NCBI GenBank assembly: GCA_003249105.1
Contig: QBLT01000007.1
Span: 1-49,195, forward strand
Length of the DNA: 49,195 nt
Direction of reading: 5' to 3'
Source: Leptolyngbya sp.
GTDB taxonomy: Bacteria; Cyanobacteriota; Cyanobacteriia; Phormidesmidales; Phormidesmidaceae
Shown: one piece after another, positions 1 through 49,195 of the stretch
Layout of the letters: every line of letters starts with the position of its first letter
How positions within the stretch are numbered: the first letter of the stretch is position 1
Notes under the pieces: generated by a model
Told to the model about the DNA's origin: nothing
Databases searched by the model: none
The model's input: the letters and a program-made list of their open reading frames with translations, nothing else
Program-made: the position numbers and the translations under genes

Positions 1-34
1 AATTACCCCACAGGCTGCCTAGTAAATGGATGCT

Positions 35-286
35 TTATTTCTTGGAGCACTCTAAACCAGCAATTGTTGCCAACGTCGATTTTCGCCCCCCGCCAGGTTG
101 GCGAATCCGCTCTTGGTTCAGGGCCGTTGTGTCGTTCAGTTCGGCTAGACCCAGCGCTAGGGTTTCGTGATGGCATCCCAGTAACCTTCGAATATAGGCG
201 TGCCCGCCGTACCCTAATTTCACCGCTTCGATAGCCGCATAGCGACGACGATCCTTCTCTGACAATGACTGATAGTACCGTTGCAT
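35..286 (-). pseudogene. ISAzo13-family transposase fragment
   Basis: This is an 83-codon open frame. Its N-terminal part matches the opening of ISAzo13-type transposases: a SLSEKDRRRYAAIEA segment, then LGYGG, then a helix-turn-helix-like stretch and a GGGRK turn. The frame stops about 15 codons after GGGRK, whereas full transposases of this family run to roughly 400 residues, so the DDE catalytic core is absent. The usual residues before RYYQSLSEKD are also missing. It is therefore a dead remnant truncated at both ends, and it lies about 20 bp from a MITE-like element. Family assignment rests on recalled consensus; the degenerate state is plain from the sequence. Confidence 0.72.
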
Positions 287-315
287 TTGAGCGTCAACCG
301 GGGCAGGGTAGGGGG

Positions 316-457
316 CAGGGCAAACGCATACTCCGATATTTTCGCAATAAGACCAGCTTTGGAGTGCCTTATTGCGAAAATATCGGCATCTGACAAGCTG
401 CTGAACGTTGAAACCCTTATTCCTTCGTTGTCCCTAAATGAGTATGCGTTTGCCCTG
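316..457. mobile_element. MITE-like element with 18-bp terminal inverted repeats
   Basis: The element is 142 bp. It begins with CAGGGCAAACGCATACTC (316-333) and ends with its exact reverse complement (440-457). Immediately outside each end lies the same 10-mer GGGTAGGGGG (306-315 and 458-467), as expected for a target-site duplication. It encodes no transposase, so it would be a non-autonomous element. Ends starting CAGGG with a duplication of 8-10 bp fit what I recall of the ISAs1 family, but that parent is inferred. The G-rich character of the duplication slightly weakens the argument for target duplication; the exact adjacency on both sides strengthens it. Confidence 0.75.
333..386. repeat. 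Perfect 19-bp inverted repeat inside the MITE-like element
   Basis: CCGATATTTTCGCAATAAG at 333-351 is the exact reverse complement of 368-386, with a 16-nt loop. It starts at the inner edge of the left terminal repeat (sharing base 333), so the left half of the element could fold into a long cruciform or RNA hairpin. No T-run follows either arm, so a simple terminator role is not supported. Confidence 0.8.
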
Positions 458-531
458 GGGTAGGGGGTGATTATCTATCCGCTCCTCTCGCTACCTCTCT
501 AGCTTAGGAGCCCAACCCGCAGTATTACACC

Positions 532-822
532 TTATTCAATCCACGATCCTAGGCGGCGTTCCCAGCTTATAATCGTGGCATGAGAGGCACTAAACGAACG
601 GCCTGTAGCCCGTACGCCCAAGCCCTCGCTACGCACATTAAGCGCAGCAGACACCACTCTTGCAGGGGTGCGCAACCGGGCCATCGGGGTATTAGTCCGC
701 TCGTTATATCGTTTGCCGCAATCTCGACAGAAATATCGTTGTAGAGCATTTTGCTCTTTTAAGACGGCTCTACCGTTCTTTACCGGGCGCTCACTCTGGC
801 AATAGGGACTCTGAGCCTCTGT
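532..822 (-). pseudogene. IS1-family transposase N-terminal fragment
   Basis: Reading the minus strand from about 822 down to a TAA at 532-534 gives some 96 codons that open with a zinc-ribbon motif SPYCQSE, followed by RYFCRDCGKRYNERTNTPMA and then a MARLRTPARVVSAAL helix-turn-helix segment ending in IISWERRLG. This is the hallmark N-terminal half (InsA-like zinc finger plus HTH) of IS1-type transposases common in cyanobacteria. No ATG, GTG or TTG precedes the cysteines before an in-frame stop, and the catalytic second half is missing after the WERRL motif. It is a start-less, truncated relic, in a different frame from a spurious overlapping ORF at 567-749. Confidence 0.75.
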
Positions 823-936
823 TAAAGTTTAGATTAAGTGCGCGATCGCAAATTTCAGCTCTCCCGAAAGTCTCTCTCGACAGGCTTTTCAAAGGGTGGC
901 AACTCTAAAATCAAGTCTTGACACTGCACAGTTTTC

Positions 937-1590
937 TTAATTATTTACCATGGGCCGTGGCGCGACGGCGCGGCAGGGGTTGCCGTAGCAGATCTGCCCC
1001 GCTGGCAGCGACTTTAACACCGTGCTGCGCGCCCCCACCACGCTGTTGGCCCCCACCGTCACCCCAGGGGCTACAAAGCAGTCGGTCGCCACCCAAGCGC
1101 CATTCCCAACCGTCACTGGCGCAACTATTAAGCCAAAGCGCGGGTCGTGAATATCGTGGCTGCCGGTGCAGAGGTAGCTTTTTTGTGAAATCACGCAGTG
1201 CTGACCAATGGTAATCTGGGCCAGGCTGTAGAGTACTACGTCATCCCCAATCCAGCTGTGATCGCCGATGCTCACATTCCACGGGTAGGTAAACCGAGCC
1301 GTAGGGCGAATCACCACGCCCCGGCCAATAGTGGCCCCAAACCGGCGCAGCAGCCAGCGCCTCGGCCCGTGGGAAGCGTGGGGCGTGAGGGGGAATATTA
1401 CCGCCTGCAACAGCCACCACAGCAAAATGGTGCCCTTCGATCGCCCCGGTTTGTACCATGACTGATCGTAGGCATCCAGCCGCACCCAGGGGCGATTCAC
1501 GCAGCGTTCGGGAACCGACTCGGAACGAGTATCCCCAGGGGAATCGCCGCTATCTGGAGGGCTGGAATTAACATCGGGGGGAACAGTCAT
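937..1590 (-). CDS. hpsU: HpsU/WcaF-type sugar O-acetyltransferase
   Basis: This is a 217-residue LbH (left-handed beta-helix) acetyltransferase of the WcaF/maltose O-acetyltransferase group. It is predicted to transfer acetyl from acetyl-CoA to an exopolysaccharide precursor in the cytoplasm. Hexapeptide-type repeats fill roughly residues 85-205 (GATIGRGVVIRP, IGDHSWIGDDVVLYS, VTVGNGAWVATDCFVAPG, VGANSVVGARSTVLK), with the expected active-site histidine region LCTGSHDIHDP. The first ~45 residues are a Pro/Ser/Asp-rich tail. Start chosen at ATG 1590; a GTG lies one codon upstream. It is the last gene of a three-gene minus-strand operon, 22 bp after the preceding glycosyltransferase. The name HpsU follows cyanobacterial hormogonium polysaccharide homologues recalled from memory; the acetyltransferase fold is certain. 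Confidence 0.78.
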   Translation of the reverse strand: MTVPPDVNSSPPDSGDSPGDTRSESVPERCVNRPWVRLDAYDQSWYKPGRSKGTILLWWLLQAVIFPLTPHASHGPRRWLLRRFGATIGRGVVIRPTARFTYPWNVSIGDHSWIGDDVVLYSLAQITIGQHCVISQKSYLCTGSHDIHDPRFGLIVAPVTVGNGAWVATDCFVAPGVTVGANSVVGARSTVLKSLPAGQICYGNPCRAVAPRPMVNN

Positions 1591-1612
1591 CACCAGCCGC
1601 CATCGAAAGGTC

Positions 1613-2575
1613 TTAAGGGGCTGATTCTACCGAAATAATCGCTGGCTGAGCCGCTGGCTGAGATGGAGCGACCTGTTCGCTGGGGGTGACGTTGAGTTGC
1701 CCACCAAACTGCCGCAGCTCAAACAGCTTTACCCCAATTTGGTACTCATACTGGCTCAGCAGTCGCCCGTAGATGTAGCCCGCCCGCCCGTCCAAAAAGC
1801 CCAGCCGCAGCACATAAAACAGCACAAACCGCAGCAGCGGTTTGAAGGGCAGCCGCACCCAGATTTTCTTCAGAAACCGCTTGCGCTGCACCGCGTCGCC
1901 AAACAGGTTTGCGCCGATAGTACCGCCGTCGCCCATGCCCGTGAGCAGGTTGTAGTAAACCTGGGCCTCCCAGTTTGAGTAGCGGTTGTGGCGGGCTAGC
2001 CAGTGGTACAGGTCGCGAAAGTCCTCATGGAGCATGTCGTGCTTCAGGTAGCCTACGGCCCCGTCGATCATCACGTGCTCGTGCACTTCGTTGTCGCCCG
2101 TGTTGGGAATGTCGGCGGTTTGCAGGTTTTCGTAGCGGCCCGCCCGGTGGCGAAACAGGCGCAGGTTCCAGTCCGGGTACTTACCGCCGTGGCGAATCCA
2201 GGTGCCGAGAAAGAAAACCCGGCGGTTGAGGTAGTAGCCGTCAAACTCGCTCCGCTGAATGGCCGTGGCAATCTCGTCCCACAGTTCTGGGGTAATGCGC
2301 TCATCACAGTCGACAATTAGCACCCACTCGTGGCTAAAGGGCAGGTTGTCTAAGGCCCAGTTTTTCTTTTTGGGCCAGTGGCCGTTGAAGTCAAACTGCA
2401 CCACCTTGGCCCCAGCGGCGGTGGCGATCGCAACGCTGCGATCACTGCTGTGGGAATCTACCACAAAAATCTCCGCCGCCCGCTCCAGGCTGGCCAGACA
2501 GGCGGGCAGGTTTTGCTCCTCATCCTTAGCCGGAATCAGCACAGAAATTGGGACTTTGGGGGTCGTCTTAGCCAT
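1613..2575 (-). CDS. GT2-family glycosyltransferase (WaaE-like)
   Basis: About 320 residues with a GT-A fold near the N-terminus: the nucleotide-sugar strand ISVLIPAKDEEQNLP (residues ~10-24), FVVDSHSSDRS (~38-48) and a DxD metal site DCD at 89-91 (VLIVDCDERITP). A hydrophobic stretch (LLRFVLFYVLRLGFL) near the C-terminus suggests membrane attachment. The layout is that of WaaE/KdtX-like family-2 transferases that add single sugars to a growing glycan. The frame opens at a TTG (2608) with in-frame ATGs at 2587 and 2575; I chose 2575 because conserved sequence begins just after it, but no clear ribosome site decides. It lies in an operon with the HpsE-like and HpsU-like genes, so exopolysaccharide assembly is the likely job. 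The acceptor and donor are not predictable. Confidence 0.82.
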   Translation of the reverse strand: MAKTTPKVPISVLIPAKDEEQNLPACLASLERAAEIFVVDSHSSDRSVAIATAAGAKVVQFDFNGHWPKKKNWALDNLPFSHEWVLIVDCDERITPELWDEIATAIQRSEFDGYYLNRRVFFLGTWIRHGGKYPDWNLRLFRHRAGRYENLQTADIPNTGDNEVHEHVMIDGAVGYLKHDMLHEDFRDLYHWLARHNRYSNWEAQVYYNLLTGMGDGGTIGANLFGDAVQRKRFLKKIWVRLPFKPLLRFVLFYVLRLGFLDGRAGYIYGRLLSQYEYQIGVKLFELRQFGGQLNVTPSEQVAPSQPAAQPAIISVESAP

Positions 2576-2626
2576 GGGGAATGCCATTACAGGAGGGGAT
2601 GAACTCAATCGACATCGGGTGAGGGC

Positions 2627-3565
2627 CTACGGGCAAACCTTCGCCCTCGGGCGAGGCAGGAGGTGGCGCAAACCACTCACCACGTAGCCCAACTGCCCGT
2701 AGGCATAGACCAAATTCTCAAACCGCAGCGCCGGGTCAGACCAGTGGCGCAGAGCCTTAACCAGCCCTCGCAGCAGACAAACGGTTCGCACCCGCACTCG
2801 CTCTAGCGTTAGGGTGCGGTTCAGCTGCTCGCGGTAGCACTCGCTGATGCCCTGCCACCAGCTGCGGCGCAAAAACCAGCCCCGACGCAGCCGTTCGGGA
2901 GCCACATTGTGAGCCACCTGGGCCTGGGGCACAAACAAAACCTCATGGTCGGCGGCTAAGGCCAGCTGCGTCAGGTGCAGTTCTTCGTTCGAGAGCAGGT
3001 TTTTGCCCACCCGACCCAGCTGCGGATCAAAACCACCCACCGCCTCAAGAAAGCTTTTTTTAACGCCGTAGTTGAGCCCTCGCGGGGTTTGACTAGGGTT
3101 GGTGATCAGTCGCGTCGTGGTGCCTAAGTCGTAGGCCCCCAGGCTTTCAGACAGCGTGGCCGACAGCCAGCGCGGCGGGGTCACATTCTGCGGCCAGATC
3201 AGGCTGACATAGCCGCCTGCGATCGCCGCCCTAGGGTGCTGCTCAAAGGCCGCCGCCAGCGCCGCCAGCCAATGGGGCGAGGCTTCGGCATCGTCGTCGA
3301 GGTAGGCGAGCAGCGTGCCACGGGCGATCGCCGCCCCCCGATTGCGCGCCGTTGACAGCCCCAGGGTGCCCTCGTACAGGTAGGTTAACCTTGGATGGGG
3401 CAGGTAGGTTTCGACCACGGCCCTGGTGTCATCCGTCGAAGCGTTGTCTACCACAATAATTTCGTAGGCAGCGTAGGTTTGCGCCAGCAGGCTAGCGATC
3501 GCCGCCCCCAGGTAGCGCCCTCGATTGTGGGTGCAAATAATGGCTGAAATTAGGAGCTGAGTCAT
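2627..3565 (-). CDS. hpsE: HpsE-like GT2 glycosyltransferase
   Basis: This 312-residue family-2 glycosyltransferase opens with LLISAIICTHNRGRYLG, then VVDNASTDDTR (~39-49) and the DDD metal-binding triad at 90-92 (LAYLDDDAEASPHW). The middle carries GRVGKNLLSNEELHL and the C-terminal part the RGWFLRRSWWQGISECYREQ motif, which I associate with HpsE of the Nostoc hormogonium polysaccharide locus. The likely role is adding a sugar to a motility or surface polysaccharide. The frame extends to a GTG at 3574, but ATG at 3565 is preferred. It is the first gene of the hpsE-GT-hpsU operon (gaps below ~55 bp). The hpsE symbol is a recalled similarity, not a tested orthology. Confidence 0.75.
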   Translation of the reverse strand: MTQLLISAIICTHNRGRYLGAAIASLLAQTYAAYEIIVVDNASTDDTRAVVETYLPHPRLTYLYEGTLGLSTARNRGAAIARGTLLAYLDDDAEASPHWLAALAAAFEQHPRAAIAGGYVSLIWPQNVTPPRWLSATLSESLGAYDLGTTTRLITNPSQTPRGLNYGVKKSFLEAVGGFDPQLGRVGKNLLSNEELHLTQLALAADHEVLFVPQAQVAHNVAPERLRRGWFLRRSWWQGISECYREQLNRTLTLERVRVRTVCLLRGLVKALRHWSDPALRFENLVYAYGQLGYVVSGLRHLLPRPRAKVCP

Positions 3566-3733
3566 TACCAACACCGTTGCCCTAGGGTCGCCAAACCAAC
3601 ATCTCCGCCTTATGCAAACACTGCTCCAGGTACCAGAATGGGCAGCCTAGAACCGCGCTGATTCTAAACTGCCCACTTCAGCCTATAGACTACCGAAGCC
3701 CCCGTCTGTGATGCGACGGACATCGCCAAAGGG

Positions 3734-4816
3734 CTACTGGCGGTAGCTGGGGTGGGGTTGGTAGTAGACCTTCGCCCCCTGGTTTGCTACATAGTGGCAG
3801 GCCCAGAACGAGCGGGCAAAGCTCTGCCACACCGGCTCTGTAGAACTGCGATAGTAGTCGCCCAAAATTGGCTTAATTGCCGCCGTTGCCGTCTTGAGAT
3901 GGTAGTGGGGCATGGTCGAGAAAATGTGGTGGGCTACGTGGGTGCCAATGTTGTGGTGAATGGGGTTGATAAACCCATAGTCGCGGTCAATGGTCGACAG
4001 CGCCCCCTTGAGAAAGTACCATTCATCCCCCCGATACCAAGGGATATCGGGCTCGGTGTGGTGCAAAAACGTCACCAGATCAAGCCACACAATAAACACC
4101 AGGTAGGGAGCGACGTAGTAGGTCACCAAAAACAACAGCCCCTGGGTCAACCCCACCCAGGCCAAAAACACGACCATAGCCGACCAGCACAGCGTGCTCA
4201 CCAGCACATCGCGCCGCTCTGAGGGACGAAACAGAGCACTGCTGGGCATGAAGTGAGAGCCATTGCGCCCTGACGATCGAAAGAACAGATAGAACGGATA
4301 GGCAAACAATGCCCCGTAGAAGCGCACCATCTTTTGCGGCCAGGGCATCGCCTGATAGGTCGCCTCATCCACCGGGTACCAGCTTTCGTCGGTGTCGATG
4401 TTGCCTGTGTTGGCATGGTGGGTGCGGTGGCTAATCCGCCAGCCGTGGTAGGGCACCAAAATAGGCGTATGGGCCAGGTGACCGACCAGGCTGTTGAGCC
4501 ATTTGTAGCGAGAAAACGACCCATGGCCGCAGTCGTGGCCGACCACAAAAAGAGCCCAGAACATCGTGCCCTGGGCCAGCCAAAATATGGGAAAGAACAG
4601 CCAGGAGTTGACCGCGTGGGCAACGGCGTACAGCGCCGCAATAATCCCTAAATCTAAAAAGAAATAGGCTAGGGATCTGAGCACAGAGGGCTGAAAACAA
4701 TGGGCCGGAATCGCCGCCTTGAGATCCTGAAGGGTAAAGTCTAGCTCATGGGCTGAGCGAGCGTAGGCCGAAAATTCTGCGTCTGCAGCTCCGGTCGGAG
4801 CACGATCTACTTGCAC
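3734..4816 (-). CDS. desB: Omega-3 (delta-15) acyl-lipid desaturase DesB
   Basis: This 360-residue membrane desaturase introduces the omega-3 double bond into lipid-bound fatty acids of thylakoid and plasma membranes, using ferredoxin electrons and a di-iron centre. The three histidine boxes are intact: HDCGH at 94-98, HRTHH at 130-134 and HVAHH at 293-297. Long stretches around them (TPILVPYHGWRISHRTHHAN, TGNIDTDESWYP, GALSTIDRDYGFINPIHH) closely match recalled Synechocystis DesB rather than DesA or DesC. Hydrophobic segments flank the boxes as expected, and the length is typical. The start is a GTG at 4816, with no nearby ATG. It stands alone: the upstream amylase ends about 240 bp away and the glycosyltransferase operon starts about 170 bp downstream. 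desB homologues are cold-induced; a hairpin in the leader is listed separately. Confidence 0.95.
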   Translation of the reverse strand: MQVDRAPTGAADAEFSAYARSAHELDFTLQDLKAAIPAHCFQPSVLRSLAYFFLDLGIIAALYAVAHAVNSWLFFPIFWLAQGTMFWALFVVGHDCGHGSFSRYKWLNSLVGHLAHTPILVPYHGWRISHRTHHANTGNIDTDESWYPVDEATYQAMPWPQKMVRFYGALFAYPFYLFFRSSGRNGSHFMPSSALFRPSERRDVLVSTLCWSAMVVFLAWVGLTQGLLFLVTYYVAPYLVFIVWLDLVTFLHHTEPDIPWYRGDEWYFLKGALSTIDRDYGFINPIHHNIGTHVAHHIFSTMPHYHLKTATAAIKPILGDYYRSSTEPVWQSFARSFWACHYVANQGAKVYYQPHPSYRQ

Positions 4817-4843
4817 GAAAGTACCAATTTAACCATAGAGACG

Positions 4844-4878
4844 AACGCCCAGCTGCTTCTAAAAAATGAGCGGGCGTT
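4844..4878 (-). other. Hairpin in the desB leader
   Basis: AACGCCC at 4844-4850 pairs exactly with GGGCGTT at 4872-4878, about 28 bp upstream of the desB GTG start, with a 21-nt A-rich loop. It would sit in the 5' untranslated region if transcription begins upstream of 4878. Any link to cold regulation of desB is speculation. Confidence 0.35.
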
Positions 4879-5052
4879 ACATAGCTTAACTTTTCGCGGC
4901 ATAAAATTCTATCCCACGGGGAAGGCTAGAAAGCCGGTGGGTCAAACCAGTGGTTTTTAGTAGACGGCGCAGGAAGGGCTGGCCGAGCTTGTTCTGTAGG
5001 CGTACTTTGCCAGGGCGATCGCGCCACAAACGCTGGGCTTTTAGGATTTTCC

Positions 5053-6696
5053 TTAACCCAGCAGCGGGCCCAGCATGGGGTGCTCCTCCACCCACACCGA
5101 CACCGATCCACCATTGCAGCGAAACTCAGCCCAGCCATCGCCATTGGTCGTGATAGCTTGAGCAATATGCCCAGTCAAGTCATAGAACGTGGTGTCGGGC
5201 TTACCCACCTCCATCCACTTGGTGCCCTCCGCGCCATTGCTCAGCAGCACCGCCATGGCGCGGGGGTGGCCCTCAGAACCAAGGCGTGTCCAGCCCACCA
5301 CATTGGGATGGTCAAAATAGTCGTACTGAGGACCGTAGGCAAAGTGCTTGCGGCCAATCAGCAGCCGCTCCAAAATCTCCCGATGGCAGTCCATCCAGAT
5401 CTCGTACTCGTTACCGTCGCGCCCCTTATCCACATAGTGGGCACCGTAGTAGTCGCAGTAAAAAATACAGGGGTAGCCTGCCTCTCGCAGCAAAATCATG
5501 GCGTAGGCCAGGGGCTTAAACCACGATTCCACCACAGACTCCAGGGCTTGCAGGGGCTGGGTGTCGTGGTTTTCGACCAGGGTAACCGCCAGCAGCGGCA
5601 TCTCTTTAACTACGGTGTTGTCAAAAATGGTGCGCAGGTCATAGTTGTTGCCCGCCTTACTGGCCTGGTGAAAATTTTGGTGTAGCGGTGCGTCAAACAG
5701 GTCGAGCTGCCCGCCTGAGTTACCGGCATACCAGCTCAGCGCCCCCAGGTCGTAGGTCCAGTATTCGCCCACGCAAAACAGATCGCGCTGGGCATAGTTT
5801 TCTAGATGGGCCAGCCAATCCACAAAGAAGTCACCACAGATGTGTTTGATGGCATCTAGGCGAAACCCGTCTACCCCGATGTGGTCGAGCATCCACTCGC
5901 CCCAGTACTTCAACTCGCCGCTTACTTCAGGATGGTCAATGTCCAGATCGCAGCCCATTAGGTAGTCAAAGCTACCCCGTTCCAAACTCACCTTGTCTTC
6001 AAAGGATTTGCCCTCAACTAGCCATACGGCTTTGTAGTCAGGTTCATAGCTGTTGTAGTCAACGCCGTCGAAGTGGTACCAATGCCACTTCATGCTTGAG
6101 TATTTATCGCCCCGCCCCGGAAAGGTAAACTCTGTCCATGACTTAATCTTGCGCATGTCTCCCAGGGGACGGCGGCGATCGTTCGGATCCATCGGAATCG
6201 CGTTAAATTCCTCTTCGCTGTCGGCGGCCATTTTGTGGTTGAACACCACATCGGCGTAGACGTTAATCCCCCGATCGCGGCAGGCTTTGACCGCTGCTAC
6301 ATACTCATCCTTGGTGCCGTACTTCGTCCGCACTGTGCCCTTTTGATCAAATTCGCCCAGGTCAAACAGGTCGTAGACTCCGTAGCCAACATCGTAACCT
6401 CCACCAATGCCCTTGTAAGCGGGCGGCAGCCACAGGGCCGTAATCCCAGCGTTGGCGAGGGCCTCAGCTTCCTCCTTAACCCGATTCCAGTGGCTACCGT
6501 CGGCGGCAGTATACCAGTGGAAGTACTGCATCATGGTGCCGTTAAACTCTCCCTGCTTGCGCCGACTTCGCAGGGTGTCGGCGTTAGCCTCCAGCCATTC
6601 CCGCAGAGAGGCTTTAGCAGTTACTGCTCCCTCTGTAGTGAGGTTAGAGCCAATCGCCTTAAACGAATCCTTGAGCTGCCGAAAGGGATTAGACAT
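5053..6696 (-). CDS. GH13 alpha-amylase (cytoplasmic)
   Basis: This 547-residue glycoside hydrolase family 13 enzyme hydrolyses alpha-1,4-glucans, probably glycogen breakdown products. The conserved GH13 regions are present: DVVFNH at 149-154; DGFRLDAIKH with nucleophile Asp281; the acid/base Glu311 in FCVGEYW; and NHD with Asp378. No signal peptide is visible, so it should act in the cytoplasm, as in the GH13_5-type enzymes whose length and MMQYFHWYTAADG opening it shares. The frame extends 26 codons further up to 6774, but ATG 6696 has a GGGGG-rich ribosome-binding-like stretch about 5 nt ahead and begins the conserved sequence. The gene is monocistronic on the minus strand. Confidence 0.93.
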   Translation of the reverse strand: MSNPFRQLKDSFKAIGSNLTTEGAVTAKASLREWLEANADTLRSRRKQGEFNGTMMQYFHWYTAADGSHWNRVKEEAEALANAGITALWLPPAYKGIGGGYDVGYGVYDLFDLGEFDQKGTVRTKYGTKDEYVAAVKACRDRGINVYADVVFNHKMAADSEEEFNAIPMDPNDRRRPLGDMRKIKSWTEFTFPGRGDKYSSMKWHWYHFDGVDYNSYEPDYKAVWLVEGKSFEDKVSLERGSFDYLMGCDLDIDHPEVSGELKYWGEWMLDHIGVDGFRLDAIKHICGDFFVDWLAHLENYAQRDLFCVGEYWTYDLGALSWYAGNSGGQLDLFDAPLHQNFHQASKAGNNYDLRTIFDNTVVKEMPLLAVTLVENHDTQPLQALESVVESWFKPLAYAMILLREAGYPCIFYCDYYGAHYVDKGRDGNEYEIWMDCHREILERLLIGRKHFAYGPQYDYFDHPNVVGWTRLGSEGHPRAMAVLLSNGAEGTKWMEVGKPDTTFYDLTGHIAQAITTNGDGWAEFRCNGGSVSVWVEEHPMLGPLLG

Positions 6697-6871
6697 AACG
6701 CCCCCAGGGAAATGGTTTCCACCAGAATAGGGGTAAACCTTAAGGGTTTGGTAAAAGCCAGGGCGCAACTTCAAAAACCCCTGTTTCCCTTAACCACACT
6801 ATTGAAGACCTTAGCCTACTGGCCTTCAACTCTCAGGGAAACCTGACCCTACGGAGTTCCGAGCCGCCTTG

Positions 6872-7900
6872 CTAGCCAAAAACCAGAAGCCACAGCGGCA
6901 TAGTGAGCAGCAATCCTCCGGTAGACAGGGCAATGCTGGCTGCTGCCAATTCTCGGTCAAGGTCGTACTCTTCGGCCAAAATCAGTCCGGCAAAGGCGCA
7001 TGGCATACCCGCCATTAACACCAGCACTAGCACCGCATCCCTGGGCAGCCCTGAGCCCAGGGCCACAGCCCCGACGATCGCAGGCAGCACCAGTACCTTG
7101 AGCAGCGCAGGTACCAGCGCTGGCTGTAGACTCCTCCACCCCTGCAACTGGCTCAGCCGCAGCCCCATCAGCACCAACGCCACCGGAATCACCAGCCCCA
7201 CTGACCGATGCAAAGCATCCTCAATCAGGGGTGGACAGCCCCAAGCTTGGGAGACTGAGCCCAGTCCAAAGGCCCATAGCGAAGGCACGGTTACCACGTC
7301 ACGTAGCTGCTGCCAACGCGACTGGGCGTGGGTACCGCGCCCAAACCAGCTGGCGAGAAACACCCCCAGCCCATAGGTACCGACCACGTTTTGGGTCACG
7401 CTGTAGAACACAGCCCAGCCCAGGTAAGGGCCACTGACCAGGGTCGGCACAATGGCAAGCCCCACAAACCCTGTATTTCCCAGCATAGCGGCCAGCACAA
7501 AGCTGCCCTGGCGGGGTTTATCGGCCCAGGTCATCGTAGCGGTGTCGGGCCACAGCGACAGCGCCGACGGGGACACCAGCTCTGGCCCTGGGGCAAGCCC
7601 TACATCGGCGGCGGCTTCAACGGGGACAGGGGCGGTCAGCGATCGCACCATCGCTAGCCCCGCCAGCCCTAGCCCCAGTCCTAGCAGTAGCGCAATAACG
7701 GTATACAGCGGGGCTAACCCTGTATCTTCAGCAAAGTGAGTCTGACGCGCCAGGGCAAAAATCTCCAGGGGAATACCCACCCAGTACAACCCTCGCCCCA
7801 TCAATCTCGGTACCACCGCTGGCAAAAATCGGCCCAGCCCAGCTCCTAGGCCCACCCAAATAACTAGCGGCAGATAGGCTTGAATCAGAGAATCACGCAT
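6872..7900 (-). CDS. AEC-family transporter (auxin efflux carrier type)
   Basis: A 342-residue integral membrane protein with about ten hydrophobic segments in two blocks separated by a hydrophilic central stretch near residues 95-125. This is the layout of the AEC/BART superfamily (auxin efflux carrier-like permeases). Family-like features are the conserved N-terminal hydrophobic start (LPLVIWVGLGAGLGRFLP), LGNTGFVGLAIVPTLV in the middle and LMGLRLSQLQGW, followed by VLMAGMPCAFAGLILAEEYDLD in the second half. Substrates of bacterial AEC proteins are usually small organic acids or amino-acid derivatives; this one cannot be assigned. ATG 7900 is the start. The neighbours give no pathway clue. 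Confidence 0.85.
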   Translation of the reverse strand: MRDSLIQAYLPLVIWVGLGAGLGRFLPAVVPRLMGRGLYWVGIPLEIFALARQTHFAEDTGLAPLYTVIALLLGLGLGLAGLAMVRSLTAPVPVEAAADVGLAPGPELVSPSALSLWPDTATMTWADKPRQGSFVLAAMLGNTGFVGLAIVPTLVSGPYLGWAVFYSVTQNVVGTYGLGVFLASWFGRGTHAQSRWQQLRDVVTVPSLWAFGLGSVSQAWGCPPLIEDALHRSVGLVIPVALVLMGLRLSQLQGWRSLQPALVPALLKVLVLPAIVGAVALGSGLPRDAVLVLVLMAGMPCAFAGLILAEEYDLDRELAAASIALSTGGLLLTMPLWLLVFG

Positions 7901-8029
7901 TTTGGCAGTTCGTTATGGCACTTACCCCACTCAGTAGTCTACGGAGTTTTGGTTGTGTTGGCGTTTATTTGGTGCGATTGCAGCCCTAGCCATAGATATG
8001 ACTTTAATGCCAACCGCTAGCCATCCATC

Positions 8030-8149
8030 ATGTTTTCAAATAGCAGTATCGAACCGTTAGATCTTGAGTTATCGCCCGTTCTAAAAGAAGCTGAAGTGAC
8101 CATACAGCAGACCATCAGACGGCAACTTAGCTCTAATAGAGAGCATTAA
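8030..8149 (+). CDS. Possible 39-residue ORF of unknown function
   Basis: ATG at 8030 opens 39 codons ending in TAA at 8147-8149. The predicted peptide is mostly amphipathic helix (LELSPVLKEAEVTIQQTIRR) and not obviously random, with a Glu/Lys/Gln composition typical of real small proteins. There is no ribosome-binding sequence in front of it and no family is recognised. It could be a short conserved protein or the remnant of a longer gene. Confidence 0.25.
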   Translation: MFSNSSIEPLDLELSPVLKEAEVTIQQTIRRQLSSNREH

Positions 8150-8219
8150 AATGCACCCAATTACAACATCAAGACGGCCTTAAAGTATAAAAAAATGATC
8201 CTCTTCTGAAAATGTACGG

Positions 8220-8450
8220 ATGAGTTTCAATACTATTAATCTTGGCCTCACAAAACTGTATCAATCCTGTAAAAACAAGCTAGAAAACCCAGTGTTGGCT
8301 AGTTTTTTTGGTTTGATGGCATCAGGTAGTTCAAGCTGCGCGATCGCTGCCCAGCCACAGGCGGCGGCTCCAGCCCAGAGCCACTTCATCGTCATCAATA
8401 GGGGTTGCATCCTCGCCACCGACTGTAGAATCATCCTCCACAGCCTATAA
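8220..8450 (+). CDS. Possible 76-residue ORF of unknown function
   Basis: An open frame with ATG at 8220, lacking a clear ribosome-binding site. Residues ~25-45 are mildly hydrophobic and end in an Ala/Gln/Pro run, which could be a weak signal peptide with an AIAAQ-like cleavage site. The remainder has no recognisable motif. Composition and lack of context make a non-coding or decayed origin equally likely. Confidence 0.22.
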   Translation: MSFNTINLGLTKLYQSCKNKLENPVLASFFGLMASGSSSCAIAAQPQAAAPAQSHFIVINRGCILATDCRIILHSL

Positions 8451-8545
8451 CGCTCGATGCCCCTGCCAGCCCTCAGCAGGACAAACCACCCTAGCCCCCA
8501 GTCTCCTTTGATGACTCCTTTCATGCTTAGTTAGGGAGTACACAT

Positions 8546-8824
8546 TTGACTATGGCTACGTCTGCACCCCGTCCGCCGGTTGAGCCTCAGGTTGGCGTTT
8601 ATGAGTGCGCCATCACTCTCAAGTTTCGTATTTTAGAAGAAAGCCACGTCATGGCCGATCGCGAACATCTGCTGGAGCAGCTGATCGATGCCTTTTCCTA
8701 CGGCAGCGACGAGTTTGTTGAGCAGCTCGATGCCCAAATAGAAGTTGCCGAGGTAGCCGAACTTCAGGCATCACCGCTGATGCGGCGACAGCTGATTCGG
8801 CTGCGCAATCTACCCTCCGCCTAA
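8546..8824 (+). CDS. Small conserved-looking protein of unknown function
   Basis: A protein of up to 92 residues with no recognised family. After a Pro-rich head there is a beta-like segment (VGVYECAITLKFRILEE), then two charged helices rich in Glu, Leu and Asp (REHLLEQLIDAFSYGSDEFVEQL) and a C-terminal RRQLIRLRNL helix. No membrane segment or signal peptide is present, so it is probably cytoplasmic. The start is unclear: AGGGAG at 8533-8538 is 7 nt from a TTG at 8546 and 13 nt from an ATG at 8552, so spacing favours the TTG while codon preference favours the ATG. It precedes psb32 by about 150 bp; a functional link is not shown. Confidence 0.65.
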   Translation: MTMATSAPRPPVEPQVGVYECAITLKFRILEESHVMADREHLLEQLIDAFSYGSDEFVEQLDAQIEVAEVAELQASPLMRRQLIRLRNLPSA

Positions 8825-8972
8825 AGAATACACTCTCCAGTTCACTGAGCCCTCAAGGTTAAACAAAACGACCTAGTTCCCTCAGGGCTCTCAGCCCCGT
8901 ATATTGATTAATAGAGCGAGGGCAGAACCTGGTGAGTTCCCTTTGGCTCAGTCGTTGCTGTAGCTGAGAGCC

Positions 8973-9713
8973 ATGAATAGTTACCCTTTCCAACGAATGC
9001 TTAGCCGCTGGATTCAGGTCTGCTGGAGCGCGCTCTTGGGCCTAGTTATACCTCTGTTTCTAGTGTTGGGGCTATCCACCGAGCCTGCTGAGGCCATTGC
9101 CGTATTCCAAGTTCCAACCGTAGCAGCGGGCGAGTCTACTTGGGTTGTCGACCAAGCCAACATCATCAGCCGCATCAACGAAAACAAAATTTCGAGCCGT
9201 CTCAGCGATCTGGCGGCTGATACCGGCAACGAAGTGCGCCTTGTAACCATTCACCACTTTGACTACGGCGATACCATTCAAAGCTTTACCGATAAGCTAT
9301 TTGAGCGCTGGTACTCCACCCCAGAAGAGCAAGCCAGCCAAACCCTGCTGGTCCTCGACGAAGTCACTAAAACCGTGGGCATTCGTGTTGGCGATCAGGC
9401 TGCGGCTCTACTCACTGACGACATTGCCACCAGCGTCGCCCAGGAAACGGTGCTATTTCCCCTCCTAGAGGGCGACAAGTACAACCAGTCGTTTTTGGCC
9501 GCCAGCGATCGCCTTGGGGCCGTACTAAGCGGCCAAGCAGATCCCGGGCCACCCAATTTTGACGACTCCTTTGACAGCGAAAGTACCTTCGCCTCTGCCG
9601 AAGAAACCGCCGAAAACCGAGGTAACAGCACGGTGATTCTAATTGTTTTGCTAGTGCTAGCCACCGTCATTCCAATGGCGACCTACTTTTGGTACGTTGG
9701 GTTTGGCAACTAA
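8973..9713 (+). CDS. psb32: Photosystem II repair protein Psb32 (TPM domain)
   Basis: A 246-residue thylakoid-lumen-facing protein of the TPM/TLP18.3 family, which in cyanobacteria protects photosystem II and accelerates its repair. Residues ~14-42 form a signal/anchor sequence ending in an AEA motif. The TPM domain spans roughly 55-185, with WVVDQANIISRINENKISS, ETGNEVRLVT-like strand segments, KLFERWYSTPEEQASQTLL and VGIRVGDQA. A Ser/Glu/Asp-rich linker leads to one C-terminal transmembrane helix (~222-241), as in Psb32. ATG 8973 is the start. It runs toward the oppositely oriented deacetylase gene and is separated from it by a strong bidirectional terminator. Confidence 0.9.
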   Translation: MNSYPFQRMLSRWIQVCWSALLGLVIPLFLVLGLSTEPAEAIAVFQVPTVAAGESTWVVDQANIISRINENKISSRLSDLAADTGNEVRLVTIHHFDYGDTIQSFTDKLFERWYSTPEEQASQTLLVLDEVTKTVGIRVGDQAAALLTDDIATSVAQETVLFPLLEGDKYNQSFLAASDRLGAVLSGQADPGPPNFDDSFDSESTFASAEETAENRGNSTVILIVLLVLATVIPMATYFWYVGFGN

Positions 9714-9877
9714 GGCCAGACAACACCTGCTTCAAGCACCTGAGGGCAAGCTAGGCTGACTTGAGTTTTCGCTCAGTTCAGATAAAACAGGTTCATAGCT
9801 ACTTTGAAAACAAGTTCTCTAGCCGCTGAACCTTGCTTGAGTTCCCTCGTACATCTACGGAAAAATTGAGTTAGCCG

Positions 9878-9913
9878 GTTTTGAGCCTAAGACAGCAGTT
9901 CTAGGCTCAAAAC
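9878..9913. terminator. Bidirectional terminator between convergent genes
   Basis: GTTTTGAGCCTA (9878-9889) pairs perfectly over 12 bp with TAGGCTCAAAAC (9902-9913) around a 12-nt loop. The A/T ends of the stem supply T-rich tails in both directions, fitting termination of psb32 and of the convergent minus-strand gene. Confidence 0.8.
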
Positions 9914-9924
9914 ATTTAAACGTT

Positions 9925-11832
9925 CTATCGCTTAGTGGTAGTTGGGTTTTCTTGGTCTAACACCAAAGGACAGGGGTTACCATCGTTAGCTTCGGGAGGT
10001 ACCAAGCCTAGCGCGTGGGGCACCGGGCGCGGAATATAGCCCACCAAGGAATCTCCCTGGTAGGCCAAAGAAGTGCTGGCCCCAGAGTCAAGCATGACAG
10101 CATCGCGCAAACCTGCCTGGTGCAGCAGTTCGCCGAGCTGCACCGAATCCACCATGGTGTGGGTTACACCAACCACCGGCTGCCCAGCGATATTAATCCC
10201 CCAAAAGGCCCGATGCCGTTGGGCATCATAGTCAAACAGAGTGCCAAAACTGCTGGCGGGCTGGGGCAAACCATCTTTTACAAGCCAGCCAGCCGCCACA
10301 AAGGCATCAGTTATCCCAGGTAGCTGATGAGCCAAGCCTGCCAGGGTATTGTGACGAGCCGCATCAAAAGGCACGAACTGAACCTGATCAGGAGCAATAA
10401 GCACCAGAGGGCGGCCATTGAGCTTAGGCGTTTCTCCTGGATAGCCTGGCACAAACTGCCGCGTGCTTTGACTCAAAACCGGACCGATCATGACGTTGGA
10501 GTCTAGGTACTTGAGGGAGAAAAAGCCCCCGTCCACCGCGCCGACAACGTTGCTGCCCGCCAGCATCTCGGGCAGCTGGTAACGACTATTGGCGTGGATC
10601 GTAACCGGATGTCCACCGCTGATTAGCGAAAACGACTGATCCTCCTGATCGATCTTTTGGACAGCGACGGGAGTAGCGAAATTAAACTCGGAATCGGCGA
10701 CAGCAGGCATCACCCCAGCCGCCGTAGGGCCACCCCAGGCCACCTCAAGCAGCGCCTGAAGATTGGACTGACCAAACCGCTCGATGGCCAGAAGCGATTC
10801 TGAGGCACCGGCAAATTTTTCGTCATTCTCGCGCATCGTAAACCCTGCCAGATAACCGGCATCGGCTACGGCCTGGGCAACTCGCTCGTCATAATGCCCG
10901 GTGGGATAGCCAAAGTACTGAATAGGGATACCCAATTTTTCCTCTAGCTGTCGCTTTGACTCAACCACTTCGTAGACCACTTCCTCATCGCTGAGGGTTC
11001 GCAGGTCAGGGGGGTGGGTCACACTATGGGATGCAATGGTGATTAAGGGGTCAGCAGCCATGGTCTTGAGCTGATCCCAGGTGAGGGTTGAGCGTCCAGC
11101 GATAATGCCGTCTACTTTACCCGGAAACACAAAGAAGGTGGCTGGTACCTGATATTTTTGCAGCAGCGGATAAACATGCTCGTAGTGGCCTAGATAGCCA
11201 TCATCAAAGGTGATTAGCACAGGTTTTTCGGGCAGTGCCACACCGGTACGCAGGTGCTGCACCAGCTGGTCGGGGCTGATCGGCGTTAAGCCATTGTCCA
11301 GGATGGCTTTTAGGTGAGCCTCAAAGTCTGCCGGGGTAAGGTCAAAAAATACCTCCGGTGGGTCGAGGACGTCATGGTACATCAATACTGGCACCCGAGC
11401 TTCGGCCGCTAGAGGATGAATGCTGGGCCAGGGTGCGGCCCCCAGTTGAGCGATCGCCTCGACAGTCTGGGTGACGGCAGTGCTAGCTAGACTAGAGCCA
11501 TGGAAGAGATTTTCGCCCGCTATAGAGCTGCTGGCTCTAGCCTGATTCAGATCCACGGGGCGACGGCACAGCCTTTCACTGCTGACCACTGTGGGAAACG
11601 CATCCACACCAGGGGCATCAACTAGAGCCAGCAAGCCTGCATTGAGAGCCTGGGGCTGATTGAGGGCACTGGGGGCAGCAAGCCCCACGCTACCAATGCT
11701 GAGCAAGCCGGTGCTGAAAGCACCGGCCAGGGGCACAGCGGCCCCTAGCAAAAATGCTCCCGACCCCAATGTGACTAACGTTCGCACCCTAGATGGCTTA
11801 GCGCCAGATGCCTTCTTTTCGCCCTTAGCCAT
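9925..11832 (-). CDS. Fusion of NodB polysaccharide deacetylase and phosphodiester glycosidase domains
   Basis: This 635-residue protein has two enzyme modules. After a basic N-terminus and a hydrophobic signal/anchor (~17-55), a NodB-type carbohydrate esterase 4 domain spans ~145-335 with MYHDVLDP, TFDDG (208-212) and SHSVTHP (268-274), the metal-binding motifs. Residues ~385-620 form a phosphodiester glycosidase (NAGPA/DUF2233) domain with VDGGFFS (~434-440) and the C-terminal signature MLDSGASTSLAYQG. It should act on cell-wall or surface glycans outside the cytoplasmic membrane: removing N-acetyl groups, and cleaving or editing a sugar phosphodiester. ATG 11832 has GGGGAG about 8 nt upstream; a GTG three codons earlier is less likely. 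It is convergent with psb32 and divergent from pheA. Both domains look intact; the substrate is unknown. Confidence 0.88.
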   Translation of the reverse strand: MAKGEKKASGAKPSRVRTLVTLGSGAFLLGAAVPLAGAFSTGLLSIGSVGLAAPSALNQPQALNAGLLALVDAPGVDAFPTVVSSERLCRRPVDLNQARASSSIAGENLFHGSSLASTAVTQTVEAIAQLGAAPWPSIHPLAAEARVPVLMYHDVLDPPEVFFDLTPADFEAHLKAILDNGLTPISPDQLVQHLRTGVALPEKPVLITFDDGYLGHYEHVYPLLQKYQVPATFFVFPGKVDGIIAGRSTLTWDQLKTMAADPLITIASHSVTHPPDLRTLSDEEVVYEVVESKRQLEEKLGIPIQYFGYPTGHYDERVAQAVADAGYLAGFTMRENDEKFAGASESLLAIERFGQSNLQALLEVAWGGPTAAGVMPAVADSEFNFATPVAVQKIDQEDQSFSLISGGHPVTIHANSRYQLPEMLAGSNVVGAVDGGFFSLKYLDSNVMIGPVLSQSTRQFVPGYPGETPKLNGRPLVLIAPDQVQFVPFDAARHNTLAGLAHQLPGITDAFVAAGWLVKDGLPQPASSFGTLFDYDAQRHRAFWGINIAGQPVVGVTHTMVDSVQLGELLHQAGLRDAVMLDSGASTSLAYQGDSLVGYIPRPVPHALGLVPPEANDGNPCPLVLDQENPTTTKR

Positions 11833-12031
11833 TACCGCCACTCCCCACCAAAGTTAGGCCCCGCCGAAGACCCATTACATATTACTGGGCAATGTCGACT
11901 TTGTTCGCCCAGAGTATGCCGCATTTCGGTTAAGGAGCTGTTAATTTAGGCCGACTAGAGATCGGCAGCTAGGGGGCGCGATCGCGCCAGCCTCGGCTTA
12001 CTATGGAACAAGCCCGCCATCGCCAGTCCTC

Positions 12032-12937
12032 ATGACCGTTACCATTGCTTACCTAGGGCCTGAGGGCACCTACACCCAGCTCGCAGCCCTAGCCTACAGC
12101 CTCAACCTAGAGCAGCACGGCGGCCGGTCGGTTAACCTTCTGGCCTTCCCCAGCATTCCCAAAGCCATGCAGGCCACCGCCGAAGGTGTGACAACCTTGA
12201 CTATTGTGCCGGTCGAAAATTCTACTGAAGGTGGAGTGACCACGACCCTAGATACGCTTTGGCAGCTTCAGCAACTCAAAATTCACCACGCTGTTGTCAT
12301 GCCTATTCGCCATGGGCTACTATCCCAAGCGACAGACCTCAGCACTATAGAAGCAGTTTTTTCCCATCCCCAGGCCCTATCCCAATGTCAGCGGTGGCTT
12401 GAGCACAACCTCCCCCAGGCTAACCTGATTGCCACCCGTTCTACCACTGAGGCCCTTGATCACCTGGCCGATAACAGCACTGTAGCCGCCATTTCCTCAG
12501 AATGGGCAGCCCAGCTCTACAACCTGCCGATCTTGGTGCACAACATCAACGACCATTCCGACAACTGCACAAAGTTTTGGGTGCTTAAGGGTGACAATAG
12601 GGAAACAAATCTAGTTAGCGGTCAGTACACCTCTTTAGCTTTTAGCCTGCCGGTAAACAGTCCTGGTGCTCTGCTCAAACCGCTAGACGTTTTTGCCCGC
12701 TCCGGCATCAATCTCAGCCGGATTGAGTCAAGGCCCACCAAGCGATCGCTTGGTGAATATCTGTTCTTTGTCGATCTAGAGACCGATGCCCACAGCCAAA
12801 TAGGACAGCAAGCCCTCAACGAACTCCTAAACTGTACTGAATCCCTAGTTAACTTTGGCACCTATGACCTGATCACAGCAGATCCTAGCCTAGCTGCCGC
12901 TAAAGCTAAAACTCAATCTACTCAAGCACTTCCTTAA
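12032..12937 (+). CDS. pheA: Prephenate dehydratase
   Basis: A monofunctional 301-residue prephenate dehydratase that converts prephenate to phenylpyruvate in phenylalanine synthesis. The catalytic domain (~3-185) shows YLGPEGTYTQLAA, VPVENSTEGGV (59-69) and DNCTKFWVL (~177-185), which occupies the position of the conserved TRF motif. The C-terminal ACT domain (~203-285) has NSPGALLKPLDVF and ESRP at 233-236, where phenylalanine is expected to bind for feedback inhibition. No chorismate mutase domain is fused. In place of TRF the protein has TKF (180-182), a conservative change at a catalytic-site residue. Its 3' end overlaps the convergent LON-domain gene by 20 bp. Confidence 0.93.
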   Translation: MTVTIAYLGPEGTYTQLAALAYSLNLEQHGGRSVNLLAFPSIPKAMQATAEGVTTLTIVPVENSTEGGVTTTLDTLWQLQQLKIHHAVVMPIRHGLLSQATDLSTIEAVFSHPQALSQCQRWLEHNLPQANLIATRSTTEALDHLADNSTVAAISSEWAAQLYNLPILVHNINDHSDNCTKFWVLKGDNRETNLVSGQYTSLAFSLPVNSPGALLKPLDVFARSGINLSRIESRPTKRSLGEYLFFVDLETDAHSQIGQQALNELLNCTESLVNFGTYDLITADPSLAAAKAKTQSTQALP

Positions 12938-13559
12938 GAGCTGTACGGGCTGCTAGCTGATTGCGAGTGGAGGTCAAAATCTCGGCCTCACGCTCCAGCC
13001 TCACGCTGGTGTCGTCCATTTCCAGCAGCGCTTGCTGCTCAAGGGCCACCCCGTGCAGGTTACTCGCCACCCAGTACGACAGCTCAATGGGAATATCGGG
13101 GATATTGTCAGGCAGATCAATATCCTGGTCGGTCAGCTTGGCCGATAGATGCACCACATCCCGCAGCAGTTGATCAACATCGGAAGCCAGCGGGCTGAGA
13201 TCTTGGCTGGTGGGCTTATCTTCAACCCATTCGACCAGCCCAACCCGGTAGGGCCTGTCACGCACGTAGCTCAAAACCCGAAACCGCTGCTGGCCTAGGG
13301 TAAGAATTTTAAGGCGATCGTCAGGCAGCCGCTGATAGTGAAGAATTTCAGCGCAACAACCTACATTAGCCGGCTGCCCCGTAGCGGGGTCGAGCATCAG
13401 CACACCAAAGCGGCGATCGCTCTGAAGAATAGTATTCATCATGATGCGGTAGCGGGGCTCAAACACGTGAAGCGGCAGATGTCTCCCCGGAAATAAAACC
13501 AGCTCAGGTAAAGGAAAGAGCGGTAGTTCTCGCACAGATATGGACTCGGAGAATGACAT
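12918..13559 (-). CDS. LON substrate-binding domain protein
   Basis: A 213-residue protein consisting of a Lon N-terminal (substrate-recognition) domain without the AAA+ ATPase or protease parts. Typical features are RELPLFPLPELVLFPGRHLPLHVFE-like opening strands (quoted only in part: LPLFPLPELVLFPG), FEPRYRIM, FGVLML and GQQRFRVL. Helices follow in the C-terminal half (VDQLLRDVVHLSAKL). Stand-alone LON-domain proteins are found throughout cyanobacteria; they probably present substrates or act as adaptors in proteolysis, but the function is unproven. It is cytoplasmic with no signal sequence. ATG 13559 is the start. The last 20 bp overlap the end of pheA on the other strand. Confidence 0.88.
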   Translation of the reverse strand: MSFSESISVRELPLFPLPELVLFPGRHLPLHVFEPRYRIMMNTILQSDRRFGVLMLDPATGQPANVGCCAEILHYQRLPDDRLKILTLGQQRFRVLSYVRDRPYRVGLVEWVEDKPTSQDLSPLASDVDQLLRDVVHLSAKLTDQDIDLPDNIPDIPIELSYWVASNLHGVALEQQALLEMDDTSVRLEREAEILTSTRNQLAARTALKEVLE

Positions 13560-13703
13560 TATCGCCTCTTACGAACTCAAGTGCACCGCACTCTGGCACG
13601 GCAGCTGTAACACTTGTTTACATAAGGGTATTCTAACCCAACTCCCCAGCGAAATGCCGCGGCTTAGAGCATAGTCTTTTCGCAACTCAACCGACTCAAT
13701 ACA

Positions 13704-13738
13704 AAAGAACCCGCTAAATATTAGCCATTCAGCGGGTT
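13704..13738 (-). terminator. Terminator of the str operon
   Basis: On the minus strand AACCCGCT (from 13738) pairs with AGCGGGTT (to 13708) around a 15-nt loop, followed by CTTTTGT. It lies 15 bp beyond the rpsJ stop and is a good rho-independent terminator for the operon. Confidence 0.8.
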
Positions 13739-13752
13739 AAACAGGTAAGCCC

Positions 13753-14070
13753 CTAGAGTTTGACTTCGATATCAACCCCAGCAGGCAGATCCAGTTTCAT
13801 CAAAGCATCAATGGTCTTAGAAGAAGGCTGATAAATATCAATAATTCTGCGATGGGTACGGCTTTCGAAATGTTCCCGAGAGTCTTTATCTACGTGGGGA
13901 GAACGAAGAACGCAATAAATACGCCGCTTAGTCGGTAAAGGGATAGGGCCAATAGCTGTAGCGTTGGTGCGATTAGCAGTATCCACAATCTTCTCACAGG
14001 AAGTGTCGAGCAGTCTGCGGTCAAAAGCTTTAAGGCGAATGCGGATTTTTTGTTGCTGAATAGTAGCCAT
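13753..14070 (-). CDS. rpsJ: 30S ribosomal protein S10
   Basis: This 105-residue uS10 protein is a component of the 30S head and, as NusE, a transcription antitermination partner. It has the standard length and motifs: [15 protein letters not shown] at the start, [20 protein letters not shown] in the loop and the [10 protein letters not shown] segment. It follows tuf, as is common in cyanobacteria, where rpsJ sits at the end of the str operon rather than at the head of the S10 operon. A terminator-like hairpin lies between tuf and rpsJ, so expression of rpsJ may be partly uncoupled. Confidence 0.97.
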
Positions 14071-14120
14071 AGATCTTAGAAGAATGAATTGTCGAGGTAC
14101 AGCGAAAAAGCTCTGGAGAC

Positions 14121-14157
14121 AAAAGACAGGAGCAAACCCTGGAGGCTTACTCCTGTC
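14121..14157 (-). terminator. Terminator-like hairpin between tuf and rpsJ
   Basis: On the minus strand GACAGGAG (complement of 14150-14157) pairs with CTCCTGTC (complement of 14125-14132) around a 17-nt loop, followed directly by TTTT (14121-14124). It lies in the 108-bp gap between the two genes and could attenuate read-through from tuf into rpsJ. Confidence 0.6.
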
Positions 14158-14178
14158 CCTAAGCGAGTAGCTGAGACA

Positions 14179-15408
14179 CTACTTCAGGATTTTAGAAACC
14201 ACACCTGCTCCCACGGTGCGGCCACCTTCACGGATAGCAAAACGCATACCCTGCTCAATAGCGATGGGATTGATGAGTTCGACGGTCATCTTGATGCGAT
14301 CGCCAGGCATAACCATCTCAGCCTCGCTACCATCGTCAGAGGTAAAGGCGATGATGCTGCCGGTCACATCGGTGGTACGGACGTAGAACTGAGGCTTGTA
14401 GCCAGGGAAGAAGGGGGTATGACGCCCACCCTCTTCCTTCTTAAGGATGTAGACCTCAGATTCAAACTGGGTGTGAGGAGTAATGCTGCCGGGCTTGGCC
14501 AACACCATGCCGCGCTCGATGTCCTCTTTTTGAAGACCCCTTAGTAGCAAACCAGCATTGTCACCGGCCATGCCTTCTTCAAGACTCTTCTTGAACATCT
14601 CAACCCCAGTAACAGTGGTGCTACGGGTGTCGCGAATACCAACCAATTCAACGGTTTCGCCAACCTTGATCTTGCCGCGCTCAATCCGCCCAGTGGCCAC
14701 GGTACCACGGCCTGTAATCGAGAACACGTCCTCAACAGCCATCAGGAAGGGCTTGTCAATATCGCGTTCAGGGGTAGGAATGTAATCATCAACGCTGTCC
14801 ATCAGCGCCAGAATTTTGTCGACCCACTCGTTTTCACCGCGGGCGATTTTAGGAGTAGCTGTCAAGGCTTCCACAGCAAGCAGAGCAGAGCCAGAAGTGA
14901 TGGGAATATCATCACCGGGGAAGTCGTAGGAGCTCAGCAGCTCGCGCACCTCTAGCTCGACCAACTCCAGCAACTCTTCGTCATCAACCTGATCTTGCTT
15001 GTTCAGGAAAACCACGATGCTAGGTACACCGACCTGCTTGGCCAACAGAATGTGCTCACGGGTTTGGGGCATAGGGCCGTCAGCAGCGGAGCAAACCAGA
15101 ATGGCACCATCCATCTGAGCTGCGCCAGTGATCATGTTCTTGACGTAGTCAGCGTGTCCCGGGCAGTCAACGTGAGCGTAGTGGCGAGTCTCAGTCTCGT
15201 ACTCCACGTGGGCCGTGTTGATGGTAATACCACGGGCCTTCTCTTCAGGGGCTGCATCGATCTCGTCGTACTTACGAGCCTTGGCACCACCGGCTGCAGC
15301 AAGCGTCATGGTGATAGCTGCCGTCAGAGTGGTTTTACCGTGGTCAACGTGACCGATGGTGCCGATGTTGACGTGGGGTTTAGTGCGTTCAAACTTTTCG
15401 CGTGCCAT
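14179..15408 (-). CDS. tuf: Elongation factor Tu
   Basis: A 409-residue translational GTPase that delivers aminoacyl-tRNA to the ribosome. All G-motifs are intact: GHVDHGKTT (P-loop), the [13 protein letters not shown] effector region, DCPGHADYV and NKQD. The second and third beta-barrel domains follow, ending in [13 protein letters not shown]. The length is that of cyanobacterial/plastid EF-Tu, including the [20 protein letters not shown] insertion region. The start is ATG 15408, 23 bp downstream of fusA, and an AAAGGAAAGGA stretch lies upstream. Confidence 0.98.
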
Positions 15409-15431
15409 TTACGTTACGTGTCCTTTCCTTT

Positions 15432-17507
15432 CTAAGCGTTCCCAGTGTTTTTAGAGATAATGGCCTCAGCCACGTTCCGAGGGACTTCGCCATAATGGCT
15501 AAACTCCATCGAAAAAATGCCCCGACCCTGCGTTTTAGAGCGGATGTCGGTAGCATAACCAAACATCTCAGCTAGGGGAACATGGGCTGTAACCTTTGCA
15601 ACGTCAACCTCTGTTCCCATACCTTCGATCTGGCCACGGCGGGAGTTTAAATCTCCCATGACGTCACCCAGAAAATCTTCTGGAACTTCAACCTCGACCT
15701 TCATGATCGGCTCTAGAAGGACGGGAGACGCCTGCATGACGGCTTCCTTCATCGCCATTGACCCGGCAATTTTAAAGGCCATCTCTGATGAGTCTACATC
15801 GTGGTAAGACCCATCGACCAGAGTAACCTTTAAATCAATCACGGGGTACCCAGCTAGGATACCAGATTCGCAGGCTTCTTTCATGCCCTGTTCAGCCGGG
15901 GAGATATATTCTTTAGGAATAGTTCCCCCAACAATCTTAGACACAAACTCGAAACCGCTGCTTTCCTCAGAGGGTTCTACCTCAACTACCACATGACCAT
16001 ACTGGCCTTTACCGCCGCTCTGGCGAATAAATTTGCCTTCGGCACGGGTAGCCTTGCGAATAGTTTCTCGGTAGGCCACCTGGGGAGCACCAATATTGGC
16101 CTCCACCTTGAATTCGCGCAGCATGCGGTCAACCAGAATATCGAGGTGAAGCTCCCCCATACCGGCGATCACGGTCTGATTAGTCTCAGGGTTAGTGCTG
16201 ACTCGGAAAGTAGGGTCTTCCTCCGATAGGGATTGCAGAGCTTTGGACAACTTGTCCATGTCCTGCTTGGTTTTAGGCTCTACCGCCACGGAGATCACCG
16301 GCTCGGGCACAAAGAGCGATTCCAGCACGATGGGCTCCGCAGGATCGCAGATGGTGTCACCAGTAAAGGTCTCTTTGAGGCCAATGGCAGCCCCCAAATC
16401 CCCGGCTCGTAATTCGTCAACCTCAATCCGATCGTCGGCTTTCAGCACAATGAGGCGAGAAATTCGCTCTTTTTTGTCCTTGGTGGCGTTGTAAATATAG
16501 CTTCCCTTCTTAAGCACCCCAGAGTAGACTCGCACAAAGGTGAGTCGACCATAGGGATCAGCCATAATCTTAAAGGCTAAGGCGGCCAGAGGAGCATCGT
16601 CATTGGCAGGCCGCTCACCCAGTTCGCCGTTGGGTAAATGCCCTTGAATCGGCGGCACCTCAACGGGAGAAGGTAAATAATCCACAACTGCGTCTAACAG
16701 CAGCTGCACCCCTTTGTTTTTAAAGGCAGAGCCACACAAAACCGGTACGATAGTGCCCTGGATCGTGCCTTTACGTAAGGCACTGGCGATTTCGGCGGAA
16801 GACAAAGGTTGCCCTTCAAAGTATTTTTCCATTAGGGCATCGTTAGTTTCGGCCACGGCTTCAATCAGCTTGGCTCGATACTCCTCTGCCACATCCTGGA
16901 CACTGGTCGGTATTTCTGTGTCGTCGAAGTTTTGACCTAAATCGTCATGATAGATGCGGGCGCGCATAGCAACCAAATCAACGACGCCCTGGAAGCCGCC
17001 CTCAGCCCCAACGGGAATTTGAATTGGTACAGCATTTGCCCCCAAGCGATCGCGCAACTGACCGCACACCTTCAAAAAATCGGCCCCAGTGCGATCCATC
17101 TTATTGACAAAGGCAATGCGAGGAACGCTGTAGCGATTGGCTTGACGCCAAACCGTTTCTGACTGGGGCTGCACCCCTCCCACCGAGTCAAATACAGCAA
17201 TCACCCCGTCTAAGACTCGCATGGAACGTTCGACTTCAATAGTGAAGTCGACGTGACCAGGGGTATCAATGATATTAATTTGGTGGTCGCGCCAGCTAGT
17301 GGTGATAGCCGCAGCCGTAATGGTGATCCCCCGCTCCCGCTCCTGCTCCATCCAGTCGGTAACAGCCGTGCCCTCGTGCACCTCACCAATCTTGTGCACT
17401 ATGCCTGAGTAGAACAGGATGCGCTCTGTAGTGGTGGTTTTGCCGGCATCAATGTGTGCCGCAATTCCAATGTTTCTAACCCGCTCTAGGGGCGTTGTTC
17501 GTGCCAC
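15432..17507 (-). CDS. fusA: Elongation factor G
   Basis: This 691-residue GTPase catalyses translocation and, with RRF, ribosome recycling. Visible motifs include [39 protein letters not shown] and NKMDRTGAD in the G domain. Domains II-V follow, with the conserved [20 protein letters not shown] and [20 protein letters not shown] segments. The length is normal for bacterial EF-G. The GTG start at 17507 is supported by a strong AGGAGGG just upstream. It sits between rpsG (126-bp gap) and tuf in canonical order. Confidence 0.98.
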
Positions 17508-17633
17508 AGCTCCCTCCTGGTTCCTCTATAGCCGATCGCTTCGGCAAACCCGAACAAACAAATTTATTCTAGGAAATAGAAACAGCGATCGCCAATCGAG
17601 CAGAAGCTCTGAAGCCACAATCACCGTTTCAAG

Positions 17634-18104
17634 CTAGTACCGATAGTGAGCAAATGCCTTGTTCGCCTCTGCCATCCGGTGAGTTTCTTCACGCTTGCGA
17701 ACCGCACCACCCGTTTCGTTGGCAGCATCCATCAGTTCGTTGGCCAGCCTGATCGCCATTGACTTGCCGGGGCGCTGACGGGCAAACTGGGTCAACCAGC
17801 GCAACGCTAGGGCAACGCTACGCTCAGAGCGCACTTCCATAGGCACCTGGTAGGTGGCCCCCCCAACTCGACGGGCTTTAACCTCTACCAACGGAGAAGC
17901 ATTACGCACCGCCCGCTCAAAGACATCCAAGGGATCGCCACCGCTGCGCTCCTTGATGATTGTGAAAGAGTTGTAGATGATTTTGTCCGCCAGGGATTTT
18001 TTGCCGCTGGTCATAAGACGACGGCTCATCATGGTGATGAGACGGCTGTTGTAGACAGAATCGGGAGGAATTGGGCGCTTTTGGATAACGGTACGGCGAG
18101 ACAT
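17634..18104 (-). CDS. rpsG: 30S ribosomal protein S7
   Basis: This 156-residue uS7 protein nucleates assembly of the 30S head and contacts the E-site tRNA. The usual sequence is present: [53 protein letters not shown] and [20 protein letters not shown] at the very end. It is second in the str operon, 193 bp after rpsL. Confidence 0.98.
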
Positions 18105-18297
18105 GATTCAACTTCCAGTGGTTATAAGGCTAGCTGCGCGGACAAAATAAGCTCAGTGATTAGCGGCGGCAGACTACAAGGTTTGGGTCAGAGCAGATTG
18201 TCATGCTAGAAACAGCAACGAACAAGAGGCTTAACTCAATAAACCAATGCATCCGACTGCGGCAAGCTCTCGACCGACCCAGCGCTCTTGAATAGCT

Positions 18298-18672
18298 CTA
18301 TGCCTTGGGACGCTTGGCCCCGTATTTAGAACGACCCTGACGGCGATCCTTTACGCCAGCCGTGTCCAGGGTGCCACGAATGATGTGGTAACGAACGCCG
18401 GGCAGATCCTTAACCCGACCGCCGCGAATCATGACCACGGAGTGTTCTTGAAGGTTGTGGCCAATGCCAGGAATGTAAGCGGTGACCTCGAATCCGGAGG
18501 TCAAACGCACCCTAGCCACCTTCCGCAGAGCCGAGTTAGGCTTCTTGGGTGTGGTGGTGTACACACGGGTACAAACCCCACGCCGCTGCGGACAGCTCTT
18601 TAGAGCAGGGGATTTTGTCTTTTTGTCGGCTTTTTGGCGCTCACTCCGGATGAGTTGCTGAATCGTGGGCAT
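18298..18672 (-). CDS. rpsL: 30S ribosomal protein S12
   Basis: A 124-residue uS12 decoding-centre protein. It contains [18 protein letters not shown], in which the lysine of the KPNSA region is the wild-type (streptomycin-sensitive) residue, and [18 protein letters not shown], which carries the second streptomycin-linked loop and the usual methylthiolated aspartate. It is first in the str operon, and a promoter candidate lies about 55 bp upstream. Confidence 0.98.
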
Positions 18673-18723
18673 AGGATGCTTTTGCTGCTACGGCTGATAA
18701 GACTCAAGTTTTCACAAGTTCTA

Positions 18724-18753
18724 ATGCTACCACTCTAGAGAAGTATTGGTCAA
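18724..18753 (-). promoter_or_regulatory. Candidate promoter of the str operon
   Basis: On the minus strand TTGACC (complement of 18748-18753), an 18-bp spacer and TAGCAT (complement of 18724-18729) resemble a housekeeping promoter, about 50 bp before the rpsL start codon. No transcript data are available. Confidence 0.45.
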
Positions 18754-18803
18754 ACACAACCTTCTAAAGCTTGGTGCGTTTCTCGTTCGAAAGATTTAGA
18801 TTC

Positions 18804-19193
18804 TTAAGGCGTCGGCAAGTGAGCGGCGGTGCAGTCCTGAGTAACCGGGGTGTCAGCACTTAAAGCAAAAGCATTGCCGCAGCCGCAGGTGCGCTGGGCC
18901 AAAGGATTAATAAAACGAAACCCACCGCCCATGAGGTCTTCGGCGTAGTCAATGGTGAGGTCTTGGACTAAATCTACCTGGTCACTGGGCACCGCAAGGC
19001 TAATATCACCGCAGGGCAGGGTCGTCAGCGATCGCTGAGGCGCAATATCGGCAGTGAGGCGATAGGTCCAGTCGGCACAGCCACCCGGTTCAAGGGTGAG
19101 GTAGATCTGAGGTGAAGGTCTGGAGCCTTGAGTAGTGTGCCGATGCAGCAGTCGTTTGAGTTCTTGGGCAGCGGCGGGACGAATTTGAACCAT
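18804..19193 (-). CDS. HesB/IscA-type iron-sulfur carrier
   Basis: A 129-residue A-type carrier that is predicted to hold and deliver iron-sulfur clusters in the cytoplasm. The three ligand cysteines expected of the family are present: one in EPGGCADW and two in the CGCG motif (TCGCGNAFAL) near the C-terminus. The C-terminal tail of ~20 residues is a little longer than in SufA. The frame extends 18 codons further upstream to 19247, but homologous sequence begins at the ATG at 19193 (VQIRPAAAQELKRLL). It lies between the str operon and a cupin gene on the same strand. Whether it is SufA-, IscA- or ErpA-like cannot be decided from sequence alone. Confidence 0.88.
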   Translation of the reverse strand: MVQIRPAAAQELKRLLHRHTTQGSRPSPQIYLTLEPGGCADWTYRLTADIAPQRSLTTLPCGDISLAVPSDQVDLVQDLTIDYAEDLMGGGFRFINPLAQRTCGCGNAFALSADTPVTQDCTAAHLPTP

Positions 19194-19285
19194 GAGAACT
19201 TCGCAGCAACGGTCAAAAAACAGCGGTAATGCTGAGCTTAGCACCACCGCCGTTCTTCGCCGGACTGATTTAGCAGAACAATAGC

Positions 19286-19705
19286 CTAGAGATTTTCGGC
19301 CCGCGAATAGTCGTCTTGGAAGCGAACAATATCGTCTTCACCCAAGTATTCGCCATTTTGAACTTCAATCAGCACCAGGGGAATAACGCCTACGTTCTCT
19401 AAACGATGCTGAGTGCAGGGCGGTACATAGGTGGATTGGTTAGTAGACAGAAGAATTTCGTTGTCGCCGCAGACCACTTTGGCAGTGCCAGATACCACAA
19501 TCCAGTGCTCACTGCGATGGTGGTGCATCTGTAGGCTAAGGCGATGGCCAGGCTTGACCTCAATCCGCTTGATCTTGTAGCCTCGGCCCTCTTCGAGCAC
19601 CGTGTAAGACCCCCACGGGCGCAGCCCGGTTTCGGCAATTTCTGTGCCATTGCTAGTGGCCAGGGCCAACGCAGTGGGCTGAATTGTCTCTTGTAGTTTT
19701 GGCAT
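19286..19705 (-). CDS. Stand-alone mannose-6-phosphate isomerase-type cupin
   Basis: This 139-residue single-domain cupin has the signature of the C-terminal (type II phosphomannose isomerase) half of ManC/AlgA: RPWGSYTVLEEG, then GHRLSLQMHHHRSEHWIVVS with the metal-binding His and Glu residues, and STYVPPCTQHRLEN. Bifunctional homologues interconvert fructose-6-phosphate and mannose-6-phosphate and make GDP-mannose; here the nucleotidyltransferase half is absent. It may be a stand-alone isomerase. An AGGAGA sequence precedes ATG 19705. It is followed on the same strand by the HesB-type gene, with a ~90-bp gap. Confidence 0.88.
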   Translation of the reverse strand: MPKLQETIQPTALALATSNGTEIAETGLRPWGSYTVLEEGRGYKIKRIEVKPGHRLSLQMHHHRSEHWIVVSGTAKVVCGDNEILLSTNQSTYVPPCTQHRLENVGVIPLVLIEVQNGEYLGEDDIVRFQDDYSRAENL

Positions 19706-19969
19706 GCCAACTAATTCTCCTAGAACCTGGATGTATTAAGACTGGGTTGGGATAGGCGACTCGGGAGAACCGCATTTTCCTATGGTGCCCATTGCGATCA
19801 GACTTTTGCTTTGGCCCAAGAGTTTCAAATGCACAAGACTCGGGCGAGGTTTTCAGGCAATAGTCTAACAAGCACACACTGACGGGGCCGACTATCGAGG
19901 CGGAGACAACCACAAAAACACAAATTCTTTATACCTAGTCATGGGGGGGTAAAGAGTTTGAGGCAAACA

Positions 19970-19990
19970 GCAGGGGCACCACGCCCCTGC
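19970..19990 (-). terminator. Hairpin after the phosphodiester glycosidase gene
   Basis: GCAGGGGC (19970-19977) pairs perfectly with GCCCCTGC (19983-19990) around a 5-nt loop, 3 bp past the stop codon of the minus-strand gene. The following minus-strand sequence (TGTTTGCC) has only a short T-run, so it is a probable rather than perfect terminator. Confidence 0.6.
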
Positions 19991-19993
19991 CCG

Positions 19994-21823
19994 CTAGGGG
20001 AAAAATAGGCCAATGCCGTTGTTTACCCTGGCGGCAGTGCGGGGAGAACGATTGATCAGTCGCCCGCCTAGGTAGAGACTGGCGGAACTGCCACCATCTA
20101 AATTAAGGGCATTGGTGCTCCCCAGCTGCAGCATGATTTGAGCTAGCTGAGCGAGGGTAGGGCCTGGGCCTTGGGGGCTGTTGTGGACGGCGACCAGCAA
20201 AATTTCGCCGCTGGCGGTGAGGCCGATGGCGCTGCGCGGGGCGGCCTGGGTGCCAAAGGCGGCGCTAAACTGCTCTAGCTGGGCATCGAGGACGAGGGTG
20301 CGATCGCGAATCAGCAATGGCCCACCACCGACTAAGTTGGGAAAGGGAGCCATCGTCGCGGGTAGGAGATCGGAGGCGATGGTAACCCGCTGCCCCGGAG
20401 GCAGGGCCTGGGCAGCGGTAGCGTAGGAGCGCAGGGCCAGCAAGTAGCCGTTGGGGGGGATCGGTAGTCCGCCGGGGCCAATAGTGGCCGCAGGCTGTTG
20501 GGCCGTCACCACGTCACCCACCACCGTGACCACGGTTTCGCTCTCAATCACAGGGCGGTAGGTTGCGCCCCAAGCAGGAGTGTAAAGGCCGATACCGGCC
20601 TGCACATAGCCGCTGTTGATCGCCAGCACTGGATAGGTCTGACCGCTGGCCATGGTCAGGGTCTGCTGTAAGGCGAGACGCTCCATACGCACCTGCCCCT
20701 GCTCGTTCCAACCCACCACGCCACGGCTGAGGATGGGGCCTGAGATCCAGGTGTTGTTGGCGCGGACGGCCCCCAGGGGATATTGGTTATTGCGGTTGAA
20801 GAACCCAGCATTGATGGCAGCGGCGGCCTGCCACCGTTGGGCAATAGTCGTTAACGGAGCGGTGCCTGTCGCTGTGGTGGGGTCAGTCCAAATGGGACGC
20901 AGGCTGGTTTGGGTAGGGTCGATCTGTAAGTAGTAGACCGGAAACGGCTGACCGGCCACTGAAATGTATCGCTGCTGCCAACGTAATCCAGGGGCCCAGG
21001 CAATGCTGTGGGGCTGGAGGTTGTCGGCCCGAATGTCGATCGAGATTTGGTTAGGGTTGGACTGGGTGACCAGACGGGGCGGATAACTGGTGCTGGCCTG
21101 GAGGCGGATACCGCCAGTGGTGGGGGAAACGGTCAGCGCTCCTAGATACGATCCGGCGGGGGCGGCGATCGCATCCTCAACCACCCGGCTGTCGGCGGTG
21201 GCCCCCAGGGTGAGGCTCAGGGCATCGGCACTGTCGGCCAGGGCAGCGGGCACTGGACCGGACAGATCAATGATTAAGCGCTCACCCCCAGGTTGGGCAA
21301 TGCGGCGCAGCCCTAGCACCTGGGCCGGAGCGGTGGTAATTTGCAACGTGCCCCCCTGGGGCTGAACCTGCCAGCCGTAGCGCGTGGCCAGGGGCATGAT
21401 GTCGAGAAACCGATAGCCGCCCTGAACCCAGGCGGAGAGTTCTACGGCATTCCCAGGCGCGGTAAACCACTGTACAGGCTGCCGACTGGGGTCGCTATTG
21501 TTGAGGAGGGTAGCCCCTAGATGCGCCGTCAGACCGTAGTCAGCCAGGCCAATTTGCCCATTGGCTACCATCCAGGGAACGGCAGCGGGACTGCCGTTAA
21601 TGGTCAGAGTTTGGCCTTGGGCGGCAGGGGTTACGGCTGCATTGGCTATGACTGTCTCAGCGGGTGGCGAGGCAGGAGGGAGAGCTAGAATAGAAGCAGG
21701 GGCGATCGCCGCCACAGCACTCAGCCCCAGCCAGCCAATACAGCCGCCCACGACCCAGCGGTGCCCCAGGCAAACGCGCAAACTTAGTAGCGTCAAATCG
21801 GGCCATCTAACCATAGAAACCAT
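19994..21823 (-). CDS. Exported phosphodiester glycosidase-family protein
   Basis: About 609 residues. A hydrophobic signal/anchor lies near the N-terminus (VVGGCIGWLGLSAVAAIAPA). A region resembling a copper-amine-oxidase-like/AMIN-type beta domain follows (~50-260: INGSPAAVPWMVANGQIGL, LRRIAQPGGERLIIDLSGPV). The C-terminal ~300 residues form a phosphodiester glycosidase (NAGPA) domain, with AAINAGFFNRNNQYPLGAV, NLVGGGPLLI and the LNLDGGSSASLYLGGRL signature. The family includes the mammalian uncovering enzyme that removes GlcNAc from a phosphodiester; bacterial members probably edit cell-wall or surface glycans. The frame begins at a TTG (21874); ATGs at 21823 and 21814 are likelier starts. 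It diverges from glsF. Confidence 0.87.
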   Translation of the reverse strand: MVSMVRWPDLTLLSLRVCLGHRWVVGGCIGWLGLSAVAAIAPASILALPPASPPAETVIANAAVTPAAQGQTLTINGSPAAVPWMVANGQIGLADYGLTAHLGATLLNNSDPSRQPVQWFTAPGNAVELSAWVQGGYRFLDIMPLATRYGWQVQPQGGTLQITTAPAQVLGLRRIAQPGGERLIIDLSGPVPAALADSADALSLTLGATADSRVVEDAIAAPAGSYLGALTVSPTTGGIRLQASTSYPPRLVTQSNPNQISIDIRADNLQPHSIAWAPGLRWQQRYISVAGQPFPVYYLQIDPTQTSLRPIWTDPTTATGTAPLTTIAQRWQAAAAINAGFFNRNNQYPLGAVRANNTWISGPILSRGVVGWNEQGQVRMERLALQQTLTMASGQTYPVLAINSGYVQAGIGLYTPAWGATYRPVIESETVVTVVGDVVTAQQPAATIGPGGLPIPPNGYLLALRSYATAAQALPPGQRVTIASDLLPATMAPFPNLVGGGPLLIRDRTLVLDAQLEQFSAAFGTQAAPRSAIGLTASGEILLVAVHNSPQGPGPTLAQLAQIMLQLGSTNALNLDGGSSASLYLGGRLINRSPRTAARVNNGIGLFFP

Positions 21824-22296
21824 CGTGGTATAAGGTCTAGTGCTGACAGGGCAAAACGGCAAATTACCGGGCAATCAAACCCTGTTTAGGGAAGATTTTG
21901 AAACAATCGCTACTGCCTCTGCCGCTTAATTCTAAGAAGCTGTGGCTACATGCTGGGCCTAAGGTTTGTAAACTACTGATAAAGTCTGTAAATTACAGAT
22001 ACAGCGCTCAGTGCGCCAATGCTTTATGACTGAGGCCCTTCCCCCCAGTTCCCGCCAGCAGAATGAGATAGTTGACAGGCTTGCGGGTACCACCTCCAAG
22101 CCCGCCCAAGGTTGCTTGCATCAACACGGGGTTGGCTTCCCGTCTTGGCCCATGTCTAGACCCCGTTTCTTGACTATAGAGAGCTAGCGATTTGGTTAAA
22201 GACTCTACCGTCTTGCCACGGGGTGGTTGCTGTTAGGCTAGTTCTCCCAGCTCAATCCGTTGCTCTGCTTTTACCACACCTTAATTTTCCTCTTCC
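21824..22296. other. Divergent intergenic region in front of glsF
   Basis: These ~470 bp separate the glycosidase gene (minus) and glsF (plus) and must hold both promoters. Two tandem near-repeats at 21965-22004 are listed separately. No NtcA site of the form GTA-N8-TAC was found by eye, although glutamate synthase genes are often under nitrogen control. No other gene is visible. Confidence 0.6.
21965..22004. promoter_or_regulatory. Two tandem 20-bp near-repeats (candidate operator)
   Basis: TTTGTAAACTACTGATAAAG (21965-21984) and TCTGTAAATTACAGATACAG (21985-22004) match at 16 of 20 positions and lie head-to-tail, so the repeats are spaced about two helical turns. The second copy includes a 15-bp palindrome, TCTGTAA-A-TTACAGA, at 21985-21999. 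Tandem sites with this spacing are typical of dimeric or co-operative regulators. The regulator is unknown. Confidence 0.45.
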
Positions 22297-25200
22297 ATGG
22301 GACGTACACCTGTGAATCACCCCTATCAACCTCGGCAGCACACCCGTTCTGAATGGCCAAATTGGGGGCCAAAATCGCTAGTTGAAGAACGTGATGCCTG
22401 TGGCGTAGGCTTTTTGGCCGACCGTCAGAATCGCGCTAGCCACGATTTGGTGGCCAAAGCCCTAGCGGCCCTCGACTGCATGGAGCACCGGGGGGGCTGC
22501 TGCGCCGACCAGGATTCTGGCGACGGGGCCGGAGTGATGACAGCCATTCCGTGGGCGGTGCTCAATCGCTGGGCAGCAGAGCAGGGGTATGGGGCGCTGG
22601 CGAGCGATCGCACCGGCGTGGCGATGATCTTTCTGCCCACCCACAGCGAAACGGCAGCCTTTGTGCGCGACACCTTTAACCAGGTTGTCAAAGACGAAGG
22701 GCTGAGCGTGGTGGGATGGCGCTCTGTGCCTGTGCGCCCTGACGTGCTAGGGCCTTTGGCCAAGCAGTACCAACCTCGCATTGAGCAGCTGGTGATCGCC
22801 TCGGCGGCAGAGACCGGCGACGACCTGGAGCGTCGGCTTTACCTGGTGCGTCGTCAGGTACTGCATCTGGTGGCTAAGGCGGCCATCAATCCTGAGCAGC
22901 TAGGGGCGGCCTCTGTAGCCGATCTAAAGGAGTTCTACGTGTGCTCCTGCTCTTGCCGCACGATTGTGTACAAGGGCATGGTGCGATCGGCGGTGCTGAC
23001 AGCTTTTTACGACGACCTCCGCGATCCTGACTACGTCAGCTCGTTTGCCGTGTACCACCGTCGATTTAGCACCAATACTATGCCCAAGTGGCCCCTGGCC
23101 CACCCCATGCGGCTGCTGGGCCACAACGGCGAAATCAACACTCTGGTGGGCAACATCAACTGGATGGTGGCGCGCCAGGCCGATCTCCACCATCCGGTGT
23201 GGGGCGATCGCGTGGATCTGCTCAAGCCCATCGTCAACGCCGAGAACAGTGACTCTGCCAACCTCGACAACGTCATGGAGCTACTGGTGCGATCGGGCCG
23301 TTCGCCTCAGGAAGCCCTGATGATGATGGTGCCCGAGGCCTACAACAACCAGCCCGAGCTGGATGCCTATCCCGAAATCACCGATTTCTACGAGTACTAC
23401 AGCGGCCTGCAAGAGCCTTGGGATGGCCCAGCGCTGATCGTCTTTAGCGACGGCACCCAGGTGGGGGCAACCCTCGATCGCAACGGCCTGCGCCCGGCCC
23501 GCTACGTGGTCACCAAGGACGATCTGCTGATGGTGTCGTCAGAGGCGGGAGTGCTCAACGTGGCCCCCGCAGACATTTTGGAGAAGGGTCGCCTTGGCCC
23601 CGGCCAGATGATTGCCGTCGATTTGCAAAGTCAGGAAATTCTCAAAAATTGGGCCATCAAGCAGCGGGTGGCCACTCGGCACCCCTACGGCCAATGGCTC
23701 AAGGACAACCGAACCGAAATCCATCCCCAGTTGTTTACAGAGGCGACCCTCTACCCCCCTGCCGACCTGCTGCCCCAGCAGAGCGCCTTTGGCTACACCG
23801 TCGAAGATGTCGACATGATCATTCAGGACATGGCGGCCCAGGGCAAGGAGCCCACCTTCTGTATGGGCGACGACACCCCCCACGCAGTGCTATCAGAGAA
23901 GCCCCACCTGCTCTACGACTACTTTAAACAGCGCTTTGCCCAGGTCACCAACCCTGCCATTGACCCCCTGCGCGAGCGGTTGGTGATGTCGCTGACCACC
24001 CAGCTTGGTGCCCAGGGCAACCTGCTGGACCAGCAGCCTGAGTACGCCCACCTGCTCAAGCTAGAAAGCCCGGTGATCAATGAGGTAGAGCTGGCACAAA
24101 TCCACGGGTCGGGCTTTGCTACCGCCACCCTATCCACGCTGTATGCCCTTGTGGATGGCCCCGCTGGGCTAGCAAAGGCTGTGGCGGAGTTGTGCGATCG
24201 CGCCGATGAAGCCGTCAAAGCCGGTAAGACCATTCTGGTACTGAGCGATCGCGTTGACGCCCAGGGCAGCCCCACCCCCCTCAGCGCCGACATCAGCTAC
24301 ATTCCCCCCCTCCTGGCGGTGGGAGCCGTGCACCACCACCTGATTCGTGAGGGCTTGCGGATGCGGGCATCCCTGGTGATCGATACGGCCCAGTGCTGGA
24401 GCACCCACCACTTTGCCTGCCTGATTGGCTACGGGGCCAGCGCCGTGTGCCCCTATCTGGCGCTAGAGTCGGTGCGCCACTGGTGGGCCGACAGCCGCAC
24501 CCAAAAGCTGATGGAAACCGGCAAGCTGCCGGTAATTACCCTCAACGGTGCCCAGGACAACTACCGCAAGGCCGTAGATGCGGGCCTGCTAAAGATTCTC
24601 TCGAAAATGGGCATCTCGCTAATTACCAGCTACCGAGGCGCACAGATCTTTGAAGCCATCGGCATTGGCCCCGACCTGCTGGATCTGGCCTTCCGGGGCA
24701 CCACCTCTCGGTTGGGCGGCCTTTCCGTGGTCGATCTAGCCCAAGAGACGATTCGCTTCCACCAGCGAGCGTTTCCTGAGCTGTCGGCCAAGCGCCTGCA
24801 AAACATGGGTTTTGTGCAGTCGCGACCCAGCGGCGAATACCACATGAACAACCCCGCCATGAGCAAACTGCTGCACAAAGCGGTAGCCGATCGCCAGTAC
24901 GACCACTACGAGCTGTACCGCGCTCAGCTCGAAAATCGTCCGCTCAGCGCCCTGCGGGATTTACTGGAGTTTGAGAGCGATCGCCAGCCCATCGCCATCG
25001 ACCAGGTGGAATCGGCAGAGGCGATTATGCGTCGCTTCTGCACCGGGGGCATGTCGCTAGGGGCGCTGTCGCGTGAGGCCCATGAGGTGCTGGCGGTGGC
25101 GATGAACCGCATCGGCGGTAGGTCAAACTCCGGCGAAGGGGGCGAAGACCCGGTGCGTTTCAAGGTGCTCTCCGATGTGGATGGCGAGGGCAATTCTCCC

Positions 25201-26994
25201 ACCTTCCCCCATCTGCGGGGTCTAAAGAATGGCGACACCGCCAGTTCCGCCATTAAGCAGGTGGCCTCAGGGCGATTTGGGGTTACTCCCGAATACTTGA
25301 TGCACGCTGACCAGATCGAGATCAAGCTAGCCCAGGGGGCCAAGCCTGGTGAGGGGGGCCAACTTCCCGGTAAAAAGGTCAGCCCCTACATCGCCATGCT
25401 GCGCCGGTCAAAGCCTGGGGTAGCGCTGATTTCACCGCCCCCCCACCACGACATCTACTCCATTGAAGACCTGGCCCAGCTAATTTTTGACCTGCACCAG
25501 ATCAACCCCAAGGCCGGAGTATCAGTGAAGCTGGTGTCGGAAGTGGGCATTGGCACCATCGCCGCCGGAGTTGCCAAGGCCAATGCCGATGTGATTCAGG
25601 TGTCAGGCCATGACGGTGGCACCGGAGCATCGCCCCTCAGCTCGATCAAGCATGCCGGAGTGCCCTGGGAGCTTGGCCTAACTGAGGTGCACAAAGTGCT
25701 GATGGATAACGATCTGCGCGATCGCGTCACCCTGCGCGTCGATGGCGGCCTCAAAACCGGCTGGGACGTGGTGATGGGTGCCCTGATGGGAGCTGAAGAA
25801 TTTGGCTTTGGTTCCATCGCCATGATTGCCGAGGGCTGCATTATGGCTCGGGTCTGCCACACCAACAACTGCCCGGTGGGGGTGGCCACCCAAAAAGAAG
25901 AGCTGCGCCAGCGGTTTACCGGTGTGCCTGAGCACGTGGTGAACTTCTTTTTCTACATCGCCGAAGAGGTGCGATCGCTGCTGGCTCGCCTGGGCTACAG
26001 CTCCCTAATCGACATTGTGGGCCGGGCCGATCTGCTCAGACACCGTCAGGATGTCTCCCTGGCCAAGACAAACGCCCTCGATCTCACCACCCTGATGGAT
26101 CTGCCCGACGGACGGGGCGATCGCACCTGGCTGAACCACCAAGCCGTCCACAGCAACGGCCCAGTGCTCGACGACGACATGCTGGCCGACGCTGATATTC
26201 AGCACGCCATTCACAACCAGGGTACGGTGACCAAAACCTACAGCGTGGTTACCACCGATCGCACCATTGGGGCGCGAGTCGCCGGGGCGATCGCCGAAAA
26301 GTACGGCAACAGCGGCTTTGAAGGGCAGCTCAACCTCAACTTTGAGGGCAGCGCCGGTCAGAGTTTTGGGGCGTTTAACCTACCCGGTATGACCCTCACC
26401 CTAGTGGGCGAATCCAACGACTACGTCGGCAAGGGCATGCACGGCGGCGAAATTGTGATCAAGCCCCCCGCTGGCATCACCTACGATCCATCGACCAACG
26501 TAATTGTTGGCAACACCTGCCTGTACGGGGCCACTGGCGGCACCCTCTATGCGTTAGGCACCGCTGGCGAACGCTTTGCCGTGCGCAATTCTAAGGGGCA
26601 AGCGGTGATTGAGGGCGCTGGGGATCACTGCTGTGAATATATGACCGGTGGAGTGGTTGTTGTGCTGGGGCCGGTGGGTCGCAACGTCGGCGCTGGCATG
26701 ACCGGCGGCCTAGCCTACTTTCTAGATGAAACCGGCGGTTTTCCAGTGCGGGTCAACCCCGAAATCGTCAAAGTGCAGCGAGTCATCACCCCCGCCGGGG
26801 AAGCCCAGCTCAAGGCGCTGGTGGAAGCCCATCTGGCCCACACCGGCAGTCCTAAGGCCAAGGCGGTTCTGGCTAACTGGAACGACTACTTGCCTCAGTT
26901 CTGGCAGGTGGTACCGCCATCAGAAGCCGATACTCTAGAGGCTAACCCTGATCCGGCTGGAGCTGAGAAGGTTCTGAGTTCCAGCCAGTCGTAG
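22297..26994 (+). CDS. glsF: Ferredoxin-dependent glutamate synthase
   Basis: This 1565-residue Fd-GOGAT makes two glutamates from glutamine and 2-oxoglutarate with electrons from reduced ferredoxin, closing the GS-GOGAT ammonium assimilation cycle. The N-terminal amidotransferase domain starts at the catalytic Cys35 ([10 protein letters not shown]) after a 34-residue propeptide. A central domain and the FMN-binding synthase domain follow ([49 protein letters not shown]). The 3Fe-4S cluster cysteines are C1181, C1187 and C1192 ([19 protein letters not shown]), then the C-terminal GXGXG beta-helix ([13 protein letters not shown]). Sequence and length agree closely with recalled Synechocystis Fd-GOGAT, and no gltD (NADPH subunit) is adjacent. 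ATG 22297 is the likely start. Confidence 0.96.
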
Positions 26995-27002
26995 GGCCGG
27001 GC

Positions 27003-27041
27003 GTGAGCCGACAGCAGCGATAGTCCCTGCTGTCGGCTCAC
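27003..27041 (+). terminator. Terminator after glsF
   Basis: GTGAGCCGACAGCAG (27003-27017) pairs perfectly over 15 bp with CTGCTGTCGGCTCAC (27027-27041) around a 9-nt loop, 9 bp after the glsF stop. The T-run is weak (ACTTAAG follows), but the stem is very stable. Confidence 0.65.
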
Positions 27042-27296
27042 ACTTAAGCATTCTTGCTTACCCCTTACTTCGGCCACATCAAAATAGGGGAAAGTCCTGG
27101 CATCCATTTGTGTTAAGGTAGATCTCTAGTTTTGGCATGTCGTGGGTAACGAATGCCGGTGCGGGCAGATCGTCCGGCTTGAGATTTTTATTGGCCTTAA
27201 AAGCCTGCTTAAGCCCGAGATTGGGGTTATATCCCTGCTTTAGGTGCCGTGTCCTTGTTTACTGATCTCGTCTGCCCTGTTGTCTGAGGTTATTGA

Positions 27297-27476
27297 ATGT
27301 CTAAGCGTCGCAACCCCAAAAAAGAAAAAGCTCTCCGCAACCAGGCTTACGCCCGCAAGTTCCGCAAGAAGCGGACGGGTAATCAGCGCTTCTTCCGCCG
27401 CAACAACACTGGTGCCACGGATGAGGACAACAGCGAAGACAAAGAGAATAGCGACTACTCCAGCAACAACGCTTAG
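27297..27476 (+). CDS. Small basic/acidic cyanobacterial protein (59 residues)
   Basis: ATG at 27297 is preceded by GAGG (27286-27289) at 7-nt spacing, and the frame ends at TAG 27474-27476. The protein is strongly bipolar: the first ~37 residues are rich in Lys and Arg (SKRRNPKKEKALRNQAYARK, FRKKR, RFFRR), the rest in Asp, Glu, Asn and Ser (DEDNSEDKENSDYS). Proteins starting SKRRN-KKEKA are, as I recall, conserved short proteins in cyanobacteria of unknown function. The basic half suggests RNA or ribosome binding; that is inference. It ends 8 bp from the convergent oxidoreductase gene and follows the glsF terminator by ~250 bp, a possible long leader. Confidence 0.8.
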   Translation: MSKRRNPKKEKALRNQAYARKFRKKRTGNQRFFRRNNTGATDEDNSEDKENSDYSSNNA

Positions 27477-27483
27477 ACCCACG

Positions 27484-28536
27484 CTATTTCAAAGCTGTGG
27501 CGATGAGTTCAGCAGCGCGATGGCCTGAGGCGATCGCGCTTTCGACGTTTGCTCCACTGCACCAGTCGCCGCAGCCCACTAGAGTTGGCAACGCTGGAGA
27601 GTACAGCACAGGCGTGCCGAGGGGTCGTCGCACAAAGCCATAGCGCCAGCGGTGAACCTGCATCCAGATTGGGGAGCTGAGCCAAGGTGCCAAGCTCTCT
27701 GCCGCCGAAAGTAATTCCTGGCCAACAGACTCTAGATCGCAGCGATCGATGTTGTTGGCCGCAAAGGCGGCACTGCTGTGTATCACCACCACTGGCTCTA
27801 TCGGGTCAGTACGTTTGCTACTGTCTAGGGACGCCCAGCGCAAGACAGGGTGACTGTTGCCAACTACCATCCAGCCACCCTGGGAAGTTTGGTTTAGAAG
27901 ACTGACGGATTCATCAGGGCTGTACCCAGCCATGGTGGTGATAACGGCGTCAAACTCCACGATCTGAAGCTGGTGCATGAGTTTGGCCAGGCCTTGGTGC
28001 TGGGGCGCGGCCCTATCCATCAGAGCAGCAGCCTGCGGGGCAGGAATGGCTACAACCACGGTCTTAGCTTCTATCGAGCTAGGCTGTCCCTGGCAATCGC
28101 TGCTCAGCATTTCTCCTTCAATTCGCCAGCCCTGGGGTAGCAGCGTTAGCGCCGTAGCCCGCCAGTGGCGGTGAATAGTTAGCCCAGGGGACAGAGCCTT
28201 AGCGATCGCGCTCATGCCCTGGGGCGCTGTGTAAAGTATTTCCGTCGCCCCTGCCTTTAGGGAGCCATCGGCCCCTAGAGTAAACGCCTCTGGCTCCCAG
28301 AGCTGGAGCACGTTAGTCTCCAGCAGCGGAGCCAGGCAACTGAGCGTGGGGTCAGCAAAAGGCTGGAGATACCGACAGCCGTGGTCTATGGCCGTAGTCC
28401 CACGGCGGCGGGTGGCTAAGCGCCCCCCGAGCCCACGAGATTTATCGACCACTGTCACCTGGTAGCCGAGTTGTTGAAGTTGGCGGGCCGCTGTCAGCCC
28501 GCTAATGCCTGCCCCGATGACCACGACATCTTCCAT
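27484..28536 (-). CDS. FAD-dependent oxidoreductase (renalase-like)
   Basis: A 350-residue flavoprotein with the dinucleotide-binding motif VVIGAGISGLTAARQL at the N-terminus, then VVDKSRGLGGRLATRR, the acidic end of beta2 plus a GGR motif. A second FAD signature, TLVGCGDWCSGANVESAIAS, sits near the C-terminus and ends in SGHRAAE. This is the architecture of renalase/amine-oxidase-like NAD(P)/FAD oxidoreductases widespread in cyanobacteria. The substrate is unknown; plausible candidates are reduced nicotinamide isomers (as for renalase) or a carotenoid or amine. It is cytoplasmic with no signal peptide. ATG 28536 is the start. Confidence 0.87.
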   Translation of the reverse strand: MEDVVVIGAGISGLTAARQLQQLGYQVTVVDKSRGLGGRLATRRRGTTAIDHGCRYLQPFADPTLSCLAPLLETNVLQLWEPEAFTLGADGSLKAGATEILYTAPQGMSAIAKALSPGLTIHRHWRATALTLLPQGWRIEGEMLSSDCQGQPSSIEAKTVVVAIPAPQAAALMDRAAPQHQGLAKLMHQLQIVEFDAVITTMAGYSPDESVSLLNQTSQGGWMVVGNSHPVLRWASLDSSKRTDPIEPVVVIHSSAAFAANNIDRCDLESVGQELLSAAESLAPWLSSPIWMQVHRWRYGFVRRPLGTPVLYSPALPTLVGCGDWCSGANVESAIASGHRAAELIATALK

Positions 28537-28637
28537 AACCCACTTCTTCCAAATTTTGGTGTGTAGCCGTTGCCCAACATCCTATCTTGGGGAATTGTGT
28601 AAAAATGTAAGACAGTTTTTAAATACGGTGACGCCCA

Positions 28638-29489
28638 GTGGATGAGCTGCGGTCTGCCCTGGAGCTAGCAACAGACGAAGAACTCGAGGCCCTGACAGAA
28701 ATGCTGTTTCGGCCCCGCTTTAACCCGCTCGATTATCTACAAAAAGCTGACCCACTGACGGTTCAGAGCGGCTCGCGGCAGCAGTGGCTCGATCGCCTAG
28801 AGCAGCGCTTTCGGTTTTTGGCCGCCGATGGATTAACAGTGATCAACGGCCAGAGCCAGCGAGTCAGCTATCGCCAGGCGCTGACTCAGATTTGCCACTA
28901 CCTCAAGGTGCCTTACCTGACCACCTGGTCTACCGATGATCTCGAGGCAGAGGTGTTTTTACACCTGCTGCGCAGCAATCTCAAGAAGCTGCCCAAAATA
29001 GAGCGCGATCGCCTCCAGCAGTCAGTTCAAACATCTCTACAGGGGTCAGCCCAGTTCCAGGCATTGCCCCTAGCCCTGCAAGCTAACCCCCTCGGTTTAT
29101 TGGCCAAGGGCAGCGGTGCCGTGGCGATTAGCACCGTCCTTCAGCCCTGGCTGCTTCAGCACATTGCTCGGCAAATGGCCTTTCACATGGCCCGCTACGA
29201 AATCACCCGACAGGCCGTCATCAAAGGGGGTGGCACAATGTTGACCCAAGTACAGCGACAGTTTGCCCTACGCATGGCCTCGCGCGGGGTAGCCACGAGT
29301 GCGGCGCGTTATGGGGCTACTCGAGCCGTGTTTTCGGTGCTAGGGCCAGCGCTGTGGGGCTGGTTTTTGGCCGATTTGGGCTGGCGAGCGATCGCGACCA
29401 ACTACGGTCGGGTGATTCCGGTCGTGTTTACCTTGGCACAAATTCGCCTCACCCGCTCCTTTGACGATTGGGAATTGGCTCCGGGATAG
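28638..29489 (+). CDS. YaaW-like (UPF0174) protein
   Basis: A 283-residue protein that begins at GTG 28638 (DELRSALELATDEELEALTE). It has a helical N-terminal region (~1-110) with DELxxxLExAT-like repeats, a middle LPKIERDRLQQSVQ region and two hydrophobic stretches in the last 120 residues (GSGAVAISTVLQPWLLQ, GATRAVFSVLGPALWGWFLA). This resembles E. coli YaaW and its cyanobacterial homologues, whose function is unknown. The arrangement suggests membrane association through the C-terminal half. It precedes the J-domain gene by ~50 bp and may be co-transcribed with it. Confidence 0.68.
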   Translation: MDELRSALELATDEELEALTEMLFRPRFNPLDYLQKADPLTVQSGSRQQWLDRLEQRFRFLAADGLTVINGQSQRVSYRQALTQICHYLKVPYLTTWSTDDLEAEVFLHLLRSNLKKLPKIERDRLQQSVQTSLQGSAQFQALPLALQANPLGLLAKGSGAVAISTVLQPWLLQHIARQMAFHMARYEITRQAVIKGGGTMLTQVQRQFALRMASRGVATSAARYGATRAVFSVLGPALWGWFLADLGWRAIATNYGRVIPVVFTLAQIRLTRSFDDWELAPG

Positions 29490-29537
29490 CAGCCGAACGC
29501 CTATACCCCTTGTCAATTGCTCCGCCAGCGGGATGCC

Positions 29538-30146
29538 ATGCCTGACGCAAACCTAAGACCTAAAACCCACTACGACCAATTAGGGGTTAAGCCTACTGCT
29601 AGCCCCCAGCAAATTCGGCGTGCCTTTCGAGACCTGAGCAAACTCTACCACCCCGATACCACCGACTTACCCGCCACTGAAGCAACTGAAAAGTTCCAGC
29701 AGATCAACGAAGCCTACGCCATTCTCAGCAGTCCCGACCGCCGTTGGAACTACGATCAGAAAGTGGGCTACTCTCGCATCTCAGTCATGCAGACGTTGGA
29801 GCCGCTAAATCGTCCGCAATCCCCCCAGCGGCAAGAGCCCGCCAACATGTATCTCGACCCTACCGATCGCCCTCTATCAGCTGGAGAAATCTTTGCCCTC
29901 TTTATTTTGGGGCTCACCTTTGTGGCTTGCCTAGCCTTAGTAGTGACCGTAAGCCTGACCCGAGGAGACTATACTGCCAATTTAAAGACGTTCCCCACCC
30001 AGGCAAGCCCTAACATTGAAATGGCCCTAGACCACCAGCCGGAGGCAGCGCCTTCAAGCGCAGATATCTCTCCGAGAGCGCCTTCTCTACCAGAAACGCT
30101 GCACAGTCCAAGGTCTCCAACCTCTGCATCACCTACTTGGCTATAG
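29538..30146 (+). CDS. Membrane-anchored J-domain (DnaJ-like) protein
   Basis: A 202-residue protein with an N-terminal J-domain (~10-78) carrying the HPD tripeptide at 38-40 (SKLYHPDTTD), which is needed to stimulate Hsp70/DnaK ATPase. The C-terminal half has one transmembrane helix (AGEIFALFILGLTFVACLAL) and a Pro/Ser-rich tail; there is no zinc-finger or client-binding domain. It is probably a specialised, membrane-tethered co-chaperone. The frame extends to a TTG (29517), but ATG 29538 starts the coherent sequence. The DUF3143 gene follows after ~50 bp, a pairing I have seen in other cyanobacterial genomes. Confidence 0.85.
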   Translation: MPDANLRPKTHYDQLGVKPTASPQQIRRAFRDLSKLYHPDTTDLPATEATEKFQQINEAYAILSSPDRRWNYDQKVGYSRISVMQTLEPLNRPQSPQRQEPANMYLDPTDRPLSAGEIFALFILGLTFVACLALVVTVSLTRGDYTANLKTFPTQASPNIEMALDHQPEAAPSSADISPRAPSLPETLHSPRSPTSASPTWL

Positions 30147-30199
30147 ATCTTGGCTAGAGATACGGTATTGCTATTAACTTTTTTCTATAACCCACGGCC

Positions 30200-30472
30200 A
30201 TGGTACTTCCCTCCGCAACCACACCTCTTTACAACTATCCGCTACCCGACATCGAAGATTGGCTGCGGCAGCAGGGCTGTACCCAAGACAGCGAAGCCCT
30301 CCACTGTTGGCACGTGATTCGTCCTCGGTGGGAAGCTGAAATTTTGCTTGAAACTGACTGTATTGTGGTGCGTTATATCAGTGCTGGGGCAGACAGCAAA
30401 GACATTCAGCGCGTTTTTAAGTACTCCTTAAGTCGACAAGATTTAGAAGAAGCTATTTTCTCTGGTCCTTAG
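30200..30472 (+). CDS. DUF3143 protein
   Basis: A 90-residue cytoplasmic protein matching the DUF3143 pattern, which is limited to cyanobacteria and plastid lineages. The matching segments are LYNYPLPDIEDWLRQQGC, CWHVIRPRWEAEILLETDCI, VVRYISAGADSKDIQRVFKY and SLSRQDLEEAIFSGP. The function is unknown. It follows the J-domain gene and may be co-transcribed, so a chaperone-related role is possible but unproven. Confidence 0.88.
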   Translation: MVLPSATTPLYNYPLPDIEDWLRQQGCTQDSEALHCWHVIRPRWEAEILLETDCIVVRYISAGADSKDIQRVFKYSLSRQDLEEAIFSGP

Positions 30473-30716
30473 GACTAAACCGCAGTTTTTTTGCATAGTC
30501 ACATCAAGTTAATGCTGACGGCTTGGGTAGCACAGATAAGGCTAATTCTAAGAAGTTTCTTTAAAGGGATTCTGCTGTAGCGCTAGACACCTACGCCGTC
30601 TTGACTCTTAAAGCACAAGTCTCTGGAGCATACCATGGTCAAAATGTCGGTGCCTCGAATCCCATAGGGCTTGCTTGTCTCTAGAAACTCAAGCTGTACA
30701 CCCTAAAATGAGAAGG

Positions 30717-30757
30717 CCGCAGACAGTCTTGGACAGACTACCTACGGCGATCGCTCT
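30717..30757 (-). terminator. Possible terminator after sigF
   Basis: On the minus strand GCCG-TAGGT-AGTCT-GTCCA-AGACT-GTCTG-CGGC forms a two-part stem with an internal loop, ending 16 bp past the sigF stop and followed by CTTCTCATTTT. It is a weak terminator candidate. Confidence 0.35.
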
Positions 30758-30772
30758 CGTAACAGATTTAGG

Positions 30773-31558
30773 CTAGGGATCGGTGCGAAGCTCCTGAGGT
30801 TGCAGGTAAGCGATCATTTCGTCGACCCCCCGTTGAATGCGTCGAGTAACGGTCATGGGGCTGACGCCAATTTTCTCGGCTACCTCTTTGCGGGATAGGC
30901 CTTTGAAAAAAACAAACTCAATAGCAGTGCGAGTTTTAGCCTCAAGCTGGTTCAATGCCCGCTGGATTTGTTGGCGATCTTCTTCCAAAGCCTGCATGAG
31001 TTGATAATGAGTATCCGGCAGGGTTTCACCCAGGGTGATACTGGAGTCTACCTGCTGGCATACAGTTGCATCAAGGCTGAGGGGAAGACGGTTTTTGTGA
31101 GCCATTTTGACTTCTCGCCATTCCTTTACAGATACGTCGAGGGCATCAGCCATTTCGCTATCGCTGGGGTTGCGGCCCAGGGAACGCATCAGCTCCATCT
31201 GAAGTTTTTGAGACTCTTTTTGCAGATCTTGCCAGCGACGGGGAATCTTAACAGTAGTGCCGCGATCGCGCAGAAAGTGCAGCATCTCGCCCCGAATGTA
31301 AGGTACGGCAAAGGAGCTAAAGGCGCAGCCCTGACCAGGGTTAAACCGCTCAATGGCGCGAATCAAACCAATGTAGCCAATCTGCTCAAGATCTTCGTAG
31401 GGTTCAGAACACTGATGGCTGACACGGTGAGCAATTTTGCGCACTAGGCCAGCATTGAGTTGCACCAGCCGGTTACGCAGTTGTACAGAGGGAGACTGCT
31501 TGTACTGCATTAGCAGTTCCATGCCACGGGAGCGAATTGTCGAAGTTTGAGTAGCCAT
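30773..31558 (-). CDS. sigF: Group 3 sigma factor SigF
   Basis: A 261-residue alternative sigma factor. Region 2 has YEDLEQIGYIGLIRAIERF and SSFAVPYIRGEMLHFLRD (promoter melting and -10 binding). Region 3 contains KIPRRWQDLQKESQKLQ. Region 4 has KGLSRKEVAEKIGVSPMTVT, followed by RRIQRGVDEM (-35 recognition HTH). The sequence matches recalled cyanobacterial SigF, which controls type IV pili, motility and exopolysaccharide-related genes. The frame begins 29 codons further up (31645), but ATG 31558 (ATQTSTIRSRG) matches family starts. An RsbW-type ATPase gene lies ~5 kb away; partner-switch control is possible, not shown. Confidence 0.87.
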   Translation of the reverse strand: MATQTSTIRSRGMELLMQYKQSPSVQLRNRLVQLNAGLVRKIAHRVSHQCSEPYEDLEQIGYIGLIRAIERFNPGQGCAFSSFAVPYIRGEMLHFLRDRGTTVKIPRRWQDLQKESQKLQMELMRSLGRNPSDSEMADALDVSVKEWREVKMAHKNRLPLSLDATVCQQVDSSITLGETLPDTHYQLMQALEEDRQQIQRALNQLEAKTRTAIEFVFFKGLSRKEVAEKIGVSPMTVTRRIQRGVDEMIAYLQPQELRTDP

Positions 31559-31892
31559 ATCTGCGGGTGTCCTTACGAGAGCGGGTTCGCTGAGAACTGT
31601 CCTTATTCTCGGGATTGACACCGGCATACACCATCGTTGATCCACGGTACTCTAGCGGAGGGTAAGCGTTAATCTCCGTAGTTTTACGGGGCAAGGGCCG
31701 GTCGTTCGCAGCTTAGCTAAACGCCTTTGACCTAGAGATAGTGTTTGATTGTCATGCTGAACCAAACTGCTCGGCGATGCCCCAAACTCGTTGACTTAGA
31801 AGGTTGTAAGCGCCCTCTTTAGAGGTCAAAACCGGGCTAAGCTAAAGGCTGCGTCTAAGCAATTACATCTCTTAATATCCTTTGACTAGACA

Positions 31893-32612
31893 ATGGCTCT
31901 TAAGGCAGTTTTACTCGACTTCAACGGTGTCGTGATTAACGATGAGGCCATCCATGAGCGATTGATTGAGGAGTTACTCCTGGAAGAAAATCTCCGACCT
32001 AATCCCCAGGATTTGGCGGAGTATTGCCTAGGTCGCTCTGATGCCGCTTGTCTCAGTGAGTTACTCACTCGTCAAGGACGGGTGATCTCTGAAGGGTACT
32101 TAGAAAAACTGCTCACCCGTAAAGCTATCCGCTATCAAGAAGTACTGACCGCTCTCGATCAACTACCGCTATATCCAGGTCTTGACGATTTGGTCTACCA
32201 AATTAGGGCAGCGCAGCTCAAGCTGGCCATTGTGTCTGGAGCACGGCGCGGTGAAATTGAAGCCGTATTGGCACAGACGGCCTGGGGAAAATATGTGGAG
32301 CTGATTATTTCGTCAGATGATCTGACTATCGGGGTGAGTAAGCCTGCCCCAGATGGCTATCTGCTTGCCATTGAGCGATTCAATCAGCAGTTTGTTGACC
32401 TAGCTCTACAGCCTACGGATTGCTTAGCCATAGAAGATTCCTTCGCTGGTATTGAAGCCGCTAAACGAGCAGGCGTCCCTGTCTTGGGTGTGGCCCACGT
32501 CTACCCGTACCAGATGATTCACCGTCGAGCGACATGGGCGATCGATCATCTCTATGAACTGAGCCTAGACTGGCTGAAACCCTACTACGGATCTGAACAG
32601 GTTTCAGCTTAA
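31893..32612 (+). CDS. HAD-superfamily hydrolase (CbbY/beta-PGM-like)
   Basis: A 239-residue HAD protein of the beta-phosphoglucomutase/CbbY subclass, with a helical cap at ~15-85. Motif I is LLDFNGVV, with the nucleophile Asp9 but Asn11 where phosphatases and mutases have the second Asp. Motif II is IVSGARR, motif III the Lys in GVSKPAPDGY, and motif IV AIEDSFAGIEAAKRAG. The Asp+2 residue is the general acid/base in PGM-type enzymes, so the DFN form suggests altered chemistry or a regulatory role. I recall DFNG variants in cyanobacterial homologues, so this may be a conserved feature. No clear operon partner is present. Confidence 0.85.
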   Translation: MALKAVLLDFNGVVINDEAIHERLIEELLLEENLRPNPQDLAEYCLGRSDAACLSELLTRQGRVISEGYLEKLLTRKAIRYQEVLTALDQLPLYPGLDDLVYQIRAAQLKLAIVSGARRGEIEAVLAQTAWGKYVELIISSDDLTIGVSKPAPDGYLLAIERFNQQFVDLALQPTDCLAIEDSFAGIEAAKRAGVPVLGVAHVYPYQMIHRRATWAIDHLYELSLDWLKPYYGSEQVSA

Positions 32613-32727
32613 ATGTGGTCAAGTGTTAACGATTGCCACAACCGCTATTGCACATTTACTTACTACCCCTGACCAGGTTGTCCAGCAGCTAAATGGAATA
32701 CTAGGATTAGCACATCCCTTTAGCTAA

Positions 32728-33291
32728 CTATAGAGCTGCCAGTTTCTCCAGGTAAGGTTTTGCCAGGTAGAAGCTGGCAATAGATTTAGCGTCTACCGCT
32801 TCCCCCGCAAAAATAGCTTTCTCAAGCTGGGCGGGGGTAAGCCGTACGACTTCGATGTCTTCATCGTCGTCGGCGTCGGGAGGCAACTCAATCGCATCTA
32901 GATCAGTCGCGAGAAAGGCGTAGATGATCTCGTCTGAATAGCCAGGGGCTAAGGGAAAGTTGCCAATGGGTAGCCAGGTTTGAGCGCTGTGGCCAATTTC
33001 CTCTTGAATTTCTCGACGAATGGTGTCGGCAGGGGATTCGTCGGCCTCAATTGTGCCAGCCGGAAACTCTAGCAGCCGTCCAAGCACAGCAAAGCGATAC
33101 TGACGCACCATAATCAACTCACCATTGGCGGTTACGGGTACAGCTAAGGCACCGCCCGGATGGCGAATGCATTCCCAGTCGCCTTCTGCTCGGTTTGGCA
33201 GGCGCAGGCGATTAACCTCGAAGTTGAACTTGCGGCCCTCATAAAATAAGCGCTGCTTGAGGAGTTGAGGAGGCTCTTGACCCAAAGGCAT
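32728..33291 (-). CDS. NUDIX hydrolase (ADP-ribose pyrophosphatase-like)
   Basis: A 187-residue cytoplasmic hydrolase with a complete Nudix box at ~79-100 (GTIEADESPADTIRREIQEE, then IG) matching GX5EX7REUXEEXGU. The preceding GGALAVPVTANGELIMVRQYR strand and the E-x-P-A-G pattern (LEFPAGT) are typical of ADP-ribose/sugar-nucleotide pyrophosphatases. It probably removes ADP-ribose or a related nucleoside-diphosphate compound. It is the last gene of a trx-folK-nudix minus-strand cluster, with a 62-bp gap to folK. Confidence 0.87.
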   Translation of the reverse strand: MPLGQEPPQLLKQRLFYEGRKFNFEVNRLRLPNRAEGDWECIRHPGGALAVPVTANGELIMVRQYRFAVLGRLLEFPAGTIEADESPADTIRREIQEEIGHSAQTWLPIGNFPLAPGYSDEIIYAFLATDLDAIELPPDADDDEDIEVVRLTPAQLEKAIFAGEAVDAKSIASFYLAKPYLEKLAAL

Positions 33292-33353
33292 AGATGACGG
33301 CTAAGAAAGGGCGCAGGCGGTCAATCCATTGTAGCGGGCTGAGAGCGAGTAGA

Positions 33354-33857
33354 TTAGGTCGAGGTGCTGATTGGGCCAAGTGGTTGTACCTCAGTAGGGT
33401 CAACGGCCTGACAGAGGAAGCGTATCGATTGGCCACTGACAGGATCGCGCCAGTGGGGAGCAATTTCGGCTAGAGGGATGAGCACGAAGGCGCGCTCACG
33501 CAGGCGGGGGTGGGGGACCTGTAGGGCTGGTTCAGTGATGATCGATTGGCCGTAGAAGAGCAAATCGAGGTCGAGGGTGCGGGGGCCCCACCGCTCACGG
33601 CGCACTCGACCGAACTGCTGTTCTGTGGCTAGTAGCTGATTGAGTAGGTCTTGGGCTGATAGGGAGGTCTTGAGCAGAGCACAGGCATTTAAGATATCGG
33701 GTTGAGGCGGGCCAATGGCGACGGTTTGGTAAAGGCTCGACTGCGCGATGACATCGATATAAGGATTTTGATGCAGAGCCGTGAGGGCTTGCTGCAAGGT
33801 TTTTCGGGAGTTGCCCATGTTGCTGCCCAGGGCGATCGCACAGGGTACAACCGTCAT
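33354..33857 (-). CDS. folK: 6-hydroxymethyl-7,8-dihydropterin pyrophosphokinase
   Basis: A 167-residue HPPK that transfers pyrophosphate from ATP to 6-hydroxymethyl-dihydropterin in folate synthesis. The family signatures are ALGSNMGNS at the start and RRERWGPRTLDLDLLFYG in the core, with HPRLRERAFVLIPLAEIAP after it. The length is typical for monofunctional FolK. ATG 33857 is the start, only 3 bp after the thioredoxin stop, so it is co-transcribed with trx. Confidence 0.95.
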   Translation of the reverse strand: MTVVPCAIALGSNMGNSRKTLQQALTALHQNPYIDVIAQSSLYQTVAIGPPQPDILNACALLKTSLSAQDLLNQLLATEQQFGRVRRERWGPRTLDLDLLFYGQSIITEPALQVPHPRLRERAFVLIPLAEIAPHWRDPVSGQSIRFLCQAVDPTEVQPLGPISTST

Positions 33858-33860
33858 GCC

Positions 33861-34181
33861 CTAGCCCAAATGAGGCTGAAGTCGGGCCACTAGCTGGTCA
33901 GCTGGCAGCACGCCTTCGATGCGATCGATGGGCTGGCCGGATTTAAACAACACCAGCGTGGGCAGGGCCGCAATCCGATACTGAGAGGCAATTTGCGGAT
34001 ACTTATCGGTGTCGATTTTGACGATTTTGAGCTGTCCTTTAAGCTGGCTGCTGACGGTGGTTAAAATGCTCGCCATCATCTGACAGGGGCCACACCAAGT
34101 GGCGTAGAAATCAACCAGCACTGGGCCTGAAGCTCCAGCCAACAAGTCCTCAAAACTCTGAAATTGCTGTTTGACCGCCAT
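33861..34181 (-). CDS. Thioredoxin (possibly y-type)
   Basis: A 106-residue thioredoxin with the WCGPC active site (Cys30, Cys33), the LVDFYATWCGPCQ strand-helix and the cis-Pro loop AALPTLVLF. It reduces disulfides in cytoplasmic enzymes with electrons from ferredoxin- or NADPH-thioredoxin reductase. The sequence resembles the plant/cyanobacterial y-type (TrxQ/TrxY) more than the m-type; that is a recalled impression. The frame extends 21 codons upstream, but ATG 34181 has AGGAG 7 nt before it. It is the first gene of the trx-folK-nudix cluster. Confidence 0.93.
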   Translation of the reverse strand: MAVKQQFQSFEDLLAGASGPVLVDFYATWCGPCQMMASILTTVSSQLKGQLKIVKIDTDKYPQIASQYRIAALPTLVLFKSGQPIDRIEGVLPADQLVARLQPHLG

Positions 34182-34333
34182 CGCATACTCCTTTGGTAAA
34201 CCCCAATTGCCTAAGCAACAGCATTGCCCATTTGTCCAGGACAAGCCACTGCTCTAAGCCCTATTTTATTGTTTTACAGTTGGGCTGGGCTGCGGGGAAG
34301 GGTGGGCGAATTAACTTGGCCATCCAAGCTTAG

Positions 34334-35194
34334 CTACACGGCCATCTGACGCAGGAAGGTATTGAGGGCGGCGGCGACTTTCTCGGCCCAGTCTTCTTGA
34401 GCATAGTGGCCCACTTCTTCTAGGGTTTGAAGTTCGGCGTTGGGTAGAGTCTGGACGGCAGCCTCTGCCAGACCAACCGGTAGCCAAGGATCCTTTTGAC
34501 CCCACAGCACTAGGGTGGGGTGATCCCACTGGAGCAGGGCAGCGGCGATCGCCCGGCTGCTGGCTTCAATGTCCATACGGCGCACGGTGGTCATTAAGGC
34601 CCGCCCCACATCGGAGCTTTTTAGGAACGGACGACGATATACGTCTAGGTCAGCGTCGTCGATTTGGTAGGGGCCACCGCCTTCTAAAGTGCGATCGACT
34701 AGGAGCGGATCTTGGGTGATCATATCTCCAGCCAGGGGCAGCCCCATCTGGCGAATTTTCCAGGGCAGTTTGGCACCAGGGCCAATGGGAGCGTTGATCA
34801 TCACCAGGCGGTCGACGCGATCGGGGTGCTGGAGAGCGTACTGAATACCGACAGAACCCAGGAATCCCTGGGCTACTAGATGCACCTGGGGTAGCTCTAG
34901 GGCGTCGATAAAGCTGCCTAAGGCCGAGGCTAAGGCAGCGGGGGTGTAGTCAAAGTCGCGGCGATCGGGCTTATCGGAGAAGCCGTGGCCGAGCCAATCG
35001 GGGGCGATCGCCCGAAATCCCTGCTGGGCTAGAGTGGGCATCACCTGCCGCCAGCTGTAGCTTTGGGAGACCAGACCGTGGAGCAACAGCACCGGCAGCC
35101 GAGTCGAGTCGCCCAGGGGCTGAAGGTCACGGTAGAACCAGGTCAACCCGTTGACCGATACCGTGCGCTCTGCGATCGCAGCGTCTTGACTCAT
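34334..35194 (-). CDS. Alpha/beta-hydrolase lacking the usual nucleophile
   Basis: A 286-residue alpha/beta-hydrolase-fold protein. The oxyanion region LLLHGLVSQSYSW and the DWLGHGFSDKP loop are normal, and the acid (LVLWGQKDPWLP) and histidine (EVGHYAQEDW) of the triad are retained. At the nucleophile elbow the canonical GxSxG/GxDxG is replaced by LVAQGFLGS, with Gly110 in the nucleophile position. I recall the same QGFL-type elbow in plant plastid homologues, so this may be a conserved non-hydrolytic subfamily, for example ligand-binding or chaperone-like. It is cytoplasmic or thylakoid-associated; no signal peptide is seen. Confidence 0.85.
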   Translation of the reverse strand: MSQDAAIAERTVSVNGLTWFYRDLQPLGDSTRLPVLLLHGLVSQSYSWRQVMPTLAQQGFRAIAPDWLGHGFSDKPDRRDFDYTPAALASALGSFIDALELPQVHLVAQGFLGSVGIQYALQHPDRVDRLVMINAPIGPGAKLPWKIRQMGLPLAGDMITQDPLLVDRTLEGGGPYQIDDADLDVYRRPFLKSSDVGRALMTTVRRMDIEASSRAIAAALLQWDHPTLVLWGQKDPWLPVGLAEAAVQTLPNAELQTLEEVGHYAQEDWAEKVAAALNTFLRQMAV

Positions 35195-35392
35195 AGCCTT
35201 TCCTTAACCCGGCCCACCGAGCTTACCGCTCCGCGGAATGGGAACGCAAGGGCGACTAACCACGATACCTGGGCCAGGCCAATCGCCTCGACTCAGCGGC
35301 GGTGATACCGGCACTGCCCCAAACTGGCTACAGTAATAGGTAGGGATCCCCCAATTTCACTGTAATTTTGGGCAAAGGCACGACAGAGCGCA

Positions 35393-36172
35393 ATGAACTG
35401 GCAAGAGGTATCGGGCAACTGGATTTTGGTGCCGCCAAACCCCACGGCGATCGTGCATTTTTTGGGGGGAGCCTTTGTGGCCGCTGCCCCCAGCGTTACT
35501 TACCAATGGCTGCTGGAGAATCTGGCTGGGCAGGGTTATCTAGTCGTGGCAACGCCTTTTATCAACACCTTTGACCATGCGGCCATCGCCCAGGAGGTGC
35601 TGATCACTTTTAACCAAGCTCTGCGGTATCTCGACAAGCGAGGGCTGGCTGACTACCGACTGCCCGTATACGGCCTAGGGCACAGCATGGGCTGCAAAGT
35701 TCATCTACTGATTAACAGTCTGTGGGAGGTAGAGCGAGCTGGCAATATCTATATGAGTTTTAATAACTACCCGGCCCGGCGATCGATTCCCTTTTTAGAG
35801 CAGGTGGTGCAGTTTAACCCGGCCTTCAATGTAGAATTTACTCCCGACCCTGAGGCTACTCTGGCGTTGGTGCGCGATCGCTATCCCGTGTCTGACAATC
35901 TACTGATTAAATTCCGCAGCGATACTATTGATCAGACCCGTCCCCTGTCGGAGGTGCTGGTGCGACGGTTTCCCCAGTCCACTACCGTGCAAATTTTGCA
36001 GGGTTCTCACACCACCCCCATTGCCCAAGAGCTGGGCTGGCAGCCAGGGGTAGCCTTCAGCCCCCTTGATGCATTAGGGCAATTTATGCGCCAGGAGTTT
36101 TACCGAGACCTCACCCACCTGCGCCACCATCTGCTGACCTGGCTCAATCCCCCCGCTGTGATGGGGCGATAG
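35393..36172 (+). CDS. DUF1350 family protein
   Basis: A 259-residue member of DUF1350, a family of photosynthetic organisms with an alpha/beta-hydrolase-like core. WILVPPNPTAIVHFLGGAFV forms the first strand-turn, VVATPFINTFDH follows, and YGLGHSMGCKVHLLI carries a GHSMG elbow with Ser as potential nucleophile. Then come NIYMSFNNYPARRSIPF and HTTPIAQELGW, with candidate His residues. The function is unknown; plastid homologues exist. It starts at ATG 35393, diverges from the alpha/beta-hydrolase gene and is followed by an RsbW-type ATPase gene. Confidence 0.85.
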   Translation: MNWQEVSGNWILVPPNPTAIVHFLGGAFVAAAPSVTYQWLLENLAGQGYLVVATPFINTFDHAAIAQEVLITFNQALRYLDKRGLADYRLPVYGLGHSMGCKVHLLINSLWEVERAGNIYMSFNNYPARRSIPFLEQVVQFNPAFNVEFTPDPEATLALVRDRYPVSDNLLIKFRSDTIDQTRPLSEVLVRRFPQSTTVQILQGSHTTPIAQELGWQPGVAFSPLDALGQFMRQEFYRDLTHLRHHLLTWLNPPAVMGR

Positions 36173-36250
36173 GCGATGTAAAACTCTTGCCCTTAAGCCT
36201 TTTGCCAGGGTGGGGTTAGGCCTATGATGCAGAGGTGAGCTATCTAGCCG

Positions 36251-36685
36251 TTGCCTGTTTTGACTTACCAGCACACTAGCCAGATTGAAACCCAAACCGA
36301 CCCAACGGCGCTAAAGTCGGTACTGGCGTGGTTTGATCAGTTTCAGACAACGCCTATTCCCCACAACATTTGGCTTCAGTGTCAGCTGGCTCTGATTGAA
36401 GGGTTTACCAATGCGGTGCGCCACGCCCATGCCGGGCTACCCCTGGAGACCCCCGTTAGGATCGAAGTGTCGGTGAGCGATCGCACCATCGACATTCGCA
36501 TTTGGGATCGCGGCCCTGGCTTTGATCTAGCCTCAATGCTGAGGCACAAAATTAGCGTTAACACCCCTGACTCAGAGGGTGGGCGGGGGCTTAAAATCAT
36601 GTACCTCGTCGCCGATCGCCTCACCTATGAACCGGCTCCCGACCAAGGGAACTGCCTGCACTTGCACAAGACCTTTGCCCTATAA
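36251..36685 (+). CDS. RsbW/SpoIIAB-type HATPase regulatory protein
   Basis: A 144-residue GHKL ATPase of the anti-sigma-factor/serine kinase family. The N-box EGFTNAVRHAH, the G1 segment IRIWDRGPGFD and the G2 loop GGRGLKIMYLVADRL are all present, and no dimerisation or sensor domain is attached. Such proteins phosphorylate STAS anti-anti-sigma partners or bind sigma factors. The only credible start is TTG 36251 (or TTG 36260); no ATG or GTG lies upstream of the N-box in frame. No STAS or SpoIIE-phosphatase gene is adjacent. It is followed by the DUF92 gene at ~30 bp and may be co-transcribed. Confidence 0.85.
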   Translation: MPVLTYQHTSQIETQTDPTALKSVLAWFDQFQTTPIPHNIWLQCQLALIEGFTNAVRHAHAGLPLETPVRIEVSVSDRTIDIRIWDRGPGFDLASMLRHKISVNTPDSEGGRGLKIMYLVADRLTYEPAPDQGNCLHLHKTFAL

Positions 36686-36714
36686 GCTAAGAACAATGCC
36701 TCTAAGGTGACGCT

Positions 36715-37524
36715 ATGGCTTTATGTGCGGTTTTCTGGGCGCTGACTCCATCCATTCAGGGTGCTGGGCAGCTAACCGACTGGCTCCTAGGCGGGCTGGT
36801 GAATACGCTGCTGCTGGCGATCGCCTGGAAGTTGCCGAAAAAGCTGCTGACCCCCGCAGGCTACGGCCATGCCTGGGTGCTGGGGGTCATAATTTGGGGC
36901 TGTCTGGGCTGGCAAGGTTACGTCGTCATGATGGCCTACTTTTTGGCCGGCACGGGCATCACCCGACTCGGTAAAAGCCGCAAAGAAGCGGCGGGCATTG
37001 CCGAGGGGCGATCGGGGGTCAGGGGGCCAGAGAATGTCTGGGGTTCTGCCCTGGCGGCGGCGGTCTGTGCCGGGGCGATCGCCATCCTTAGAGTCACCGC
37101 TAGCCCCGCCAGCCAAGCCCTCTGGTTGCCCTTGCTGGCGCTGGCTTACGTCAGCAGCCTCAGCACCAAGCTTTCTGATACCACCGCCAGTGAGGTGGGC
37201 AAAGCCTACGGTCGTCGTACCTTTCTCATCACCTCGCTGAAGCCTGTACCAGCCGGGACTGAAGGGGCCGTTAGCCTAGAGGGCACCCTGGCTGGAGTAG
37301 CCGGGTCGGTGGTGATGGCCCTAGCAGGCTGGGCCGTTGGGCTGATTAACCTCTGGGGCATTGTCATTTGTCTGGGGGCGGCCTTTGTGGCGACCACCCT
37401 AGAAAGTTTAATTGGAGCCACCCTGCAAACCCGCGTACCGTGGTTAACCAATGAAGTCGTCAACGGCATGAACACAACTATCGGGGCTCTCATTGGACTC
37501 TTACTGGGCCTGGCAATGGCCTGA
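36715..37524 (+). CDS. DUF92 membrane protein (VTE6/phytyl-phosphate kinase-like)
   Basis: A 269-residue integral membrane protein with about six hydrophobic segments and the DUF92 landmarks: GYGHAWVLGVIIWG, RGPENVWGSALAAA, SLSTKLSDTTASEVGKAYG, GTEGAVSLEGTLAG and a C-terminal NEVVNGMNTTIGALIG. The plant member VTE6 phosphorylates phytyl-phosphate to phytyl-diphosphate, recycling chlorophyll phytol into tocopherol and phylloquinone, and cyanobacterial homologues are inferred to do the same. Charged Asp/Glu residues in the loops fit a kinase active site. It is probably located in the thylakoid or plasma membrane. The start is ATG 36715. Confidence 0.85.
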   Translation: MALCAVFWALTPSIQGAGQLTDWLLGGLVNTLLLAIAWKLPKKLLTPAGYGHAWVLGVIIWGCLGWQGYVVMMAYFLAGTGITRLGKSRKEAAGIAEGRSGVRGPENVWGSALAAAVCAGAIAILRVTASPASQALWLPLLALAYVSSLSTKLSDTTASEVGKAYGRRTFLITSLKPVPAGTEGAVSLEGTLAGVAGSVVMALAGWAVGLINLWGIVICLGAAFVATTLESLIGATLQTRVPWLTNEVVNGMNTTIGALIGLLLGLAMA

Positions 37525-37705
37525 CTGAACCAGTACCGACGAGCGTACCTAGAACTCCGTAAATTTACAGATAATTTGTTCAAGCTCTTGTCAGAGGCAG
37601 TAGACCCAGACACCCATTGCCTCACTGGCACTTACCAAATCCGGAAAGTTTTAGGAAGCTTCATACAATCCTCACATTTTTTTGTATCGAGTGGAGAGAC
37701 GTTCC

Positions 37706-37771
37706 GTGAATTTTCGTAATCCTAAGTTCCGTGGGTCCTCTGTCGATGGTCATCGCCAGCTTCAGCCTTAA
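37706..37771 (+). CDS. Possible 21-codon leader ORF
   Basis: GTG 37706 is preceded by GGAGAG (37693-37698) at 7-nt spacing, an ideal ribosome-binding distance, and opens 21 codons ending in TAA at 37769-37771. The peptide (FRNPKFRGSSVDGHRQLQP after the start) has no recognised family. A small protein or a leader peptide in the transcript of the following gene are both possible. The good ribosome site is the only support. Confidence 0.28.
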   Translation: MNFRNPKFRGSSVDGHRQLQP

Positions 37772-37815
37772 TAGATTTAGGCTTTGCTACTTTGTAGAGC
37801 AGGTCTGGGTTACCA

Positions 37816-38082
37816 ATGTTGTTTAGGGAGCGTCTACCCTCAGGTCAAATTTACGTACCCGAGGACACAACGATAACTGTTATGCAAACTCCACTGGAGC
37901 ACACGGTTCGTTCTCACCACTCAGTTCTAGCAATTGGATTGCTGTCGCTAGCTATATTGATTATTTTTCAGGCCTTTGGCACAGGATCAGTGGCGAGCGC
38001 CAACAGCAGAGACGAATTCCCCGGTCGCCGCCAGGGCGGAGGCACCCACTGGGTAATGCCTCTTCAACAGAGTAGCTACTAG
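37816..38082 (+). CDS. Short exported protein with GRRQGGGT tail (possible DUF928 relic)
   Basis: An 88-codon frame. ATGs lie at 37816 and 37882; from the latter, 66 residues include a signal-like hydrophobic stretch (HSVLAIGLLSLAILIIFQAF) followed by a SVASA cleavage-like site and the mature end RDEFPGRRQGGGTHWVMP. The FPGRRQGGGT string recalls the start of the mature region of cyanobacterial DUF928 proteins, which are much longer and often sit near CHASE2 or CHAT genes. Here the frame ends shortly after, so this may be a truncated DUF928 or an independent short secreted protein. It precedes the CHASE2 gene by ~420 bp. Confidence 0.45.
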   Translation: MLFRERLPSGQIYVPEDTTITVMQTPLEHTVRSHHSVLAIGLLSLAILIIFQAFGTGSVASANSRDEFPGRRQGGGTHWVMPLQQSSY

Positions 38083-38499
38083 TACAGAACAATCACCCCG
38101 CCGTCCCTAACGGCGGCAGCGGTGCATTAAGTGGGTGAGCCTAATTAAACGTAGCCCTGAATCGCTAGAAGCCTTGCTGCACCGTGGTCAGCATGCTGAT
38201 TACTTAGGTCTACCTACTTATCAAAACCTAAATATCAACCTAAGGCGGCAGTTCCAAAGCTAGGAGCAGCCGCCTTTAGTTTGTATGACGAAAGCCAAAA
38301 CCAGCATCGTTGCCAGCCTCAGCTGCTAGGCTACAGGGACAGATCCCCAGCGCGCGACCAGCAGAGAGTTACCCAACTCCATCTGGGCACGCTTAACGAA
38401 TGTCCTTCACCTCGGTCAGCGTTCCAAGGCTAGGGCACTGGGTGTGTTACCTGAGACATTCTTCTTCATTTAGTTTCTGTCTTCAAAGGCCCAGCGATT
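38083..38499. other. Non-coding stretch before the CHASE2-GGDEF-EAL gene
   Basis: No gene is visible in these ~420 bp. A CCGCCGT-CCCTA-ACGGCGG hairpin lies just after the preceding ORF. A second pair, AAGGCGGC...GCCGCCTT (about 38240-38280) with a 19-nt loop and TTTAGTTTG after it, resembles a terminator. No c-di-GMP riboswitch consensus was recognised by eye. Confidence 0.4.
38098..38116 (+). terminator. Hairpin after the short exported ORF
   Basis: CCGCCGT (38098-38104) pairs perfectly with ACGGCGG (38110-38116) around CCCTA, 16 bp past the TAG at 38080. No T-run follows, so termination is possible but not certain. Confidence 0.45.
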
Positions 38500-41046
38500 G
38501 TGAAAGCGACGCTCAACAGGATAACCCACCGGCTGCGGCGCCGGGTGGTTCCCCAGTTGCTCCACTGGTGGGGAGCAACTCCGTTGACCACCGGAGGCAA
38601 AATTGTGCTGTTGGCCAGTCTGGTGGCCAGCGCCCTGGTTACTGGCGCAAAAGTATTGTCCGTTTTAGAACCGGCTGAGCTTTTTCTCTTTGACCATCTG
38701 GTGCGGTCGCGCCCTAGCCAAGACCTCGACCCCCGCATGACGATTGTGGGCATTACTGAGGCCGATATTCGCCAGTACGGCTGGCCCCTCAGCGACGAGC
38801 TATTAGCCGATGTCATTCAAACCCTTCAAGGTCATACCCCAAGGGTGATTGGGTTAGACCTCTACCGCAGCACGCTGCGTCCGCCAGGTTCAGCGGAGTT
38901 AGTCAAAGCCCTGGCAGCACCCAACCTAATGGCCATTATGAATGTGGGCAGCACCCAGGGCCAGGGCGAGGTGCCGCCCCCACCCACCGTTGAGCCAGAG
39001 CGAGTTGGCTTCAACGATTTCCCCACCGATTCTGACGGCATTATCCGCCGCAACTTGGTTTTCGTCCGCAGCCCCGACGGTGGCTACTATTCCTTTGCCC
39101 TGCGGGTGGTAATGGCCTACGAGGGCTATGCAGCCGAAGCCTTAACGGCTGGGGCAAATCACCTCTACCTGGGCGATCGGGCTATTCCAGCGCTCTCTGC
39201 CAGAGATGGCGGCTACCAAAACGTAGATAACAGGGGTTATCAAATTTTGCTGCGCTATCACAGCGACCAAATGCCCGCCCGCCACCTCTCCATTAGCCAA
39301 GTGCTCAGCCAGCAGTTTGACCCAGCCTGGATCGACGACAACATTGTCCTGATTGGTACCACCGCCGCCAGCCTGAAAGACCGCTTCTACACCCCCTTCA
39401 GTTTTAATCAAGACAGCGAGCTAACCATGCCTGGAGTAGTCATCCACGGGCAAATGGTGCGCCAGCTGCTAGATATTGTCGTCGGGCAGCCTGCCAGCTA
39501 CCGATTCCTGCCCCCGTGGAGCGAAGGACTTTGGCTTTGGAGCTGGTGTTTAGCCGCCGGCACGCTAGTTTGGCTTGTCAAGCGCCCTAGTGGGCTGCTG
39601 CTATCCTGCGGGCTGCTCCTGGGGGGCTTAGGCGGAATTGGCTGGCTAGGGGTCAATGGATTAGTGTGGCTCCCCCTAGCCGAACCAGCCCTCGGCATGG
39701 CAACCGCAGCAGCGGTGGTTTTAGCCTACAAGCTGCTCTACCGCACCACCCACGACTCCCTCACTGGTCTGCCCAACCGCGAAGCCTTTATCAACACTAT
39801 TCAGCAAGCCCTCCACCATCGGCAAAGTCCCGACCAGCCTGTGATAGTCGCGTTCATGGGCATCGATCGCTTCAAAGTAATCAACGAAAGTCTGGGGCAC
39901 CAGGTAGGAGACGAGGTGCTGCAAATGATGGCTAAGCGGCTGGTGCAGCATATCCCACCAGAGGCCCAAGTAGCCCGGGTCGGTGGCGATGAGTTTGCCC
40001 TCCTACTCACCCAGCTCTCTAGCACCGCCGCCGGAGAACTGATGGATCAGCTTCAGTACGCCCTTTCAGAACCGCTTACCCTGCATGGACAGAAATTGCC
40101 CAACACCCTCAGCATCGGGGTAGCTATCAGCCAGCCCGGATTAGAGCACAAGCCAGCGGATCTGCTACGCGATGCCCACACGGCTATGTACCGAGCCAAG
40201 GCCCTGGGCAAATCACGATTTGAGGTCTTCGCCGCAGGCATGCTCACCGAAGCAGTCAACCGCCTTCAGCTTGAAAGCGACCTCATTAGCGCCCTCGATA
40301 ATCACGAGTTTTTGCTCTACTACCAGCCGATCATCAATCTCAAAACGGGAGCACTGGCTGGGTTCGAAGCGCTGGTGCGATGGCACCAGAAAGATCGAGG
40401 CTTTGTTCTGCCCAGTGCCTTCATTCCAGCTGCAGAGGAAACCGGGCTCATCATGGCCTTGGGACAATGGATTTTTCGCGAGGCCTGTCAGCAGCTGCAC
40501 CAGTGGCATACCTTACTGCCCCAATATCGCCACCTGACTATGAGCATCAATCTCTCTAATCGTCAGTTTGGTCAAACCGATTTGATCAGTCAAATTGAAG
40601 TCGCTTTAAAAGAGACCCAGGTTGATGGCCACTGCATTCGGCTGGAAATCACCGAGAGTATGGTGATGGGCGATGTAGATGCCGCGATCGACCTAATGCT
40701 CAAGCTCAAGTCTTTGGATCTCAAGCTGGCCATTGATGACTTTGGTACTGGCTATTCGTCCCTCAGCTACCTGCACCGATTTCCCATGGACACTCTAAAG
40801 GTGGATAAATCCTTCGTAGGTCGACTGGAGAAAAGCAACGAAGATCGAGCCATCATCAACACTATCTTGACCCTTGGACAGAAACTTGGCATGGAGGTGG
40901 TAGCTGAGGGGGTAGAGACCGCCACCCAAGTCGCCATGCTACAGCAGGAGGGATGCGACTATGGCCAGGGCTATTTCTTTGCCAAGCCGTTGCCAGCCGC
41001 TGAGGCATTAGAATTACTCCGGCAACACCAAACCCTTGAATGCTAA
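38500..41046 (+). CDS. CHASE2-GGDEF-EAL cyclic-di-GMP protein
   Basis: This 848-residue membrane-bound c-di-GMP enzyme has an N-terminal anchor (~27-50) and an extracytoplasmic CHASE2 sensor domain (~55-325, with LFDHLVRSRPSQDLDPRM and VIGLDLYRS). Three transmembrane helices (~345-410) follow, then a GGDEF domain with intact GGDEF (495-499) and an EAL domain with intact EAL (623-625) and DDFGTGYSS. Both synthesis and breakdown signatures are complete, so it may be bifunctional or allosterically biased. It is predicted to link an external signal to biofilm or motility control. The GTG 38500 start is the likeliest; no ATG precedes the anchor. Confidence 0.93.
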   Translation: MKATLNRITHRLRRRVVPQLLHWWGATPLTTGGKIVLLASLVASALVTGAKVLSVLEPAELFLFDHLVRSRPSQDLDPRMTIVGITEADIRQYGWPLSDELLADVIQTLQGHTPRVIGLDLYRSTLRPPGSAELVKALAAPNLMAIMNVGSTQGQGEVPPPPTVEPERVGFNDFPTDSDGIIRRNLVFVRSPDGGYYSFALRVVMAYEGYAAEALTAGANHLYLGDRAIPALSARDGGYQNVDNRGYQILLRYHSDQMPARHLSISQVLSQQFDPAWIDDNIVLIGTTAASLKDRFYTPFSFNQDSELTMPGVVIHGQMVRQLLDIVVGQPASYRFLPPWSEGLWLWSWCLAAGTLVWLVKRPSGLLLSCGLLLGGLGGIGWLGVNGLVWLPLAEPALGMATAAAVVLAYKLLYRTTHDSLTGLPNREAFINTIQQALHHRQSPDQPVIVAFMGIDRFKVINESLGHQVGDEVLQMMAKRLVQHIPPEAQVARVGGDEFALLLTQLSSTAAGELMDQLQYALSEPLTLHGQKLPNTLSIGVAISQPGLEHKPADLLRDAHTAMYRAKALGKSRFEVFAAGMLTEAVNRLQLESDLISALDNHEFLLYYQPIINLKTGALAGFEALVRWHQKDRGFVLPSAFIPAAEETGLIMALGQWIFREACQQLHQWHTLLPQYRHLTMSINLSNRQFGQTDLISQIEVALKETQVDGHCIRLEITESMVMGDVDAAIDLMLKLKSLDLKLAIDDFGTGYSSLSYLHRFPMDTLKVDKSFVGRLEKSNEDRAIINTILTLGQKLGMEVVAEGVETATQVAMLQQEGCDYGQGYFFAKPLPAAEALELLRQHQTLEC

Positions 41047-41138
41047 GTCTTTAAGGCCAGGGTTAAGCTCCCTCCAGTAGCTGAGAACGCACGGCTGTTA
41101 GTAGCCGCGCCATGGCGCAAATCAACGGTAGCCTACAT

Positions 41139-41167
41139 TGCCAAAGCCCTGTGTTAGGACTTTGGCA
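41139..41167. other. Hairpin between the CHASE2 and thioredoxin-like genes
   Basis: TGCCAAAG (41139-41146) pairs perfectly with CTTTGGCA (41160-41167) around a 13-nt loop. It lies ~95 bp after the CHASE2 gene, with only CAATCCTTATTC following. It may be a terminator or a regulatory dyad. Confidence 0.35.
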
Positions 41168-41328
41168 CAATCCTTATTCTGACCTATTAACTTCCATTCT
41201 CAACTGGTCTACAATGATCCCGATAGTAACTGCATATTTTCCCCTAACTTCGACAGACTTATCTTTGCCTAGAGTTTTACTTCGGGATCAGCCTGGAGAG
41301 TTAGTTAAATCCCTTTATTGATTTATAA

Positions 41329-41697
41329 ATGCCGATGTCTGTTGGCGAAGCCACGTTCAAAACAGCTGTGCTTGAGTCAGAACTGCCCGTACTGGTTCAC
41401 TTTTGGGCTCCTTGGTGTGGGCTCTGCAAGCTCATTATTCCGGTTTTGCAAAGTTTTCAGGCTGAGTGGGAGGGCCATGTCAAGCTAGTCGATATCAATG
41501 CCGATGAAAATTTGCGTCTGGCTAATGCCTATCGCCTCTCAAACCTGCCGACGCTACTGATATTTGAGCAGGGTGAGGTGTGTCACCGAGTAGAATCGTT
41601 TCGCGGCAAAGACGATCTACGGCTGGTTCTTGATGCCTTTATGCGGAATCGGGAGTTGACCTACGATATCTCTCGCTTGGTGCGCATATATCCCTAG
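41329..41697 (+). CDS. Thioredoxin-like protein with WCGLC active site
   Basis: This 122-residue thioredoxin-fold protein has the strand-helix VLVHFWAPWCGLCKLI with both redox cysteines (30 and 33) but Leu instead of Pro between Gly and Cys. The cis-Pro loop SNLPTLLIF is retained. A C-terminal extension of ~20 residues (NRELTYDISRLVRIYP) exceeds the usual thioredoxin end. The Pro-to-Leu change should raise the reactivity or alter the potential of the disulfide, so it may be a specialised reductase or isomerase. It starts at ATG 41329 (or 41335), and the convergent ribD ends nearby. Confidence 0.87.
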   Translation: MPMSVGEATFKTAVLESELPVLVHFWAPWCGLCKLIIPVLQSFQAEWEGHVKLVDINADENLRLANAYRLSNLPTLLIFEQGEVCHRVESFRGKDDLRLVLDAFMRNRELTYDISRLVRIYP

Positions 41698-41720
41698 CCC
41701 TCAACGAGGGCGATAGCTGC

Positions 41721-42878
41721 TCAATCGGCTTCGCTGCTGGTCGGCTGGCTGTCAACGGGCAGGTCTAAGTAACCCTCTAACAGCAGGTCATCTCCTAGGA
41801 GACGCCAAGTGGTGCGACTCAAGGTTATGGCTTGGCCCATACTTTGAAGGCCTAGGTCGCCAATGGGGCTAGGGGCAGATATGCCGCCTATCAACTTGGG
41901 AGCCACAAAGGCCCAGAGTTTATCGATGATGCCATCCTGAATAGCCTGGGCCGCTAGCAAGCCGCCGCATTCCCATAGCACCGTGGCACAGCCGCGCTGG
42001 TAAAGATGCTCAGTGACTATGCGAGGGGTGAGCGCTGGTAACGCGACTACATTTACTCCTCTGTCCTCTAAAGCCTGGCAATGGGCTAAATCGGCCTCAG
42101 GTCCGGTAAAGACTGTGGTGGGCGCGTCTTCTGTGCACCATAGGTTGGCTTCAAGAGGGAGTTCGAGGCGACGACTCATGACAACCCGCAAAGGATTATG
42201 GGAGCTGTGACCATGGCTGGTTAATCGAGGGTTGTCGCGACGAACAGTGTTGCCACCAACGACTACTGCATCGCAGGTAGCCCGCAGTTGATGCACGGCG
42301 GCGCGAGCTATTGGCCCGGTTACCCAAACGCTGTGGCCGCTGACTGCGGCAATTTTGCCGTCTAGGGTCATGGCATATTTCAGCAGGCCTAGGGGGCGCT
42401 TGCGAATTATTCGCTGCACAAAGGCCTCATTGAGCTGTCGGCAGGCATCTTCTTCGATTCCAACGATGACCTCAAGACCGGCTTGGCGAAGCCGCTGGAT
42501 GCCTGTGCCCGAAACCCTGGGATCGGGGTCAACCATACCGACGCACACCCGACGTACACCTGCTTGAATTACCGCCTCTGTACAAGGGGGAGTGCGTCCA
42601 GTGTGGTTACAGGGTTCTAAGTTGACATACAGGGTAGCCCCCTGGGCACGGGCTCCCGCCTGAGCGAGGGCAAACACCTCGGCGTGGGGTTGCCCAGCTT
42701 GGGGATGAAAGCCTTCTCCCACCACTAAACCCTGCTGCAACACGACGCACCCCACCATTGGATTGGGGGCTGTTTGGCCAGCCGCCCGGCGAGCCAGCTC
42801 CAGGCAGCGCTGCATCCAGCGACGGTGCTCGTCGCCACAGATAGACGAGTCAGGAAAAGTAGGAGACGGATCGGGCAC
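41721..42878 (-). CDS. ribD: Bifunctional riboflavin biosynthesis protein RibD
   Basis: A 385-residue two-domain enzyme of riboflavin synthesis. The N-terminal deaminase (~10-150) has the zinc motif QPHAEVFAL and EPCNHTGRTPPCTEAVI, which converts diaminohydroxyphosphoribosylaminopyrimidine. The C-terminal NADPH-dependent reductase (~155-365) has LKYAMTLDGKIAAVSGHSVW, VVGGNTVRRDNPRLT and LWECGGLLAA. Both catalytic parts look intact, and the length is standard. The start is ATG 42878. It is flanked by the convergent thioredoxin-like gene and the divergent aminotransferase gene. No FMN riboswitch was recognised. Confidence 0.95.
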   Translation of the reverse strand: MPDPSPTFPDSSICGDEHRRWMQRCLELARRAAGQTAPNPMVGCVVLQQGLVVGEGFHPQAGQPHAEVFALAQAGARAQGATLYVNLEPCNHTGRTPPCTEAVIQAGVRRVCVGMVDPDPRVSGTGIQRLRQAGLEVIVGIEEDACRQLNEAFVQRIIRKRPLGLLKYAMTLDGKIAAVSGHSVWVTGPIARAAVHQLRATCDAVVVGGNTVRRDNPRLTSHGHSSHNPLRVVMSRRLELPLEANLWCTEDAPTTVFTGPEADLAHCQALEDRGVNVVALPALTPRIVTEHLYQRGCATVLWECGGLLAAQAIQDGIIDKLWAFVAPKLIGGISAPSPIGDLGLQSMGQAITLSRTTWRLLGDDLLLEGYLDLPVDSQPTSSEAD

Positions 42879-43013
42879 GGGAAACTCCTAGACCACAGAG
42901 CCATGGGTAGATTGGGCAAGGGGCAGCGATCGCCCTTTGGGCAGCACCTAACGCACTCGACGCAGCCTTGGGGTAGGGTAAACTAGGCCTATCCACTAGG
43001 TGAGTGTGAGCGA

Positions 43014-44171
43014 GTGAGTGTAATTCCTCCTGTTGATCTTACGGAGCAGTTTCGAGCAATTCAATCTGATGTGAATGCTGCTGTGGCCGAGGTGCTGGCC
43101 TCTGGACAATATATCAATGGCCCTGTCGTTGAAACCTTTGCCCAGGCCTTTGGCGAGTATGTAGGCACAAAACACTGTATTGCGTGCAACTCCGGTACGG
43201 ATGCTTTATACCTGGCTTTGCGCGCTCTTAACATTGGCCCTGGCGACGAGGTAATTACTTCGCCCTTTACGTTTATTGCCACGGCGGAAGCGATCAGTGC
43301 CGTGGGAGCAACACCGGTGTTTGTCGATATTGACCTCGACACGTTCAATATCGATGTGGCCAAAATTGAGGCTGCGATCAGCGATCGCACCCGAGCTATC
43401 ATGCCCGTGCATCTGTTTGGTCGGCCCGTAGACATGGGGCCAATCATGGATCTATCGGCCCGCTACGACCTGACGGTGATCGAAGACTGTGCCCAGGCCA
43501 CGGGTGCTGAGTGGATGGGGCAGCAGGTCGGTCGGATTGGCCAGGTAGGCTGCTTTAGCTTTTTCCCGACAAAAAACCTGGGGGGCTGTGGCGACGGTGG
43601 TGCCCTGACCACCAACGACGACGATCTAGCCGCCACAGCCCGCATGCTGAGCGAGCACGGCAGTCGGGTGAAGTACCACCACGAGGCCATTGGGGTTAAC
43701 AGCCGTCTCGACTCGGTGCAGGCCGCGATCTTGGCGATTAAGCTGCGCTACCTCGATCGCTGGAACCAGCAGCGATCGCAGGTAGCCGACCGCTACCACC
43801 ACCTGCTCGCCCCAGTTACCGAAGTCGTACGGCCCCTGCCCGTAACCTTTGGCCGCTCGGTGTGGAACCAATACACCCTGCGCCTACCCCAGGCCACCGC
43901 CGAGGGCCAAGAGCGCAACCAGGTGCAACAGCTAATGCGAGAGGCTGGCGTGATCTGCATGGTGTACTATCCACTGCCTCTGCACCTACAGCCCGTTTAT
44001 CGCAGTCTAGGCTATCAACCGGGTGATCTGCCCCAGGCAGAAGCCGCGGCTCACCAGGTGCTATCGCTTCCCATGTTCCCCGAACTGGGAGAAGCAGCTC
44101 AGGATCGGGTGGTGCAAACGTTGAAAACTGTGTTGACCGAGGTAGGGATTAAGGCTGCCCAGTATTGCTAA
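43014..44171 (+). CDS. DegT/DnrJ/EryC1/StrS-family sugar aminotransferase
   Basis: This 385-residue PLP enzyme typically transaminates keto-nucleotide-sugars. The start-region VDLTEQF, GxxxTxA-type NSGTDALYLAL, PFTFIATAEAISAVG and VIEDCAQATGAE are typical. The PLP lysine is in SFFPTKNLGGCGDGG, and NSRLDSVQAAILAIKL and YYPLPLHLQPVY complete the family pattern. The product could feed surface polysaccharide synthesis, but no dTDP- or UDP-sugar dehydratase gene is adjacent. The start is GTG 43014 in a GTG-rich stretch with no ATG nearby. Confidence 0.93.
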   Translation: MSVIPPVDLTEQFRAIQSDVNAAVAEVLASGQYINGPVVETFAQAFGEYVGTKHCIACNSGTDALYLALRALNIGPGDEVITSPFTFIATAEAISAVGATPVFVDIDLDTFNIDVAKIEAAISDRTRAIMPVHLFGRPVDMGPIMDLSARYDLTVIEDCAQATGAEWMGQQVGRIGQVGCFSFFPTKNLGGCGDGGALTTNDDDLAATARMLSEHGSRVKYHHEAIGVNSRLDSVQAAILAIKLRYLDRWNQQRSQVADRYHHLLAPVTEVVRPLPVTFGRSVWNQYTLRLPQATAEGQERNQVQQLMREAGVICMVYYPLPLHLQPVYRSLGYQPGDLPQAEAAAHQVLSLPMFPELGEAAQDRVVQTLKTVLTEVGIKAAQYC

Positions 44172-44407
44172 CCCCACCGTCACAACCTAAGGGCAGCATC
44201 CCAACGATCCCTTGAATCTCTCACTGGGCTTAGTCGAATTTGTTTGTAGTTTTATATACTATATTTAAGGTAGATTAACCCAGCTCAGGGGTTCTCGATC
44301 GCCGCTTGTCTCAATGCGCGCTTTGCCCGTTGACGGCATTGCTAAACCAGCGATAGCCCCACCCGCTAGGACAGCACCGCACAGTCATGTAAGGGGCAGG
44401 TGGCACA

Positions 44408-46114
44408 GTGGCAACGACAGATCCGGCTTTGATGGGCACCTACGACGCAGCGGCGATCGCCCGCTACTTTCGCTGGCGACTGGGCACCCTGGCCTGGAGA
44501 GTTTTACAAATTTTATGGTGGCTAGGCACCTTCGTGCTGGGCCTTCAAATGGATCAGTGGTTTGGTCGGGAGGAGCAAAATCGCCCCCGCCGAGCTATTC
44601 AGCTGCGCCAAGTATTAACCAACCTGGGCCCAACGTTTATCAAGGTCGGTCAGGCACTCTCTACCCGACCCGACCTGGTGCGGCAAGACTTTCTCGATGA
44701 GCTTACCAAACTGCAAGACCAGCTGCCGCCCTTTCCCACTGCCAAAGCAATGGCGATCGTCGAGGCAGAACTCAACTACAGCCCCGAAGAAATTTTTAGC
44801 AACCTATCGGCTCTGCCGGTAGCTGCCGCCAGCCTGGGGCAGGTCTATCGGGGGCGACTGTTTACCGGGGAGGAGGTCGCCGTCAAGGTGCAGCGGCCCT
44901 ACCTACGGCCAGTGCTATGTCGCGACCTCTATCTAATGCGCTGGGCAGCACGCTGGCTGGGCAACTTTTTGCCCCTCAACCTGGGCCACGACCTGACTCT
45001 GATTGTGGATGAGTTTGGCACTAAGCTATTTGAGGAAATTGACTACCTCAACGAGGGTCACAACGCCGAGCGATTTGCCGCCAACTTCAAGGATGACCCC
45101 ACGGTCAAGGTGCCCGTTATTTACTGGCCCTACTGTAGTCAGCGGGTGCTCACCCTCGAGTGGATCGACGGCTGCAAGCTCACCGACACGGTTTCACTTA
45201 AGGAAGACAACCTCGACCCCGATCGCCTGATTGAGATTGGCGTGACGGCGGGGCTGCGCCAGCTGCTAGAGTTTGGGTTTTTCCACGCTGACCCTCACCC
45301 CGGCAACCTGTTTGCCCTGGCGGATGGGCGGATGGCTTATATCGACTTTGGCATGATGGATCAGCTCGACCAGGTCACCAAAGAGACCCTGGTAGATGCG
45401 GTTGTACACCTGATCAACCAAGACTTCGACAGCCTGGGGCGAGACTTTGTCAAGCTGGGCTTTCTCACGCCTGAGACCGACCTCGGCCCGATCATTCCCG
45501 CCCTGCAGCGGGTGTTGGGCAGCGCCCTGGGTGCCAAGGTGAGCGACTTCAACTTCAAGACCGTCACCGATCAGTTTTCGGAGCTGATGTACGAATATCC
45601 CTTCCGGGTACCGGCTAAGTTTGCTCTGATCATTCGCTCGCTGGTCACCCAGGAGGGTTTGGCGTTGAGCCTCAATCCCGAGTTCAAGATTATCAATGTG
45701 GCCTACCCCTACGTGGCCCGCCGTCTACTGGTGGGCGAAACCCCGGCCCTGCGTCAGCGCCTGCTGGAGGTGTTGTTTCAGGACGGCCAACTCCAGTGGC
45801 AGCGGCTGGAGAACATGCTGGCGATCGCCCAGGGAGATACTGGCTTCGACCTGCTGCCCACGGCGGGGATGGGCATTCGCTACCTGATGTCTGAGGAAGG
45901 GGCACACCTGCGCGAGATGATTGTGCTGGCCCTGACCGAGGACGACCGGCTGCACACCCAGGAGGTGCAGCGGCTGTGGTCGCTGGTGAAGGACGACATT
46001 ACCTTTGACCGGGTGCTCGGGGTGGCCTGGGGAGCGTTGACCAGCTATTCCCTGGAGCGGGCGGAGCAGCTGGTACCGGTGGTTGGCGATCTGCGCCAGG
46101 TGCTGCGATCCTAG
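44408..46114 (+). CDS. ABC1/UbiB-family atypical kinase
   Basis: This 568-residue protein-kinase-like protein belongs to a family linked to quinone synthesis or lipid handling and abundant in cyanobacteria and plastids. The family motifs are present: LGPTFIKVGQALSTRPDL (KxGQ), the Ala-rich loop PVAAASLGQVYRG, VAVKVQRPYL with the catalytic Lys, EEIDYLNEGHNAERF, HADPHPGNLF and YIDFGMM. The C-terminal third (~390-565) is helical. Hydrophobic residues ~25-45 suggest membrane association. GTG 44408 is the likely start, preceded by an AGGTGG-like sequence. It is monocistronic on the plus strand. Confidence 0.92.
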   Translation: MATTDPALMGTYDAAAIARYFRWRLGTLAWRVLQILWWLGTFVLGLQMDQWFGREEQNRPRRAIQLRQVLTNLGPTFIKVGQALSTRPDLVRQDFLDELTKLQDQLPPFPTAKAMAIVEAELNYSPEEIFSNLSALPVAAASLGQVYRGRLFTGEEVAVKVQRPYLRPVLCRDLYLMRWAARWLGNFLPLNLGHDLTLIVDEFGTKLFEEIDYLNEGHNAERFAANFKDDPTVKVPVIYWPYCSQRVLTLEWIDGCKLTDTVSLKEDNLDPDRLIEIGVTAGLRQLLEFGFFHADPHPGNLFALADGRMAYIDFGMMDQLDQVTKETLVDAVVHLINQDFDSLGRDFVKLGFLTPETDLGPIIPALQRVLGSALGAKVSDFNFKTVTDQFSELMYEYPFRVPAKFALIIRSLVTQEGLALSLNPEFKIINVAYPYVARRLLVGETPALRQRLLEVLFQDGQLQWQRLENMLAIAQGDTGFDLLPTAGMGIRYLMSEEGAHLREMIVLALTEDDRLHTQEVQRLWSLVKDDITFDRVLGVAWGALTSYSLERAEQLVPVVGDLRQVLRS

Positions 46115-46186
46115 CCCTAGGGCAACCCTACCTGCGTAGTCAGAGGTGAATAGGTGCGCGAGTGAGGGGCGGGGGCGGCTCTCCCC

Positions 46187-46192
46187 TATAAT
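46187..46192 (+). promoter_or_regulatory. Candidate -10 box TATAAT
   Basis: A perfect TATAAT in an otherwise GC-rich stretch. It would put the transcription start near 46199 and so excludes the longer frame (46146) for the following gene, favouring starts at 46209 or 46230. No -35 box is clear. Confidence 0.4.
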
Positions 46193-46208
46193 CTGGAAAA
46201 GTAAACTA

Positions 46209-46592
46209 TTGTTTCGTTTTCCTAAACCTGTGTACCCACAACCGCCCTACGTTTTATTTTTTGCTGGTTTTCTGGCCGCTGTGACTTCGGGCTATGCCTT
46301 TAGCACCACCCTACAGCAGTCGGTTAACGAATGGAACAGCAAGCGCTCGACGCGCATTTTGGCTACCCTGCGTGGCCCTCAGCTGCAGATTCCCTTTTTT
46401 GGCATCTGTGCCGGGGTCTGCGTATTTTTGGCGTCGGGCATTCAGCTGTTTGGGTTTTCGGCTAAAGCCGCCTACGCCATGGGCATACCGATGACCTTGC
46501 TCAGCGGTCTGCTGATCTGGTCCCAGCTGGGCAAAATTTTGCTGCTGATTGAAGAAGGTGGCTCTAAAGCACTAGATCTAGACGCGTTTTAG
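46209..46592 (+). CDS. Conserved-looking membrane protein of unknown function
   Basis: A protein of about 128 residues with three hydrophobic segments: PPYVLFFAGFLAAVTSGYAF, IPFFGICAGVCVFLASGIQL and AYAMGIPMTLLSGLLIWSQL. Polar Ser/Lys/Arg stretches separate them, and a LEEGGSKALDLD-like tail (LIEEGGSKALDLDAF) ends it. No family is recognised with certainty; I have seen the xxALDLD end in small cyanobacterial membrane proteins. The frame opens at GTG 46146, but the TATAAT at 46187 argues for TTG 46209 or GTG 46230 as the start. The next gene is convergent. Confidence 0.7.
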   Translation: MFRFPKPVYPQPPYVLFFAGFLAAVTSGYAFSTTLQQSVNEWNSKRSTRILATLRGPQLQIPFFGICAGVCVFLASGIQLFGFSAKAAYAMGIPMTLLSGLLIWSQLGKILLLIEEGGSKALDLDAF

Positions 46593-46644
46593 GCTAGCTG
46601 CGTTTAAGGAGGTCTAGCCAAATCTAGCAACGCGATCGCAGGCG

Positions 46645-48444
46645 CTAGGGTGCCAAGCCTGCACTGCCCTGGGGCAGGGTAACCGTCACCTCAGTACCAG
46701 TGGCGGTAGCGGTGATGGTGAGCTGCCCCTGGTGGGCTTCTACGATGCGCTTAGTAATCGCCAAGCCTAAGCCATTGCCGGAGGCCTTGGTGGTGAAAAA
46801 GGGCTGGGTTAGCTTGGGCAGGAGTTCTGGCGCGATCGCCTCGCCGCCGTTGTGAATGCTAATGGCGACCTGACCGGCAATCGGAGGCTGCACTACCCAG
46901 GTGACCACGCCAGTGGGGTCGGCCTCTTGGGCATTAGAGATGAGATTGATAAACACCTGCTTGAGCTGGTCGCGATCGCCGCTGACCACCACGGGATAGG
47001 GCAGAGTAGTCACCTGCAGCACCGGCTGTCGATCGGCCTGTCCATGGCCAACGACGGTGGCTAGATGCTCGATTAGACCGTTGATCTCCAACGGTTCTAC
47101 CGCTAGGGCAGGCTCCCGAGAATACATCAAAATGCCGTTGAGCAGCTTTTGTAGCCGCTCCGACTCCTCTAGGGCCAGGTCGAGGCGAGTTTGGAAGCGA
47201 TCGGGCAGCTCTAGGGAGCGAAAGGAATTTAACCCCAGCAGCACCGTATTGAGAGGGTTGCGCACCTCGTGGACAATCATGGCAGCCAGCTCCCCAATTT
47301 CGGCCAGACGCACCTGGGCCGCTTCGGAAGCTCTGCGATCGCTGATGTCACGCGCCAGGGCCAGCCCGTAGCGTTCGTTACCCAAAACCAGCAGCCCCAG
47401 CCGCACCTCCACTGGAAATCCGCTACCGTCCTGGCGCTGGTGCCAGCCCTCTAGGGTTTGGGGCACCCCCAGCCTCAGCTGCTGCCAGAGCGACTCAAAG
47501 TCAGCCTGACTGTAGGCGGTTTGAATGTCAGTCACCGACAGCTGCAACAGCTGATCGCGGCTGTAGCCCAGACTGTCGCAGGCATTTTGGTTGACATCAA
47601 TGATCTGTCCCGCCGCATCGATCACAAAAAACGCATCTACCGCCTGCTCGACTAAAGTGCGAAACCGCATTTCACTCTGCTTGCGGGTGGCTACGGCGGC
47701 GGTAATTTGGCCAAACATCTGCTCAAAGGCCGCAATTACATCCCCCAACTCGTCGGCGCGGGCGTAGGGCAGTGACGCAAAAGCCAGGGTTTGAGTGTCG
47801 CTGTCGTCACCAATCGCCTGGCCGGCGGTAATGAGATCCTGGCGCAGCAGCATAATCGGCTTAATCACCAGCCGACGCAGCACGATCAGGGTTACCCCGG
47901 TCACAAAGACTGAGATAATCACCACCAGCCCGGTGATGCGGCCGATAAACGCAAAAAATTCTCGCTGCACCCAGCGGGTATCGTGGCGCACAATCAGCAC
48001 GTAGCGATCGCGCAGGGGGGGCATATCCCAGGGGGCATCGTAGCGCTGCTGACAGCGAAAGTAGCGATCGTGCAGTTGCCCCTGCTCGCTCTCAGCTAGG
48101 GTAAGCTGAGGCATCTCACCAAAACCGCCTACCTGGGTACCATCGAGATCGTAGATTGCCCCACCGAGAATCACCCGGTTAGTTTGAATGTTTTGGAGGT
48201 AGTCGATCAGCATATCGTCTCTGAGGCTGGCCAGGGTAGCTTTATCCAGCCGCCCCAGAGCCTGGGCGGTGGACAGAGCGCGCAGATAGTTCAGCAGCTC
48301 CCGCTCCCGCCGCATCACTGAGGGCACTAAAATCACGACCTCAATCGCGACAATGCTGACAAACACCCAGTAGGCAATACGCTTAGATAGCCTGGCTGTC
48401 AAAAAATCACCGGGGGATTGCAGCGTTGGGCGAAGCCGGGCCAT
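46645..48444 (-). CDS. PAS-domain sensor histidine kinase
   Basis: A 599-residue membrane-bound histidine kinase. It has a transmembrane helix near residues 22-43 (YWVFVSIVAIEVVILVPSVM) and a periplasmic sensor of ~130 residues, then a second helix (FIGRITGLVVIISVFVTGV) followed by a HAMP-like linker. A PAS domain (~260-375) is followed by a HisKA dimerisation domain with the phospho-acceptor His in MIVHEVRNPLN and a HATPase domain (VFINLISNAQEAD, ITKRIVEAHQG). No receiver domain or response-regulator gene is adjacent, so the partner is unknown. The frame extends to GTG 48531; ATG 48444 (ARLRPTLQ) is the preferred start. Confidence 0.9.
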   Translation of the reverse strand: MARLRPTLQSPGDFLTARLSKRIAYWVFVSIVAIEVVILVPSVMRRERELLNYLRALSTAQALGRLDKATLASLRDDMLIDYLQNIQTNRVILGGAIYDLDGTQVGGFGEMPQLTLAESEQGQLHDRYFRCQQRYDAPWDMPPLRDRYVLIVRHDTRWVQREFFAFIGRITGLVVIISVFVTGVTLIVLRRLVIKPIMLLRQDLITAGQAIGDDSDTQTLAFASLPYARADELGDVIAAFEQMFGQITAAVATRKQSEMRFRTLVEQAVDAFFVIDAAGQIIDVNQNACDSLGYSRDQLLQLSVTDIQTAYSQADFESLWQQLRLGVPQTLEGWHQRQDGSGFPVEVRLGLLVLGNERYGLALARDISDRRASEAAQVRLAEIGELAAMIVHEVRNPLNTVLLGLNSFRSLELPDRFQTRLDLALEESERLQKLLNGILMYSREPALAVEPLEINGLIEHLATVVGHGQADRQPVLQVTTLPYPVVVSGDRDQLKQVFINLISNAQEADPTGVVTWVVQPPIAGQVAISIHNGGEAIAPELLPKLTQPFFTTKASGNGLGLAITKRIVEAHQGQLTITATATGTEVTVTLPQGSAGLAP

Positions 48445-48569
48445 TCTAAATCTGACGTTGCTAGAGATCTTTTTGATTTTTTTGAGCACAATACTAGCAT
48501 TCGCGCCGGGGCAGGCTGTAAAGCTGCCCACCGACCGCAGCCGATGACCGCACCCTAAGAGACATACCC

Positions 48570-49195
48570 ATGGGGCCCTCTGACCATCTACCCGATTCCA
48601 ACGCTCCCCAGCCTGAACCGCAGTCGGCTGAGGCCATTTTGCGGGTTTTGGGCCACGACCTCGACACCCTGCGCCACCAGGTCTCAGGCTACCTATCGGA
48701 GGATATTGCCCAGCTCCAGGCCAAAAAACAGCGGCTGATGGCCGACATTGAGGCTCTAGAGGGAGATTTTGAAGCCCTTCAGGCTCAGCACCAGCAGCTG
48801 CAAACCACCTACGCCGAAGGACTGAGCCAGCAGCAAATTGCCCAGCAGCAGGCCTGGGCCAAGCGCCTGGCGATCGCCCTGGCCACCCACCTGCAAGGCC
48901 GACTCGAAACCGCCCTGACTACCGCCCAACCCAATGCCCTCCAGGCGGCCCCCTACGAGGCCGCGATTCCTCCTTTAGCTAACGCCAGTCAGCGCTTGGC
49001 CGCCCTCGATGCCACGATTCAAAACACCCTGGCCTCTCTACAACAGGATTTGACCAGCTATCAGAGCACCATCTCCCAACAACTCAACCGCATGCAGAGT
49101 GTTGAGCAGCAGGGAGAAGCCATCTTAGAAGCCCTGGTCGCCCGGCTCAGCCAGCAGCTGCAAAACCAAATGGTGCCATCCCCAGGGGCAGCCAC
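48570..49195 (+). CDS. Gln-rich coiled-coil protein, partial
   Basis: ATG 48570 opens a frame that is still open at the window end (at least 208 residues). After a Pro/Ser/Asp head come long amphipathic helices rich in Gln, Leu and Ala (LRHQVSGYLSEDIAQLQAKK, LEALQ- and QQQ-rich heptads, LNRMQSVEQQGEAILEALV). These indicate an extended coiled coil. There is no signal peptide or motif in the visible part. It resembles cyanobacterial proteins with an LxxDIxxLQxxxQxLxxDI opening of unknown function. It diverges from the histidine kinase gene. Confidence 0.7.
   Translation, partial: MGPSDHLPDSNAPQPEPQSAEAILRVLGHDLDTLRHQVSGYLSEDIAQLQAKKQRLMADIEALEGDFEALQAQHQQLQTTYAEGLSQQQIAQQQAWAKRLAIALATHLQGRLETALTTAQPNALQAAPYEAAIPPLANASQRLAALDATIQNTLASLQQDLTSYQSTISQQLNRMQSVEQQGEAILEALVARLSQQLQNQMVPSPGAA

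Follow-up and report, generated by a model that had tools for sequence, protein, structure and literature searches.

The first few hundred nucleotides of the window, by which we mean the whole 49,195-nucleotide stretch of Leptolyngbya sp. DNA that was analysed, contain a short unit with inverted ends, set between two copies of a 10-mer. This raises the questions of whether the unit is a mobile element, which transposase would move it, and how its ends and its interior came together.

Structure and insertion site of the 142-bp unit

A repeat search located perfect 18-bp inverted ends, CAGGGCAAACGCATACTC and its exact reverse complement, and a 10-bp direct duplication, GGGTAGGGGG, that abuts both of them, which bears out the arrangement described in the original prediction. 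The features of the locus are as follows.

58–305, minus strand: host gene that the unit interrupts, encoding the N-terminus of a transposase of the ISAzo13 family (NF033519, 62 bits; as the gene is a fragment, the score stays under the cutoff for the whole protein)
306–315: left-hand 10-mer of the target duplication, GGGTAGGGGG, which a congener's empty site has once
316–457: complete 142-bp MITE, non-coding, without match to the interior of the ISAs1-family IS
316–333, plus strand: left terminal inverted repeat, CAGGGCAAACGCATACTC; same as the ends of ISAs1-family elements
333–351, plus strand: 5' arm of an internal 19-bp hairpin, perfect inverted repeat
368–386, plus strand: 3' arm of the internal 19-bp hairpin, perfect inverted repeat
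440–457, minus strand: right terminal inverted repeat, reading CAGGGCAAACGCATACTC; same as ISAs1-family ends
458–467: right-hand 10-mer of the target duplication; again present once in the congener's empty site
468–552, minus strand: leader and first codons of the host ISAzo13-family transposase gene, together with the terminal inverted repeat of that IS; recurs at contig ends (C236, C247 and C382) and in relatives

The window was scanned for perfect inverted repeats of 12 bp or more with a direct repeat of 8–12 bp immediately adjacent to them. This arrangement occurs at one place in the 49 kb, namely at this unit, and in none of 200 dinucleotide-preserving shuffles of the window, so that a coincidental repeat was rejected. 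The 18-mer CAGGGCAAACGCATACTC was not found elsewhere in the window when three mismatches were allowed, and no open reading frame of at least 100 amino acids overlaps the unit, which encodes no transposase. The length of 142 bp falls within the 50–500 bp of the MITE class, and the non-coding unit with its terminal inverted repeats is accompanied by a 10-bp target duplication, a gapless empty site in two congeners and multiple dispersed copies, many in relatives and one in its own genome. Judged from its sequence, it is a complete non-autonomous DNA transposon (MITE).

Unremarked in the original prediction, the MITE lies inside another mobile element, of which the N-terminus of an ISAzo13-family transposase can be read on the minus strand from approximately 58–305 and 458–480. 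The congener G038 carries a copy of this target IS that measures 1302 bp between its own inverted ends, and the reading frame of that copy places the insertion point in the first codons of the transposase. The end of a further IS, which on a weak match is probably also ISAzo13-like, additionally truncates the host gene at approximately position 57. The contig begins within this IS end (window positions 1–57), which reads ...ITPQAA-stop with a weak match to an ISAzo13 C-terminus, and which recurs at many contig ends of the same genome.

The predicted unoccupied target, consisting of window positions 58–315 joined to 468–560, was compared with relatives by pairwise BLAST. The joined flanks aligned without gaps over 339 bp (81%) with G034, which has a single GGGTAGGGGG, and without gaps across the junction over 341 bp (83%) with G038, where the site reads GGGTAGGCAA; the 10-mer is unchanged over a long alignment in G034 only. 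An empty site with one target copy, for which the original prediction had proposed a search, is present in these two same-genus relatives.

Related copies and probable ISAs1-family parent elements

Among 63 genomes of the order, full-length relatives of the 142–143-bp unit with 69–90% identity were found both in congeners and in further genera of the family. A class-wide sample (388 genomes) contributed more copies, complete or nearly complete in length, from other families (G088 and G328). Approximately 25 MITE-size copies across genera have exact 10-bp duplications, all different except for one tandem pair. In an alignment of 17 copies, the ends are 96–97% conserved, compared with 75% for the interior. 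A consensus of 23 duplications gave at most 0.07 bits per position, which indicates that there is no strong target preference. In the congener G045, five copies are identical in sequence and each has a 10-bp duplication of its own, so the MITE family has moved recently. We conclude that this is a mobile element of an ordinary kind, whose family has spread through cyanobacteria. Carriage by plasmids or viruses was rejected, since no match was found in PLSDB and no exact 18-mer in viral contigs.

The tandem pair (L117:1239–1551, identical in sequence to L215) consists of two MITE copies with three copies of one duplication, CCTGGTGTCA. One of the two is among the five identical recent copies and the other is approximately 85% identical to it; the newer copy seems to have inserted exactly at the target of the older one.

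The original prediction had named three observations that would speak against it: a lack of other copies, copies without duplications, and a relative with insert-free repeats at this site. None of these was encountered, and the copies in relatives have differing duplications. Its proposal of recent or ongoing mobility holds for the family, given that a congener has identical copies at five sites. For the copy in the window it is no more than a possibility: this is the sole full copy in its own genome, and the transposase genes assembled there are fragmentary. In this assembly (412 contigs, 93% complete), the 18-mer recurs at the ends of ISAs1-like elements. The assembly holds a decayed ISAs1-like element of 1055 bp (C157) and ISAs1-like fragments at contig ends (C136, C143, C257 and C317), and no complete ISAs1 transposase, as the gene of C157 contains stops and those of C136, C143 and C317 break at contig ends.

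Complete ISAs1-family IS of 1210–1222 bp, with matching ends and perfect 10-bp duplications, are present in relatives. Both the ISAs1-type affiliation suggested in the original prediction and the transposase gene with matching 18-bp ends that it proposed to look for are thereby supported. Two identical elements of 1211 bp with an intact 382-amino-acid transposase occur in G038; these and one element each of L135 and L177 differ from the MITE ends by 0–2 mismatches, counted over both ends together. The G038 and L135 proteins (382–386 amino acids) score 431–433 bits against the NCBIfam ISAs1 transposase model NF033564, for which the cutoff is 70 bits, and also match PF13808 (DDE_Tnp_1_assoc) and PF01609 (DDE_Tnp_1). 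The duplications around the IS copies L135, L177, L211 and L218 are 10 bp long, as in the MITE copies. The unit resembles the ISAs1-family IS (H-repeat-associated transposases) in its identical 18-bp ends, starting with CAGGG, and its 10-bp duplication, whereas the NF033564 transposase is found in the IS and the MITE is only 142 bp long, non-coding and unrelated to the IS in its interior. With ISAs1-family ends and no encoded ISAs1 transposase, it is a dependent of this family and not a member IS. In another genome, G024, about eleven near-identical broken ISAs1 transposase ends lie at contig edges (C146, C186, C204 and others), which suggests a high-copy ISAs1 element that was collapsed in that assembly.

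Ends, duplication, empty site, related copies and a matching ISAs1 element are all found at the level of sequence. We consider it very probable (approximately 95%) that the unit is a MITE moved in trans by the ISAs1-family transposase of a full-length element with the same ends. Recognition by this transposase and the transfer chemistry are inferred as follows. The transposase, supplied in trans by such a full-length element, would recognise the 18-bp terminal repeats with their core CAGGGCAAACGCATACT and would cut out or copy the 142-bp unit. Insertion would take place where the two target strands are cut 10 bp apart, and repair of this stagger would yield the 10-bp duplication. At this locus, the unit landed in the first codons of the ISAzo13-family transposase gene and separated the gene from its leader.

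Internal hairpin and interiors within shared ends

The unit contains a second perfect inverted repeat, the 19-bp hairpin adjoining the left end, which was not mentioned in the original prediction. Over 19 distinct copies, pairing at the inner 13 positions of the stem is present in 94.7% of the cells, compared with 48–56% when the arms are slid by 1–3 columns. Two-sided changes in the stem number 8 cells against a mean of 4.0 in shuffles, with 2 of 500 shuffles reaching 8; the sequences compared are related. These values are suggestive of constraint on the internal stem. Folding gave a z of about -10 for the whole unit, driven largely by the ends, and of about -4 for the interior alone. The unit might, on this evidence, now be mainly a regulatory RNA or DNA hairpin used by the host, with selection on the internal stem and mobility secondary. 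We regard this as unlikely, since covarying positions are few, template-switch palindrome repair or gene conversion can also keep the arms matched, and the copies lie at unrelated sites. Moreover, no Rfam match exceeded the gathering score, the sub-threshold matches to the hairpin being microRNA-like chance matches only, and neither a promoter nor a convincing terminator was found.

The same ends, exact or near-exact, bound at least four unrelated types of interior, with total lengths of 142–143, 149–162, 161–232 and 217 bp, and single cases of 137 and 227 bp also carry them. Because the ends are shared by so many unrelated interiors, one transposase family appears to drive several MITE families. 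Elements at L133, L146, L168, L173, L196, L140, L112 and L152 carry these 18-bp ends, are flanked by 10-bp duplications and enclose interiors with no relation to the 142-bp type. These data bear on the idea that the unit is an internal-deletion derivative of an ISAs1 element, its interior accordingly being IS sequence. The perfect ends common to the unit and the IS would fit such an origin, and L132 indicates that the IS may have derivatives consisting of its ends only. However, when the 142-bp family was compared with six long elements, no interior match of at least 40 bp was detected, and several unrelated interiors occur within the same ends, which makes a deletion origin distinctly unlikely. 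The several interiors point to ends that were captured around foreign sequence, or to an interior that has diverged beyond recognition. The other short types likewise had no interior match of at least 40 bp to the long IS elements compared, with the exception of L132. The latter (L132:7012–7255) is a perfect palindrome of 244 bp, built from the final 127 bp of an ISAs1 element and centred on GGATCC, with no target duplication around it; it could represent either a newly arising MITE or an artefact of the assembly.

That a different transposase, for example of another DDE_Tnp_1 family, mobilises the unit and that its likeness to ISAs1 ends is coincidental is highly improbable: other DDE_Tnp_1 genes are present in the genome, but full ISAs1-family elements have both the exact 18-bp identity at the two ends and the same 10-bp duplication.

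Within mobilisation by ISAs1-family transposases, a speculative and rather doubtful extension is that the short end, near-constant across several cyanobacterial lineages, serves as a shared ticket for several unrelated passengers, and that the hairpin of the 142-bp passenger owes its retention to a benefit for the element or to processing in host transcripts.

Comparison with known MITEs

The element Nezha reportedly has ends of approximately 24 bp, 8-bp duplications and another parent IS, a description that sets it apart from the 142-bp unit. MITEPye1 of Paracoccus yeei is a low-copy, mostly intergenic MITE that shares its ends with an IS and folds into a long stem-loop (PMC11578231). It resembles the unit in all these respects and differs from it in its parent, which is IS1182 instead of ISAs1. 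Nezha is a cyanobacterial MITE (Zhou et al. 2008, cited in PMC10969869 and PMC3733652), and it is like our unit in being small and non-coding and in having terminal inverted repeats. In the open literature, which covers part of the field only, no ISAs1-driven MITE of this group was found.

An ISAs1-dependent MITE is a known kind of element, for which the evidence here was strong on every test that sequences allow. The record for this putative ISAs1-dependent MITE is unusually full, as it extends from the ends and the parent to the unoccupied target and to copies made recently in a congener. The recent identical copies in the congener constitute a natural, recently active system, and with shared ends around many interiors, how MITEs gain new interiors becomes testable in these genomes.
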